This document shows positions 1 through 64,000 of a stretch of DNA of 64,000 nucleotides, one piece after another. The notes under the pieces are model-generated. The model made no database searches. It saw nothing but the letters and a program-made list of their open reading frames with translations, and was not told where the DNA came from. Each line of letters begins with the position of its first letter. The first letter of the stretch is position 1. Source of the stretch: Balamuthia mandrillaris (taxonomy: Eukaryota > Discosea > Longamoebia > Balamuthiidae). The DNA lies in contig JAVKOQ010000177.1 of assembly GCA_031835245.1 (NCBI GenBank), positions 1 through 64,000 of the forward strand. Direction: 5' to 3'. The position numbers and the translations under genes were made by a program.

Positions 1-529
1 CAGAGAAAGGGTAAGAAGCTCTCCGCGTGAAGAAACACCGTTAAGATGGTGTGAGTGGTGGCCATACCGGTAAAAAATCGTAGACGGTTCGGTGCTCTCC
101 TTTCGCACGAGTGCACACCACGCCTTTTGGTTTGTGGAACATCAGGTGAAGGCTGCGGATAGCGACACGTCAGTGAGCAACAATAAATAAAAGCAAAAAA
201 GGCACATAAAAGAACTAACGGCTCGTTGGAACGTATGGCCTCCCCATTGATGGTGACCTGAGAGGGCAACGCTTTGGCGTGCAGCGACAACACGCGCTCT
301 CCCTCCACCAAAACTTGGTTTTTCTTTATGAAAGACTGCCGGCGGGCAACGGTTAGCAGGCAAAGAGTAAAGGAGGAGGACACCAAAATGGACATATACC
401 AAAGCGCCACCGCGAGTGCAATAGCCAAGGTTGCTCAGCAGTCGGTCCACGCGTTGCGGCCTCATGTGCGTTGGGCGGCGGACTGGTCTTTCCCGTCGAC
501 GTTCTTTTTCTACTCACCTATTGCGATAG

Positions 530-722
530 GTGTCTCTCTGTCTCTCTATCTGTCTCTCTGTCTCTCTCTGTCTGTCTCTCTGTCTCTCTCTGTCTGTCTC
601 TCTGTCTCTCTCTGTCTGTCTCTCTGTCTCTCTGTCTCTCTGTCTGTCTCTCTGTCTCTCTGTCTGTCTCTCTGTCTCTGTCTGTCTCTCTGTCTGTCCC
701 TCTGTCTCTCTCTGTCTGTCTT
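530..722. repeat. (TCTC/TCTG)n microsatellite
   Basis: About 190 bp of irregularly alternating TCTC and TCTG units on the plus strand. It is open in several frames, giving Leu/Ser/Val-rich or Arg/Glu/Thr/Asp-rich conceptual peptides that are artefacts of the repeat. I see no gene in bases 1-520 to its left. Confidence 0.9.
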
Positions 723-882
723 CCTGTTGTCTCTGAGGAGTATTTTTATGGAATAGTGGGATGAAACCGCTCAACCTCGTAGGTACCTACATACAAACGG
801 CTCCTCTGTCTCCCAAAGGGCCTTGATGTGTGTACTTTCTTGTAGAAGGCCAAAAAAAAACACACTGGAGCCAGGAGAGGAG

Positions 883-1960
883 ATGCACGCTCCGCGCGAT
901 ACAACCAAGCCGTTTTACGTTGCCGTCCCTCGCGGGGGGCAGGGCGTCACTCTGGACTCTTTCAAGGCTACCCTGAACAACAATAAATCCGACTATTGGA
1001 TCCTCGGGAAACCACAGCCATACACAAAACCGCCAGAATCCCAACTATTCGAAAGAGCCCACTGTGTGGCCATTGTAAGTACCACCAGCCATTTGGAACG
1101 CGCCAATGCAAGGTTCGCCCAAAGACGAGCGGCAGAGATAAACCAAGGTGGAGAGCAGAACCCAAAGAAGAAGGAACAGAAACAGGGTGGGCCACAAGCA
1201 ATAGTGGCTCTGGAGCGGCAGCTGGAGGAAGCAGAGGAGGCATCCCGCTCACTGGCTCTGTCTTTGGAAGAGGAGCAAGCGCGCGCCAATAAGCTGCAAA
1301 AGGAGTGTGAGAAACTGGAGGCGGCACACAAAGAAGCAACTTCAATGCTGGAACTCACCAAGAGCCAATTAAACAACACGTGCGAGGCACTCAATCCATC
1401 AGGTGAGATCGGCGAGTGTCACGAGATAGTTAGTAAGATAGCTGCCTCTAGTTCCGAGGTAGAAAGGCAAAAATTCTTGACCTTGTACCAAGCGGTATCC
1501 AAGGCAGATAAACTTCAGAGCGAGAAGAAGATGCTCGAGAGTGAGAAGAAGATGCTCGAGACTGAGAAGAAGTTGATCGAGAGCGAGAACCGGACACTAA
1601 AGTATGCTCTTGGTAAGGTGTATTGCCGCTGTCTCCTCGAGATGTGTTGTAACGACTTCATTAAGTTGCATGAGGAAAACAAGCATCCTGATTGCCTGTG
1701 GCCGCATGACGAGGAAATACGTCCCAACGGTCTGCCGTATGTCACCAGCACTGCTGACCATATCGCAGCACCATGCTTTAATCTCCAAACCATTGGGTTT
1801 CCAACTGAATTCAGCGGCCTGGCTGAGGATAGCCCACCACTTCAGCGGAGGAACAGTATTCATCCCTGCTGGTGCTCTGTTGGACACCGAGCAGAAGCTT
1901 GTGTGTCAATTGGCCAAGTATCTTAAACTGGACACAGAGATCATCCCAGAGACTCCATGA
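883..1960 (+). CDS. coiled-coil protein, possible N-terminal DIX-like segment
   Basis: Probable exons are 883-1796 and 1846-1960 (49-bp intron, GG|GTTTCC ... CTTCAG|C), giving 342 residues. Splicing replaces an unconvincing C-terminus with one ending LDTEIIPETP. An upstream in-frame ATG at 826 would add 19 residues. Residues about 5-60 contain VTLDSFKATL followed by SDYW, which loosely recalls the beta-grasp DIX fold, but the middle of that domain is not recognisable. Residues about 105-250 form a heptad-rich coiled coil with a short triplicated unit related to SEKKMLE (nt 1519-1590). The C-terminal part is Cys/His-containing but matches no motif I know. A GTAAGT at 1075 could be another donor, so the exon model is provisional. 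The gene stands alone at the edge of the retroelement region. Function unknown. Confidence 0.5.
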
Positions 1961-2048
1961 TAGTTTTGTTGTTTCTCTATTCCTATTCTGTTTATTTTTT
2001 GCAATCATTTTATAAATGTTTTTCTTTGTTTGAATGAAAAAAAGAGAT

Positions 2049-2090
2049 ATATACAAGGAGAGATAGTTATTATGGAAGAGTGGTATTACA
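2049..2090 (-). mobile_element. LTR A terminal fragment
   Basis: Reading leftward from 2090, the sequence matches the first about 40 bp of LTR A (start related to TGTTATACCACTCT), best seen at 20044 and 22464. The rest of this copy is not recognisable to the left. Confidence 0.6.
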
Positions 2091-2152
2091 AACCCAACAT
2101 AATGACTTTTCTTTTTTTCTTATTGACCTTATGACTTCCATTATGTATAGTG

Positions 2153-2531
2153 TGTTGGCAACTGCCAACATAACCAACTCTTTCTTCGTTTCTTTTCTCT
2201 TTTCTGTCGACAATCTCACATCAGCTATCATCGATCTTTTATGTCGACACCGAGACATTCCGAAGATCTTTCTCCTGCCTTCCCTGGAACTTTCCCAAGC
2301 CTAGAACTTAAGAACAAAGAAACCAAGAAGTCACTCCCCAACCCCGAGCCCCTTTCCTTCCTTGGTTGCCTTCTCAACTATAAATACTTTTCCCACAACC
2401 AAGAATAGACGGATGAACAAACGAAGAAACAACACACTCACAAACACACTTGTTTTCTTCCTCTCATTAAATACGTTTGGCTCCCGTCTTTCTCTTGGTT
2501 CCTGTCTTGGTTCTATGCTCAGGTTCTAACA
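2153..2531 (-). mobile_element. solo LTR C with 4-bp target duplication
   Basis: A 379-bp element bounded on the plus strand by TGTTGGCAACTGCCAACA at the left and GGTTCTAACA at the right, so TG...CA on the minus strand. It is the reverse complement of the LTR C copy at 20159-20552 over its whole length. The flanks are AGTG (2149-2152) and AGTG (2532-2535), a 4-bp target-site duplication. No internal retroelement sequence adjoins it, so it is a solo LTR produced by recombination. Confidence 0.8.
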
Positions 2532-2693
2532 AGTGGTTTTGCAGCTTTCCTAATTTAACAACTTCATTTGACCACCAAAACACCACTAAGTTTGCAGGAA
2601 GTAGAGCAGGACTATTTACATGAATAGACAGCTTTCTGAGGCTCTGGCACAAAAGTGTTAAGGCGGGAGGAGTATTAGCAAATAATTGTGATA

Positions 2694-3362
2694 GGACATG
2701 ATGGAGGTGGAAGTCCTACTCAGAGGAAGGTTGCCAGAGGGTGTGGAAATAGTAAAAATGTAAGTGCAAGAGTTTCTTCAAAGGAGAGGAATAAAAGGCC
2801 ATGGTTAGGAAAATGCAAGAAGGAACAGCTTTTGTTGAAGATCTTTGGAGCAAGTGGAAAAAAGGATCATGGAATAGTGCAATAAGACAGTTTAAGAGAG
2901 AAAGGAGACTGGTAAGAGCGACAGTATTCAGGGCAAGGAAGCCATGGTAAACAGCAGAGTTAACATTCTTGAACAAGCAGGTGGTGAAAGCCCATGCTCA
3001 GTGGCTACAGGAAGGAAAGAATGGTGGAACAGCTAGAAAGAAATTTGTGGAACTCAGGAAAAGGTTTGTGAAGTTATAGTAGTAATAAGAAGTTTATATG
3101 CTCTGAGAACAACACTAATCTATACATAAAAAGTAAGCATTGTACATACATATATATACTCTTACTTCTCTTACTCCCCCATCCTCAAATCCTTCCCAAT
3201 GGTTATGTTAGTTCACAAGTGAAAGGTGTTGAATGAGCTTTCAGACTAACAGTGCCAGTACAGACTTAAGAGGGAGACTGTGAAATGTGTAAAGGAGGCC
3301 AAGCACTTAGGATTGGTTTGAAGAAAGTGGTGAGTGAACAACCCATGCCAAGGAGAGGATCA
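2694..3362. mobile_element. LINE fragments in alternating orientation
   Basis: 2694-3077 (plus) matches the LINE at about 10060-10458. 3079-3241 (minus) is the LINE 3' end, starting exactly at its TAG-repeat terminus. 3245-3362 (plus) matches about 11556-11702 and resumes at 3766 after an LTR C insertion, running to about 3860. All frames are broken. The layout is what one truncated minus-strand LINE inserted into an older plus-strand LINE would leave, followed by deletions. Confidence 0.75.
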
Positions 3363-3761
3363 TGTTAGACAAAGAGAATAGGACCAAGAAAAGAAACAAC
3401 AGAGTGACGAGAGCTCAATGTAATTTAATGCATGAAAGAGAAAAGATAAGCGTGTAATTGTGTGTGTGTTTGTCCTCTGTTTGTGAACTGCAACCTCCAG
3501 TGAAGAAAATGAAAGAAGAACCAATTTATAGTTAGGAAGGGAACCTTAAGGGCCAGAGATCGAGGGTTCGTCAGCGAAATTGCCAATTCTCAATTTCTGA
3601 GCTTGAAGAAACTTCAGGGGAAAAGACTGGAAACAACGAGTTGATCTTCGGTGTCGACAAGATTGATCGAAGAGGTGACGTCGGCTGTCGGCAGAAAAAG
3701 ACCGAAGAGAAAGAAAGAAGAACGATGAGAAAAGAGTTGGTTATGTTGGCAGTTGCCAACA
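3363..3761 (+). mobile_element. solo LTR C inside a LINE copy
   Basis: A 399-bp LTR C copy starting TGTTAG and ending GTTGGCAGTTGCCAACA. The flanking 4-mers are ATCA (3359-3362) and ATCA (3762-3765). Removing the LTR and one ATCA restores colinearity with the LINE around 11695-11720 (GAGAGGATCA then CCAAGGCCAAGC in the intact copy). This shows insertion of LTR C after the LINE and a target duplication of 4 bp. Confidence 0.85.
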
Positions 3762-4026
3762 ATCACCTAGGCCAAGCAAACCCGTTACAGCCTTAGGCAG
3801 GGAGAGCCATTGCTCAAGGCCTGAGTATATGTACTGCCCAGATTGCTACACTAAGGCAAATGGGAGATCAGGGCAGGAATGCTGAAGTCAGGAAGCAAGC
3901 TGAGGATACAGCAAAAAGGATAAATAGAAGCTGAACAATCAGTAGTCTAGAGCCGTTGAAGAGCTTGGATGAATCAAAGAGCATAAATAGGAGCCATAAG
4001 GCATGCAAACTGAGAAATGAAAGACT

Positions 4027-4155
4027 GTGATAAGGCCAGTAGAGAAACAACCAAACAGACACCAACTTGATAGGTATAGGGAAAAGACCTTTAATAAAAC
4101 AAAAGAAAGAGATATATACAAGTCAAGATAGGAATAGGTATTAAGAGTATTAACA
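4027..4155 (-). mobile_element. diverged solo LTR A
   Basis: Starts TGTGATAAGGCC and ends in a degenerate form of GGTATAACA, the reverse complement of LTR A. It is 129 bp against 138 bp for the best copy at 22464-22601. The flanks agree at only 3 of 4 bases (AGAC/AGGC), so any target duplication has decayed. Confidence 0.65.
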
Positions 4156-4378
4156 AGGCTATAGAAAGTTGGTGTAACCAAGGAAGGCTTGCAATTGCAT
4201 CCTAGTAGTAGGAGTTAGAAAGGAGCAAAGCATAGACAATTTGTCCCAATCAGGGGTGAAGCCAGCAAAGGAGATGAGGAATCCAACAAAAGGTGTTATA
4301 AAATAAGAACAGGAATGATTCTGGAGACAAATAACTATGAGACCTGAACTTAAGCTACTAAAAATGAAGAGTACAAGT

Positions 4379-4640
4379 GATAGTAAAGTATCTTGTATTT
4401 TGTTATAAGTTGTTCTAAGAGGAAAAAGAAGAAGCAAGAGGCAGTATTTAAGCCAGAGGAATTATCCAAAAAAGAAGAGCAGAAAATATCAGCATAAAAG
4501 GGTAGAGAGTATCATATATCCTCCATCCTTCCTTTCTCCCTTTGTTGGAAAACTCCAATAGAATAGCTTTTCTTCTCTTTGTGTTGACCTCTCTTCCCTG
4601 CCTGTCGACCTGAGGAAACCTCTCAGTGTCCAATTTCTCC
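4379..4640. mobile_element. rearranged LTR B pieces
   Basis: 4379-4500 is colinear with part of the LTR B copy at 6952-7191, in the same orientation. 4541-4640 matches the other half of that LTR but in the opposite orientation, starting TGTTGGAAAACTCC. The two halves therefore sit head to head around 4500-4540. A further LTR B-like scrap is visible at about 14630-14700. No coding sequence is seen here. Confidence 0.5.
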
Positions 4641-4694
4641 TTTTTTGTTGTTTCTTTTAAGATAATTTAATTACTTTTACTTTTCTTACTCCTG

Positions 4695-5075
4695 TGGTGG
4701 ACTGCTTATTGGAAAAAAGTGGGAGCCATACTAAGTGCCCTGCATACAATGCTGAGGAAGAAACTGTAGAACACTTCCTATTAAGGTGTCCAGATCTTTG
4801 GGAAGCTATGAAGATGAAGAAGAAGTCAGAAAGCTAATCATAAAAGACTGTAGTATAACAAACATCCTGTCAAGTGGAAAGAAATGCAACAGAGCTCAAG
4901 AGATGGAGCAATGTAAGCAAAGTTGTAAATGAGTCTTGAGATTATAAGCAGCAAGAGCAAGTTGGAAGCATGGAAGTTCTTCTGCATTTTATCAATCTTT
5001 GGAAGTAATGTAAGGTAAAAGTGAGGAAATGATAAGAGAGGAAAAGGGAAGGAAAGGATAGCTAGATGATACTTT
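4695..5075 (+). mobile_element. LINE ORF2 C-terminal fragment
   Basis: Colinear with 12300-12710 of the intact LINE, covering the CCHC-like C-terminal domain and the ORF2 stop. It carries internal deletions and several stop codons, so it is a dead copy. Confidence 0.8.
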
Positions 5076-5156
5076 TGTCAAATAAGATCAGGAATAATGG
5101 CAGAGAAAAAGTAAGTACATGACCTGAACTTCATTCACTAAGAGTACAAGTAATAG

Positions 5157-5436
5157 TAGTAGTAGTAATAAGAAGTTTATTTGCTCTGAGAGCAACACCA
5201 ATCTATACATAAAAAGTAAGCATTGTACATACATAGTGTACTCTTACTTCTCTTACTCCCTCATCCTCAATGCCTTCCCAATTGTTATTCAAGTTCACAA
5301 GTGAAAGGTGTTGAATGAGATTTCAGACTAACTTTGTATCATCTCACTATCCTTTTTCTTTCCCTTTCCTTTTTTCTCTTTTCCTTGCTTTTACATTACT
5401 TCCAAAGATTGATAAAATGCAGAAGAACTTCCATGC
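5157..5436 (-). mobile_element. 5'-truncated LINE with 12-bp target duplication
   Basis: Minus-strand copy of the last about 290 bp of the LINE, beginning at its TAG/TAA-rich 3' terminus. It is flanked by TACAAGTAATAG (5145-5156) and TACAAGTGATAG (5437-5448), a 12-bp target duplication with one mismatch. The insertion lies at the end of the Gag-protease remnant to its right. This is ordinary target-primed LINE insertion with 5' truncation. Confidence 0.75.
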
Positions 5437-6827
5437 TACAAGTGATAGTAAAGTATGGTGGTTTCACGGTGTCCGAGTTTGACCGTGTAGTTGGCTTGCT
5501 TGGTTTTGGCACGAACTAAGTCAACAATAGAAGGGTCCATAAAGGAGTGGCTGGCGCCAGAGTCTATGACAGCAGTGACTCGACGGCCGTTGATAGTCAT
5601 TGGGGCACAGATAGGGTCGTTGGGTGTTTGTTGTGACAGTGTTGACGTGGGGTTGCGTGTTGTGGGAGCAGAAGATAAGGCTGGTGTAACAGACATAGCT
5701 GGAGAAGACTGCCGTTGTAGCTTGCAGGCCTTTTTCTGGCACTGATCTTCCATGTGGTTGCGTGTTTTGCAGTGTGCACAAACAGCACCAATAGTATGGG
5801 GTAACTGTGATTGCCTTTGAGGAGATTTGCTGTGACCTTTATCTTTCGAAAAAGGTTGTGGAAACTCTGTTTCTATGAGGACCGCGAGCTCGAAAGCAGC
5901 GATGACATCTTGTGGCTTGTTGCGAAGAGTCTGTTGCTTGTACTTCGACTTGATGTGGGGAAGAAGGGCTCATCCAAAGAAGAAGGCTTTGAGGTAGTTG
6001 TAGAAGGTGTCAGGAAGATGATTACAGAGTACAGAATACCGATCGATGAGTTGATGAATGCTTTCGCCAGGCTTCTGTCAAAACGACGTGACGGTCTCAA
6101 TCGTTGTGGCCTCGATGTCTGGAAGGCGGTAGTGCCGATGGAAGAGGTCTCGGGCGACGTTCCATGGTTGGTCTCGTAGAGCGCTAATGGCCCAAAGACG
6201 TCCGTCTCCAACAAGGGTGGTGATGAGGGCTTGCCTCCATCTATCCTCAGGGTAGTTGCAGGCGTTAAGGTGATACTCCAGTTCCATGGTGTGAAGAGTG
6301 GGGTCCTGGCGCTTGCTGATGTCGAACTTAGGCAGTCCGGGGGGAAGGTGAGGCATTTTCTTCTGAGTAGGTGGGGAAGGAGTAGTTGTGTTGTTCTGTG
6401 TTTCTGAGACAGAGGCAACATGTGTGCTGCTGGAAGCAGTTGTGTTGTTGATGAAAACGTCAACGGGAGAGGGTGAACTCGAACGAGGTGACTGTATGGG
6501 AGAGATCTGTGGAACGGGCGAGGAAGGAGAAGCAGTGGCAGTGGTAGTGTTGCACATGGAAGAGTTGCCTAGTGTGGCCGAGGTGGATGCGAGGAACACA
6601 ACGAAGTTGTCTATACGCTGTTGTAACCGTTCCATGGCCTTTCTAGTGTGTTCTGCGACTTCGTCTAACTTGCGCTGTTCTTCTTCTTCTTTGGCAACGC
6701 GTTCAGTCTCGGGACGGCTGGGGATGTCGAGCTCAAGTTGAAAAGATTGTTGGAGCATGCGGAGGTACTCCTGTTGTGCATTGCGAAGCTGTTCACGGAG
6801 GGTGTCGAGAGAGGCTGTGGCTTCCAT
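5436..6827 (-). pseudogene. Ty3/Gypsy-type Gag-protease remnant (LTR B family)
   Basis: Reading from 6827 (ATG GAA GCC), one frame runs through a Gag protein with an N-terminal coiled coil (TLREQLRNAQQEY), a capsid-like segment (LPKFDISKRQDP, about 6330-6300), a CX2CX4HX4C zinc knuckle (CAHCKTRNHMEDQC, about 5740-5780) and a retroviral-type aspartic protease with catalytic VIDSGASHSF (about 5545). The frame is interrupted by two in-frame TGA codons, near 6080 and 5970; both could be single G-to-A changes of TGG. The protease is cut off by the LINE insertion at 5436. The 5' LTR lies just upstream at 6952-7191. A dead copy. Confidence 0.8.
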
Positions 6828-6951
6828 GTGAATCTCCGACGTTGCTTCAAAGTACACCGAGAGAAAGGGAAAAAGAGAGAAAGGAAGGATGGCGATACAA
6901 AGGAGAGCTGAGGGTCCGGGCCGGATCCAACATGAGGAGTCCTGAGATAAG

Positions 6952-7191
6952 TGTTGGTGTTTTACCAACAATCTTGTGTTTTGTTGTAAGTTGTCCTAAG
7001 AGGAAAAGGAAGAAAAAGCAAGGAGAGGCAGTATTTAAGTTAGAAGAAAGATCCATAAAAGAGCAAAGCATAAAACAGAAGACAGAGAAAAAGGAAACAT
7101 CAAGAAGAGAGAAAGGAAGGTGAGAGGTTTCCTCAGGTCGTTGGCAGGAAGGAAAAGAAGAGAAGAGCTACTATGTTGGAGTTTCCCAACA
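6952..7191 (-). mobile_element. LTR B, 5' LTR of the Gag-protease element
   Basis: 240 bp whose two ends are short palindromes of the form TGTTGG...CCAACA (6952-6970 and 7174-7191), giving TG...CA termini. It sits immediately upstream, on the minus strand, of the Gag start at 6827. A TGG about 20 bp inside the element (near 6927) could be a primer-binding site, but I cannot assign a tRNA. Confidence 0.7.
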
Positions 7192-8002
7192 TCATCCCCT
7201 TTTCAAATGAAGCTTCTTCCAGTAGGCATTGACAGGTTGAAGCCCTATGCACTTGGCGGTTTTTGGCAGTCAGCAGTCCACATTGGACAAACCTCCGATT
7301 TCTGCCTTTGCTATTTTAATATAAGCAGTTTTCAGCAGTTTTTGGCGGTTTTCAGCGGCTTTTGGTGACTTTTCCACCACTGCTGTTTTTTAACATGAGT
7401 GGTTTTTGATGGCCAGCCACTTGCAAACTGAATCAATAGGCAATCAAGAACTGCTATAATATTATTTTTAATAAACATTGTTTTAGTTGAAGTTAAAAGT
7501 TTGTTGTCCAAAGGCCACAAAGGTAAGCCTTGTTGTTGAAGCTTTCATTGTTCCATTCTCCACCTAAGATAAACATTGCAGGGTAAGCCTGCAAGAGAGG
7601 ACAAACCCAAGATAACATGTTACGCTTTTCCCCTATGTCTCAGTGGGAAAATACACTACTCCTCAATACTTATGTCTACCCTGCAGCTCTACAGACATTG
7701 CAGAAGGGGATAGATTGCTACACAGGAGAAAAAAGAATGGTTAGAAAGAAATAGCAAACTCTCTTGCAAACCAAAAACACAGGAGCATACCCACCACTAC
7801 TCTGAACCATGGTGCATCGACTGCAAGTAGTTACACCTTCCAAGCTCATTCTCTACCCGAGATAGAGGTGGCAGAAGAGCATGGGTCACTATGTGGAGAG
7901 AGAGAAAAAAAAAAGAAAGATCAGAAAAAAATATCAAACTCTCTGATAAACCAACTCTACACTATGAAAATATACATACCTACCACATAAGGTGTAGGAA
8001 AA
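7192..8002. other. non-coding stretch; probable LINE 5' region with GGCGGTTTTTGG repeats
   Basis: No convincing gene. 7255-7360 contains several degenerate copies of GGCGGTTTTTGGCAG-type sequence, also present as a hairpin right after the LINE at 12895. The stretch nearest 8003 is the likely 5' untranslated region of the LINE, but I cannot place its first base. Confidence 0.4.
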
Positions 8003-9357
8003 ATGCGGAAAAATAGGACTCTGCCACGCAAGAGCACTGAATTGATTGACAGTCAGGAGAGGGAACAGGTCCTACGTCGATGGGTGGATCTGGCCATGAA
8101 GGAACGTCTTAGACTGGGGACCCTAAACGGTAATCGTTCGTGGAAGCCCGCTTTGCAAGCTGTGCAAAAAGAGACAAAGATCCCCGAGTGTTTTGTCAAA
8201 GGGGACAAGCTAAATCAGTTTCTGGAGGAAGCGTTCAAGTTTGCGGTGGAAAAGTATGGGCACCTGAACACTACCACAGTCAAGATTCCTTCTCCCAGGG
8301 TGAACCAAAAGGAGGAGGACGACAGAGGGGCAGAGGATCAGTGTAACTCGGTAGCGGATTCGCCCCGCCGAGAGGAAGGGACAAGTGTTGTGCCCAAGGG
8401 GAAGATTGATTCGGACTCAGTCAGTGCAGACGGCGTTAAGGAGCGAACCAATAGTCAAGTGGCGCTGCTGTTTGATTGTATTAGCCGTGTTTCTCACGAG
8501 TGTGGTAAGCTCTCCGAGGCAGGCGTACTCTCACTCGCAGTGATTGTACGATTCAGGGACCTGATTGAATCCCTCGACAAGGAGATCAATAATCTTATGG
8601 TGGAAAAGGAAGTGCAAATAGTACCAAAGGCGGCCTTACTCTGGGTTCCCAACGGTCTTACGCGGAGGTGGTCGGATCAGCTCCGCGGTGTGATATGATT
8701 ACTGCGGAAAGGAATTTCCCTCCAACGGCAACTACGGTCAGCGCGCCAAGCTTGGAATACTGGAAGGAAGAAATGGCAAAGGAACAAGGGATATGTTGGC
8801 AGGATAACTCCAACATATACAGGAGGACGTGGACCAAAGATACAGTAACCGACCCGAACTATTGGTCTACAGTAAAACCAAAGTATGGCTTTGCCAGTCC
8901 CTACTCCAAGGTAGGGGCGGTGGAGGGCAGATCGATTGTGGTGAGCGGTAAGGACCTTAAGAAGGAAAAGGTAAGTGAGAGGATCTTCGAGCTGGGGCTC
9001 AAGCACGTCGGAGTGGGGAAAGTAGGAGAGAAGAATGGCACGCAGCATTGGGGAGTTACTTTGGAGACGGCCCAGGCTGCCGAAGACATTATTGCGGAAA
9101 GAGCCAGGCTGTATGCTTTTACCCGCTGGTGGGTGGGCAAAGCCCGAATTGAAGAAGCCAAGAATGAAGGTAAACCGCTGTGGAAGCCTAAAGAGCAAAG
9201 AAAGATGGAGAAGAAGAAGGAAAAGGAGGAGAATGTGGGAACAGTGGCCTTGGACAGCTCTTTGGAACTCTCAAGCATCGCGCTGGCTGAGGAGGAGTAT
9301 CATGGTGCTGCCAACTGGTCTGACATTGTGGAGGAGGAAGGAGAGGAGACCCAATGA
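8003..9357 (+). CDS. LINE ORF1 (probable frameshift)
   Basis: Two overlapping open frames, 8003-8698 (ATG) and about 8640-9357, look like one ORF1 protein interrupted by a frameshift around 8600-8650. The second frame lacks a good ATG but contains SYAEVVGSAPR near 8655, a short motif of the kind found in LINE ORF1/Gag-like proteins. The C-terminal half (about 8760-9350) is basic and then Glu-rich, ending in NWSDIVEEEGEETQ. I see no CCHC knuckle or RRM that I can name. The stop codon overlaps the ORF2 start in the tetranucleotide ATGA (9354-9357), suggesting coupled reinitiation. It presumably encodes the RNA-binding subunit of the retrotransposition particle. Confidence 0.65.
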
Positions 9358-12300
9358 CTTCAGTAGCGTTTGTCAACTCTAGGGGCTGGGGACAAGAGGA
9401 ATTGGTCAGCTGTTGGGCTGACAGTAAGCAATTTGACATTATTGGAGTGTGCGAACATAGGAGGATGGTTGCCCCTCGATTGGAGGGGTATCGGTGGATG
9501 GGTGGAGGGGCTGCTCCAGGGAGGAGTGGCTATGGAAGGGGTGGCGCAGGTTTCTTTGTTCGAGAGGGCTTCAAGGGGAACATCGGAGAAAGGAAAGAGT
9601 GGCGAACACCCAACTCCACTTGGGTGGAACTGGCGGGACAGGGGTGCATCTTTATAATCGGTATAGTGTATCTCCCTCCAGGAGGTACCGTGGACAACTT
9701 TAAGGTCACCTTGGCTGCGATTGAGAAAAGAATCCTGGACGTGGTCAAGGAAGGAAGACCCCTGATTATTGGAGGTGATTGGAACGCCAGGGTTGGAAAG
9801 GGATGGAATGGTAGAGGTGAATCTACTTACAACACGAGAGGAAAGGTGTTGGTGGAGGCTTTCAAAAGGCTGGCCCTCTCGTTGCCTCAGCTCGAAGAGG
9901 AAGCGCCAGTATTTACATGGAGAGCTGGAAAACGAAAGAGCATTGTGGACTATGTGGTAGCATGGAGATGGACGGGCAAGGTAGTTGGTGACAGATGGCA
10001 AGCTTGGACCGATCATCGACCACTGGTAGTCGAGTTGAAGGCCCCAGCAGATAATTGTGGCGGGGTTTGGATGGAACGATGGAAGTGGAAGTCCTACTCG
10101 GAGGAAGATCGCAAGAGGAGGTGGAGGGAGTACAAACGCGGGTGCAAGCGTTTCTTCAAAGGAGAGGAATGGAAGGCCATGGTCAAGAAAACACGGGAGG
10201 GAACAGCTACTGTTGAAGATCTTTGGAGCAAGTGGAAAAAAGGTTTGTGGGATTGTGCAATGAGATGGTTTGGTAGAGAAAGGAGACTGATAGGAGCAAC
10301 AACGAGCAGGGCAAGGAAGCCATGGTGGACAGCAGAGTTAACATCCTTGAACAAGCAGGTAGTGATAGCCCATGCTCAGTGGCTAAGAGAAGGAAAGAAT
10401 GATGGAAAGGCCAGAGAGGAATTTGTGGAACTCAGGAAAAGGTTTGTGAAGTTGTGGAGAGCCAACAAATGGGACTGGATGAAGTGGAAAAGACAAGAGA
10501 ACATCAAGGAAATGCAGAAATGGATCGGCAACATGTGGAGGATAGTGGCAAAGCGTAGAGCAGAGCCCAAAGCAGTTAGGGAGCACCACGGTAGCACGGC
10601 CGCCTTCAAGGAACATTGGGCAAAGCTGGGAAGGAAGGATTCTTCCATTGGGAGCTTGCATCGAGAGGAAGCAGGTCCAGAAGGACTGCCTTGGTCTGGT
10701 AGTAACTGGCTTAAGAAGGAGAGTTTTAATCTTGCATGGAGGAAAAGATTGAGGGTGGGCAAAGCAGCTGGGGTGGACAATATTGATGGGGAAATGATGA
10801 AGTATGGAGGCAAACATGTGCAAGATGCAACTTGGACGCTGATCAAGGTCATTGAGAACCAAGGCATATTCCCCAAGGAGGGGAAACAGGGGGTGGTTAT
10901 TCCCTTGCATAAGGCAGGAGATCCCCAGAATCCAGCAAACTATAGAGGTATTACTCTCCTATGCAATGCAGCCAAGGTGTTTGAAGGAGCTATCTTGGTA
11001 CAATTGAACATACAAGCAAGAGAGCAAGGGTGGATAAGTATTTGCCAGGGTGGATTTAGAAAAGGAAGGGGAGTCATGGATCAGGTGTGGCGGTTGAAGA
11101 AATGCCTGATGAAGAGAAGCAAAGAACGTACCTATATTGCTCTGTTGGATATCAGCAAGGCATATGACATGCTTGACCATGACATACTGGCAAGGACATT
11201 ACGCAAAAGAGGAGCAGAAGAGGCAGCAGTGGGTATCATTACAGAGGGGTACCATGGTATGACGAGTGTTATTCGCATGAATGGGCAGCTTTCAGAGGAA
11301 TTTCTGGTGGAAAGAGGAGTTAAGCAAGGAGGAGTTTTGTCTCCATTCTTGTTCAATGTATACATTGATGTGGTGGCAAGAAAGCTACAAGCTGCAGAGG
11401 AGAAGGAAAGAGGAGATAAAGCAAGGAATGTTTGCTTGTTGTTTGCAGATGACTTGGCAGTGGTGGCCAGCGCCCCATTTGAGCTTCAGAGAAGATTGAA
11501 TGTAGCAGTGGAGGCAGTGAATGCTCTGGGACTTCAGTTCAATGCAAAGAAATCAGTGGTGCTAGTACAAGGAAAGAAGGCTCATTTTCAAGAGTGGAGA
11601 CTGAAGGGGGAGGCTGTGAAACGGGTGAAGGAGGCCAAGTACCTGGGACTGTGGTTTGAAGAAAGTGGGGAATGGACAACTCATGCCAAGGAGAGGATCA
11701 CCAAGGCCAAGCAAGCCCTCTACAGCCTTAGGCAGCGGGGAGCCATTGCCCAAGGCCTTGGTACACGCACTGCCCAGATTGCTGCAGAGGCTATTGTCAA
11801 GTCTACCTTGTCATATGGATTATGTATGACAGAGCTTTCCAAATCATGGGGGAAGAAGATCGAAGCAGTGTGGAATGAGACAGCAAGAAGTGTATTGCAA
11901 GTTCATCGAAGGACTGTGGCGGGGGTTTGTAGAGCAGAATTGGGCTGGTTGACCATCAAGGCCTACTGTGAGTTGGAAAGACAAGCAGTAATTCATCATG
12001 CTGAGAGGCAAGATGGCCACTTTGAGCTACTTGAAGAGGTAAGCCAAGCAAGTGAAGAGGAAGGGGAGAAGAATGAAGGTGAGGGAGGTGACGGAACGAC
12101 AGTTGTTGAAAAGAAAGCCAAGAGGATGAGGGCCTTAACTCGAGTAGCCAAGATGGAGTATGCAGCTGAAGGAGAAAGAGGAACAAGAGCATGGCTATGG
12201 CATAACTTCTTGACAAATGGAAGATGTTTGGTTGGACAACAACGGTGCTTAGTGATTACCAACCCAAGGAAAGAACGTTTGATGAATGCTATTCGCTGTG

Positions 12301-12659
12301 GTGGACTGCCTATTGGAAAAAAGTGGGGATCCATTCAGCAGTCTGAGGTGGATAGCAAGTGCCCTGCATGTGATGCTGAGGAAGAAACAGCAGAACACTT
12401 CCTGTTAAGGTGTCCTAACCTTTGGGAAGATCGCTTTAGAATCTGGAGTGTGGACAATGGAAGTGAAGAACAAGTCAGAAAGCTGATTATTGAAGACTGT
12501 ACAACAAAGCTCCTGTCAAGTGGAAAGAAATGCAACAGAGCTCAAGAGATGGAACAATGTAAGCAAAGTTGTAAACGAGTCTGGAGATTATGGGCAGCAA
12601 GAGCAAGTTGGAAGCATGGAAGTTCTTCTGCATTTTATCAGTCTTTGGAAGTAATGTAA
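9354..12659 (+). CDS. LINE ORF2: APE endonuclease and reverse transcriptase
   Basis: Uninterrupted 1101-residue protein. Residues about 1-225 are an APE-type endonuclease (IIGGDWNARVG near 140, FTWRAG, and TDHRPL near 219 with the catalytic Asp-His). Residues about 500-770 are the reverse transcriptase, with NYRGITLL, QGGFRKGRG, ALLDISKAYD, GVKQGGVLSP and the active-site LLFADDLAVV near 697. Residues about 1000-1025 carry the C-terminal CX2CX8HX4C motif (CPAC...HFLLRC). It nicks target DNA and reverse-transcribes the element RNA. The full-length frame with all catalytic motifs suggests recent activity. It starts at the ATG inside the ATGA overlap with ORF1. Many truncated relatives surround it. 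Confidence 0.93.
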   Translation: MTSVAFVNSRGWGQEELVSCWADSKQFDIIGVCEHRRMVAPRLEGYRWMGGGAAPGRSGYGRGGAGFFVREGFKGNIGERKEWRTPNSTWVELAGQGCIFIIGIVYLPPGGTVDNFKVTLAAIEKRILDVVKEGRPLIIGGDWNARVGKGWNGRGESTYNTRGKVLVEAFKRLALSLPQLEEEAPVFTWRAGKRKSIVDYVVAWRWTGKVVGDRWQAWTDHRPLVVELKAPADNCGGVWMERWKWKSYSEEDRKRRWREYKRGCKRFFKGEEWKAMVKKTREGTATVEDLWSKWKKGLWDCAMRWFGRERRLIGATTSRARKPWWTAELTSLNKQVVIAHAQWLREGKNDGKAREEFVELRKRFVKLWRANKWDWMKWKRQENIKEMQKWIGNMWRIVAKRRAEPKAVREHHGSTAAFKEHWAKLGRKDSSIGSLHREEAGPEGLPWSGSNWLKKESFNLAWRKRLRVGKAAGVDNIDGEMMKYGGKHVQDATWTLIKVIENQGIFPKEGKQGVVIPLHKAGDPQNPANYRGITLLCNAAKVFEGAILVQLNIQAREQGWISICQGGFRKGRGVMDQVWRLKKCLMKRSKERTYIALLDISKAYDMLDHDILARTLRKRGAEEAAVGIITEGYHGMTSVIRMNGQLSEEFLVERGVKQGGVLSPFLFNVYIDVVARKLQAAEEKERGDKARNVCLLFADDLAVVASAPFELQRRLNVAVEAVNALGLQFNAKKSVVLVQGKKAHFQEWRLKGEAVKRVKEAKYLGLWFEESGEWTTHAKERITKAKQALYSLRQRGAIAQGLGTRTAQIAAEAIVKSTLSYGLCMTELSKSWGKKIEAVWNETARSVLQVHRRTVAGVCRAELGWLTIKAYCELERQAVIHHAERQDGHFELLEEVSQASEEEGEKNEGEGGDGTTVVEKKAKRMRALTRVAKMEYAAEGERGTRAWLWHNFLTNGRCLVGQQRCLVITNPRKERLMNAIRCGGLPIGKKWGSIQQSEVDSKCPACDAEEETAEHFLLRCPNLWEDRFRIWSVDNGSEEQVRKLIIEDCTTKLLSSGKKCNRAQEMEQCKQSCKRVWRLWAARASWKHGSSSAFYQSLEVM

Positions 12660-12893
12660 GCAAGGAAAAGAGGAAAAAGGAAAGGGAAAGAAAAGGATAG
12701 CTAGATGATACAAAGTTGGTCTGAAATCTCATTCAACACCTTTCACTTGTGAATTGAGTAACAATTGGGAAGGCATTGAGGATGAGGGAGTAAGAAAAGT
12801 AAGAGTACACTATGTATGTACAAGGCTTACTTTTTATGTATAGATTGGTGTTGCTCTCAGAGCAAATAAACTTTTTATTACTACTACTACTAT
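12660..12893 (+). mobile_element. LINE 3' untranslated region and terminus
   Basis: A 234-bp 3' UTR ending in TTATTACTACTACTACTAT instead of poly(A). The same terminus recurs, often inverted, at about 3079, 5157, 15001, 16639 and 21533, which defines the 3' end of the family. Confidence 0.85.
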
Positions 12894-12894
12894 G

Positions 12895-12936
12895 GGCGGT
12901 TTTTGGTGGCTGATGGAAAAACCGCCAAAAACCGCC
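12895..12936. repeat. GGCGGTTTTTGG hairpin
   Basis: Arms 12895-12909 and 12922-12936 are complementary at 14 of 15 positions with a 12-nt loop. It abuts the LINE 3' terminus. Related unpaired copies lie at 7255-7360. Confidence 0.7.
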
Positions 12937-12950
12937 GTTTTGGGAAAGCT

Positions 12951-14250
12951 GCAAAGGGAGTTGATTTATGCCTGGAGGTCAGCTGTTGAAGTTGCAAATT
13001 GGGCAGCTGGAAGGAAGGTGGACCAATGGCTCCAATCAGAAAAGACAAGCTTCATAAGGATGGCCTTGGCAAGCTTGACATGGGCCTCAGCAGCACCATT
13101 GGCTCACAGGTGGTAGGCAGCAATAAATCTGTGGTCAAAGCCAGAGATAGCCTTGATAGTAGCCATGGTCTTGTTGACAAACTTGGAGCCATTGTCTAAC
13201 TGTACAATCTTGGAAAAGCAAAAATTGCATATGACCCCATAGAAGGCACTGGCTGTAGCAGCTGCTGTCCTGTTAACTAAAGGACGAAGAAGGATGAACC
13301 TGGTAGCAATGTCGGTGACCACCAAAACATAACAGAAACCAGATTCATCAGTGGCAAGTGGGCTAAACAGGTCCAAGGCAACGTGTTCAAAGGGAAAAGT
13401 GGCAGAGATGGTTTTCAGAGGATGAAAACCATGCTTGGCAACGTTGAAACGAAGGCAGGCATCACCCAAATGGGTTGGTAGTGAAGCAATCAGCCCAAAG
13501 GGAAAGCCAGAAGAAACCTTCATTCCAAACCTTGTTGAAGAGATTGGCAGCACCTTCATGGCCAGCAAGATAAAGGCAAGAGAGTAACTCCTGTTGTTCT
13601 TCCACGGAAAAAGGGGCCATTTTGTCCAAAAACAACTTGATGTAATGGACGAGTTCTCTTGACAAAGCAACTGGTGGAGGGCAAAGACCACAGCAAGAAG
13701 CTCTCATTTCGTGGCAGGATAGTTGCATTGAGCAGAGTTGAGGGCATGGCTAGCAAAGGCAATATAACAGCGAATACCATCAGCTGACTCTTGATAGAGC
13801 ACAGCACCAATGCCATATTGGGAAGCATTGATACCAACAAGGAAGGGAAGACTAGGGTCCAGCTTGCTCAGAACTGAAGGGGAACTGGGGATTTGGTGAA
13901 GTGCAGTGATAGCTTTGTTGCAGTTCTTATTCCAAAAGGGTCACACATCTGGAATGTTGCAGAGGGCATCCAAAGGAGTGATTAGGCAAGAATATAAAGG
14001 CACAAAGCTGCGCAGAAAGTTGACAAAGCCCAGATAAGACTGCAACTGCTTGCCGATAGAAGGCTGTTGAAGGCTGAAAGCTTATCCACATCAGGAGCAT
14101 AGCCCTCACTGGAGACAATGTTTTAAACCAGATGGAGCTGTAAGAAGCCAAAATGACACTTCTTGATATGCAGACAGAGACTAGCATTGTTGATGACACA
14201 TAGAACCAAGTGAAGCTTTTCAACATGCAGAGCAAAGAGGAAACAGCAGG
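12951..14250 (-). pseudogene. second Ty3/Gypsy pol remnant (RT, RNase H, integrase)
   Basis: Read leftward across several frames. About 14230-14050 encodes the RT connection region (LHLVLCVI then an IKKCHFG motif). About 13860-13690 encodes RNase H (VGINASQYGIGAVLYQ, NYPATK). About 13420-12960 encodes the integrase core (FEHVALDLFSPLA, IVQLDNGSKFVN, and ANGAAEAHVK with the catalytic Glu). Frameshifts and stop codons separate the pieces. Downstream on the same strand, 14509-14258 is an open stretch with a CFNC motif that may be Gag debris. It is distinct in sequence from the chromovirus at 17.9 kb. No LTR can be assigned to it. Confidence 0.75.
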
Positions 14251-14884
14251 TAGAGTTTTACCACCTTTGACACAGCTGCACCTGCGGAAGTAGCGCCCTT
14301 GGGAGAAACATAAGGAGTTGACAGAGGGTTAACCAGAAGTTGTGAAGGCAGGTTCGAGTGCAGTTAAAACAGTGGCTCACTTTCTTGCAAATCACGGTCA
14401 GTTGATTGATCATCTCCATTAGTTCACTCTTCTGATGACATAAGTCATCAAAACGTTTTTTATCCTCTTCTTCACCACTTTGAGTCCCATGATAATACTT
14501 CTTGTGCAATCACGAGAGATAACTCGGCTTTTCTCTTAAGCAGGCAGGCAAGAGCAGCTTCAGAACTGTTTTTGTTAACATCAATGTCACCAAAGCTTGG
14601 CAAACTGTTTTCCTTCTCAGTGGTGTACACAGAAACCTCTCAGTATCCAATTTCGCCTTATTTTTTGTTTTTTCTTCTTTCTGCCCTTTTATGTGATAGA
14701 GGATCTTTGAGCTGCAGTATTGAGGAGTTACTCTGAGACAGGCCAGAATGAAGGCAAACTACTGTAAAAACCTAAAGAAACAAAGATATGCGCAGAGAAA
14801 AGGAAAGGAGAATATTGAAATGGTGACTGATGAGAATATTGAAATGGATAACTCTTCAGAATTCTATGGCATCATACTGACTGA

Positions 14885-16960
14885 GGAGGAGGATCACAGA
14901 TGTGGACATCATTGCAGAGTGATACCATGGTATGATAAGTGTCATTTGCATGAATGGGCAACTCTGAGGAATTTCTGGTAGATGAGGAGTTAAGCAATGA
15001 GTAGTAGTAATAGAAGTTTATTTGCTCTGAGAGCAACACCAATCTATACATAAAAAGTAAGCATTGTACATACATGGTGTACTCTTACTTCTCTTACTCC
15101 CTCATCCTCAATGCCTTCCCAATTGTTATTCAAGTTCACAAGTGAAAGGTGTTGAATAAGATTTCAGACTGACTTTGTATCATCTAGCTAACCTTTTCAT
15201 TCCCCGTTCCTTTCTTCTCTTTTCCTTGCTTTTACATTACTTCCAAAGATTGATAAAATGCAGAAGAACTTCCATGCTTCCAACTTGCTCTTGCTGCCCA
15301 TAATCTCCAGACTCATTTACAACTTTGCTTACATTGTTCCATCTCTTGAGCTCTGTTGCATTTCTTTCCACTTGACAGGAGCTTTGTTGTACAGTCCTCT
15401 ATAATCAGCTTCCTAACTTGTTCTTCATTTCCATTGTCCACACTCCAGATTCTAAAGCGATCTTCCCAAAGATTTGGACATCTTAACAGGAAGTGTTCTG
15501 CTGTTTCTTCCTCAGCACCACATGCAGGGCACTTACTATCCTCCTCAGACTGCTGAATGGCTCCCCACTTTTTTCCAATGGGCAGTCTACCACAACGAAT
15601 AGCATTCATCAAACGTTCTTTCCTTGGGTTGGTAATCACTAAGCTCCGTTGTTGTCCAACCAAACAACTTCCATTTGTCAAGAAGTTATGCCATAGCCAT
15701 GCTCTTGTTCCTCTTTCTCCTTCAGCTGCATACTCCCCCTTGGCTACTCGAGTTAAGGCCCTCATCCTCTTGGCTTTCTTTTCAACAACACTTGTCCCTT
15801 CACCTCCCTCACCTTCATTCTTCTCACCTTCCTCTTCTCTTGCTTGGCTTACCTCTTCAAGTAGCTCAAAGTGGCCATCTTGCCTCTCAGCATGACGAAT
15901 TACTGCTTGTCTTTCCAACTCACAGTAGGCCTTGATGGTCAACCAGCCCAATTCTGCTCTACAAACCCCCGCCACAGTCCTTCGATGAACTTGCAATACA
16001 CTTCTTGCAGTCTCATTCCACACAGCTTCGATCTTCTTCCACCATGATTTGGAAAGCTCTGTCATGCATAGTCCATATGACAAGGTAGACTTAACAATAG
16101 CCTCTGCAGTAATCTGGGCAGTGCATGTACCAAGGCCTTGAGCTGAATGCTCTATAACTTTCAGTTTAATGCAAAGAAATCAGTGGTGCTGGTACAAGGA
16201 AAGAAGGCTTGCTTTCAAGAGTGGAGACTTAAGGGAAGGCTGTTAAACATGTGAAGAGGCTAAGTACTTGTAAAGGAAGCCAAGTACCTGGGACTGTGAT
16301 TTGAAGAAAGTGGTGAGTGGACAACTCATGCCAAGGAGAGGATCACCAAGGCCAAGCAAGCCCTCTACAGCCTTAGGTAGCAGGGAGCCATTGCTCAAGG
16401 CCAGGATACACAGATTGCTGCAGAGGCCGTTGTCAAGTCTACCTTGTCATATGGACTATGTATGACAGAGCTTTCCAAATCATGGTGGAAGAAGATAAAT
16501 AATGCAAGCAAAGTTGTAAACAAGTTTAGAGATTATAGGCCGCAAGAAGTGAATTGCAAGTTCATCAAAGCACTGTGGCTGGGGTTTTTAGACAGAATTG
16601 AGCTCATTGACCATCACTGGAAAGCTCGTTTTAGAATCTAGTAGTAGTAATAAGAAGTTTATTTGCTCTGAGAGCAACACCAATCTATACATAAAAAGTA
16701 AGCATTGTACATACATAGTGTACTTTTACTTCAATATTGTCCACACCAGCTGCTTTGCCCACCCTCAATCTTTTCCTTCATGCAAGATTAAAACTCTCCT
16801 TCTTAAGCCAGTTACTACTAGACCAAGGCAGTCCTTCTGGACCTGCTTCCTCTTGATGCAAGCTCCCAATGGAAGAATCCTTCCTTCCCAGCTTTGTCCA
16901 ATGTTCCTTGAAGGCTGCCGTGCTACCATGGTGCTCAATAACTGTTTTGACTGTGGCAAG
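14885..16960. mobile_element. nested LINE fragments in both orientations
   Basis: 14885-14998 (plus) matches the LINE at about 11216-11330. 15001-16140 (minus) is a 3' copy running from the LINE terminus back to about 11745, with an open C-terminal ORF2 frame at 15313-16083. 16142-16638 (plus) resumes at about 11515. 16639-16960 (minus) joins the LINE 3' end directly to sequence matching about 10590-10800, so some 2 kb is missing internally. This fits a younger LINE inserted within an older one, plus deletions. Confidence 0.75.
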
Positions 16961-17450
16961 GTAGTCAAGGTAATAAGTTTTTTTTGCAGTACTTTAACAA
17001 TTCTTGAAAGTGTGAGATTGTGGACTCTCTGGTCTGGCTGTTAAAGCAGTGTATTCCTTTTCTTTCTGTTGTTTGATCGCCTAGAAGTTCTGCATAAGCA
17101 TGAATTCAAGCATACATTGGCGTGTTTGTTGTATTGATCCAAAGTAGTAACTGGTGTTAATGTTAATGTTGATTATCTTACAGAGGGTGTTAATTGCAGT
17201 GGTTTCCATGATTAATCAATGTATAAGGCAAAAGAAAATAGTTCACTTCTGCTCAAAAAAAATGTTAGTTAAGTCCAGAAGAAAAAAAGACAACAAAAGG
17301 AGATCTCCATCATGGTATGTACATCATGACTGATTCTTATGATCTGAGCAGGCCCCCTTAAAAAGGACCTATATGTTGACAATTTCATGTCAGTTGTCAT
17401 CAATCTTTGATGTCAATACTGGGCCATTCCACAAATCCGTCTTCTGCCTA
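16961..17450. other. unassigned non-coding DNA
   Basis: AT-rich. I see no ORF of substance, no similarity to the LINE or to LTRs A-C, and no structured RNA. Confidence 0.5.
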
Positions 17451-17451
17451 C

Positions 17452-17868
17452 TTCCAAAGATTGATAAAATGCAGAAGAACTTCCATGCTTCCAACTTGCT
17501 CTTTCTGTCAATAATCTCCAGACTCATTTACAACTTTGCTTACATTGCTTCATCTCTTAAGCTTTGTTGCATTTCTTTCCACTTGACAGGATCTTTGTTA
17601 TACTACAGTCTTTTATGATTAGTTTTCTAACTTCTTCTTTATCTCCATTGTCCATTCTAGATTCTAAAACGAAGAAGGCCAAGTACCTGGGACTGTGGTG
17701 TGAAGAAAGTGGCCAAGCAAGCCCTCTACAGCCTTAGGCAGTGAGGAGCCATTGCTCAAGGCCTTGGTACACGCACTGCCCAGATTGCTGCAGAGGCTAT
17801 TGTCAAGTCTACCTTGTTTTATGGACTATGTATGACAGAGCTTTACAAATCATGGTGGAAGAAGATTG
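17452..17868. mobile_element. LINE fragments, minus then plus
   Basis: 17452-17671 (minus) matches about 12430-12655. 17672-17868 (plus) matches about 11630-11865 with a small deletion. The plus fragment stops abruptly at the chromovirus RT. Confidence 0.75.
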
Positions 17869-20043
17869 TCATGAAATCCAGTCAGTTTGAGCCTGTGGTT
17901 ATGCCCTTCCAGCTACGTTCCAACAAGGAATGGACGAGATCTTCAGCAAATTCAAGCAGCAGTTTTCTTGGTGTCATATCAACGACCTCATCGTCTTTTC
18001 TAAGGCATTTGAGGACCACCTTGTTCACCTACGCAAGGTCTTTGAGCGTCTCTGTGAGTGCACTTCTACGTGAAGGTCAACAAGTGCACCTTCATGAAGG
18101 AGACGATGGAGTACCTTGGGCATATGGTGTCTAGCGATGGAATAAGCCCTGTACAGAGCAAGGTCAAGGCGGTGCAAGATTGCCCTCGCCCTATTACCAG
18201 AAGGCAACTGCAAAGCTTTTTCGGACTTGCAAACTACTACCACAAGTTTATCCACCATCTCACCGAGATGGTGAAACCCTTTACTGACATCATGAGCCCA
18301 AAAAAAAGTTCGTGTAGAGCGACAAGCAGGAATAGGCATTTCAAGGGATAAAGGAGACTCTGATCAGTTCTCCTGTCCTTGCCTATCCTGATGCTGAAAA
18401 AGACTTTCAGATCTGCTGTGATGCCAGCGATTACGCCATCAGGGGAACAGAAAGGAGAGGACAGGCTATACCACGTTGTAGCCTATGGTAGCAAGAAGCT
18501 TTCCGGTCCACAGCTCAATTGGAGCGCCACAGAGAAGGAGGCTTACTCCATTGTCTTTTTCCTACAGCATTGGTGACATTATGTTCTTCAGCAGCTGGAA
18601 TGTGTCATCACCGACCATTCGGTGCTGCAGTGGCTGTTCTTCCAGAAAAACCCTTCAGGCAAGTTAGTGAGATGGATTGCCAAGCTGCAGGAATTCGGCC
18701 ACTTCCAAGTTACCCACTGACCAGGGAAGGAACATTCCAATGCTGATAGTCTCAGCTGTGAACCATTCGCTCTGGGTACAGTCAACACTGTTACTTGTCT
18801 AAAGAACTGCATTCAGGTTACTTTCAAAGACAGAGGGGAAGGCAGCCAGTCAGATGATGAAGATGACTGTGGGATACAGTCATAACCAAATGGCTCCCTG
18901 CAGGTTTTACTGGATACAGAGTTGGATTCCAACTAATGGCTTGAGCTGCTGCATAACGATGATGAGTTTTTATGGTTCATCAAAGCCATTGAAGGCAACA
19001 AGGAGGCATGTCAACACAAGACACCCCGTCAGTTGGCGCTCATGGAGCAATGCTTCCTTCAAGACAGACATCTTTTACACGTGATTTGGCCTGATAAAGC
19101 CAAGGTCAAACAAGCTACCGTCCAACAAATTGTGCCCAAGGAGCTTAGGAATGAGATACTTCATCAGTTTCACGATGTTCCTATGGGTGGGCGAAGGCCT
19201 TACTTGAGATCTTCATGAGCATGGACCTAAAGAGCTTCTGTCGGATCAAGGAAGAGAGTTTGTTAACAAACTCAACAATGAGCTTTTGACTCTTCTGGGC
19301 ATCAAGTGCAAATATGCCACGGCAGAGCATCCCCAAGGAAACGGCGTGGTTGAACCAATACAACCGTACCCTTAAAGAGCAGCTCCGAAAGTTTGTGGAC
19401 AGCAGGCAACAAGCCTGGAGTGTGTACCTTCCTATGCTACGTTATTCTTATCACCACGTGCTGCTGCCAGGATGACGATTTACCCCCTACGAGCTTATGT
19501 TTGGGAGGAAGTCCCATGGTACCGGTTTGGTGGACACAACACACTTGTCCGACAATTTGTGGGTGAGGCAACTACAGGAGACACAGTGTGAACATGCAGA
19601 AGAAGCCCATGGAGTAGACAACACTCAAAAAGAGAAGATGGAGATATGGCATGGCAAGCCGGAGGAAGAGTTTAAGGTTGGTGACCTGGTTCTCATTCAC
19701 TCCAAAGCCACATCCATCAGCAAGTCGCAGAATCTTTGACGTAAATGGAAAGGAGGACCCTACAAGATTATCAAAATCTGTTCTCCACAGACAATTAAGG
19801 TGCGGAATACTGCTGGTCCTGAAACGAATAAAGTGGTAAACCTCAACTGCGTCAAAAAATTCATCCCATATGACGATGAAGATAGAGAGCTTGCTGATGA
19901 TGAATACGAGGTGGAGAAAATTCTTGATCACCACTATACCAGCCAAGGACTTGAATATAGGTTGAAGTGGAAAGGTTTCTGGAGAGTGGTATCGTAATTA
20001 TCAGCCTGATAGTCAATCATGACTTTGGCCTGGGAGGGGGAAG
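17869..20043 (+). pseudogene. chromodomain Ty3/Gypsy element (chromovirus) pol remnant
   Basis: Starts inside the reverse transcriptase (DLIVFSKAFEDHLVHLRKVF, EYLGHMVSSDGI, FFGLANYYHKFI) and passes through RNase H (VLAYPDAEKDFQICCDASDY near 18380; ATEKEAYSIVFFLQHW near 18530). The integrase core follows (LLSDQGREFVNKLNNELL near 19230, GNGVV near 19340, ELMFGRKS near 19490), then the GPYKI region and a C-terminal chromodomain (EYEVEKILDHHYTSQGLEYR, LKWKGF, 19903-19980). Several frameshifts and stops, plus missing Gag, protease and early RT, make it dead. The chromodomain implies that its ancestors targeted marked chromatin. A polypurine tract (GGGAGGGGGAAG, 20032-20043) directly precedes the 3' LTR. 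Confidence 0.88.
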
Positions 20044-20579
20044 TGTTATACCACTCTCCCATAATACCTATCCCTATCTCTCCTTGTATATATATATCTT
20101 TCTTTCATTCTATTATAGGTCTTTTCCCTGCACACAATGAGTTAGTATCCACTGGGTTTGTTAGAACCTGAGCATAGAACCAAGACAGGAACCAAGAGAA
20201 AGACGGGAGCCAAACGTATTTAATGAGAGGAAGAAAACAAGTGTGTTTGTGAGTGTGTTGTTTCTTTGTTTTTTTTTCGTCTGTGTGTTCTTGGTTGTAA
20301 GAAAAGTATTTATAGTTGAGAAGGCAACCAAGGAAGGAAAGGGGCTCGGGGTTGGGGAGTGACTTCTTGGTTTCTTTGTTCTTAAGTTCTAGGCTCGGGA
20401 AAGTTCCAGGGAAGACAGGAGAAAGATCTTCGGAATGGCTCGGTGTCGACATAAAAGATCGATGATAGCTGACGTGAGATTGTCGACAGAAAAGAGAAAA
20501 GAAATGAAGAAAGAAACGAAGAAAGAGTTGGTTATGTTGGCAGTTGCCAACAGGTTGTTCCCTCACCGGCCTTATCACA
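20044..20579 (+). mobile_element. 3' LTR A of the chromovirus, split by LTR C
   Basis: Begins TGTTATACC right after the polypurine tract and ends CGGCCTTATCACA. Bases 20159-20552 are an LTR C copy (TGTTAGAACC...GTTGCCAACA, 394 bp) flanked by GGTT (20155-20158 and 20553-20556). Without LTR C and one GGTT the LTR is 138 bp, the length of the uninterrupted copy at 22464-22601. Confidence 0.88.
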
Positions 20580-20739
20580 TTTGCATTTTCCACCAGAAAG
20601 ATCAGCACTTTCAATCTTTCTATACACAATTACAACATACACACAGCAACACATGTGTATTCCTACCCAAACATTTTTTAGCCCCTTTTCAACAGTCACA
20701 AGCTCTCAATGGCACCCAACTGTCTTGCACTTCAAAAGC

Positions 20740-21533
20740 CAGGTCCAGAAGGACCGTCTTGGTCTAGGATTCAGGGTGGGCAAAGATGAAGTATGGCCTT
20801 GATCAGCATCCAAGTTGCATTATACACGTTATTAGTATGGCTTTGGCATAACCTCTTAAACAAATGGAAGATGTTTAGTTGGATAACAATGAAGCTTAGT
20901 GATTATCAACCCAAGGAAAGAATGATTGATGAATGTAATTCACTATGGTGGACTGCCCATTAGAAAAAAGTGGGGAGTTACAACAATCTATAGAGAATAG
21001 TAAGTGCCCTGCATGCAATGCTGAGGAAGAAACTGCAGAATACTTTTTGTTAAAATTTCCAAACCTTTGGGAAGATCATTTTAGAATCTGGAGTGTGGAC
21101 AATGAAGATGAAGAACAAGTCAGGAAGCTAATCATAATTATAGAAGACTGTACAACAAAGCTCTTGTCAAGTGAAAAGAAATGCAACAGAACTCAAGAGA
21201 TGGAATAATGCAAGCAAAGTTGTAAACAAGTTTAGAGATTATTGGCAGCAAGAGCAAGTTGGTCGCATGGAAGTTCTTCTGCATTTTATCAGTCTTTGGA
21301 AGTAAGGAAAAGAGAGGAAAAGAAAAAAAAAGGATAACTAGATGATACAAAGTCAGTCTTAAAGCTCATTCAACACCTTTCACTTGTGAACTATCATAAC
21401 AATTGAAAAGGCATCGAGGATGAGGGAGTAAGAAAAGAGTACACTATGTATGTACAACACTTACTTTTTAGGTATACTGTGGTGTTGCTCTTAGAGCAAA
21501 TAAACTTCTTATTACTACTACTATGGTTAGTAC
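20740..21533 (+). mobile_element. LINE fragment with internal deletion
   Basis: 20740-20800 matches about 10670-10800; from about 20820 it follows 12195-12893 to the TAC-repeat terminus. Many stops and small indels make it a dead copy. Confidence 0.75.
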
Positions 21534-21679
21534 ACTAAGGATAACAAGTAAATGACAACACCCACTTAATCTTTGTCTTTTATTGGCTCCTATTTTTCTT
21601 TTTTTCTTAGGTTCTATACTTAGGTTTTAATAACTGGTCCTAAACTTTCTAGACTCTTTTCAGTAGAGAACATCTGGGC

Positions 21680-21790
21680 TGTTAGAACCTAAGCGCAGAA
21701 CAAAGACAGGAACAAAGAGAAAGACAGGAGCCAAACATTTCTAATGGAAAGAATAGAACAAGTGTGTAGCAAAAAACCAAAAGTGTAAGT
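21680..21790 (+). mobile_element. truncated LTR C
   Basis: Starts TGTTAGAACCTAAGC and follows LTR C for about 110 bp before similarity ends. Confidence 0.6.
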
Positions 21791-22463
21791 TAGGGCTAGA
21801 CAACACTTGTTTAAAAAGGAAATCTTGTTGGAGAAAATGAACTCGCTCATTTCCATGAACTGCCCTGCATGCTTGTAGAGCATAAACAGAGCGCTGGAGA
21901 TGAACTCCTTGGCCAGCAGCGCTTGCAGATCTCCATCATCTCTTGGAGCCTCCTAAGACTGTGCAGCAAAGTTTTCCATTGTTGGTAGAACCTTGCTTGA
22001 CAGCAATGGCGAAGCATAGCTCTGCACAAGACAGGCAAAGCATTGTTTCAGCATCAACGAATTGGAGGCCAAGGCCAAGGCCAAGAGATGGTGCTGCAGC
22101 AACTGAAAGTCATGAAGATAAGGAAGAAGTTCTTGATGATGATTACTAATGTGCATCAATGTCAACAACACTTTGCTTTTACAGGATGATAAAATAAGAA
22201 CAAAGAAAAACACAAGTGAGGGAAAAAAAAATAAATATGCATACCTTAAGCCACAAACAAGAACTTTGCACATTGCAACAGCAAGAGAAATTGACAATCC
22301 TGTCTGGATTTCATCAGCAAAGGCATGCTCACTCTTTTTTCTCTGTAAAAGCTCTTCATCATCCTCCACGAAGCATGCCATGAGAGCATAGGAGGCATAG
22401 CGCGTCTTTGAGGCTTTTGGGATGGCCCTGCTCTTGTGAGAGACCAAGTTCCTTTGCATGCTC

Positions 22464-22601
22464 TGTTATACCACTCTCCCATAATACCTATCCCTATCTC
22501 TCCTTGTATATATATTTCTTTCTTTCATTCTATTAAAGGTCTTTTCCTTGCACACAACGAGTTGGTATCCGTTGGGTTGTTCCCTTACCGGCCTTATCAC
22601 A
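22464..22601 (+). mobile_element. solo LTR A with GCTC target duplication
   Basis: 138 bp, TGTTATACC...CTTATCACA, flanked by GCTC at 22460-22463 and 22602-22605. This is the cleanest LTR A copy and sets the family length. Confidence 0.9.
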
Positions 22602-22869
22602 GCTCCACAAAGCCCATCCAATCAAGATGCATTGAGATTCATTCCAAAGGCCATGCAACAAACAAGAGAGCTTCTTCAAAGCCTTGGTCACACCATTGCT
22701 CTCATTGATAGCAGCAGCCACACATTCTTCATCCTTCATCACGTTGGCTTGAAGTAGGTCCCCATTCAGTTGCAAGCTTGTTAGTACGGCAGAGGAATTC
22801 GTTGAGAATTAAGGCAGCAATGTGGTCATCACAACCTTTGACCAGCAGTGGTGTGAAAGAAGGAGTAGA

Positions 22870-22894
22870 AGAGAGAAAGAGGAGAGAGAGAGAA

Positions 22895-22930
<36 letters not shown>
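22870..22930. repeat. (GA)n microsatellite
   Basis: GA-rich on the plus strand. It lies in a probable intron of the minus-strand pseudogene, so the sense strand is CT. Confidence 0.85.
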
Positions 22931-23397
22931 AAGGGGGTGAACAGAAAGAGAAAGATGTCGAGTAACCTACTAAAGTATTTTCAATGTAGCCAAGCATGTT
23001 TTCAAAAGTGTGAGAAATAACCTCTATAACAGCAGCAGGGTAGAGAACAAAGCCAAGCTTAGGGTAAGAGCCGGCAAATTCAATCTTCACAAAAGACCAG
23101 CCGTTTACTTTAGAAGACTACTCATCAATGTCCGCAGAAGGTTGACGAACAGCAATGCCATAGCAAGCATCGTTGACGTTCTTCATTTCAGCATAGCAGC
23201 GCTTGCACCTATTGAACTTCTCCTTGTTGAATAAGCAAGTGTAGCACTGACCGGAGTGGTGTGCTCTACCCTTGCCTTTTGATGTTTTGCCAGTAGTACC
23301 CCCCAAATGCTCTTCCCTTTTTAATCAAAAGGTAACGAAATTTCCCAACCAAAAAAAATGCCGCTGTTCCTCCTGACCAAACCAACAAAAAGAAAAG

Positions 23398-23986
23398 ATG
23401 AGCGGCAGCGAAGAACAAAAGCTCAAAGCGAAGCGAAAAGCGGAAGAAGAAGAAGAAGAGGAGGAGGCAGAGAAAACAGTGGGACGACAGGCAGTAGCGT
23501 CGAAAGAGTTGCTGTACTTGTCGGGGGAGGAAGGTTTTTTTCTTTTTTGCGCTCTTCCGTCCGTCAGAACTCACCGTCACCCATTTTTACAGAGTCCCCA
23601 TTTTTTATTGCTGATGGCAAAGACAGAGTCCTCCCTCGCCCACCACAGATCACAAAACCTCCACCTAGCTCTGGTTTGCCTTTACATTTTCTTGTCTCTT
23701 TGCTTCTTTTTGTTATTGATTTGATTTTGGATGCGTTTTGTTGTTGCGAGTTTTTAAATTTTTTTTTTTTGCCAAAAAAACCACGGGGAACGTTAGTACT
23801 CTCCAGAGTGAAGTCTTTCTTGCCACAGCTGCAGCAAGCCAACAAGACTTTAAAGCAAGAAATGGAAATCAAGCCTGCTGCTGAGTTTGACATAGAAAAC
23901 GTGGACGAAAGTCAACCTTATATCGAAATGGTTTGTTAAGCACAAAAAACCAAGTGAGAGACACATGGGGAGAGAGAGAGAGAGCA

Positions 23987-24017
<31 letters not shown>

Positions 24018-24201
24018 ACTAACGTTAGCATATTACATATTGTAGAACTTGACGATTCCTGAATTCAAAGATGACGACGAAACAAACGCAGAAGAACGAG
24101 AACAAGATGAAGATGGCGAAAACGGTGAACAACCACAACGAATAAGAAGGATGGTAGTACCTATCGACGAACACGAGAATAACACTAATATTCGGCATTA
24201 A
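23398..24201 (+). CDS. NOPCHAP1: NOPCHAP1-like snoRNP assembly chaperone
   Basis: Exons 23398-23533, 23593-23673, 23797-23930 and 24046-24201 join in frame to 168 residues (human protein about 185). Family signatures, in order, are SKELLYLSG near residue 38, VLSRVKSFLPQLQQANKTL near 72-90 (counterpart of the human VRNFLPQMAQAN segment), FDIENVDE near 101, and YIEMNL across the last junction. An acidic tail follows. In animals NOPCHAP1 links the R2TP chaperone complex to NOP58 during box C/D snoRNP assembly; the same role is inferred here. The N-terminus has a Glu run (residues 16-23). Intron 3 carries a GA microsatellite (23970-24016). The start is the first ATG giving the conserved frame. 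The human comparison is from memory. Confidence 0.85.
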
Positions 24202-24219
24202 CTAGCATTCATTATAAAT

Positions 24220-24802
24220 TCATGTTCGTGAAAGTGAAACACATCGTTGAAGCAAGTTCTGAATGTAAGCAGCTGGTTCCACCTCCATCACTCTGTAATT
24301 ACGCGGTCGAAGCAAAACCTGTTCTTCCCAATGCTTCACACTCCGTCTCATTTCTTGCTCGGTTGGAAAAGGAACCCTACTACTCAGCATTTGAGCAAAC
24401 CTTTTTCCTAACGATGACCATCAATGCAAAGAAAAACGAAATATAGTTCGAAAAATGCCAGAAGAAAAAAAAAGAGGGACCAGCTTAGCAAAGTGTAAGA
24501 GAAAGAGAGAATGGATGAGTGGAGACCTTGTGCTTCGGCGACCGGATGAAGGGCAATGATGGCAAGGGTTGGGTGGGATGGTGGCATCATGAACTGGTAG
24601 AGTGGAATATAAGAAGATGTGGCTACACTCTTAACAGCTTGCTTGATGACTAATATATCTTCTCCATCTTCATCAAGAAACTCGAAATCAAACTCTATTT
24701 GATGAAGAAACAAATAAATAGCTGTAAAGAAGAAGAAGAAGAAGAAGAAGAAGAAGAAGAAGAAGAAGAAGAACAAGAAGAAGAACAAGAAGAAGAAGAA
24801 CC

Positions 24803-24851
<49 letters not shown>

Positions 24852-25410
24852 AACAAGTATTTGTACCGTAGCCAGTACAGTAGATAATGATGTCGCATCC
24901 AGTTTCGGTTTCGTCTCCATCCTCAGCGTCATCCCAAATTAGCGTTCGCCCATCCAAGCGAGAGGGGACACCTGTTGCAACAACTTTTTCAGCCTGTAGA
25001 ATTGGAAAAAAATCGCTCAAACTCGTTGATGAGGAAGATTCCAACATTGAATGATAGATCTTCCAACGAGCGCTGCAAAGGAGCAGCTTGGAACAAACTG
25101 GGAGAAGCTCTTCGGCGATATCGCTGCCGCTTTTGCCCATTCCTACAACAACCACTTTCTTTCCTTTGGCAGAGATGCCTGAAGTATGTCTGTACTCATG
25201 GCTGTGGATTTGTAAGGGAGAAGCAGAAGAAGCCGAACGTGTATAAAAAGGTGGATAAGAAGGTTTGCGGTGATGACCTTTGGAAGGGATAAGAGAAAGT
25301 GAGCACGGGAAATAAAAGAAAGAGATGCTTTTTTTTACTATTGCACAGCTTTATAACGGCACAAGAAAAACGGAAATGTTAGGCGTGGCTCTACCGTCAA
25401 AAAAAAAAAA

Positions 25411-25442
<32 letters not shown>

Positions 25443-26066
25443 TGAATAACAATTGCACAACGCAAACAACAATAGGAACGGGGAAAGCAAGTGATAAGAC
25501 AGAGAACTAACGATACGTATGGGGATGAGAGAAACGTACAGCTACGCCGTCAAAAATTTGAACTTGTTCTTGCTCAGCTTCGCCTCCCACAACCCAACTC
25601 ACTGCCCACTTTTCTTCTTCATTCGTCCTCCTCAACGGCCTAATACGAACGACACGACAACGGAAAAGGACATGAGGCAGCACCTCGAAATGAGTTGCAT
25701 ATCGCTCGAGATATGCAAGAACTTGAACATGATGAGGATAAGTGGGATAGTCTTCCGGCATGGGCAGGTCCGAGAATGCCATCGCTCTTTTGGTGGTGTT
25801 GGCCGTCAAGCCTTTAAAACAAGGAGTAACATCGTTGAAAGGTTCTCCTGCTTCTCTATATACCCAATTTCCTTTGTGTATGCAGCGCGTTACCCAAAGT
25901 TGAGGTGTTTAAAACAAGCAACAAGACTACCTCCTATTTGGTCAGTCTGCTCTAGAACTACGACGTTGAGACCCTCCTCTAACAGCGATTTAGCCGCTGT
26001 CAACCCGCTCGGGCCTGCACCTATCACACAACAACAGCGGAGAGTGATGCGTTTGCCTTCTTCTTC
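24220..26066 (-). CDS. flavin-containing monooxygenase
   Basis: Exons on the minus strand: about 26060-25931, 25871-25540, 25348-25339, 25277-24867, 24694-24527 and 24407-24220. All junctions keep frame. FMO hallmarks are the FAD motif VIGAGPSGLTAAKSL, IGGNWVYREAG at the first junction, FSDLPMPEDYPTYPHHVQVL, the ALCNSHH region, the NADPH motif VVVGMGKSGSDIAEEL and the YCTGYG motif. The protein should oxygenate soft N or S nucleophiles using NADPH and O2. Exon 3 is only 10 nt. The true start is unresolved: an in-frame TGA at 26069-26067 lies just upstream, so the ATG must be in an upstream exon. That would place tRNA-Val in its first intron or between its 5' end and the DyP gene. Confidence 0.88.
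24727..24851. repeat. (GAA)n/(CAA)n array in FMO intron
   Basis: GAA-rich at 24727-24801, then CAA at 24803-24851 on the plus strand. On the FMO sense strand this is (GTT)n followed by (CTT)n, filling most of the 172-bp intron 24866-24695. It generates long spurious Val, Leu, Ser and Cys ORFs. Confidence 0.9.
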
Positions 26067-26164
26067 TCATGCCGTCCTCATGAGGAGCAGGAAGACAAAC
26101 AATGGCACGCCACAAGCCCGAAAGCGAGTGAATTCTCAGTTTTTTTGCTTTAATCGACAACCAA

Positions 26165-26236
26165 GGGTGCATAGCTCAGTGGCAGAGCATCTCGTTTACA
26201 CCGAGAAGGTCGTCGGTTCGAAACCGGCTGTGCCCT
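26165..26236 (+). tRNA. tRNA-Val (anticodon UAC)
   Basis: Full cloverleaf: acceptor GGGTGCA pairs with TGTGCCC (one T-G and one G-T pair), T8 A9, D arm GCTC/GAGC with GG in the loop, anticodon stem TCTCG/CGAGA with loop TTTACAC (TAC at 26197-26199), variable loop AGGTC, and T arm GTCGG TTCGAAA CCGGC. No intron. The discriminator position 26236 is T, whereas A is usual for valine tRNAs. T runs from 26241 onward could terminate RNA polymerase III. Confidence 0.93.
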
Positions 26237-26379
26237 AACTGTTTTTGTTTTTTGGTTAATAACCTTTATTTTTAGTGTTGCACTTAAAATAACAGACTAA
26301 AAGCGAGAAGGGCTGGGCGCAAAGATCCATGATTGTTGTTTTGATCTTGGCGGTTACGACGCCATTCCTTTTCTCCTGT

Positions 26380-29117
26380 TCACCAAACACCGACACGTGT
26401 TCCAGCTTTGTAGATATCCCCTATAGGTTCTATTTTCAAACGTTCCACTCCTGCAGAGCCTACATGTTCCTCCAGAGCTTGCACCAGTTTCTCGTTGGAG
26501 GGAAACACGTGAGGAAAGTTATTGCGTCCGTCATGATGAGACAGTTTGCTCCATAGAATAGTGCCATCCTCCAGAGTTATTTCTTTTTTGTTTGTTTGTT
26601 TGTTTGTTTGTTTGTTTGTTTGTTTGTTTGTTTGTTTGTTTGTTTGTTTGTTTGTTTGTTTGTTTGTTTGTTTGTTTGTTTGTTTGTTTGTTTGTTTGTT
26701 TGTTTGTTTGTTTGTTTGTTTGTTTGTTTGTTTGTTTGTTTGTTTGTTTGTTTGTTTGTTTGTTTGTTTGTTTGTTTGTTTGTTTGTTTGTTTGTTTGTT
26801 TGTTTGTTTGTTTGTTTGTTTGTTTGTTTGTTTGTTTGTTTGTTTGTTTGTTTGTTTGTTTGTTTGTTTGTTTGTTTGTTTGTTTGTTTGTTTGTTTGTT
26901 TGTTTGTTTGTTTGTTTGTTTGTTTGTTTGTTTGTTTGTTTGTTTGTTTGTTTGTTTGTTTGTTTGTTTGTTTGTTAATAAAGAGGTTGTGGCCAAACGA
27001 ACAGAATTTTTTACCGAAAGCGGCAAGACGAGGCATGTTCGGGTTGCCAATGACTTTAACGCGAGGTGACACCGACTCCATGATCTTCTTTTTCTCCATA
27101 AATATCGTTTTGTAACCACAGTTTGTACTACATGATAGAGTGAGCAGGAAGCAGAATCCAAAAAGAAATAGCCAACAAAGGAGAAAGAAGATAGAGTACC
27201 AATATTCAACAATTACTTTGATGTCTGTCTTTTCGGATTCTTCGTCCTGTTTGTCCTTGTCTTTAGTTTGCGTTGTTGTTTCATCATTTTCTTCACCTTC
27301 GTCCTCTCCTGTCTCCTTTTCTTTCTCGTGTTCTTCATCTGCTATCTCCATCAACCACTTTAACTCTGGCAGCGATGGCACGTAATAGTAGTTACATCCG
27401 ACAGCACGTGTTATAGAGAACAAGTTATCCACGCTCCCATCCTCCGCAAAATGCCCACACATTCTCTTCAAAGCCGTGTCTATCTCCGAGAGAAAGCGAG
27501 AATACGCTGTGAAATAAAGACCTTCCTCCTCGCCGTTGCAATACGGATAAGCTTGTCGCAACATGGAGCCGAAAGCTCGAGCACTGTGCGAACGAGGAGG
27601 TGTATTCTCAACGGTTACGTACTCATCATCGCCACCAAGGCGTGGATTCTCGGGTCTATCATCGTAGCCGTGGTGTGGACGAACCTTCTCATAGTCCCTT
27701 CCTATGACCTCGTTTTTGTCTTTGGAAGACATTGCAAAGAACTTTTATTTTGGTGAGTAAAACGCAGAAAAATAAACCAAGAAATAAGAATGGAGGATGG
27801 AAACCTTGGCAAGATTATGAACAAAGCGACCAGCAAACATGTAGGTACCACCAGTATGTGCTTCATCGTTTTCATAGTCATCAGGAAATATGACAACTTC
27901 ATCCACCAACGAGCGAAGCAAGTGGTCAGGGTTTCTTGTGCCATCCACAAACCTGCAAAATAGCAAGTTCCACCGTGAGAATAAGAAGGCAAAGAAAAAC
28001 CAAGAGCGAAGAAAAGAAGCAGAAGAAGCAGAATGGTGAATTGTACCCAGTCAAATCGCGTCCTCCATAAGGATGTTGAGGCATGTAGGCAAAGCCTAAA
28101 GTGGTCGACCAAGAGGCTATGTTCCTTGACAACATGGTCCTAAATCTCTTCGTCACTTCATAACACAGATCCACTCGTTTTGCTTTCACCATCAAAAACA
28201 GTTCCGAGCCGGTCATGGCAGGAAGCAACACTTCCTCTTCGCTATTCTTCAGGTCCGTAAAAGGTTTCAGTTCTTTTGGCGGTGAAAGATCCCATTTCGT
28301 CCAAAGCGAAGAGGAGACAGCGACTAGAGCAGAAACTTGAGCTGTTTCGTCTACGGTTCCAACAGCATCTGCTAATTGGGGCACCGATGCAATGGCCTTT
28401 CGAACGGACGCTTCGTCAACATCTGAAGCTAACGTAACTGTTTAATGTTTCCAGAAACGGAAAAACATCAGCCACAGATAGGTCAGGAAAAGAAGAAAGA
28501 AGAGAGTTAAAGAACGAAAAAAGTGAGAGTACAGGTTGTAAATGCAGCATGTGGAATGTTCCCTTTGGAAACTACTCCGCGTTGTGTATTTGCAACATAA
28601 GGCACCGTCTCTGTCATTGTAGCAAGAGCCGGTTAGCAAACTATACCCAAGAAATACAAAAGAAGAAACAAACCAAAGTGACGTTGAGGCCAGCCAGAAG
28701 GGTCCAACGGTTCAAGGCCAGGACAGTGGCACTTTTTCGTTTTCGTTGAAGACAAGACAGAGTCAGTCATGAAGCTCAAACGTAACGTTTAGACTGCACA
28801 CAGGAAAAGTACCTCGATGTGAAGGTTGTAATGGTGCTGATCCAAAGCTATATAACCGCACGAGCATTGTACCATACCTTTTTTTTTTGGATGTAAAATA
28901 AACAAAAGCAACCAAGCGAATAAAAACTTGGCAGAAAAACGAAAGAAGAGGCGACGTTACCATCGTCCAAGACTTTTTCCTTCAGATGTTGTTTTTGTCT
29001 TGCAAGTTGTTCTTTAGATAGAGGAACCACGCGAAAGTGGCTTTCGGTTGCAGCAGCAGGAGCCGTTGCAGAAGCAGAAGAAGAAGCACGGGCTTCCGTG
29101 GTGTGAGCTTGTCCCAT
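26380..29117 (-). CDS. DyP-type heme peroxidase
   Basis: Exons (minus): 29117-28961, 28836-28813, 28610-28533, 28437-28047, 27952-27805, 27741-27200, 27127-27015 and 26582-26380, giving 551 residues in frame. The diagnostic DyP motif is DLTGFVDGTRNPDHLL, formed across a junction near residue 220. Further family blocks are GGTYMFAGRFVHNLAK, EVIGRDYEKVRP, SHSARAFGSMLRQAYPY, GLYFTAYSRFLSEID and YYYVPSLPELKWL. It should oxidise phenolic or dye-like substrates with H2O2. An acidic linker and a C-terminal extension of about 100 residues (ITLEDGTILWSK...) are unusual. The last putative intron (27014-26583) contains 97 TTTG repeats; it is 432 nt, so retention would also keep frame and insert 144 residues. 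A possible 5' exon near 29230-29330 could extend the N-terminus. Confidence 0.88.
26587..26974. repeat. (TTTG)97 perfect tetranucleotide array
   Basis: 388 bp of uninterrupted TTTG on the plus strand (AAAC on the DyP sense strand). It is open in all three plus frames (Phe-Val-Cys-Leu) and on the minus strand (Asn-Lys-Gln-Thr). Confidence 0.97.
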
Positions 29118-29403
29118 CGTTGGCTGTATACAAAAACCGGTAGTTTACAAAATTTGTTGTTTGGGTTCTCTGGATGACAAACAAACAAATAAACACGGGC
29201 AACCAACGTTTTTAAGATAAACCTTACCTGTTTTTTTTCAGCAAAAGCGTCATTCTTCTTTGCCAGCACAACGAGGCGTCCCAGGAACCTGCCTTCTTCT
29301 TCTGCTGTGCGCAATCTAATTTCAGAGAACTAAAAGCAGTCTAATAAATTAAGGCGGCGCAAAGATCATAAGATCTAAGGACAACGAAAAAAGAAATCAC
29401 GAC

Positions 29404-29430
29404 ATTAGTCTTTTGGGCCAATGAGCATGT
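29404..29430 (+). repeat. 27-bp direct repeat, left copy
   Basis: Identical over 27 bp to 30630-30656. It contains TTTTGGGCCAATGAGCATG and lies just inside the left TIR, while its partner lies outside the right TIR. It is followed directly by an E2F-like TTTCCCGCCAAAA (29430-29442). Confidence 0.9.
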
Positions 29431-29911
29431 TTCCCGCCAAAACAACCCTTCCTTCTCCCACGCCTTTGAAGGCAAAGTGGTGGGTTGGGGTGTGGGGTGG
29501 GGTGTACGGAATGGATGCTCATGCTGCTGCTGCCGCCAATAAACTTTTGGTACTCGTCATTCGCCTTGACACTTTTCTGCTACTCGTTTTCTTTTCTTCT
29601 CTTCTCTTCTTTTCTTTTCATTTCTTTCTTTTCAAAAGTAAACACACAGACACACACATCCACGAAGCTCCACGCACCACCGTATTTCTCATTGCTACGC
29701 TTCTACTACACAAGGAGGAAACCAGCCGAAGGAGGCAGAGGTGGAAACCGAAGCGGTTCAGCCGCAGGCAGGGGCACTGCTCCGATTGAAAAGGTAGCGT
29801 TCTTTTTTCTCTGCTCGCTCACTACATTTTTTGATGATGGAAACAAAATTTGTTACCAACCACTCACTAATGATTTCTTTTGTTTAAAAAAGAACAGCAT
29901 CACGAACCTCT

Positions 29912-30403
29912 GTGCGCCTCTTCCACAACGCTGCTGGAAGCTGGCCTGAATGGCGAATGAATCGAGGAGTTTCCAACACCCACGCAAGTCTCTTGTTCTC
30001 TCCCTTGAAATTGCTGTTATTTAGGAACTTCTCCCTCATCCTTCTGCCAGAGTTCAGGAGCCAGCAGATGGTGCGGCGAGGCCACCGCCGCATTGGCTCG
30101 CGAACGGCCAGAGCCATGCTGACCTGGTCCCACTATCGCTTCAGGCAGAGGCTCCTCAACAAGGCCCAGCAATTTCCGTCCTGTACGGTCTGCCTCTGCG
30201 ATGAGGAATACACCTCCAAAACCTGCGGCAAGTGCGGCCAAGTCCACCACCAGTTGGGGGGAAACAAGACCTTTCGGTGCCCTCAACCCGAGTGTGGCTA
30301 CCAGGCGGATCGAGATGCCAACGCCGCCCGAAACATCTTGATCCGCTTTTTCACTTTACAAGCACTTACCACCTCCTCCTCCTCCTCTGTGAGGGGGCGG
30401 TAG
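29912..30403 (+). pseudogene. Fanzor / TnpB-like nuclease, C-terminal fragment
   Basis: The recognisable part runs from about 30025 (after a probable TTATTTAG acceptor) to the stop at 30403. It holds the RuvC-II glutamate segment FSLILLPEF, the arginine-rich KTARAM-type helix (SRTARAMLTWSHYRFRQRLL), a zinc ribbon (SKTCGKCGQVH then FRCPQPECGY) and the RuvC-III aspartate motif DRDANAARNILIRF. These are the ordered C-terminal features of Fanzor and TnpB RNA-guided nucleases. The RuvC-I aspartate and N-terminal domains are not detectable upstream; only low-complexity Gly/Arg-rich sequence occurs at 29700-29790. It is therefore probably a truncated copy, unless distant exons were missed. It sits between the TIRs of the 1.2-kb element, reading outward to its right end. 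Confidence 0.85.
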
Positions 30404-30533
30404 GCGGTAAGGTTGCTTTGGTGCCGGCACCGTTGCTTATAGCGAGTCGTAAGACAAGCCGTGATTAGGCACGCCGGAGGTGGGTTATTTTTTGTGTCTG
30501 TTTTTTTGTTTTCCTTTTACTAATTTTGCTTTA
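30404..30533 (+). other. possible guide (omega) RNA region downstream of Fanzor
   Basis: Non-coding DNA between the Fanzor stop and the right TIR. It contains the perfect palindrome GGTGCCGGCACC (30420-30431) and GC-rich stretches that could pair. In known Fanzor and TnpB loci the guide RNA overlaps the 3' end of the ORF and the element end, so position supports the idea. No fold was computed. Confidence 0.25.
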
Positions 30534-30749
30534 TTTTCGTTGTCCCATTGATCGGCGTGATCTTGGCGCCGCCTTAGTCTAATAATAATAATATCTTGGC
30601 GCCGCCTTAGTCTAAAAAGAAAACAACGAATTAGTCTTTTGGGCCAATGAGCATGTGTAGTTCATGGACAAAAGGTGAATCATGCGCGTGCTTTTTTTTT
30701 CGCGATTCTTATTACAATCTTTGTTAACTTCATGTCCTCCTCATGGAGC

Positions 30750-32661
30750 TCACTGTTGTTGAGAACGTCGGACCATCTCTTCCAATTGAGCCAAAATGAC
30801 ATCAAACTGAGGTCTTCGACTCTCCTCGCCGTGCCAACATTCTTGCATCAACCCGACATAGGATTTGTAGTTGCTCTTAAAGCCTTCATCATCTTGCTCG
30901 CCGTTGTTGATCATTCGTTGAGCTTCTTCGGCGGAAGGAACCGGTGGTCGTTCTCCGTTGGAGTGAACACGAACGATGATGTCGCGAAGAGCAAAGCCCT
31001 GAAATGGAATTAAGCCAGTAATGATCTCCCACATTACTATACCAAACGAATAAACGTCTGACTTGGTGGTCGGTTTGTTATCTGGTGGTGTCCTGTTGTG
31101 TTTGGTCAACATTGGTTTGGTCAACAAGTACAAAAGAGAAACAACCAAAGAAAAACAAATAACAAAATTGCGATACAAACAGAACGTAACAGAAAGGGGG
31201 AAAAAAGGTACCACTTCAAGGTACAATTATACGTAGTACCATTATCTCGAGCTGGACGAACGGTTCTAGAGCCTTGCAACTGGAGAAAAGCGATTAAGTT
31301 ACATAAATTCAGAAAGCTAAAAGAGGGGTAAGAAACGGACCGGTTTGGAAATGCCAAAGTCGGCTACTTTTGCTCTATTAAACTCATCGATCTGTTGTCG
31401 TCAAAGTGAGTTTACAAACATTTAGGAAGACGAGCAGTAGAATAGACAAGCAAGCAAGCACGAACCAAAATATTAATACTTTTAAGATCTCTATGAAGAA
31501 TGGGCGGCTTGTTGTGATGGAGATAGTTCATTCCTATCCGAAAAACACGCGTATTAGAAATAAATGCCAAACTTAAACAACGCAACCCATTAAAAAAAAC
31601 AAATGTACCTCTAGCAATGTCCCTAGCAAACTTTAGACGTGTCAGCCAAGATGGCTTTTCTCGTTGTATGCAATCATGAAGGTTGCCTTTCTCTGCTAGC
31701 TCGGTGATGAAGAAGATGTTCTGTTTTATTGAACAACTTGCTCCAAGAAACTGAATCACATTCGGATGCCTCAACTCGCTTCAAAGAAGAGCATGAATCA
31801 ACATCAATTAGACGGTTTAAAGAGATAGAATAGAAGATTACCTCATCATATCAATCTCAGAAACAAAGGTACGGAGCTCATCTTCTCTGATATAATTCTT
31901 TAACTTTTTGATGGCCACCACAAGTCCTCTCCATGTTCTGTTAGGAGAAGGCAGAAATATAAAGGCGCAGAAAAAAAAGAAATAATCAGTTTCAGTTGTG
32001 AAGATGAAAAAAATGGGTTCTTACCCTTGATATACTTCTCCACTCATTCCGTCTCCAATTTTACGTTGAAACTCTACTTCACAGGGTTCTATTTCCCAGC
32101 CTTTTTGCCCTCTTTTCTGAAGGATTCGTATGAGAGCAAGTTAAGCGAATTAAAGATACTGAATAGAAAAGCTAACCCTAATTTCATCTGAACCAAGGCT
32201 TGATGGTTGTGACTCGCTGCGCGTAAGGGTGAGAGATGAGGTGGAGTTTTTGCCAGATGAAGACAATAGAACAGAGCGGCTGCGCGAAAGAGACGGAGAC
32301 GAAGAGGGAGAAGAAGCAGGAACAAATGCCACCTTCTTTTCTTCTTCTTGTGAGGGAAAGAGAGAAGAGGATTGATGTGGTAGTTGGTGAAGCGAAAGAG
32401 AGTGGCTTCTCAGTAGTTCTGCTTGTAATGCAGGATCCTGATATCTTTCTGTGAGTAACGAATAACGACGGAAAGAACGGAAAGTACAAACTTGAATTTC
32501 AAGTGCAGCCTCTAAACTGCCTTTATCGACCGTTACAAGTTGCCGTAGAGGAATATTGAACTGTTTTACTGTCCGCAACAAAGCCAACAATCCTCTTTCT
32601 TTGAGCCAGTCCGCTACCTCTATGGATTCATAATAGAAAACAATGATCAATAGAAAGAGGA

Positions 32662-32705
<44 letters not shown>

Positions 32706-34295
32706 ACTTTCTTCCTTGCGCAACATGTAAAACACTCTGTTCAATCCCAGTTGTTTTGCCATAGTGCTGGCAGTACGCCCTTGCCTGTCCTTCAACGTGG
32801 TATCAATGCCATGCATCGTAAGCAGCGTTATCAACGAACAAGTCATCGTGATGTCTTGTTTTTCTCCGGAGGAGAGAATGACGAGGTGCAGTGGTGATGA
32901 CCCGTTCTCTGTCACCATATTTGGGTTGGCTCCATTCTTCAAGAGTAGCTCTGTTCCAAGTACATCACCTGTTGTTTTTTAAAAAACAACGTATGTCAAA
33001 CAGAGAAAGCAAGGAGTAAAGAATACTCAAACACAAAGAACGAAGTAACTGAAATAGGAATTAGGAAAGAAAGGAAGAAACAAACCATGAACACGAATGA
33101 CGGCTCGGTGTAACGGCGTTTCGCCCCAATTATTTTGGGCGTTGATGTTGCTGCCTGCCATTACCAGCAAATCAAATAGGAAGATATAGGATGTACATTT
33201 AGCAAGTGTGAACTTAGCCATGAAGTAATGCAACGCACTGTTGCCATCTTTGGTTCTTGCATTGTAGTCCAGCCACTTGCCTGAGCACGAAGAAAAACAT
33301 GACAAGTAAACAAAAGAAATGAGAAGCAAGAAGAAAGAACGAAGAGAAAATAAAGAAGCTGACATGAAAGAAAATGACAGGATAGAGGAATGACGACTGA
33401 GAACGCCAGAAAGGAGGGATGGTTACCTCGTGGAGAGCTCTTTCGTACAACGGGAACATTACTCGATGAACTCCAAAGTGAAATGGTGGTACCTCTGCTT
33501 CGCTTCACAGCGCCTCGGTCATCGTTTGACAATCGTAAAGATGGCAAGGAAGATGAAGAAGACCCGGAGGAGGTACTAAAGTCGCCAATAAACTCATCTC
33601 CGTCCTCTACGTTGTTATTGCCAGAGCTCATCATATCAAATATCAACAACGCTTTTAAAGTTTGTACATCGCCGCTGTAACATGCACAATGCAATGGAGT
33701 CCAATCATTCTTATCCCTTTGGTGGCATTACAAAAGAAAACGGAATGAGAAACGAATGCGGGAAGAAAGGCAAGAGAGCGAGCAAGCGAAGAAAACACAA
33801 AGCTGAAAAGAGAGAAGAGAAGAGAAACATAGACGAGAGATGAGAAGAAGAGAACCTTTTGTTGGGGTCAGCACCAGCTTCCAATAAGACTTGAACACAC
33901 TTAGAACTTCCCTTTTGACAGGCATAATGCAGCGGATAGGTACAAACTTCAGGCAACAGCTCATTCACGAGTTCATTTGAGCTAGAAGAAGACGACGAAG
34001 GCGCCTTTGAGAACAGAAAGGCAGAAGCGTTGCTGACTGCTCTCTTGCCGCGTTGAATGTAACGACTACGGCGTAAAAGCTTTTTGAGGGCCTTGTTCTC
34101 GTCCTCGTCGACGTAGTTCAGAAGCAGCTTTTGGTCCCTTTCCTTCTTGTGCCTTTTGTTGGTTGTTGTTTTCTTGTATGCTATCACTTCTTCTTCTGCA
34201 GTTTCTATTTCTATGTCTCCCGCCTCTTCCGTGTTGTCTTCTGCTAGTTCGAAAGAACGAACGAGGTCTTCCAAATGCAGTTTGATCTGGGTCAT
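30750..34295 (-). CDS. ankyrin-repeat TKL protein kinase
   Basis: Twelve exons (minus): 34295-33856, 33716-33427, 33280-33086, 32968-32708, 32619-32177, 32116-32025, 31937-31842, 31778-31609, 31533-31466, 31391-31341, 31279-31212 and 31092-30750, giving 838 residues in frame. The N-terminal half has ankyrin repeats (YPLHYACQKGSSKCVQVLLE, DWTPLHCACYSGDVQTLKAL, WGETPLHRAVI, SSPLHLVIL) separated by Ser-rich insertions. The kinase domain has IGDGMSGEVYQG (P-loop), VVAIKKLK (Lys), LHRDLKSINIL (catalytic loop), VADFGISK (DFG) and KSDVYSFGIVMWEI. This TKL-type arrangement resembles other ankyrin-kinases of protists and animals. The APE position reads PPD, a departure from consensus. Ser/Thr kinase activity is inferred; the pathway is unknown. 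Confidence 0.92.
32660..32701. repeat. (GA)n in kinase intron 4
   Basis: About 40 bp of GA on the plus strand, CT on the sense strand of the kinase gene. Confidence 0.85.
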
Positions 34296-34725
34296 TTTTA
34301 TTTCTGTAACGCATGCGGAGGAAACAATAAACAGGTAAGGAAGAGAGTAAACAGTGGATGGAAGGACGAAGAAAACACCAGCAAAGAGAGAGGGAGAGAG
34401 AGAGACCAACCGCAACAACTGTTCGTTACAACCGGCAAAGTTAAATGTTTTGGTGGTTTGTTGACTGACACAAACTTAAAAAAGAAACCAAAACAAAACG
34501 AACGAAACTTCAACAGAACAAACACAGCTGTTCGGTTTTCTTGTGTTGCTGTTTCTTCTGTCTATGCAAACGATTTCGACCAATACGATTTCAAATAATC
34601 GTTAATCATTAACATATCACCAATAAATTTTCAAAGATCATGATTTAATGCTTCCAATAGAATTCCATTCCAAATAATTTAATGAATTAAATAAGGTGCC
34701 GCTTGGGCTATGGCACCAAAAAAAA

Positions 34726-36727
34726 TCACCGATGAGATTGCCGCAAAAGCTGCGACACCTGGCTCAACGTTCCGTTATTGGGGGCTGGTTCTAGGTTAAG
34801 TATCTCGGCTAGCATGTTGTAAAGGTGGATGTTCTCAAAGGCGTCTACACGAAGACCGCCGCTTTGAAAATGAGGACCTCTCGCCACAAATATGCCAAAC
34901 ATATCCTCATGAGTGTTGAGATATCCATGCGTTCCTCCCGTAAAGATTTCGTCCTTGTTTTTCGGCGTCCTTTATTGTTCACATGAGGAACAAATAAGTA
35001 AATGAGAGAGAGAGAGAGAGAGAGGGCTCATTTTTGACCAGCTAACAAAGAGGATGAGGAGAAACGCAAATAAAAATCTACCTGATGGACCATCCCAAGT
35101 CAGCAATGCCAACTAGAGGGGGAATACGATCGTTGGAAGAGTAATGGAGCTCCTCCGGCATCTCCTCCTTTCTGAAGATAGTAATGTTAGGATGAACGCC
35201 GACCAGCACATCCAACAGAGCTTCTGTCGTTTGCGGAGAGGCTGGAAAGAGCCCCATAATGGGAGTGCTGTCCACCACTTTGGTATTTCCCCCGTTCGCT
35301 GCGATAGCTGAAGATATATCGATCACTCTGTCATTGCTTACCGAAGTCATTCCATGATCCGATCTATATCACGACTAAAGTTAAGGAGAGTAAACTGAAA
35401 AGAAAATAGAGGGAAGACGAGAACAAGAGCAAAAAGACAAGACAAATGGAGGATCGTACACAACGATGATGTCAGTAGTTTCTTCCAATCCCAGCTCTCT
35501 CAACCCATCCAACAGGTCTCCAATATAGCCATCCACCTCGAGAATAGCCGCAGCAACTTCATCCGAGTCAGGTCCATGCTCATGTCCCATCCAGTCCACT
35601 CTCTCGAGGTATAGCGTTACCAAAGAGGGTCGTTGTTGCTCCGAAAGAGACAACCATTCCAACACTTGCTCGATGCGTTGTGAAAAGGGAAAGTATGCAT
35701 CGTAGGCTTTATAATAACTCGGTCTTTTTTCTTTGATCTCAACCTCCGATCCTGGCCTTAATTGTGTAAAAAGAAAGGAAGACAAAATAAGAAAACAAAC
35801 AAAGAAAAGCGCGAACAAGGTACCAGAACATCGTGGCAGCAACAACATTTTGCATCTCAGCAGTGATCCAAATGGGCTCTCCGCCCCACCAACGCCCATT
35901 CGTCATGGAGTCAGCATCACCCAGAGAGAATGTGGCGTTCAACGATGGATCAAAGAAGCGGTTGGCCACTATCCCGTGCGACTCTGGATAGAGTCCGGTC
36001 ACGATGCTGTTTTGTGTTAATGGTGAGATATCAAGGCGGCGCACTGATCGTAAGACAAAGACTAAGAAAATAACAGTTAAACAAACAAAAAAGAAGACCT
36101 GTAATGGTTGGGAAAAGTTTTGGTTGGGAAACAAGGAATGAGGCCATCCGCATAAACGCCACCCTTCATGAGGGTATGCAAAGTGGGCGAGGTGGCCTCC
36201 GCTCGTCGAAGGTACTCTGCTCGAAAGCCGTCCAGAGAGATGAGGATGACGGTGGTGGCATTGGAGGAAGGGGTTGAAGGGCCGTCGTCGTCAGAGTCTC
36301 GAGTAGCGACCCGCCAGCCGGCCACAGCGATCACCAAAACGGTCAACAGAAACACCGAAAGAGAAATGAGAACGCAAGTTCTTTGTGGGTTGGTCTGTGT
36401 GGGTTTTTTATTTTTTGAGGTTGATGAATGTTGTGTACAAGGAATAGAAAAGGGAGGTTCGTTTACCATATGCCTCCAAGCGCTGAAGCAACCCCTATCG
36501 CTATTGAAGTAGAGAGGCTCCCTGGCGAGGGGACTGCTGCTTCTGGGCGAGTTTCCATCGTCAAAGTCGTCCACCTCCAAATCGGTGAACGATGCCTCCT
36601 CTTGGTCGTGATGCTTTTGTTGTTGTTGCTTCGTTCGTTTGTGTTGCAAATGCTGGGAGAGGTTCTCCTCCTCCTCCTCCTCGCTGCTGCTGCTGCTGCT
36701 GCTGCGGAATGCGTCCAGCTCCATCAT
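34726..36727 (-). CDS. ENPP-type ectonucleotide pyrophosphatase/phosphodiesterase
   Basis: Exons (minus): 36727-36099, 36006-35824, 35756-35460, 35363-35082 and 34969-34726, giving 544 residues. The N-terminus is cytosolic and rich in Ser, Glu and His/Gln, with a membrane anchor at about 117-137 (VLISLSVFLLTVLVIAVAG) as in type II ENPPs. Catalytic features are the metal Asp in LISLDGF (166), the nucleophilic Thr in PTKTFPNHYS (204), SIVTGLYPESHGI, LYLERVDWMGHEHGPDS, VSDHGM and GTHGY. It should hydrolyse extracellular or lumenal phosphodiester or pyrophosphate bonds of nucleotides or lipids. Intron 1 contains a copy of the AAGGCGGCGC terminal motif of the Fanzor element, and intron 4 a GA tract (35004-35024). 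Confidence 0.93.
36033..36070 (+). repeat. TIR-like motif in ENPP intron 1
   Basis: Begins AAGGCGGCGCACTGATCGTAAG, shortened here to its first bases AAGGCGGCGC and GATC..TAAGA in common with the left TIR at 29351. It lies within the 92-bp intron 36098-36007. No partner TIR is seen within the intron, so it is a lone end or solo remnant. Confidence 0.45.
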
Positions 36728-37154
36728 TATGGTGGTGTCTTTCTTTTCAACTCCTCTGCACCCCTAATATGTTGATCATTAAGGAGCACCATTTACCGCA
36801 TATTTGGAATTCTCTCCGCTTACACTCATAGCTGGGGGGCAACAGCGAACCCCCACCTATTATTAGAGCCCCCTCTTCCTTGTCTTGATTATTCTGTGCT
36901 GCGGACGCACGCAGGCGGCAAGCGGCGTTTACCCCGTCCGTACTACCAGGAGGAGGAGGAGGAGGAGGTGGAGGCCAATCATCCTCTCTTGCCTATGCTG
37001 CAAGAGTTGTCTTTCTCTGTTCTGATGTTTTTATTGGGTTGTTCGCTGCTGGTAGCTCCCGGTAACAGAGAGGAGCCCTCCTTTCATTCAAGACCCCCTT
37101 TATATATGTGTACAACGCACGGGGCGGTTCAACGCGATGAAACAGGAGAAAGCT

Positions 37155-37856
37155 TCACTTGGCCTTGGCCCAACTCAACAGCAAGCCCAGCGCAAAGAAG
37201 ACGGTGCTCCACACCAACACGTTGGACGAAAGACCTAGGAAGGCAGAGTCGTCCGAAGAAGAAGCGGAGGAACCGCCGTGCGCCAGCAAAGCACGTTGAC
37301 CTTCCTCCACGGCTTGGTCCCACCTCCACTTGGCCAAGCTCACACCGGGCCACACGCCCTGCACGAACTGCTCAAAGTAGAAAAGGCCGTCCTCCTGTCT
37401 CAGCACAGCACAAGCTTGTTTCCAAGTCACGCCGTCACGGACGCTTTCGGCCAGCTGAATGCCCGCCCCTTCCAACGCCTCTTTGGCTTCGTCTGCAAGG
37501 CGGTTGTCGCTGAGGTAACAGAAGGTGAAGGGGATGCGGTGGGTTCGATTGCTGTACAATTCGGCGATGCGGGTGGCGTCCAAGCCATCGTTCTTGGAGA
37601 AGAGGAGCTGGCCCTCTTCCACTTGGCCCACAAAGAAAAGACGAAGGTAGGCCGTTTGGTTGCGGTTGCTGAGGTGCCTGGCAAGGTAGGCCTCGGCGCT
37701 AGAGGAAGACTTGGGGTTGGCCACCACCACCTCGGTTCTGGAGGGCACCAGTTTCAACAAGCTTTGGAGCTGCTGCATGGACTCATTCTCCTCGTCGGCA
37801 CTGTGGCCCAACAGAACCAGCACAGAGTCTCGACTGAGGTTCAAGAATTCAACCAT
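37155..37856 (-). CDS. predicted tail-anchored protein of unknown family
   Basis: Intronless, 233 residues, starting at ATG 37856. The C-terminus has one hydrophobic segment (VLVWSTVFFALGLLLSWA, residues about 212-229) followed by KAK, the form expected of a tail-anchored membrane protein. The cytosolic part has an alternating beta/alpha look (SVLVLLGHSAD, TEVVVANPKSSSSA, YLRLFFVGQ, IPFTFCYLSD), possibly Rossmann- or thioredoxin-like, but no catalytic Cys pair is present. Family not recognised. The 36728-37154 gap on its far side shows no gene. Confidence 0.75.
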   Translation of the reverse strand: MVEFLNLSRDSVLVLLGHSADEENESMQQLQSLLKLVPSRTEVVVANPKSSSSAEAYLARHLSNRNQTAYLRLFFVGQVEEGQLLFSKNDGLDATRIAELYSNRTHRIPFTFCYLSDNRLADEAKEALEGAGIQLAESVRDGVTWKQACAVLRQEDGLFYFEQFVQGVWPGVSLAKWRWDQAVEEGQRALLAHGGSSASSSDDSAFLGLSSNVLVWSTVFFALGLLLSWAKAK

Positions 37857-38161
37857 GTTCTTCGTCGTTAGCTCGTTTCTGTTCTGTTTGTTCGTTTTGT
37901 TCCCTTTTGTTCGGGGCGTTGCGCAGGAGCTCTTATTAATTAAGCGGTTGCCTCCCTAGGAGAAACGCACGACAATAACTGAAGACGCAACGTAAGAGAC
38001 GAGCCGGGAGGACGCTATATTCGTGCTGGTTGCTCTGCCACGTGTCTTTTTCCCTCTTCTTTGTCTTTTCCTTCTCCTTCTCTGCTTTACTCGCCTGTTC
38101 TGGTGTTTATTGCCTGCTCCTTTCTCTTCCTCCTTATTTTTCTGTCTCTCCGTCTCGCTCG

Positions 38162-38208
38162 CTCACTCACTCACTCACTCACTCACTCTCTCTCTCTCTC
38201 TCTCTCTT
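38162..38208. repeat. (CTCA)n(CT)n microsatellite
   Basis: Six CTCA units followed by CT. It lies in the intergenic stretch 37857-38573, where nothing else is recognisable apart from the TATA box near 38471. Confidence 0.9.
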
Positions 38209-38470
38209 CTCTGATGGCTGGGGTGCCTATTTCCCCGTAAGCATCCATCAGCCAGCGTCTTGATGGCGGCGCATTCTCACGTGAAATTTTGTAGTTTTAA
38301 AATGAGATTTTAGCGCAGCACCCAATGAGAAGCTAACGTTACACGGCGAAGTTTCAGCAGAATGAACAACAAGCGAATGAGACCCCTATTTTAGCCTATG
38401 GATATGAACTTCGAGGAGGAGGAACCACTTACAAAAAAACACCTTCCATCTTTGGTGCTGCCCCTTCAAC

Positions 38471-38478
38471 TATAAATA
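38471..38478 (+). promoter_or_regulatory. TATA box of the YDGGN-repeat gene
   Basis: TATAAATA in a CAACTATAAATATC context, 95 bp upstream of the ATG at 38574. The leader that follows is A/C-rich with repeated CAACAA, typical of a highly expressed short 5' UTR. Confidence 0.7.
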
Positions 38479-38573
38479 TCTTCTTAAAGCAGAGTAGCTC
38501 AAAACACCAAAAAACAACAAAACAACTTCAAAGCAACAACAACAAACAACTTTCAACGTTACGCACGACAATC

Positions 38574-39665
38574 ATGAGAGGCAACCAGCTTAAGCTCGCG
38601 TTGGTCGTCTTGTTGGTGGCTGCTTTTGCTTCTGCAGCCCTCAGCACCAAGTCGCCAACTAAGAGGAACTACAACGGCGGCAACGTCTATGACGGCGGCA
38701 ACATCTATGACGGTTATGATGGTGGAAACGTCTACGATGGAGGCAACATCTATGATGGTGGCAACATTCGCTACGATGGTGGCAACGTCTATGACGGCGG
38801 AAACATTCGCTATGACGGCGGAAACATTGGTTACGATGGTGGCAACGTCTATGACGGTGGCAATGTCTACAATGGCGGCAACACTGGATATGATGGTAGC
38901 AACGTTTATGACGGTGGCAACGTCTATGATGGTGGTAACATCGGCTATGACGGAGGAAACATTCGCTATGACGGCGGAAACATTGGTTACGATGGTGGCA
39001 ACGTCTATGACGGATATGATGGTGGCAATGTCTACAATGGTGGCAACATCGGCTATGACGGAGGAAACATCTATGATGATGGCTACGATGGCGTCAACAT
39101 CTATGATGGTGGTAACATCTACGACGGTGGCAATGTCTACAACGGCGGCAACAACTATGATGGATATGATGGTGGCAACGTCTACGATGGCGGAAATGTC
39201 TATGACGGAGGAAACATCTATGATGATGGATATGACGGTGGCAACATTGGATATGATGGCGGCAATATCTACGACGGTTATGACGGTGGCAACATTGGAT
39301 ATGATGGCGGCAACGTCTATGACGGATATGATGGTGGAAACGTCTACGATGGAGGGAATGTCTATGACGGAGGAGATATTGGCTATGATGGTGGTAACAT
39401 TGGTGACGGCAAGGATGGAGGAGACGTTGACGGTGGAAAACACCATGATGGCAATGGCGGCAACATTGGTGATGGCAAAGACGGAGGTGATGTAGACGAT
39501 GGCAAACATCACGATGGCGACGGCGGCAATATTGGTGATGGCCACGATGGAGGAGATGTGGACGATGGCAAACATCACGATGGAGAAGACTCCAAAGAAA
39601 GCTCTGATGATAACCATGGCGATCACAGCTCTGCTCGCACTATGCGCCCTTTTTGCTTCTTCTAA
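38574..39665 (+). CDS. secreted YDGGN-repeat protein
   Basis: Intronless, 363 residues. A signal peptide (LKLALVVLLVAAFASAAL, about 6-23) is followed by a short basic stretch. More than 30 copies of a pentapeptide YDGGN with Val or Ile next (variants GYDGGN, YNGGN, YDDGYDGG) then occupy about residues 35-285. Residues about 285-345 are Asp/Gly/His-rich (GDGKDGGDVDDGKHHDG), and the end is RPFCFF. The composition (Gly, Asp, Asn, Tyr) and absence of Cys in the repeats suggest an extracellular matrix, cyst-wall or adhesive protein able to bind cations; this is inference. Repeat units differ at synonymous sites, so the array is not freshly amplified. The opposite strand is also open over this span, but only because of the repeat. 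Confidence 0.85.
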   Translation: MRGNQLKLALVVLLVAAFASAALSTKSPTKRNYNGGNVYDGGNIYDGYDGGNVYDGGNIYDGGNIRYDGGNVYDGGNIRYDGGNIGYDGGNVYDGGNVYNGGNTGYDGSNVYDGGNVYDGGNIGYDGGNIRYDGGNIGYDGGNVYDGYDGGNVYNGGNIGYDGGNIYDDGYDGVNIYDGGNIYDGGNVYNGGNNYDGYDGGNVYDGGNVYDGGNIYDDGYDGGNIGYDGGNIYDGYDGGNIGYDGGNVYDGYDGGNVYDGGNVYDGGDIGYDGGNIGDGKDGGDVDGGKHHDGNGGNIGDGKDGGDVDDGKHHDGDGGNIGDGHDGGDVDDGKHHDGEDSKESSDDNHGDHSSARTMRPFCFF

Positions 39666-39700
39666 ACCAAGCAAAAAGCCGCCCATTCCCTCTTTTTACC

Positions 39701-39729
39701 TTCGTTGTCCATTGATCTTAGCGCCGCCG
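39701..39729 (-). repeat. TIR-like motif downstream of the YDGGN gene
   Basis: TTCGTTGTCCATTGATC followed by TTAGCGCCGCC matches the right TIR of the Fanzor element (30536-30573) with one 9-bp gap. It lies about 40 bp after the YDGGN stop codon. No matching left end was found. Confidence 0.5.
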
Positions 39730-39831
39730 TACCTTTACCCTTGTTTTGATAATCTTTAATTATCAATGTTTGATTTTCTATTGGCCAGTAAATATACTTT
39801 TTTTGATTTCTAATTTGCACCCATGACATGA

Positions 39832-39844
39832 TTTCCCGCCAAAA
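39832..39844 (+). promoter_or_regulatory. E2F-like site
   Basis: TTTCCCGCCAAAA, identical to 29430-29442 and matching the E2F/DP consensus TTTSSCGC. It lies about 240 bp upstream of the coiled-coil gene start at 40080, hinting at cell-cycle control. Confidence 0.4.
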
Positions 39845-40079
39845 GATAGCGAGGCTTTTAGGTTGTATTGCGAAAGAAAAAGCAAAGGAAGACTGGGGTG
39901 CTGCTACGTGCAAACTACCGCTTGTTTTCTTATTCCAAGTTAGCAGCAACGACATGACGCCCGGGCGCTACATTTTTTACCCACTTTTGTTTTTCTTTTG
40001 TTTGGCGAAGGAAAAAGTGTAGCAAGAAAGTAGCGCAGTTTCTTTTCTGGCAGAACGATCGAGGAAGACACAGAAACGA

Positions 40080-41935
40080 ATGGAAGAGGTCAGAGGAGAA
40101 CGAGTCAATGACAAAGGAGTGATTGATGGTATGGAGGGGGAGGTGGAGGTGAAAAAAGAAGAGGAGGAGCTAGCGATAGGCGTAGGCGAAACGGTTTTCG
40201 GTCAAGACAAAGAGAACATAGAGGATGAGAAACAACAACCAACAACAGTTCTGACAACACCAAACGAAAGAGAGACGCTAGAGGAAATCAAAGCTGCTGA
40301 TGCTACTACTCTTACCAACGACCCCAACAGAAAGCCAGGTTTGATTTCCTTCCCCGCTCTCACTCATTGCTTGGTATTAATCGATCTTTCTCAGCCCTGT
40401 TAAAACCTGTTTCTATCGCACTGCAAAGACTACGGAAACGACTACCTCAAGGTGGACCTCCAACCTTGCCAACCCAACTTCAAAACCAGGTACCTTTCTC
40501 TCCAGCTTTGTGTTGGCCTTCGCTGTCCTCTGATGTGTTTACGTTATCCCACCACAGCATTCTCCCTTGTTCCCTTCTTCTATCTGTTCGCAAGCTCCTT
40601 CTTCGTCTCCATCTCTCAGCTTTGTACCCTCAGAACATGCGCCTTCATTACTTGGTGATGTCCCAAACACTGCCAACCAGATTCAAGATAAAACCGTGCG
40701 TTTCCACTGCTTTCTCTTTTCGTTCCAATTATCTCTACTATCACTTCTTATCGCTCGGATCAAGATAATTATTTACTACCTTCTTGATATGCTCTTGCTT
40801 CTCTTCCCACTCTCTCAGTTTTTTGTTTATCCTAATTTTGTTTACAGGCAGGTGATTCGATAGTCGTCCAACACAAGAGAGGTGATGGCCGTGCTACAGA
40901 ATCGACTGTTGTTGAACAACCAAAGCGAAGCAGTTCTTGGGTGCACGTGTTGCCTTCCCATCCTTCGTTCGAGTTTTGTTCCTTGAATTTTGCCAAAGTA
41001 CAAAACGAACTACTTGCATTGAGCAAAGAGAACCAAGAGCTCAAGGTGAATACACAACCCTATTGCTTCTTTCCCCCTCTGCTCACATAGCACACAAATA
41101 GGACAAGTTACGTACAAAGAAAGAAACTACCAAAGAACTCAAGAGCAAGTTGCACTCCCGACGGAAAAACAAAGGAGAAAAAGGCGCAGATGATGCCTCT
41201 AGCCCCTTGACTCTAGAGCTTAAAGCTCAAAGAAAACGAGAAAAGCGCTTGCTGCTGGAAGAACAGCAACGTAAAATTATGGAAGCCAAAGAAGAAATAC
41301 GCATGGTAAGCAAAGAGAGAAGAACAATGAGCAATAAGACAGAAAATAAGAAGTTGGAGTGCAAATACAGCAAGACTAATTATTTTTGCGATATTCACCC
41401 AAGTTGCAACAACTTGTGCGGCAGGAAAAGGATGCGAAGTTCCAACTGGAAGAGGAGCTCCAAGAAGCGCAGATTAGAGCTTCGTCTAGAAGCGAGTATA
41501 TAGAGTTTTTAAAGGTATCATTCATTTTTTTTGCATTCTTTCTTCTTGCTACAATGTTGAACGAATAAATTGACAGAGCTCCCAACTGGCAATGGAAGAG
41601 AGGTTGGAACAAGCAGAAACGCGATTGAAGGAGGCGACCACAAAGCTGATTACTAACGAAGCTTTGGTAGAGAAGTTTGAACAGAACTTTGCCCAAGTTG
41701 AGAAACAACTGAATGAAGCCCGACTTGTTTATGAATGTGAACAAAAATCAGGTTTACTTCCTTGCTGTTTTCTCTCTTTTGTAGTTCTTACTTCTTATTT
41801 GTTTTTTCGTTATTCGCCAGTGGCCCATTTGAAAGACACCCATGCAAAAATGTTGCACACTTATCAAACGAGTCAAGGTTGGATAAAAAACTGCCCGTTC
41901 TTTCTTCTATCTCATAATCTCACCATAACGCCTCT

Positions 41936-41966
<31 letters not shown>

Positions 41967-43599
41967 TCTCTCTCTCTCTTGTTGTGCATTTTCCATTATA
42001 AGGCAAAGTTAAAGTTATGAGAAAGGCCCTCAAAGGTTGGAAAGGGGAAGAACGACGACTAAGAAGTCGTGTTCTGTTGTTGGAAGCTGAACTAAAAGAC
42101 GCTCAATCGCTCCACACTATAAAAGATAAAGAGTTAGAATCAGTATGTCTTTGCATTCTTGCTCTCCTTTTTCTGCTTCTTATAAGCTTTTCTTAACAAA
42201 CATCCACAGAGACAAGCTGCGTTTGAATATCTACAGAACACAAATAAGCGCATTCAATCCGAAAAAGAGCTTTTGTTGACACGCTACGAGGAATCGCAAG
42301 GATTGTTACGCAAAGCAATGGAAGCTATCTCCAACCAAGAACATAAGATAGAAGAGCTAAGAAAACGGGAAGAAGAGCATCAAAAGCTTCAACAAGAGGT
42401 TCGTTTTTGTTGTTGCTTGTTACTTTGCAGTCCATCTCATTTCGGTTCATTTCTTGCTCAATAAAATAACTTAGCTGCACGAAATCAAAGTGGAAAGCAT
42501 TAAGTTGAAAACGGAACTAGTGGAATCCAAGCAAACATACGAACTGAAGTTGATCTCCTTCCAAAGAGAAGCAAATAGCACCAAAGACGATTTGGAGGCC
42601 GAAAATACAAGCCTCCAATCTTCCATTCGCAAATATCGAGAGAGGTATCTTCGTTCTCTCTCCCTTCATTACTTTATTTTTCAGCGTTCTTCTCTGTTCT
42701 TACCATATTCTCCTCGTTGTTATGTTTGAAGTTTAATCGAAGTGGAAACAGAATTGGAAACAGAGAAACAACAAACTAAAAGGCTAAGAGGACAATTGAC
42801 CGCCTTGGAAGCTTTAAAACAACAACTTAGAGCCAGAGTGAAAGAACTGGAAGAAGAGAAATTCAAACCAACACAAGTCACTCTCTCTTGCCCTTCTTCC
42901 TCTTCTTCAATTTCTTCGTCATTTTCGCAACTATCAATCACATCCACGACACCAATGCCAAGTTTGGATAGAAGCGAGCGAGAGTCAAGACAAGAACAAA
43001 TGAGCATGACTGCGAAGACGATGACAGTCAATTCTATACTAACTCCATCTATATCGACCGTTCCATCTATCACGTTCACGCGCAAAGAAAGCAACTCGCT
43101 TCTCCCTTGGAGAAACGATACTTCTCCTTCTTCTTCTTTCTCCTCCTCCTCCTCTTCGGATGAAAAACCGCAAGATGAGCATCAACAGCACCAAAAGCGG
43201 AAAAATTCAGACAATAGCGATGAATTCGTCAAACGAAAACGAACAAATGTTCTCGTATTTGATATAGTTGATGCTGAAGAAGGCGCTGTTGATGTTGCTA
43301 CGACCAATAAGGCAGACCGTTGTTCAAAAGATACCGTGATTGACTTGCACGCAAACGACGAAGAAGCAGAAAAACAGAAAGACGACATGTCGACAGAACA
43401 ACATATAAGACAAGAACGTGAGAGAAAACTATTTAAATGGAAACAGGAACAAAGAAAACGACAGGAACAGCTTCTCTCCGCCAAACAATACTCCGCCTAT
43501 GAACGCAGGAGGCAGGACGAACAACGCAGAGAAAAACAGAAACAAACTGAAGAGGAAGCTGTGCTTGGCGAAGGTTTCTATGGACGAAAAAAGCGTTAG
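40080..43599 (+). CDS. 867-residue coiled-coil protein
   Basis: Twelve exons: 40080-40338, 40395-40489, 40558-40695, 40848-41045, 41102-41305, 41404-41514, 41577-41751, 41821-41877, 42003-42142, 42210-42398, 42475-42644 and 42732-43599. All are in frame. Residues 1-85 are acidic and 85-170 Ser/Pro-rich. A long, almost continuous coiled coil spans about 210-640 (EERLEQAETRLKEATTKLI, ELLLTRYEESQ-like heptads). After a Ser/Thr-rich linker with a KRKRT stretch, the C-terminus is charged and helical (ERKLFKWKQEQRKRQEQ) ending GEGFYGRKKR. It could be a cytoskeletal, centrosomal or nuclear scaffold. No named family is recognised. An E2F-like site lies upstream. Confidence 0.85.
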
Positions 43600-43868
43600 A
43601 AAGCGGTGAGGATAACGAGGGGGAAAACAGGAAAACGCTTCGAAGTTTGTTATTTTGTTAAATGTTTTTTAAATGACAGGGAAATAGTCAAAAATAGTAT
43701 AAGCGGAACAGCTCTTACCTTTTCACCGGTTAACTATTTCACAGTTTATCCATAAGATGACGCTGTGAGACGGGTTAATCTCTCTGGACTTTTTGTACGC
43801 GTGGATTCACCAGAAAGCCCAGGCGCGATTGGTGGCACCACAAGCGAGTTTTCAAATGGCCATTCACC

Positions 43869-44113
43869 TCAACAACCAATCAGGGCAGATGGCCGGGAGG
43901 ATCACCCCGCTTCATGGGCAATCTGAAGATGGGGGAGGATCAACGCGCTCCTGTCCTTGCTCCTATCCGTGGCCCGCCATAGGCCGCTGGAGGGATCAGC
44001 CGAAAATCAGCGGCAAGATTATGGAAATTCGAAACCAAAACGGGAAATATTCCCCCTGACGAGCCACCGCATCTGCTGTCAACAACCAATCAGCAGGTCA
44101 TGACCTTTAAATA
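43869..44113 (+). promoter_or_regulatory. CCAAT/TATA-like promoter region
   Basis: TCAACAACCAATCAG occurs identically at 43869-43883 and 44079-44093, each with a CCAAT box. TTTAAATA (44106-44113) follows as a TATA-like element. The next gene starts at 44510, so a long leader or a 5' UTR intron is implied. Nothing else is recognisable in 43600-44509. Confidence 0.5.
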
Positions 44114-44509
44114 GCGACTTGGCGTTTTGCTCTTTCCCTGTTTCCCCTTCACTTACGAATCACACCAACCACCAAGCCACCCACCACCACCACCAAAACC
44201 AACCACTTTTTTTTTTGTGAAGGCTCCCCATTACAAAAAACGCACAGGCAGGCTGACCCCAAGTGAACAAACCAGAACCTCAAGCTGTTCTTTTCGCACG
44301 AACAAAGCAGCACCACACACTCATTGTTTTTTTTGTTTTATTTAATTTATTTTCCCAAAACTGGATCGAATAACACGGCCAAAAGCGTGACCTCTCGTGA
44401 CCACTTTTTTCAACAAACAGGTATGCCCATTGAGCTTCCTCTCCCTCTTCATGCTGTTTTTTCCATGTTGGCTCACTTTTTTTGTGTCTCTCCCAACCAA
44501 GAGTTTTAA

Positions 44510-44926
44510 ATGGAGACCTCCATGTTCGCCACCACGCCCGTTTTGTCCGGTCTGATGTGGGAGCAACCTCCATTGACCGCCCAACCGGAGCCCACCCACA
44601 TCACTCTCTGCCCTTTTGCTCAGAAGAAACTCACGCAGGAAGACGTCGACCAGGCAGTCGCCACCATCAAGGTTTGTTTTTTTTCCTTTTCTTTCTCTTT
44701 CTCGTTTCCTGTTGAAATGTCAAACAAAAAAGACTCACACAACAAAAATAAACAGTCGTTTGAGTTCCCTCCATTAAGTTGCGACTGCAGCAACAAGAAC
44801 GCAGAGTACAGAGGCTTCCTCGTCATCAACTACAAGCCGGTCTACTGGAATACCGATCGACAGTTTTCCAGGATCCATCTCAGCACTGAGAAGCAGCCAA
44901 GGTTTCCTTTCCTCTCCAAGGAGTGA
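44510..44926 (+). CDS. small two-exon gene, unknown function
   Basis: Exons 44510-44671 and 44756-44926 (ATCAAG|GTTTG ... AACAG|TCG) give 110 residues. The N-terminal half has ITLCPFAQKKLTQEDVDQAV, the C-terminal half FEFPPLSCDC and YRGFLVINYKPVYW. No signal peptide or membrane segment. The conserved-looking aromatic and Cys content and clean splice sites support a real gene. Family not recognised. Confidence 0.65.
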   Translation: METSMFATTPVLSGLMWEQPPLTAQPEPTHITLCPFAQKKLTQEDVDQAVATIKVCFFSFSFSFSFPVEMSNKKDSHNKNKQSFEFPPLSCDCSNKNAEYRGFLVINYKPVYWNTDRQFSRIHLSTEKQPRFPFLSKE

Positions 44927-45123
44927 AGCACTGCGGGGGAAAAAAGTGAAATAGTTTCAGTTTTTTTTTTCTAAAAGCAAACGCTCATTCTGAAAAGAGG
45001 AAAGGAAAGAGAGCTCTTGGTCTAAGTTGTGTATAACTCTCTGTTCATATTGTAACAAACAAAACAATAATAACAACAATAACATTGAAACTTACAAAGC
45101 TTACGTTCTCTCTTCTGTTGGTG

Positions 45124-46786
45124 TTAGTCGCGGTATTCATCCCCACAATCACCAGCTAACGTGTTTCCTTGGCTCAAAACGGAGTTGATCTTCTGGTGGT
45201 CTTTTTCGTCGAGCTCAAAGCAGAAGATCTTTTGGTTTTCCGCTCTGTGTTGTGAAAGGCTCAAGCGGGTTCCAATTATAATACCTCCCACCTTTATGAG
45301 AACGACCAGGATGAGAATAAGTTCGAGGAAGAGAAGCAACAAGAGAATGGCAAACAGAAGAGAGAGGAGGTGGGAAGAACTTCCTAAAAAATTCGTACCA
45401 TAGGCTTATCCAAGACCCACCTCGCAGCGACATTGCTGATGCTAACTTCATGCTTATCCGCTACTTCCTTCAACACGCTTAACAGTTGTTGAAACAGAGT
45501 CCATCCGCCCCACTCATCGATGAATCGTTTGTACTTTCGCAAAGAGATGGTGTTGAGCTCTCTCTTGGATGTGGGCTCCGAAGAAACGTTCACATACTTT
45601 TCGGAGAGAAAACCTCCCAACAGAGTTCCGTAACACAAAAGTTTAATGTTGTGTTGTTGGCAGAAAGGTATCATCTTCTGTTCCGGCCGCGTGTCGATGA
45701 GAGAGAAAGAGACTTGGTTGGAGACAATTGGAATGGACGAGTTTACGATCTTTGCCATGTGTTCCGTGTCAAAGTTGGTTAGCTGATACAGAAGGATAGA
45801 AATGAGAACATAGCATCACAACAAGTAAGGCTAGAAGGGAAGGAGAGGAACAATGTAAGTGATATGCATTACCCCGAGGAAACGTATCTTGCCTTCTTCT
45901 TGAAGGTCCTTGAGGTGCGTAATAGCGTCGAGATACCTTTCGTCGTCATAGTCTATTTTTAACGCAAAGTAGAGCAAAAGGAGTCAACGCCATCCGGGAG
46001 AGAAGCTTTGAACGTATGCACGAGAGAAGAGAAGAGAAGAGAATGGTGAAGAGAAGAGAAAGACTAACCCCACCAATGGAATTGCAACAAATCCAACTGA
46101 GTCGCTGCACAAAATTACCGTTAGCCGGAAACGTGAACTAGACGTGCGAAGAAAGAAAGTAAGAAAGAAACTACAGAAGAATGAAGAAGAATGAAGAACG
46201 AAGAAAAGAAGATAGCAGAAAGAGAAGAAAGAAAACGAAGAAAACGAAGAAAGAAGGAAGGAAGGAACAAGGAAGGAACAAGAGATTGTACAAAAGACCA
46301 ACTTTTCATTCGTTCGAGAGCATTGTTAATGTTCTCTTCAACCACTTGCCTGGTCATGGGTCCTGGTCGTGGCACCCACTTGCTGTTTTTAAATTGGTTA
46401 TAGCATTAGGTATTGTTTTTGTACGTGAGCTTCAAAAGCACAAAGAGGAATCCATACGTGAACATCTCAACGGGCTGATCTGGATAACGCTCAACAAAAG
46501 CTCCCATCAGATCTTCAGCGGGGCCATAAATATCCGCGCCATCAAAGGTGGTATACCCTTCTTTCGCATACTCTCTCATCTGGTGTTTTTTTCCGTTCTT
46601 GGTGAGTGAGAAACAAAGTGGTGGGCCAAAGGAAGAACGCCCGAAGAAGTATACCTCGCTTAACGCTTTGCTCAAGTCGATCTTACCATGTCCGCCAGAA
46701 ACTTGCCACAAGCCACTAAGCACCGGACAAATGGTAAAGTCCCCGCAAAGGCTTCTACGCGCCATGCTAGTTGGTGTGTTCAGCAT
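45124..46786 (-). CDS. aldo/keto reductase
   Basis: Seven exons (minus): 46786-46655, 46579-46458, 46382-46303, 46104-46069, 45952-45873, 45782-45399 and 45291-45124, giving 333 residues. AKR features are FDGADIYGPAEDLMG (catalytic Asp and Tyr), MFTKWVPRPGP (catalytic Lys, across a junction), LDLLQFHWW (His), LTNFD, PIVSNQVSFSLID, and VGGIIIGTRLS for cofactor binding. It should reduce aldehydes or ketones with NAD(P)H in a TIM barrel. Exon 4 is only 36 nt. An in-frame GTG at 46852 is not used as start; the first ATG is 46786. Confidence 0.92.
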
Positions 46787-47069
46787 CTTGCTCCCTTCCC
46801 TTCCTTTGGCGGCTTCGATAGGCAAACGCCTTTCTAACGCGCTTCTCTTCACGTCGTCACAGCGGAATGGGTCCCTCCTTGTCGACGTTTTATATAGCGG
46901 AAGGCCCTTGCCGCAACAAAACTCCTACCAAAGGGGTTGCTCTCCAGCAGGTGGAATTGGCGCCCTCGGTGTGAGGAACAACAAGGAAAAACAAATACAC
47001 ACAGAGTAGAATACTACATTTAAAACGGTTGCCTTGTTCAACAAAACTTGGAACCAACGATATATCTAT

Positions 47070-48236
47070 CTACACTTGCACTTGAATCTTCAAGGCATAA
47101 CCATACAACCGGTTCCTTCTGCCTCGTTCGATGTTCTTCTGCATCAGATCGTCGAACTCCTCTGCATTTTTTATCCGCACCAAGTCCTTCTCTTCATCTT
47201 CATACCGAACTGAAAGCTCCGATGCTGAAAGCCCCAACTGCACCGCCAGCAGCTGCTTCAGCTCTCCAAACGAGATATCTTCTTGTACACGAAGCATAGT
47301 GATGTCCTCCTCTTCGGACGCTGTGCAGTTGATGCACTTGATAGCGACTTTGTTCTTCATCAGTTCCTCGCACAATCTCGAAAGCTCGGCACCGTATTCT
47401 TCGGGGGCTAAAGGGGCTCGCGGAGAAAGGCAAGATGAGGTCCTAGGAGAAAAACAAGAAGAGGAACAGACGGAGGAGATATCACTGTTGCTTCCCTCGG
47501 AAGAACCTCCTTCCTGAGGATGTTGGTGAGGCGCGAAGGCATTATCCTCTTTAAGTTGCTTCAGCGCTCTCAAGAACCGCTTCTTGTGTCCAATGGCCTT
47601 TATACCCACAGCACCTAGCATCCGCTCGGTATTGTTGTCACTCTTTCCACTATCATTTTCGTCAAAGCCAAGCAACTCCGCCCCAGAGATGCTTAGAGCT
47701 CGAAAGTTCTCAGCATAGCGAGAGAGGTCCAAGTACTGCAACCACAGTTGAACGTCTGCTACCATCCAATCGGTAGGCAGTTTGTGCGTGAGGTTCACAA
47801 ACTCTGGTTGACATAGCATTTCTTTCCTGCCGCTTCCTTTCTCAAGTTTGACGATTTGAGAGGAAGGCGAGGGAGAGCTCAGCTCCTCTCGAATAGAAGC
47901 GAGCCTTTGGCGAGCTTTTCTGTCGGAGCCTGCTTTCACTTGCACTTCGCCAGGTTGAACCAATCCTGGAATAGAACAAAGATTGAGAAGAGAAGTCACT
48001 TGGAAGAGTATGCCAGAGGAAAAACAAATGCCGTTTCAAGACACTCACGCCGACTTACCGGAGTCAGGAAGGGCGTTCCGAGAGGAAGATATAAAGCGGC
48101 TAGCTTTGTTCCTTTTTGCATTGGTGCCGTCAGACGAAAAAGCTCTAACTGAAGTTTGTCCGTCTTGCCCTAGATGTTTCCCCGTGTCAATAGCACACGG
48201 CACCTTGGTTTGCTTCCTGCGGATGAGCTTTTTCAT
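47070..48236 (-). CDS. SAM-PB1 domain protein
   Basis: Exons 48236-48059 and 47965-47070 join in phase to 357 residues. A basic Ser-rich N-terminus is followed by a SAM domain (WMVADVQLWLQYLDLSRYAE, ISGAELLGF, GHKKRFLRAL; residues about 135-220) and a Ser-rich linker. The C-terminal PB1 domain (AIKCINCTAS, SFGELKQLLAVQLGLSASEL, VRYEDEEKDLVRIKNAEEFD; about 270-345) has its acidic OPCA-like motif in the last segment. Both are protein-interaction modules, so an adaptor in kinase signalling or selective complex assembly is likely. It shares a 389-bp divergent promoter with the phosphatase gene. Confidence 0.85.
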
Positions 48237-48625
48237 TCTCTGCCTGTTAGCGGCTGCTGACCAACGCCGAAAGACCTTTGGGTCTTGTCTCTTCCCTTCT
48301 TTCCGTTGAATAAAAAAAGAATGATCCTTTCTAGGGGGATAATCTTCCGACGGCGACTTAACACAGTCTTCTTTTCAATGAATCTCATTATCCAGGATCG
48401 GTGTAGCCTAGTTGCTCCGAGATTAAACGGTCGAAATAAGTAGATTCGCGAAAGGACGCAGATCTACGCCCAAACTAGTATGAACCTGACGTCACCGGCA
48501 CAGGTAATGTCGACACGATAACATGTCGGCAAAATTCTTCGGGCGGAGCTGCAGTTGAGCACCATTTTCCCGCCACAATTCAAACCACAACCAAAATATT
48601 ATTTTAGAAAAATAACGCCCAAGAG
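48237..48625. promoter_or_regulatory. divergent promoter with CRE and E2F-like sites
   Basis: Lies between the SAM-PB1 gene (minus) and the phosphatase gene (plus). It contains a palindromic CRE/ATF site TGACGTCA (48487-48494) and TTTTCCCGCC (48565-48574), an E2F-like element. No TATA box is obvious. Confidence 0.45.
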
Positions 48626-50625
48626 ATGGAAATGGAGCAAATGGTTTTGTTACCCTCTTCTCTTCTACTCGTCTCCTCTTGTTCTTCTTCTTCTTCCGTT
48701 CGTGTTTTTAAAGTTCTCGCTTTTTTTTTTCTGCTCTGCTCGTTACTTTTTTTCTTGCTTGCAACATCATCTTTTCTCTCTCTCTCTCTTCTTTCTTTTC
48801 TTGAAGTGGTCACCAACAAATTTGTATATCTGTAGGATCTGCCAGAGGCAAGCATGGAGCTTCCTCCGACGCCAACCATCTCCGCCACAACATCCAAACA
48901 GAGTTCTATACTTTCTTTCTTCATAAAGTTGACGCAAAAAAAGAGCAAGAAGATAAGGAATGAGGGCAGCCATGAAACCGCAAGACAAGGCGAAGTGGAA
49001 GAAGGAAACAAGGACAAAAGTGAAGAAGCAAGAAATGACCGAAAGAGAAAGCGAGAGAACACGAAATCGGCAGAAGAGGAAAGAGAACGGCCAGAAAGAA
49101 CGTCTACTTCTGCCTTCAAAACTATCGCCGACTTTTTCCTACCGCTCTCTTCTTCAGCTTCTTCTTCTTCTTCTTCTTCTTCTTCTTCTTCTTCTTCTTC
49201 TTCTTCTTCTTCTTTCTCCTCCTCTTCTTCTTCTTCTTCTTTCCTTCAGGTACCTCCAACAACTTCGTTGAAAGCAAAGGAAGAAGCGGAAGTGGGGGAC
49301 TCAACACATCAGTCTTCTCGTCGTCGTAGTCTTCGTATTCAAAATCGTAAAAGCTTTGAAGCAACCACTTCTCCTCTTCCTTCTTCTGCTTCCTCCAATA
49401 CATCACGAAAGAAAACGACAAAGAAGACAAAACGAAGAAAGAAGGAAGAGAATAATGCCACCAAAACTGCAACAAAAACAACCGCAAAGAAGAGAACCAG
49501 CGCTAGCACGGCTAAGAAAAGAGCGGGAAGAACCCAAATGACAGAAGAACAAAAACTAAAGGCTGCTTTGGTGCGGCGTCAACAAAGGGAACAAGCAGCA
49601 TTGAAGAAGAAACAAGAACAGGAGGAAGCGATGCAGAGACGACTGCGAGAAAAGGAGGAACAGAGAAGCGGTGTTGCCGTTTTTCCTTTTGTCTATTTGG
49701 GCAGCAAAGAGGCAGCAGCCAACTACGAATGGTTGAGAGCAAACGGTTGTCATCATGTTTTGAACGTAGCTTCCGAAGTTCCTAAATACTTTCATCAAAG
49801 GGTAATACGCTCCTTTTTTTAACATATCTTTCTTTTACTCTTCTGATGATGGTGAATAAATACTACAGGAAGAAGAAGGGTTCTCGTGGACATATATGCA
49901 CATAGAAGCGCAGGATAGCGAAGAACAAAAGTTGTTGCCACACTTTGAAAGAGCTACTTACGTAAATACCAATACTCCTTTGCTTCTTCTTTCCCCTAAG
50001 CGTTGTAACTCATTCTATCTCTTTATCCCGTTTGAAGTTCATTCATGAAGCTGTGCAGAAAGAACAAAACGTCCTCGTGCATTGGTATTTATTTTCTCTT
50101 TACCATCATTCGCATTGCTTGTTCTAAACAAAACAAAAAAAAATGAATGCCACATTCACAACCCATTTAGTAATGCGGGTCTGAGTCGATCTGTGACTAT
50201 ATTGATAGCCTATGCCATGAAGTATGCACTTCTTCTTTTATCACTCATTTAATTCCTCCGGAAACTAACTTCTTTTCCCAATAGACACTTGAACTTTAGC
50301 TTAAAGACCGCGTATGAACATGTAAAAGCTAAACGTCCTCGCCTCAATCCAAACAACGGTTTGTTCTTCCCTTTTCTTCTTTGATGTTTCTGTCTCCTTC
50401 TCTCTTTCTTTTTCTCTTTTGCTTATAGCGTTGCTCGCTCAACCTCAAACAGCGTTCAAGCAGCAGTTGATGCAGTTTGAGGAGATCGGTTTGGGTCTGA
50501 ATCCTTCTCTGGACTTTTTCGCCCGAACGAAGCGTCTCTCGGCATGCTACGGCAAACTAGTTGCAGCACAACCACCGGAAGAAACCGAAGAGAAAGAAAT
50601 GGTTGCGCTAGGGGGGTGGGACTGA
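48626..50625 (+). CDS. dual-specificity protein phosphatase
   Basis: Exons 48626-48643, 48836-49801, 49869-49961, 50038-50084, 50171-50221, 50285-50358 and 50429-50625, giving 481 residues. The N-terminal about 265 residues are low complexity: basic, with a (CTT)n-encoded poly-Ser run (49148-49213) and an AT-hook-like KKTKRRKK patch. The catalytic domain starts VFPFVYLGSKEAA and includes HVLNVASEVP, YMHIEAQD and the active site VLVHCNAGLSRSVTIL (HCX5R). The intron between exons 4 and 5 splits the catalytic Cys codon. It should dephosphorylate Tyr and Ser/Thr residues, possibly of MAP kinases. The basic N-terminus suggests nuclear location. Confidence 0.92.
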
Positions 50626-52509
50626 ACCTAGTGCAGGAAAAAATCTGAGTTGGTTGTTGATAAGCTTTTTTATTTATTTTAAACAAGAGTGAAACATCAA
50701 AGACAAAAGCAGCAACAAACATGACCGCCTTCTGAAATGGAACAGCAAAGCAAGAGAACAAGGATTAGTGAGCAGTGAGAAAGAGGGAGAGAGAGAGAGA
50801 GAAAAAATCGTTTTAAGGAGAAGCCAAAGTCAGTGCCCAAAATGGTGGGCAGTTACTTTTCTCTTACACAATTTTTTGTTCAGAGAGATTCCCATTTTGT
50901 AAACAAATCATCACAAGGTATGGCTAAATATAAAAACGAGGAAAGAACTAGAGGGGAGGGGGAGAGGGAGAGGGAGAGGGAGAGGGAGAGGGAGAGAGAG
51001 AGAACGTACCCTCACTACAAAGATTCGCTGTGTTTCGCTTTGGCTTGTGTTGTCTGCTGAAAAGAATTGAAGAAGAAAGAAAGAAAAAATTTGTGGCCAG
51101 GAACCCCTCGGCAAAAACCTAATGACCCCTCAAGGAGCCTCTGTAAAAGGACTTGGTCACCACCAGCCCCGCAGGAGAAGAAAAAACACCAGGTAAAACG
51201 TGACGCCATCCCCCTTTGTGACAGTCAAAAAATGCCCTACTCCTCCTCAATGCTTATGTCTGGCTTGCGGTGCTACATCCTTCTCCAATCTTCGATTCCT
51301 CTTCGGGTTTTTCTGTTGTTCTAGAACCGTTCGTTCGATCGCAGCAGGAAAGCAACTGGTCCGACAGGTGGCGACACTAAGGCTGTTCTCACAAACACCA
51401 ACCGAAAAACACCCCTGGTTGGGGCCAGAAAGCTCAGCGGAAGAGCAGAAAAAAAAAACTCTGTCAGAAAAAAACTCGTTGAAAAAAATCCACTTGCACG
51501 CGGTTAGATTCGCATCCAGCCCCTGCAAAGGGAATGCTGTCCTTTTTTTGCTTTGCGGACGTAAGCACTCTAAACTCCCTCCTTTTTCCTTCACGCAGAA
51601 TTTTCGTGTATCCACCTCAACATTCAAACACGGAGAAAATCTGTTCCAAAAGGAAATCTAACGGAAAAAATCTTTTTTTTAATTATATCTTCTCCTTGTA
51701 AGGCAAAGAATGATCTCCCGGAAAATATTTTTTTCAGTGATAAATGTTACCGGAGAAAAAACAAATGCAGCAAAGGAAGAAGAAGATGGAAGAAGGAAGA
51801 AAAAGTCGAAAGAAGGAAAAATAAAAAAAAGGGGTCTTGGGGAAAAAAATGCTGCTGTTGTTTTATTTTCTTTTTCTTTTTCTTTTTTGTCAACAGAAAA
51901 CACAGGGTGAACAGACGAGCAAACGAGAGGAAACAGAGAGGCACCATATAAACCAAATTCAAACTGAGAATAAATAGAGAGAAAAAACATAAAAAAAACT
52001 TTGGGTTCAAAAATTCGTATTTTTATTATTTTGTATAAACGTACGTACATTCGTCTTTCTCCCTGTTTTCTGTCTCTTTTGTTTTTATTCGCTTTTGACG
52101 GTTGGACGGTTTAAAACTGCTCTTTTCATCTTTTTCCACTTTTTTAAACAATTTTTTCTTTCTTTTTTCTCAAAGAAAAAAAAAGAAAAAGAAAAAGAAA
52201 AAGAAAAATCTTTTATAAAAAAACCTCCACACCGTTTTCTTTAGCTGGTGAAAACAAAGAGAAAACGGAAAGCAAAACCAAAAAAAAGTTGAGAAATCTG
52301 AGAGACAGAGGAAAAAAAAAACACCTTCCTCTCCACACTTTCATTTTTTTCCTTCTTCTCTTTTTCATTTTGTTTGGTGAACTGAAAAAAAAAAGACCAA
52401 CCTTTTCTTTTCTTTTTTCTCTTTGTGGTTGCTATAGTTTTCCTCCCCAATTAAAAACGTTAAACACCACAACAACAGTTCAAGCTGTTAAAATAAGAAA
52501 AAAAAAAAC
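50626..52509. other. intergenic, no gene recognised
   Basis: A GGGAGA-rich purine microsatellite lies at 50942-51002. The rest is A- and T-rich with scattered short ORFs that have no protein-like composition. The last 300 bp form the T/A-rich leader of the HA-domain gene. Confidence 0.6.
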
Positions 52510-55500
52510 ATGGCCGCGAGTTTCCAGCTGCCTTCCATTCAAGACTTTGTGAAAGGAGCTTGTTCTTCGTCTGCTTCTTCTTCCTCATCAACCACATCGG
52601 CTCCCTCGTCATCGGCAGCATCGCTGCTCAACCCCTTTGACGCGCCCTCACCTTTTTATCGTCAGCAGCAGCAACTTCAGGAGCGACCCTTGCCGCGACT
52701 CTCTCCTCCGCCCGACACCTCTCCCTCCCTCGTCCGCTCTCTTTCATCACCCGCCGCTGTCCCACAAGCCAAAAGCACTCACATGGAAGACCTTCGAGAG
52801 ACCGAGCTGCAGATCGTTCAGCTGTTGGAACAACGAATGCAACTCTTTCCATCGTCATCCGCTTCGGCAAACAACAACAACATCAAAGACAGGACGAAAA
52901 GGCCAAGAGCCGAAAGCATGGTCAGCCGCGATGGCAGCTCGGGCAGCGAGCCGGAGGAAGAGGACTCTCGTGCTGAGAGCGAGCTGGACGAAGAGAGCAA
53001 CAACAATACCAACAGTAACCTCAACCTCCATCACGCTTCTTCTGCTTCTTCTTTCCACGACAGCAATCCATTTTGGCAGTCTTCTTACTCTTCCACTCCC
53101 GAAAAGACTTTTTGGAGCCACCACCACCACCACCACAACGACATCGATCACTGCGATGCGAAACGCGAGGCCTCACCCACACACCTGCTTCCACCTCTGA
53201 AAAGACGCCTGTTAGCTTCCCTCTCCTCTCCTTCTCCTTGTCACACAGCAGGAGCAACCCACGCCAACGACGCTTCTAGCATCAACAACAACGCCGGCGT
53301 GGCGTCTGCTTCTTCCTCTGCGCCACAGCAGCCACAACAACAGAGCAGCAGCAGCAGAAAACGGCGAAAATTGGACAATTTCGAAGAGGCGTGGGAACAA
53401 AGGTACTTTTTTAGATATTTTCTCCTATATTTTATTTTCCGAACCAATCACCTAATTCCACGTTCACTAACCGAAATTTCCAATCACCCGAAAATTCTTA
53501 TTCGCGACGACGTGATGTGCCGGGGCAGGTATCTGCAATTGGTGGACTTTTACCAACGCTTTGGCCATTGCCGTGTGCCCTCCCAGTGGAAGGAGAACGA
53601 GTCCTTGGGCTTTTGGGTCAAGACCCAAAGGGCTGCTTGGAAGAAAGGCAAGATCACCGCCGAGCGTGTAGAGAAGCTGAATAAGATCAACTTCTTGTGG
53701 AAGGTCGGCAAGCGGAAGCGCTTGGACACCGCAACAACCAACATGACTTCATCATCGGCACAGTCCAGCACCCCTTCTGTTCCTTCAACAACGACACAAT
53801 CGGGCGCACCTACCTTGGAAATGTTGGCTGGAGTGCTGACCAGCTCACTTACTCCCCAAGATGCTCTTCCATCGGCTTCCGTCTCAGCCAACAACCTCCA
53901 AAAAGCAACAACCACAACAACACCAACAGTAAAGAAAGGAGGAGGCCCATGCTACGCTGATCGGCAATGGAACAAGATGTTCTTAAAGCTGAAGAAATTC
54001 TCCGAGCTCTATGGTCATTGCTGCGTGCCGGTGCGGTGGGAAGGAGATCAAAGGCTTGGACTTTGGGTAAAAACCCAAAGAGCATCCTGGAAGAAAGGTA
54101 GAATCAAGAAGGAGAGGAGAAGGATGTTGGAATCGATAGACTTCGTGTGGGAGGTTGGCCGCGGATGGCGGGGAGATGGACTCACTGCAGGACGCGAGAC
54201 TGTTGCTACGAGAAGAAAGAGAGAGATGCAGGAAGTTCGTTTTGGAGGAGCAAGCAACTTCTCAGATTATGCAGATGAGGAGGAAGAGGAGGAAGATGAA
54301 GGTCAAAGACTCTATCGTACGGCGATGGAAGAACAGGACGAGGATGATGAAGATGCTGTTGGTGACTCCTCAGAGGAGGAAGAAGAGGAAGAGGCTGAAG
54401 AAGATGAAGAGGAGGACGAAGTGGAGTACTATTCTGGAAACAGTGAGAGCGAGTTTTCCTTTGTCGCATCTTCTCCTGATAAGAAGAAAGGCTTCGTTGT
54501 CAAAAAGTTTGTGTACAGCGATTTCTGTGGACAACTGCCTTCTTCTGCCTTTGCAGACAGCGACTGTATCCTCAAAAAGGAGCAACCGTTTGTTTCTTCT
54601 TCTCATAACCAACTTCCAAATCGCCACAACATGACTCAGCACACCACCACCTCCTCTTCACCTTCTTCTTCACCTGCATCTTCATTTCCCTCTCCGCTTC
54701 GTTGTACAATTGCCGAGATAGGCCGCGAATCAAGTCCTTCCTCCTCTTCTTCGTCTTCTTCAGGAACATCGAGCCCCGTCTCTTCCGAGGCCGAAGAGAG
54801 CTCCGAAGATGGTGGCGTTGTTTTGTCACACAAGAACACGAATGACTCCTCCGAAGACTTGGCCAGCAATGAAGAGAAAAAATCACAACCCATTGTTGTC
54901 AAAAATGAACCAGAAGAGGAGGAAGACGAAGACGAAGACGATGACAACAAACCGGAAGAAGCTGAGGACGAAGCACACGAAGAAAAAGTTTGGACAAAGC
55001 GCATCCAACAGCTGATCGCCTTTAGAGATACCTACGGGCACTGCTGCGTCGCGCAGAGCAACAGCTCTCGTCGCTGGTCCAAACTTGGTAACTGGGTGCA
55101 GTACCAACGAGAAAAGCGGAGGGAAGGCAAGCTCTCCGCCGAGAAAGAGGCTCTCCTTACCTCCCTCGGCTTCGTGTGGGACGTGATGAACTTCCAGTGG
55201 AAGGAACACTTTCAGGAGCTCGTCGAGTTCAAGGAGCGCTTCGGCCATTGCCAAGTACCCGTTCAATGGAGAGAGAACCCGCGATTGGGCTCTTGGGTGA
55301 AGACGCAGAGAGCGGCGTGGAAGAAAGGCAAGATGAGCGCGGAGAGGAAGAGTATGTTAGACAGCATAGCCTTCGTTTGGGAGGTCGGCAAAGGAGTCAC
55401 TCGCAAATGCGCTCCTTCTTCACCATCCTCAACTTTAAGTTCGACTTCAACTTTCAACGATGTTGTTGTGAAGCCGACAACGAAAGTGACGACAAAGACC

Positions 55501-55815
55501 AAAATGACGATTATGAATAATGATGTAACCCGCGACAGCAACGATAAGATGGTGATTGAAGAACGGGACGACACAGGTATGAGCAATGACAATAAGCAGA
55601 CTAAACATATGAGAACCGCGGGAGATGTTTTGGCATCCATTGTTGGACTAGGAAGTGGCCTCGAGTACAGGGACTATCTTCGTGGTTGTAAATGGCCATT
55701 TACTTCTCCAACTTCTTCGTTGATAATGAATAATCGTGAACAGGAAGAGAAAGAAGAAGAGGAGGAAGAGACAACGATTGTTGGAGCGGAGACTTTGCTC
55801 CATCTGAGAGCATAA
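52510..55815 (+). CDS. protein with four helicase-associated (HA) domains
   Basis: One long frame of 1101 codons containing an in-frame 126-bp intron (53403-53528, AG|GTACTT ... GGGGCAG|G). Spliced length is 1059. Four HA domains begin near unspliced residues 340, 485, 826 and 893; each has an aromatic/Leu helix, then FGHC or YGHCCV, then GxWVKTQRAAWKKGK and a FVWEVG-type end. The third is the most diverged. Between them are Ser-rich and acidic linkers, and a KRRK patch precedes domain 1. HA domains are found C-terminal to helicases in bacteria and as stand-alone arrays in algae and protists, where DNA binding is presumed. No helicase motor is present here. A nuclear DNA-binding regulator is inferred. 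Confidence 0.88.
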   Translation: MAASFQLPSIQDFVKGACSSSASSSSSTTSAPSSSAASLLNPFDAPSPFYRQQQQLQERPLPRLSPPPDTSPSLVRSLSSPAAVPQAKSTHMEDLRETELQIVQLLEQRMQLFPSSSASANNNNIKDRTKRPRAESMVSRDGSSGSEPEEEDSRAESELDEESNNNTNSNLNLHHASSASSFHDSNPFWQSSYSSTPEKTFWSHHHHHHNDIDHCDAKREASPTHLLPPLKRRLLASLSSPSPCHTAGATHANDASSINNNAGVASASSSAPQQPQQQSSSSRKRRKLDNFEEAWEQRYFFRYFLLYFIFRTNHLIPRSLTEISNHPKILIRDDVMCRGRYLQLVDFYQRFGHCRVPSQWKENESLGFWVKTQRAAWKKGKITAERVEKLNKINFLWKVGKRKRLDTATTNMTSSSAQSSTPSVPSTTTQSGAPTLEMLAGVLTSSLTPQDALPSASVSANNLQKATTTTTPTVKKGGGPCYADRQWNKMFLKLKKFSELYGHCCVPVRWEGDQRLGLWVKTQRASWKKGRIKKERRRMLESIDFVWEVGRGWRGDGLTAGRETVATRRKREMQEVRFGGASNFSDYADEEEEEEDEGQRLYRTAMEEQDEDDEDAVGDSSEEEEEEEAEEDEEEDEVEYYSGNSESEFSFVASSPDKKKGFVVKKFVYSDFCGQLPSSAFADSDCILKKEQPFVSSSHNQLPNRHNMTQHTTTSSSPSSSPASSFPSPLRCTIAEIGRESSPSSSSSSSSGTSSPVSSEAEESSEDGGVVLSHKNTNDSSEDLASNEEKKSQPIVVKNEPEEEEDEDEDDDNKPEEAEDEAHEEKVWTKRIQQLIAFRDTYGHCCVAQSNSSRRWSKLGNWVQYQREKRREGKLSAEKEALLTSLGFVWDVMNFQWKEHFQELVEFKERFGHCQVPVQWRENPRLGSWVKTQRAAWKKGKMSAERKSMLDSIAFVWEVGKGVTRKCAPSSPSSTLSSTSTFNDVVVKPTTKVTTKTKMTIMNNDVTRDSNDKMVIEERDDTGMSNDNKQTKHMRTAGDVLASIVGLGSGLEYRDYLRGCKWPFTSPTSSLIMNNREQEEKEEEEEETTIVGAETLLHLRA

Positions 55816-55900
55816 AAAAAAAACAAAAAAAATGTATAGTTTTTACAGTTGTATTTTTGTTATGTTTGTTGTAGTAAAGATTGTTGCAAATGATCTCTCT

Positions 55901-55902
<2 letters not shown>

Positions 55903-55936
<34 letters not shown>
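55903..55936. repeat. (CT)n microsatellite
   Basis: CT tract in the 3' flank of the HA-domain gene. 55816-56253 holds no gene. Confidence 0.85.
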
Positions 55937-55940
<4 letters not shown>

Positions 55941-56253
55941 CGACTGTCTCCCTATGCTCTCTTCTCTCTCCTATCATAAGTAGCTCATGCACAGAGAAGA
56001 GGGGGAAAAGAGATGCAAGTTGGAATTCGCCTTCTTACTTGAATAACGACGCAAGTGTGCCAACATGAAAGTTCTAAGGAATTATCATTGGAAGGGGTAG
56101 GGCGTCCTCCCTTCTCTCGGCAGCAACAACAACGGCCGGGCAGGAAGTGCAGGAGAAAGCCCCGCATTCCTGGAGTACGCTGTTTTTAGTGCTGGACACT
56201 CCCACGACTCTCGAAGCTTGAAAGATAGTTATAACTCAATAAAAGTTTTACAA

Positions 56254-56913
56254 TCATTCCTGCATAACAAGATGCTTCTTTCCCTTTCTACACTCGAACC
56301 ACTTGTACGGCACGGCAGCGTCCCTCAGCCACTCCCCAAACTTTCTGTACACATCCGAGGGGCTGAACAGCACTAACACCACCTCCTCAAGGCAAGAGCT
56401 CGGATGGTTGGCGTACTTGAGATGAGCGTTGAGGATGGCGCGATGGATCCACTCGGGTCTGTTGCCAAAGACGCCGCCGCCGATGAGAGTGAGGAAGAGC
56501 CTCTTGCGGCGGTTGCGGATAGCGGCGAGGTAGGTTCCCTCGTAGGCCAGGTCCAGGATGAACTGGCATTTAGAGGCACAGTCGGCAGTTCTTGTATTTT
56601 GAGCGCCGGAGAAGCCTTGTCCTATGTTTAATGCTGTGATGTTGTTCGTTTAGGTTCAGTTTGGAAAGAAAGAGAACCGTGAAAGGAAAAGGAACAATAG
56701 AGGTGACACAGAAGCTTGCTTACCAGCACAGAAGACTTGATCAACCACTTGCTCAGGATCGTTCACGAGGCGCAAGCCAGCGGAACGGTGGCCGGTCGTT
56801 ACTTGCACGTTCTTGTGGACGCCTACTCGCCCCAGTTTCAAGAGGTCTGCGCGTTCTTCGCTTTCTTCGGCAGGAAAAGAAGGTTCTCTGCCGCGTAACG
56901 TTACATAGCCTTT

Positions 56914-56951
<38 letters not shown>

Positions 56952-58041
56952 AAAAAGATGAGATGAAAGAAGAGAATGAAAATAGAGACAGAGCAGAAAA
57001 TGAAAGAAGAAGAAAGAAGAAAGAAAGGCGAATAAAAACCAAAAAATAAACAAACCGTTTCTAGTGGGAAAGTGTTCCCTAAGCTTCTCCAAGAACTCCA
57101 CCTGCCGGTCACTCGTCTGCGCCCACTCCTCCACGGTCTTGGCCTCATGCCAAAACGCGGCATGCACTCTGGCAATGGCGGCCGCTCCAGCCGAGATGGA
57201 GGCCGCTGGACCTTGCGTTCTGTCCATGTAATAGCCCTCCGTGAAGCTCGGGGAGTCGGGAGGGATGCTGTCGGCGATGGCCTCCACGCCGTTGAAGTTG
57301 GATGCCACTTGGAAGGTGGCGAAGCGGTTCTCGGGGAGGGCTTGCAGCGCGGCGACGTCCACGCATTCGTATGACTGAATGGAAAGAAGATGAGAAGGGA
57401 AGAAAGGAAGAGAAAGAAAGAGAAGAAACGACGAAAGAAGAAGGAAGAAGAAAGAAACGATGAAAGAAAAAGAGAAAAGAAAAAAGAGAAAAGAATAGAA
57501 TGACAAGCAGCAAAAAACATATAAAGGAAACATAACCGCATCAATGGAGTGAGCATACCTCAGAATCTTTTCGCGTAAGAATATGAAACTCAACGGGAGA
57601 ACGATCTCCTGCGGAGCGCGAAGCAGACGACGCCAAAGCCTCCACCTCCGACCGCAGCTGCTCCAACGAAGGCGTGGAGAAGGCGCCCGCCTTGAACTCT
57701 TTGCCCGTCTTCAGGTTCTTCACGATCAGGTTGGGTCCGTCCACGTCCTCGCTGACGAGCCCGCCTTTGCCCTCGTCATCGGGGTGCCTGCGAAACAGCC
57801 CCTCGCTCTTGGCGTCCTCCTTCAGTTGCCGCCATTCGGGCTCGTGATAGCCGGTCAGGTACTCGAACCATTGGTTCACCCTGAGCATAGCGTCGCCGCC
57901 CGACGAAGAAGAAGAAGAACTGCTGGCTTCCATCTTGCGTTGTTTTTGAGGTTTTGTTTTGTTGGTGCTCTTCTTCTTCTTTTTCGTTTCTTCTTCCTCT
58001 TCCTCTTCTGCTTCTTCGTCGCTTTTCTTTTTTCTCTTCAT
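56254..58041 (-). CDS. 455-residue protein, unknown family with GGGVFGN motif
   Basis: Exons (minus): 58041-57559, 57374-57056, 56909-56724 and 56633-56254, in frame. An alternative in-frame Met at residue 37 would drop a Lys/Glu-rich leader. The body has WFEYLTGYHEPEW (near 59), FQVASNFNGVEAI, TEGYYMDRTQGPAASISAGA, LNIGQGFSGAQNT, CQFILDLAYEGTYLAAI and LFLTLIGGGVFGNRPEWI. The last part resembles the glycine-rich loop of macro-domain-like proteins, and the whole looks like a globular enzyme or binding protein. No signal peptide. I recall similar proteins in protists but cannot name the family. Introns 2 and 3 include CT tracts on the sense strand. Confidence 0.8.
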
Positions 58042-58239
58042 TTTTTTTTTGTGTAATGGTTTTTTCTGTTAAAAACGCTATAATGGTGTTATATTAGAAT
58101 AATATCATGTTCATTTACCAATACTAATATATTAAAACCCTTCCAACCTAAACGGAAATTATCCAGGAGGCGTGATAACGCACCGTTTACCAACCTATTA
58201 TCTGACAGCACATAATATGAAATGAACAATGAATTCTTT

Positions 58240-60028
58240 TTACAACAACAAGCAACGCAAGAGGGAAGGAGACGACAGGCGGGCGGCACTTCCTCCGTCC
58301 TCCTCTGTTGTGGCCTCCTCGGTGGAGAACTCTTCGATCTCCAGACCGCTCTCCGCGCTGAAGAACTGCTTCATGCTCTGCTCCTCAGAGTCAGAGCCTT
58401 CTTCATTCCAATCTTGTTCCAGCACATCCACCGCGTCATCTCCTGTGGGGAAGCAAGAGAGGGAGCGTTAGCTGCATCGCCTCGAAAACAGAAACAGGAA
58501 CAAAACTCGAAAGAAACGTGCCATCGGCTCCATCGGCCTTGATAATGACGACTTCCATCAATATCTTTCCATTGGGCAGCTGCTTGACCTCCGCAACCAT
58601 TACTTGGTATTCGCCCGTTCCCTTGGCCTCCAAGTACTTTGTGATGGCCTTTTCCAGCTTCTCCATCAGCTGCTTCCTCCCTTCCTCCTCCTCCACCACG
58701 CTTGGGTCCTCCTCCGCGATGACAAAACGTGCTCGCTTGTGCTTCTCCTTGAACTCCTTCAACGGCTTATCGGCCAGCTTCTCCCAAACTTTGGCCAGAC
58801 CTTTCTTCTCCTGGGCCTCTTCGAAGGCGTCCTTCAACCTCCTCTGCAGAGCATCGGAGAACGACTGAAGTAAGTCGTCCGAGCCCTCGTCGTGCGGGGT
58901 CAATACCAGTTGGTCGATCTCCACGTTCATTTCGGTCACCGTGAACCTCTGCGGAGTCTCCTCATCGTTTTCAGGGATCAAAACGAGCTCCACCACGGCC
59001 GTTACCTGCACGTCGGCCGTTCCTTCCACAGTGGAGTTGAGAGAACGAACGAACAGCTCGTATTCAACTTCGAAAATGAAGTCCTCCAAAGAGACCCTCC
59101 AATGGACTTTTCCTTCTTCCAACTGGAAGGTAACTTCCACGTTCTCCTCCACGTCGTCTTCATCGTAGTCCATTTCTAACTCCAGCAGCAGGACGGCCTC
59201 TTCTCCGGTGCAGTTTTTCGTTGTTGTTGCTGGGTCGACGCAGAAGAGAGCACCGCCTTTCTCTTCCTCTTTTTGAGGGAACGAGGCTACAGACAACCAT
59301 TCCTCGAACCATTTATGGAGCTCTTTTCTTTGCTCGATAAGTTTTTTGCGGAACTCTTTCTCCAGGAAGGGTCGCCCTTTCTCTTCTTCGTCTTCTTCGT
59401 CCTCATCCTCGTCGCCGTCTTGGTGACCATCGTCATTGCTCGAGTCTTCATCATCTAATTCTTCCTCTTTGTCATCTTCTTTTCCGTCTCCTTTGCCATC
59501 GTGGCCGTCATGGCCGTCGTGTTCATCGTCTTCTTTGCTGTCATGCCCGTCATAGTCTTCGCTTTCGTCGTCATCGTCAGGTTTGCTTTCATCCTCATCC
59601 TCATCACTATCATTTTCATCCTCATGTTCATCTTCGCTTTCATTCTCATCTTCATCTTCATGTTCATCTTCGCTTTCATCCTCACCCTCCTCTTCATCTT
59701 CATCACTATCATCTTCGTCTTTATCTTGTTCTTCACTATCATCTTCGTTTTTATCTTCATCCTTATCTTCGCCATCATCTTCAATTTTACTATCGTCTTC
59801 GTCTTCGTCTTCGTCTTCGTCTTCGTCTTCGTCTTCGTGTTCACTATCGTCTTCATCTGCATCTTCGTCTTCTTCTTTATCTTTACCTTTGTCACCTTTT
59901 AATTCAATACTCCTTTCCCAGGGCTCGTCCAGTTGAGCGTCATGCTTGCGTCCAATGGAAGCTGAAGTTACCGCAAAGAAAAAGCCTAAGAGGAGTAGCA
60001 GCATCCAAGCTAATTTGTGGAGGGCCAT
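58240..60028 (-). CDS. secreted, highly acidic Asp/Glu-repeat protein
   Basis: Exon 1 starts at ATG 60028 with a signal peptide (LAWMLLLLLGFFFAVTSAS). About 180 residues of DEDEDED-type sequence follow, then a globular part of about 290 residues (FLEKEFRKKLIEQRKELHKW, VTFQLEEGKVHWRVSLEDF, KILMEVVIIKADG). A second exon, 58442-58240, continues to a TAA. The donor is ambiguous: 58507|GTTTTG (574 residues) or a GC donor at 58522|GCACGT (569 residues); both fit the phase. Reading through gives an early stop. The acid run suggests high-capacity Ca2+ binding in the secretory pathway or outside the cell, as in calsequestrin-like or mineral-associated proteins. Family not recognised. Confidence 0.75.
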
Positions 60029-60566
60029 TGCTGAAGTGCGTTCCGTCTTCACAAACAAATCGTTGCTGAGAAAAACCAAGCAGTTCCGAAAGCTGTTAAC
60101 CGGAGTTGGGGTTTTGTTCTGTATTGTTCTGTTTTCTTTTCTTTTGAGTTGACGTTATGTTCCGAAATGCAGAAGCGAAGCTTTTATACCCTCAGTTCTG
60201 CCTCTTTAGGCACGAAGACGATAGGGTATTTTGGCTATAAAAGCGCTTTTCGTCGAAACGGTTTTTATCACGCACCAATCCCCATATCGTGCGGCAGTTA
60301 TCTGCCTTGCTATTCAATACACGCGACTCCACCGTCGTCCAATCCATTGGTGGCGACCTTTCGGGTAATTTAGCAAAGGCCTCTTCTTCTGCGAAACGGT
60401 TTTTATGGACAGCTAACCAATCACAAATTAACGTCGACAAATTATTCCTCCTTTGGGAAATCGTGACGTCATATGTCTACAAAAACAGTATCGTGACGAC
60501 ACAGTCGACAAAAATAAAACGCAAATTTCTTCACAACACCAAAAAAAAAAGAACGAGAAGAGAGAG
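60029..60566. promoter_or_regulatory. divergent promoter with two TATA boxes
   Basis: TATAAAAG on the minus strand (60188-60181) serves the acidic-protein gene. TATAAAAG on the plus strand (60236-60243) may serve MCRS1 or a transcript from the same region. CGAAACGGTTTTTAT occurs identically at 60254-60268 and 60392-60406, each followed within 25 bp by CCAAT. A TGACGTCA lies at 60464-60471. Confidence 0.55.
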
Positions 60567-61816
60567 ATGCAACAACCGACAACAACAACACAACCCCACC
60601 AAGCAGGAGGAGGAGGACATGTCGCTGGCATCGCCTCTCCAACAACACCAGCACCAGCAACAACCACAATCACTCCCACAACAAGACCCGCGGCCGTTGT
60701 CAATTTTCAATTCCCTCCCTCGCACTCCTCTGCTGCTCCGCCGCCCAGGCCAACAACATCGCCTTCAGCAGCAGCACTGATGTCCTCTCCTGCTTCTGCT
60801 TCTTCTGCTTCTTCTTCTGATAGTTCTGCCGCGTCCACCTCCTCTTCTGTTGGCACCTCCTTTTACTTCTCCGCTTCTTCCTCCTCTTCCTCTTCTGCGG
60901 CCGCCGCTTCCCCTTCGTTCTCCTCCACCGCCCCCGCTTTACGCCTTGATGCTGCCACTACCGCTCCCGCTTTACGCCTTGATGCTGCCACTACCGCTCC
61001 TCCACAACAACCACAACCACAGCCACAGCCACAACCACAACCACAGCCACAGCCACAGCCACAGCCACAACCGCGAGCACAACATCCGCTCCCAACCTTT
61101 CTCCCTCCGCCTCCTTCTGCCTCTTCTTCTTCTTCTGCCGTTTCTTCCTCCTCCTCCATCGCGAGTCCCTTTTGGAAGGGCGCTTCCTCCACTTTTCAAT
61201 CCCTATCCTCGTCTTCTCCTTCTTCTCTTCCTTCTTCTTCTACTTCTGCTCTTGCTACTGCTGCTTCTCCTTCTCCTCCTCCTTCGCTCACTCCTTCCGC
61301 TGCGCAACAACAACAACAGCAGCAGCAGCAAAGAAAACGCAAGCGGGCCACAGCACAGGACGACGTGTTGGGCGCGGAGAACTTTCGGCGGTGGCTCCCG
61401 CAAGATGACATCCTCCTTAAGGACTCTGTGCAGGGGGCTGTCTCCTTTGAGAAGATTGCGGAGACTGTTCGCTTCTCCCAAAAGTTTTCGGCGGCGCAAA
61501 TACAGGAACGATGGCTTGCGTTGCTCTATGACCCTGATACTGCTTCGTACGATCATTCTTCTTCACTTCTTTTCTGTTCTTGTTCTTCTTCTTCTTTCTT
61601 CGTTCTTCTTCTCTCTGTTCTTCTTGATTCTTCTTTGTTCTTCTTTTTCTTTTTCTTCTTCTTCTTCTTCTTCTTCTTCTTCTTCGATTAATAACAAAAA
61701 AAAAACATACAATAACAGAAAAGCAGCACAAGAAATGGCCAAGCAACCATCCGTCAACCGAAGAGTTTTATGGAGTGAAATCGAAGAGAGTGTTCTTCGT
61801 AACGAAGTACCCATTT

Positions 61817-61870
<54 letters not shown>

Positions 61871-62301
61871 TTCACTTTCTCTCATTGTCCTGTAACAGCT
61901 TTTTCATTACCTTTTTTTTGAAACTGAACCTTGCAAAACTACAAAAAGGTACATGGGATACACTTTAGCAGCTTTCAAAAAGTATTGGAACGCAACAGAC
62001 CAATGTTTCATTCCTCTCGAACAGCCAAAAGCTTAGAAGCTCATTACTATCGCATGAAACGACATGGCACTCTTGAAACTGGCGATCCAACTCAAAATGC
62101 TGCTAAACAACAATCTACCTCTGGTATGTCTTCTTTTTTGTTGTTGTTTTGTGTTGTTCTGTTTGGTTTGTGTTTTTCTGGTGTTTGTTTTCTTTATTGT
62201 TTTGCGTGACAACTGATGACAACAACACATAAAGCGGTGTTTAATGTGGACTTTTCGGAGATGGAAGAGGAGTTGTTGAACAAAGGCCCAACGTACTTGT
62301 T

Positions 62302-62337
<36 letters not shown>

Positions 62338-63317
62338 GATAAACTGACATAAAACGTTTGTTTCAGTACAAGTAATGCTACTGACCAGATTTCATTGAAG
62401 CAAAGAAAGAAAGGTCAGTTTTTGTTTCTTGCTTTTTTCCTTTTTTCTTCCGTTTTATTTTAAAAATGTATTAAAATACCAAAAGAATATGACAAAGCGA
62501 TGAAATGGGTTCAACTGAATACATTGAAATACGAAGAAGAGATGGCCAAAGAAAAGATACGAAGCAACAAAGTTTTGGCAGTCTTTCGTGGCAAGTCTCT
62601 TCGGTATGAAATGCAAAGCAAAGAGGTTGGCAATTTCCTCATATTTTTTCTTTTCTTTTTTCGAGCTCATTTCTTTCGTTGAACACATAAACAGGTTTTA
62701 ATTGGAAGAGCAACAAAAGATAATATTGTTGATGTTGATGTAAGTTTGGAAGGAAATGCTACAAAGATTTCTCGTCAACAGGTTCTGCTCTCCCTCTCCC
62801 TCTCCCTCTCCCTCTCCCTCTCCCTCTCCCTCTCTCCCCTCTCCCTCTCCCTCTCCCTCCCTCTCCCTCTCCCTCTCCTCTCCCTCTCCCTCCCTCTCTC
62901 CCTCTCCCTCTCCCTCTCTCCCTCTCCTCCCTCTCCCTCTCCCTCTCCCTCTCCCTCTCCCTCTCCCTCTCCCTCTCCCTCTCCCTCAACAAAACTACTT
63001 ACAAACAACGAGAACAGGCAACAATAAAACTGAAACGAGATGGAAACTTTTACATCCGTAACATCGGACGACGTCCCCTTTTCGTGAACGGAAAGCCGCT
63101 CGCCACCGGACATAAGATGCGGCTCTCAGACAATTCCTTAATAGAGGTCTGTGTCTTTTTCTTTCATTTAGCATTTGCTTTCTTTATTTTTGCCTGTTTC
63201 TTAACGCTATCATTTGGTTGTTTCATCAACCAACAGATGCATGCGTTGGGTTTCATCTTCGAAATCAACAAAGTGCTTTGGACAAAAATCAAAAGATTTC
63301 TTTCTTCATCCTCGTAG
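60567..63317 (+). CDS. MCRS1: microspherule protein 1 homologue (MCRS1)
   Basis: Nine exons: 60567-61546, 61719-61806, 61949-62123, 62235-62292, 62367-62413, 62486-62625, 62695-62781, 63018-63146 and 63237-63317, giving 594 residues. Residues 1-265 are low complexity (Ser, Pro, Ala, a QPQPQ run). The MCRS N-terminal domain follows (FRRWLPQDDILLKDSV, FSAAQIQERWLALLYDP, SSRTAKSLEAHYYRMKRHG). The C-terminal FHA domain has VLIGRATKDNIVDVDVSLEG, ATKISRQQ, IKLKRDGNFYIRNIG and LSDNSLIE. In animals MCRS1 is a subunit of the INO80 remodeller and the NSL acetyltransferase complex; a chromatin role is inferred here. Introns contain CT (61819-61868, 62301-62335) and CCCTCT (62786-62990) tracts. The family comparison is from memory. 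Confidence 0.9.
62786..62990. repeat. (CCCTCT)n array in MCRS1 intron 7
   Basis: About 205 bp of CCCTCT with slips, filling most of the intron 62782-63017 on the sense strand. Confidence 0.9.
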
Positions 63318-63394
63318 CACCACTCGTTTTTTTTTCTGGTAAACAAAAACGTTATAAACGTTTTCATTTTATTTGCATTTTCTCTCTTTCACTC

Positions 63395-64000
63395 TTACGA
63401 GCTATCGGAAGTCAACAACAACTCGTATCCATCCTTGTTTCTCCTTCCGGCCATTACTCCTTCTTCTTCGTCATCTTCCTCTTGTTCTTCCTGCTCTTCG
63501 TAGGGTAGCAATTGAAGAGCAGCTAAACTGCCAATCAACAAGAGGCCAATAGTGCTGACGGCCATCATCGCCAACGCGCCCAACGAGGCCGTCAACATCA
63601 TGTGCTGCGACCACGACATTTGCCAACACCCAGCTCTCACCAGGTATTCGTGCTCATGTTTGTTCTTGTTGTTGTCGTTAAGATGATGTTTGTTATGATG
63701 TTTGTTGTTAAGTTTAACGATTGTTTCAAGACGGAAGAAAGAAGTGGAGAGAATTCCATTTCCTTCTGCCTCTTCTTCTCCTTGTCCTTGTTCGACTTTG
63801 ATGGGGAGGAAGTCGTTGTTGTGTTTGTTGTGATGAGGCTTGTGAGGATGAGGAGGGAGATGAGGGTGATGAATGTTGGAGTTGGTGTTGTGATGTTTGT
63901 TGTTGTTGTGATGAAGATGATGAGGGCATTCGTGAATGACTTTGCCGACGTGAAGGGAGGTCAGGGTGGTCACGCTCAGAGTCAAGAAGAGCACACAAAC
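63395..64000 (-). CDS. partial membrane protein, His/Asn-rich loop
   Basis: Stop at 63395; the open frame runs to the right edge, so the 5' part is probably outside the window. From the edge inward: a hydrophobic stretch (LFLTLSVTTLTS), a long His/Asn/Pro-rich segment, a Glu/Gly patch, another His/Asn/Lys stretch, then about 35 hydrophobic residues (MMLTASLGALAMMAVSTIGL and GSLAALQLL) forming one or two membrane segments, and an acidic cytosolic tail. The His-rich loop between membrane segments could bind metal. Family not recognised. Confidence 0.6.
   Translation of the reverse strand, partial: VCVLFLTLSVTTLTSLHVGKVIHECPHHLHHNNNKHHNTNSNIHHPHLPPHPHKPHHNKHNNDFLPIKVEQGQGEEEAEGNGILSTSFFRLETIVKLNNKHHNKHHLNDNNKNKHEHEYLVRAGCWQMSWSQHMMLTASLGALAMMAVSTIGLLLIGSLAALQLLPYEEQEEQEEDDEEEGVMAGRRNKDGYELLLTSDSS

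Follow-up and report, generated by a model that had tools for sequence, protein, structure and literature searches.

Copies of a Fanzor2 transposon in the genome of the amoeba Balamuthia mandrillaris (64.8 Mb, 775 contigs) stand beside a one-sided target motif: CRG is found outside the left ends of the element but hardly outside its right ends. Our preferred reading, to which we give a probability of about 0.6, is that insertions of this family, which we call family A, are retained mainly at sites where the Fanzor would meet CRG on the left border of the target-site duplication (TSD). A short copy of the element lies in the window, by which we mean the 64,000 nucleotides of contig JAVKOQ010000177.1 (C176 in our numbering) that were analysed.

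A deleted family A element in the window

Alignment to an intact element of 2532 bp (locus L018) and comparison with an empty paralogue (L084, see below) delimit the whole insertion in the window at 29350-30609 on the forward strand, an internally deleted Fanzor2 transposon with terminal inverted repeats (TIRs) and a tandemly duplicated right end. From a parent of about 2.5 kb it has retained some 600 bp of the left end (29350-29954, element positions 1-596, 97% identity) and 570 bp of the right end (30023-30576, positions 1960-2532, 95%), and at the deletion junction between them lies an inverted internal piece of 84 bp (29953-30036, reverse strand, positions 1371-1288), whose alignment overlaps that of the right part by 14 bp. 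The deletion has removed about 1.28 kb of internal sequence, RuvC-I included. Judged against full copies, the element starts at 29350 with TAAGGCGGCGC and comes to its first right end at 30576 with GCGCCGCCTTA, and its TIRs (29350-29392 and 30534-30576) are 43 bp long with 81% identity between the arms; a repeat search in the window returned inverted arms at 29342-29368 and 30558-30584 (85%). The initial annotation had described a Fanzor remnant inside a TIR-bounded element, and the full-copy alignment confirms this, the TIRs being the ends of the element.

The right-end motif is duplicated, as had also been noted. A tandem duplication of 33 bp (30577-30609) is made up of GTCTAATAATAATAAT followed by the right-end terminus, the second copy of which lies at 30593-30609. 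Because the empty site places this duplication inside the insertion, the insertion actually ends at 30609, and the element boundaries first proposed fit if this duplication is included. The duplicated stretch is also present at C290:57858, where it is cut short, and is thus not private to the window. AGTCTAATAA, which is found at 29338-29347 and 30576-30585 and had been reported as flanking the element on both sides, contains the TSD.

Within the insertion, an ORF of 163 aa (29912-30403, forward strand) matches Pfam PF07282 (E = 1.5e-17). Aligned to full copies, this remnant of a Fanzor2 protein keeps the zinc ribbon (starting at 30224) and RuvC-III (DRDANAAR, starting at 30308), while RuvC-I with its DPG and the N-terminal domains are deleted. 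The available text of Yoon et al. (PMC10711439) defines Fanzors by DPG in RuvC-I together with a Glu six residues before the zinc finger (Ealt). The remnant does hold a RuvC-II Glu, as annotated, but the defining one is Ealt at 30206-30208 and not the Glu of LPEF upstream.

A DNA query with the element gave at least 110 matches in its own genome among 40 scored of 268 candidates, many of them, in that scored set, 95-100% identical over hundreds of bases. Because of these many near-identical matches the element is not a product of chance, and the proposal that it is a short derivative of a Fanzor transposon is supported by a multicopy family in the same genome. The window copy itself is a dead, one-off deletion derivative and ordinary as an object; it is the full copies, with their flanks, that are informative. 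Elsewhere in the window (26592-27115) lies a long simple repeat that reads CLFV or NKQT in several frames.

The Fanzor protein of family A

The window copy and 39 loci taken from places matched by that query gave a set of 40 oriented loci. A genome-wide scan for a left-end 18-mer with up to three mismatches, a pattern that catches right ends too, yielded 156 + 157 hits, compared with 9 + 7 for the reversed control. Complete Fanzor ORFs, 541-591 aa long and containing all three motifs of the search, occur at 17 of the 40 loci, L038 and L039 among them, which have a common flank. The genome search that the initial annotation had suggested thus bore it out: TIR copies co-occur with Fanzor sequence, and full-length copies with the RuvC-I DPG exist. 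The closest database proteins carry names such as 'Transposase [Balamuthia mandrillaris]', and our literature search found no paper joining Fanzor with Balamuthia.

Full copies contain LDPGVR and E-YTSKTC, so that both Fanzor fingerprints are present. The Fanzor frame is under purifying selection: 190 pairwise comparisons of the core in 20 open frames give a pN/pS of 0.27, in a sample picked for open frames and hence biased against stops though not against missense changes; differences at codon positions 1, 2 and 3 number 1088, 866 and 2501; and DPG, Ealt and DRD are conserved across the 20 ORFs. The context of Ealt is CDEEY in 19 of them and YDEEY in one, the Glu being kept in all 20. Fifteen of the 24 ORFs listed have MASCPQCGKKF at the N-terminus, which we take to resemble a C2H2 finger; in L028 an E/K-rich linker follows this motif and leads into the Fanzor core.

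The best relative of known structure is mimivirus L79 (PDB 9b0l, E = 6e-27), followed by TnpB and Cas12-like chains, and none of the 17 solved-structure matches at E up to 0.01 is a chain named Fanzor1. By these comparisons the protein is Fanzor2-like, closer to IS607 TnpB and viral Fanzor2 than to Fanzor1. In L034, the one copy scanned, the long ORF matches TnpB/Fanzor domains only and no recombinase domain. IS607 elements are recognised by a serine recombinase and by the lack of TIR and TSD, and family A differs from them in these respects. Because it has TIRs and TSDs and is without an IS607-type recombinase, we place it in Fanzor2*, that is, Fanzor2 captured by a TIR/TSD transposon, which it matches. 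Given its retained catalytic residues and a flanking motif of TAM form, the protein is predicted to act as an RNA-guided endonuclease.

Nine short TIR pairs (L048-L056) were considered as a MITE test of transposase versus Fanzor and rejected, all of them being deletions of the Fanzor element, each with private breakpoints. Also rejected were candidate giant elements with correctly oriented ends lying 26 kb apart on C197 and on C5 and 4.9 kb apart on C290. The flanks of the C197 and C290 candidates fail as TSDs, the C290 interval holds host-like genes, and the C5 candidate has no common TSD at either flank.

Target-site duplications and a one-sided motif

A TSD with a score of at least 6 flanks 15 of the 31 copies in which both ends are present, against a shuffled mean of 0.59 and a maximum of 4. 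The duplications are mostly 10 bp long and variable in sequence. Read from the motif described below, their length is 10 at 37 sites, 9 at 19, 8 at five and 11 at two. At 29 of 36 right ends the next base outward is G, and apart from this first G the TSD is variable; only that G could therefore belong to a reRNA scaffold, the remainder being too variable. In the other 16 copies, which by score include the window copy, the flanks fail as TSD, a point that counts against reading the motif as a TAM. CRG is kept on the left in 13 of these 16 and G on the right in 12, and copies of this kind, with the motif and the G though without a matching TSD, suggest recombination between copies after insertion. 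At L051 and L055, inverted flank sequence adjoins the right end.

The left flank beside the TSD looked non-random, and the motif was then tested genome-wide. Of 75 exact left-end 18-mers one proved to be a T-variant right end (C115:111076) and was removed, which left 74. CRG stands 10-13 bases outside 62 of these 74 left ends, where the chance of a CRG at any of the four offsets is about 10% under an assumed base composition. At 56 ends it lies at a spacing of 8-9 variable bases, and at six more (the window, L017, L054, L076, L077 and L083) one base nearer or farther; in the window it is CAG at 29337-29339, read as the TAM, with its G as the first base of the TSD. With seven repeated TSDs removed, the motif is present at 55 of 67 ends, and copies with a clean TSD have it in 14 of 15 cases. 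The 63 distinct sites that bear the motif comprise 47 CAG and 16 CGG.

Outside the 66 exact right-end 18-mers, the mirror motif occurs at the same two spacings in eight cases where 3-4 are expected, so that left and right differ strongly (56/74 versus 8/66, Fisher p ~1e-14). In the flanks that were fetched, a peak at offsets 11-12 accounts for 31 of 41 distinct left flanks and offsets 10-13 for 35 of 41; other left offsets show CRG in 0-4 of the 41, and the right-hand mirror motif at offsets 10-13 is present in 5 of 36. The left flanks fetched overall, which deliberately include 12 non-matching ends, are no random sample, and the rate is therefore that of the 74 exact ends.

Two features of these counts speak against a TAM. 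On the right, the mirror motif occurs roughly two times as often as expected, which may reflect a weak two-sided part, and 12 of the 74 exact left ends are without CRG; in two of these (L073 and L075) CAG lies one further base nearer. The motif also accompanies eight of the nine short derivatives without a complete Fanzor ORF. Because these have private breakpoints and are maybe deletions that arose after insertion, they fail to separate a nuclease from a transposase as its cause.

An empty paralogue of the window site

The left flank of the window element has two paralogues. One of them (L084, C57:201250-202000) is without the element, its flanks joining as CTAAAAACTA and then GTCTAAAAAGAAAACAACGAATTAGTC; compared with the window it is 92% identical over 536 bases of left flank (87% in the last 145) and 97% identical on the right. 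The empty-site check proposed in the initial annotation was thus run on a paralogous site, which holds a single copy of GTCTAAAAAG. This is the right TSD of the window (30610-30619), and eight of ten bases are equal between it and the left TSD GTCTAATAAAT (29339-29349). At the spot of the motif L084 reads CTA/G, that is TAG and not CRG, which counts against the TAM reading; the paralogue is diverged. The second paralogue (L085, on C525) has diverged at the insertion spot and shows no match to the window element in the 851 bases compared. For the L033 and L018 insertions, whose left flanks were searched in the genome, no usable empty paralogue was found, the one match to the L033 flank (72%) ending 59 bases before the query does.

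A perfect 27-bp direct repeat, whose right-hand copy lies at 30630-30656, had been noted at an offset close to the element length. It sits within a repeat of 43 nt (88%, spacing 1226), and the right-hand copy belongs to a relic at 30614-30656 (forward strand) that resembles the left-end interior of the element. The relic with its repeat is present in the empty paralogue too, so the repeat is older than the window insertion and is no product of it.

The conserved right end

Immediately downstream of the Fanzor frame lies a highly conserved non-coding stretch (30401-30493 in the window, forward strand), which by its low divergence is the predicted core of a right-end guide RNA. Over 93 columns from the stop codon, 25 copies differ at 0.0084 per site, against a synonymous pS of 0.046 in 20 ORFs; a U-rich spacer differs at 0.123 per site and the last 53 columns at 0.037. 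Two loci were left out of this alignment (L023 and L028), of which one is without the core and the other is a different fragment. Such conservation is consistent with a right-end RNA and is no proof of one. From the TAM position and known reRNA architecture, the guide segment of the window copy is predicted to run from the second base of the TSD into the right flank at the outer right end (30611-30626, forward strand).

Folding of the predicted right-end RNA gave no significant structure, with a z of -0.87 that is no better than shuffles and counts against the TAM reading; the ends of two other Fanzor families, described next, gave -2.21. For covariation, family A copies diverge too little.

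Further Fanzor families in the genome

The same genome holds at least two further Fanzor families, B and C, with 41% and 29% identity to the family A protein. Both have a serine-recombinase domain (PF00239) in overlapping frames, together with MerR-like HTH matches below the curated cut-off, and by these features they look like IS607-type Fanzor2 elements. At none of ten B and C loci did the ends show the family A TIR. Left ends of family B are preceded by C at two of two loci, which gives CCG if the core is CG. Family C reads GCAG before the element, followed by GTAAGT, at four of five loci, the exception being C718. In both families the border between element and target is ambiguous, but these left borders agree with CRG as a TAM of family A.

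The family C loci are L063/L068 (C73), L064/L069 (C11), L067/L070 (C39), L066 (C598) and L065/L071 (C718). Their right end, TTTTAATCCATCAG, is found on C73, C11 and C598 and twice on C718, and is lost on C39. When the flanks are joined, the reading frame is open from -14 to at least +186 aa on C73 and from -34 to +58 aa on C598, and less clearly so on C11. By its sequence, family C has the look of a transposon that doubles as a spliceosomal intron. A literature search on introner, transposon and TnpB found nothing, and one on Fanzor and intron returned no title on an intron-like Fanzor transposon among the matches listed. In family B (L058 on C57, L060 on C774) the loop of a right-end hairpin reads CCUAC and a near-terminal segment GUAGG; judged by eye, these two could pair as in the reRNA pseudoknot of IS607 TnpBs.

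Search for a mobiliser

The TSD length of family A fits MULE/MuDR. Positions were compared by eye across the genome, and no listed exact end has any of the 68 MULE-domain or nine hAT matches within 10 kb. Two of 26 DDE_Tnp_1 matches are that close to an end, both on C276 (34342 and 38514). The nearer belongs to a DDE transposase-like gene with an ORF of 227 aa about 95 bp from a family A right end (L027 1032-1715, C276:38331-39014). No TIR of the family A type was seen at this gene, which we presume from its motif to be Harbinger-type. The window element, expected at the outset to inform on both its ends and its mobiliser, has therefore delivered the former, its TIRs being the ends, and not the latter, none having come out of the MULE, hAT and DDE_Tnp_1 searches. 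Twelve of the 68 MULE-domain matches begin at a distance of 1279-1314 bases from the start of their contig, and on C7 and C110 the matches are about 1.29 kb away from the contig end; this may be a subtelomeric gene or element, or else a common assembly break.

Discussion

Target logos of cut-and-paste transposases that act on inverted ends are usually symmetric, the element landing either way round. A one-sided motif therefore calls for a step that depends on orientation, and a Fanzor could supply it, since a guide derived from the right flank puts the TAM just left of the insertion point. In the mechanism that we propose, a transposase acting in trans, MULE-like by TSD length, would insert the element with little sequence preference, and transcription of the right end would yield a guide RNA whose guide begins just inside the TSD and continues into the right flank. 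CRG would be the TAM, which on a chromosome without the insertion would lie just left of the point where the element goes in. At CRG plus guide, the Fanzor RNP would then cut those chromosomes that have no insertion, and repair of the break would copy the element in, while insertions without CRG at that place could not be defended and would tend to disappear. We lean narrowly towards the fuller picture in which the element is scattered at random and the Fanzor, using a guide that includes the TSD, keeps the insertions that lie behind CRG, a homing or retention drive that leaves a natural record of its activity.

Alternatively, the Fanzor may be uninvolved and CRG may be the target preference of a transposase whose two ends are not equivalent. 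We consider this rather unlikely, although a transposase with an asymmetric preference would leave an identical signature. The arms of the family A TIRs do differ (81% over 43 bp), the domain searches found no transposase whose preference would constrain the idea, and CRG stands beside eight of nine short derivatives without a complete ORF as well. Symmetric logos are nevertheless the usual outcome with such enzymes, and the mirror motif is rare on the right; the distance between motif and TIR varies with a TSD of 8-11 bp while the motif stays at its outer edge; and CRG resembles Fanzor2 TAMs that have been measured, namely CCG for NlovFz2 and TAG for MmeFz2 in the available text of Saito et al.

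Two other explanations fare worse. If an IS607-type serine recombinase of family B or C moved family A in trans, CRG would be a recombination core, an idea that draws on the PF00239 recombinases of both families and on their left borders, CCG and mostly CAG. It is very improbable: in the available text of Bao and Jurka, IS607-type Fanzor2 elements are without TIR and TSD, and family A has both; its TIR was not seen at the ends of the ten B and C loci; and clean 10-bp TSDs disfavour it. That we are dealing with an ordinary dead fragment, and that the motif stems from base composition or segmental duplication, we regard as hardly credible. The window copy is indeed dead and seven of the 74 left ends have a TSD that had been counted before, but the motif persists at 55 of 67 ends without the repeats and reaches only 0-4 of 41 at other left offsets, and the contrast between left and right refutes such an origin. 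Our best reading remains the one in which the Fanzor would act on CRG.

Among known systems, family A is most like the Fanzor2* of Chloropicon primus, Mercenaria and other molluscs, which, in the available text of Yoon et al. 2023 (PMC10711439), combine DPG and Ealt with TIRs and TSDs and are without an IS607 recombinase. Family A differs in that its host is an amoeba and its TSD is mostly 10 bp and variable in sequence. The same source places the TSD of those elements in the reRNA scaffold, whereas in family A the guide is predicted to run through the TSD because, the first base apart, the TSD varies too much for a scaffold. It also describes, for ISXfa1, a TAM of GGG and a right-flanking nucleotide within the reRNA scaffold, to which the nearly fixed G of the family A TSD would be the counterpart. 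Set beside other Fanzor2*, family A is the one in which a one-sided motif has been measured genome-wide. The families B and C of the same genome, like mimivirus L79, are IS607-type by comparison and have a homologous protein; B and C have a serine recombinase and show no such TIR, whereas a TIR and a TSD without a recombinase mark family A. In the available account of Bao and Jurka, Fanzor2 is known from IS607 elements only.

Two kinds of Fanzor1 element are similar in other ways. Spu-1/SpuFz1 of Spizellomyces punctatus (available parts of Bao and Jurka 2013 and Saito et al. 2023) is likewise a TIR element with one ORF and many ORF-less copies, and it too has conserved bases outside its left IR, which in its case form part of the TAM: Saito et al. 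describe a conserved CA outside the 5' IR which, with the TA of the TSD, makes CATA. In SpuFz1, a Fanzor1, the fixed TA TSD thus lies wholly inside the TAM, whereas in family A the motif takes in no more than the first base of a random TSD. The MuDR-type elements ROr-4, PBl-3 and MCi-4, as far as Bao and Jurka 2013 describe them, are non-autonomous TIR elements that carry only a Fanzor and have TSDs near 9 bp; they are Fanzor1 elements of fungi, unlike the Fanzor2 of family A.

What Fanzors do for their transposons in a living host is a standing question on which the motif bears. The available text of Saito et al. discusses cleavage of the sister chromosome and notes that the host would have to be manipulated genetically, and bacterial TnpB is presented as a gene drive for insertion sequences in the available part of a 2025 preprint by Mears et al. 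At the level of the family the novelty is a Fanzor2* with a strong one-sided target motif, which makes a claim about Fanzor function testable. A TAM-like motif beside a random 10-bp TSD separates the choice made by the transposase from retention by the nuclease, as elements with a fixed TSD cannot. Two definite predictions follow from our reading, CRG as the TAM and the position at which the guide starts. The presence of recombinase-bearing and captured Fanzor2 in one genome also suits Balamuthia mandrillaris to the study of how Fanzors change vehicle. If the reading is true, each family A insertion would count as one scored test of how specific the TAM is in the living host.
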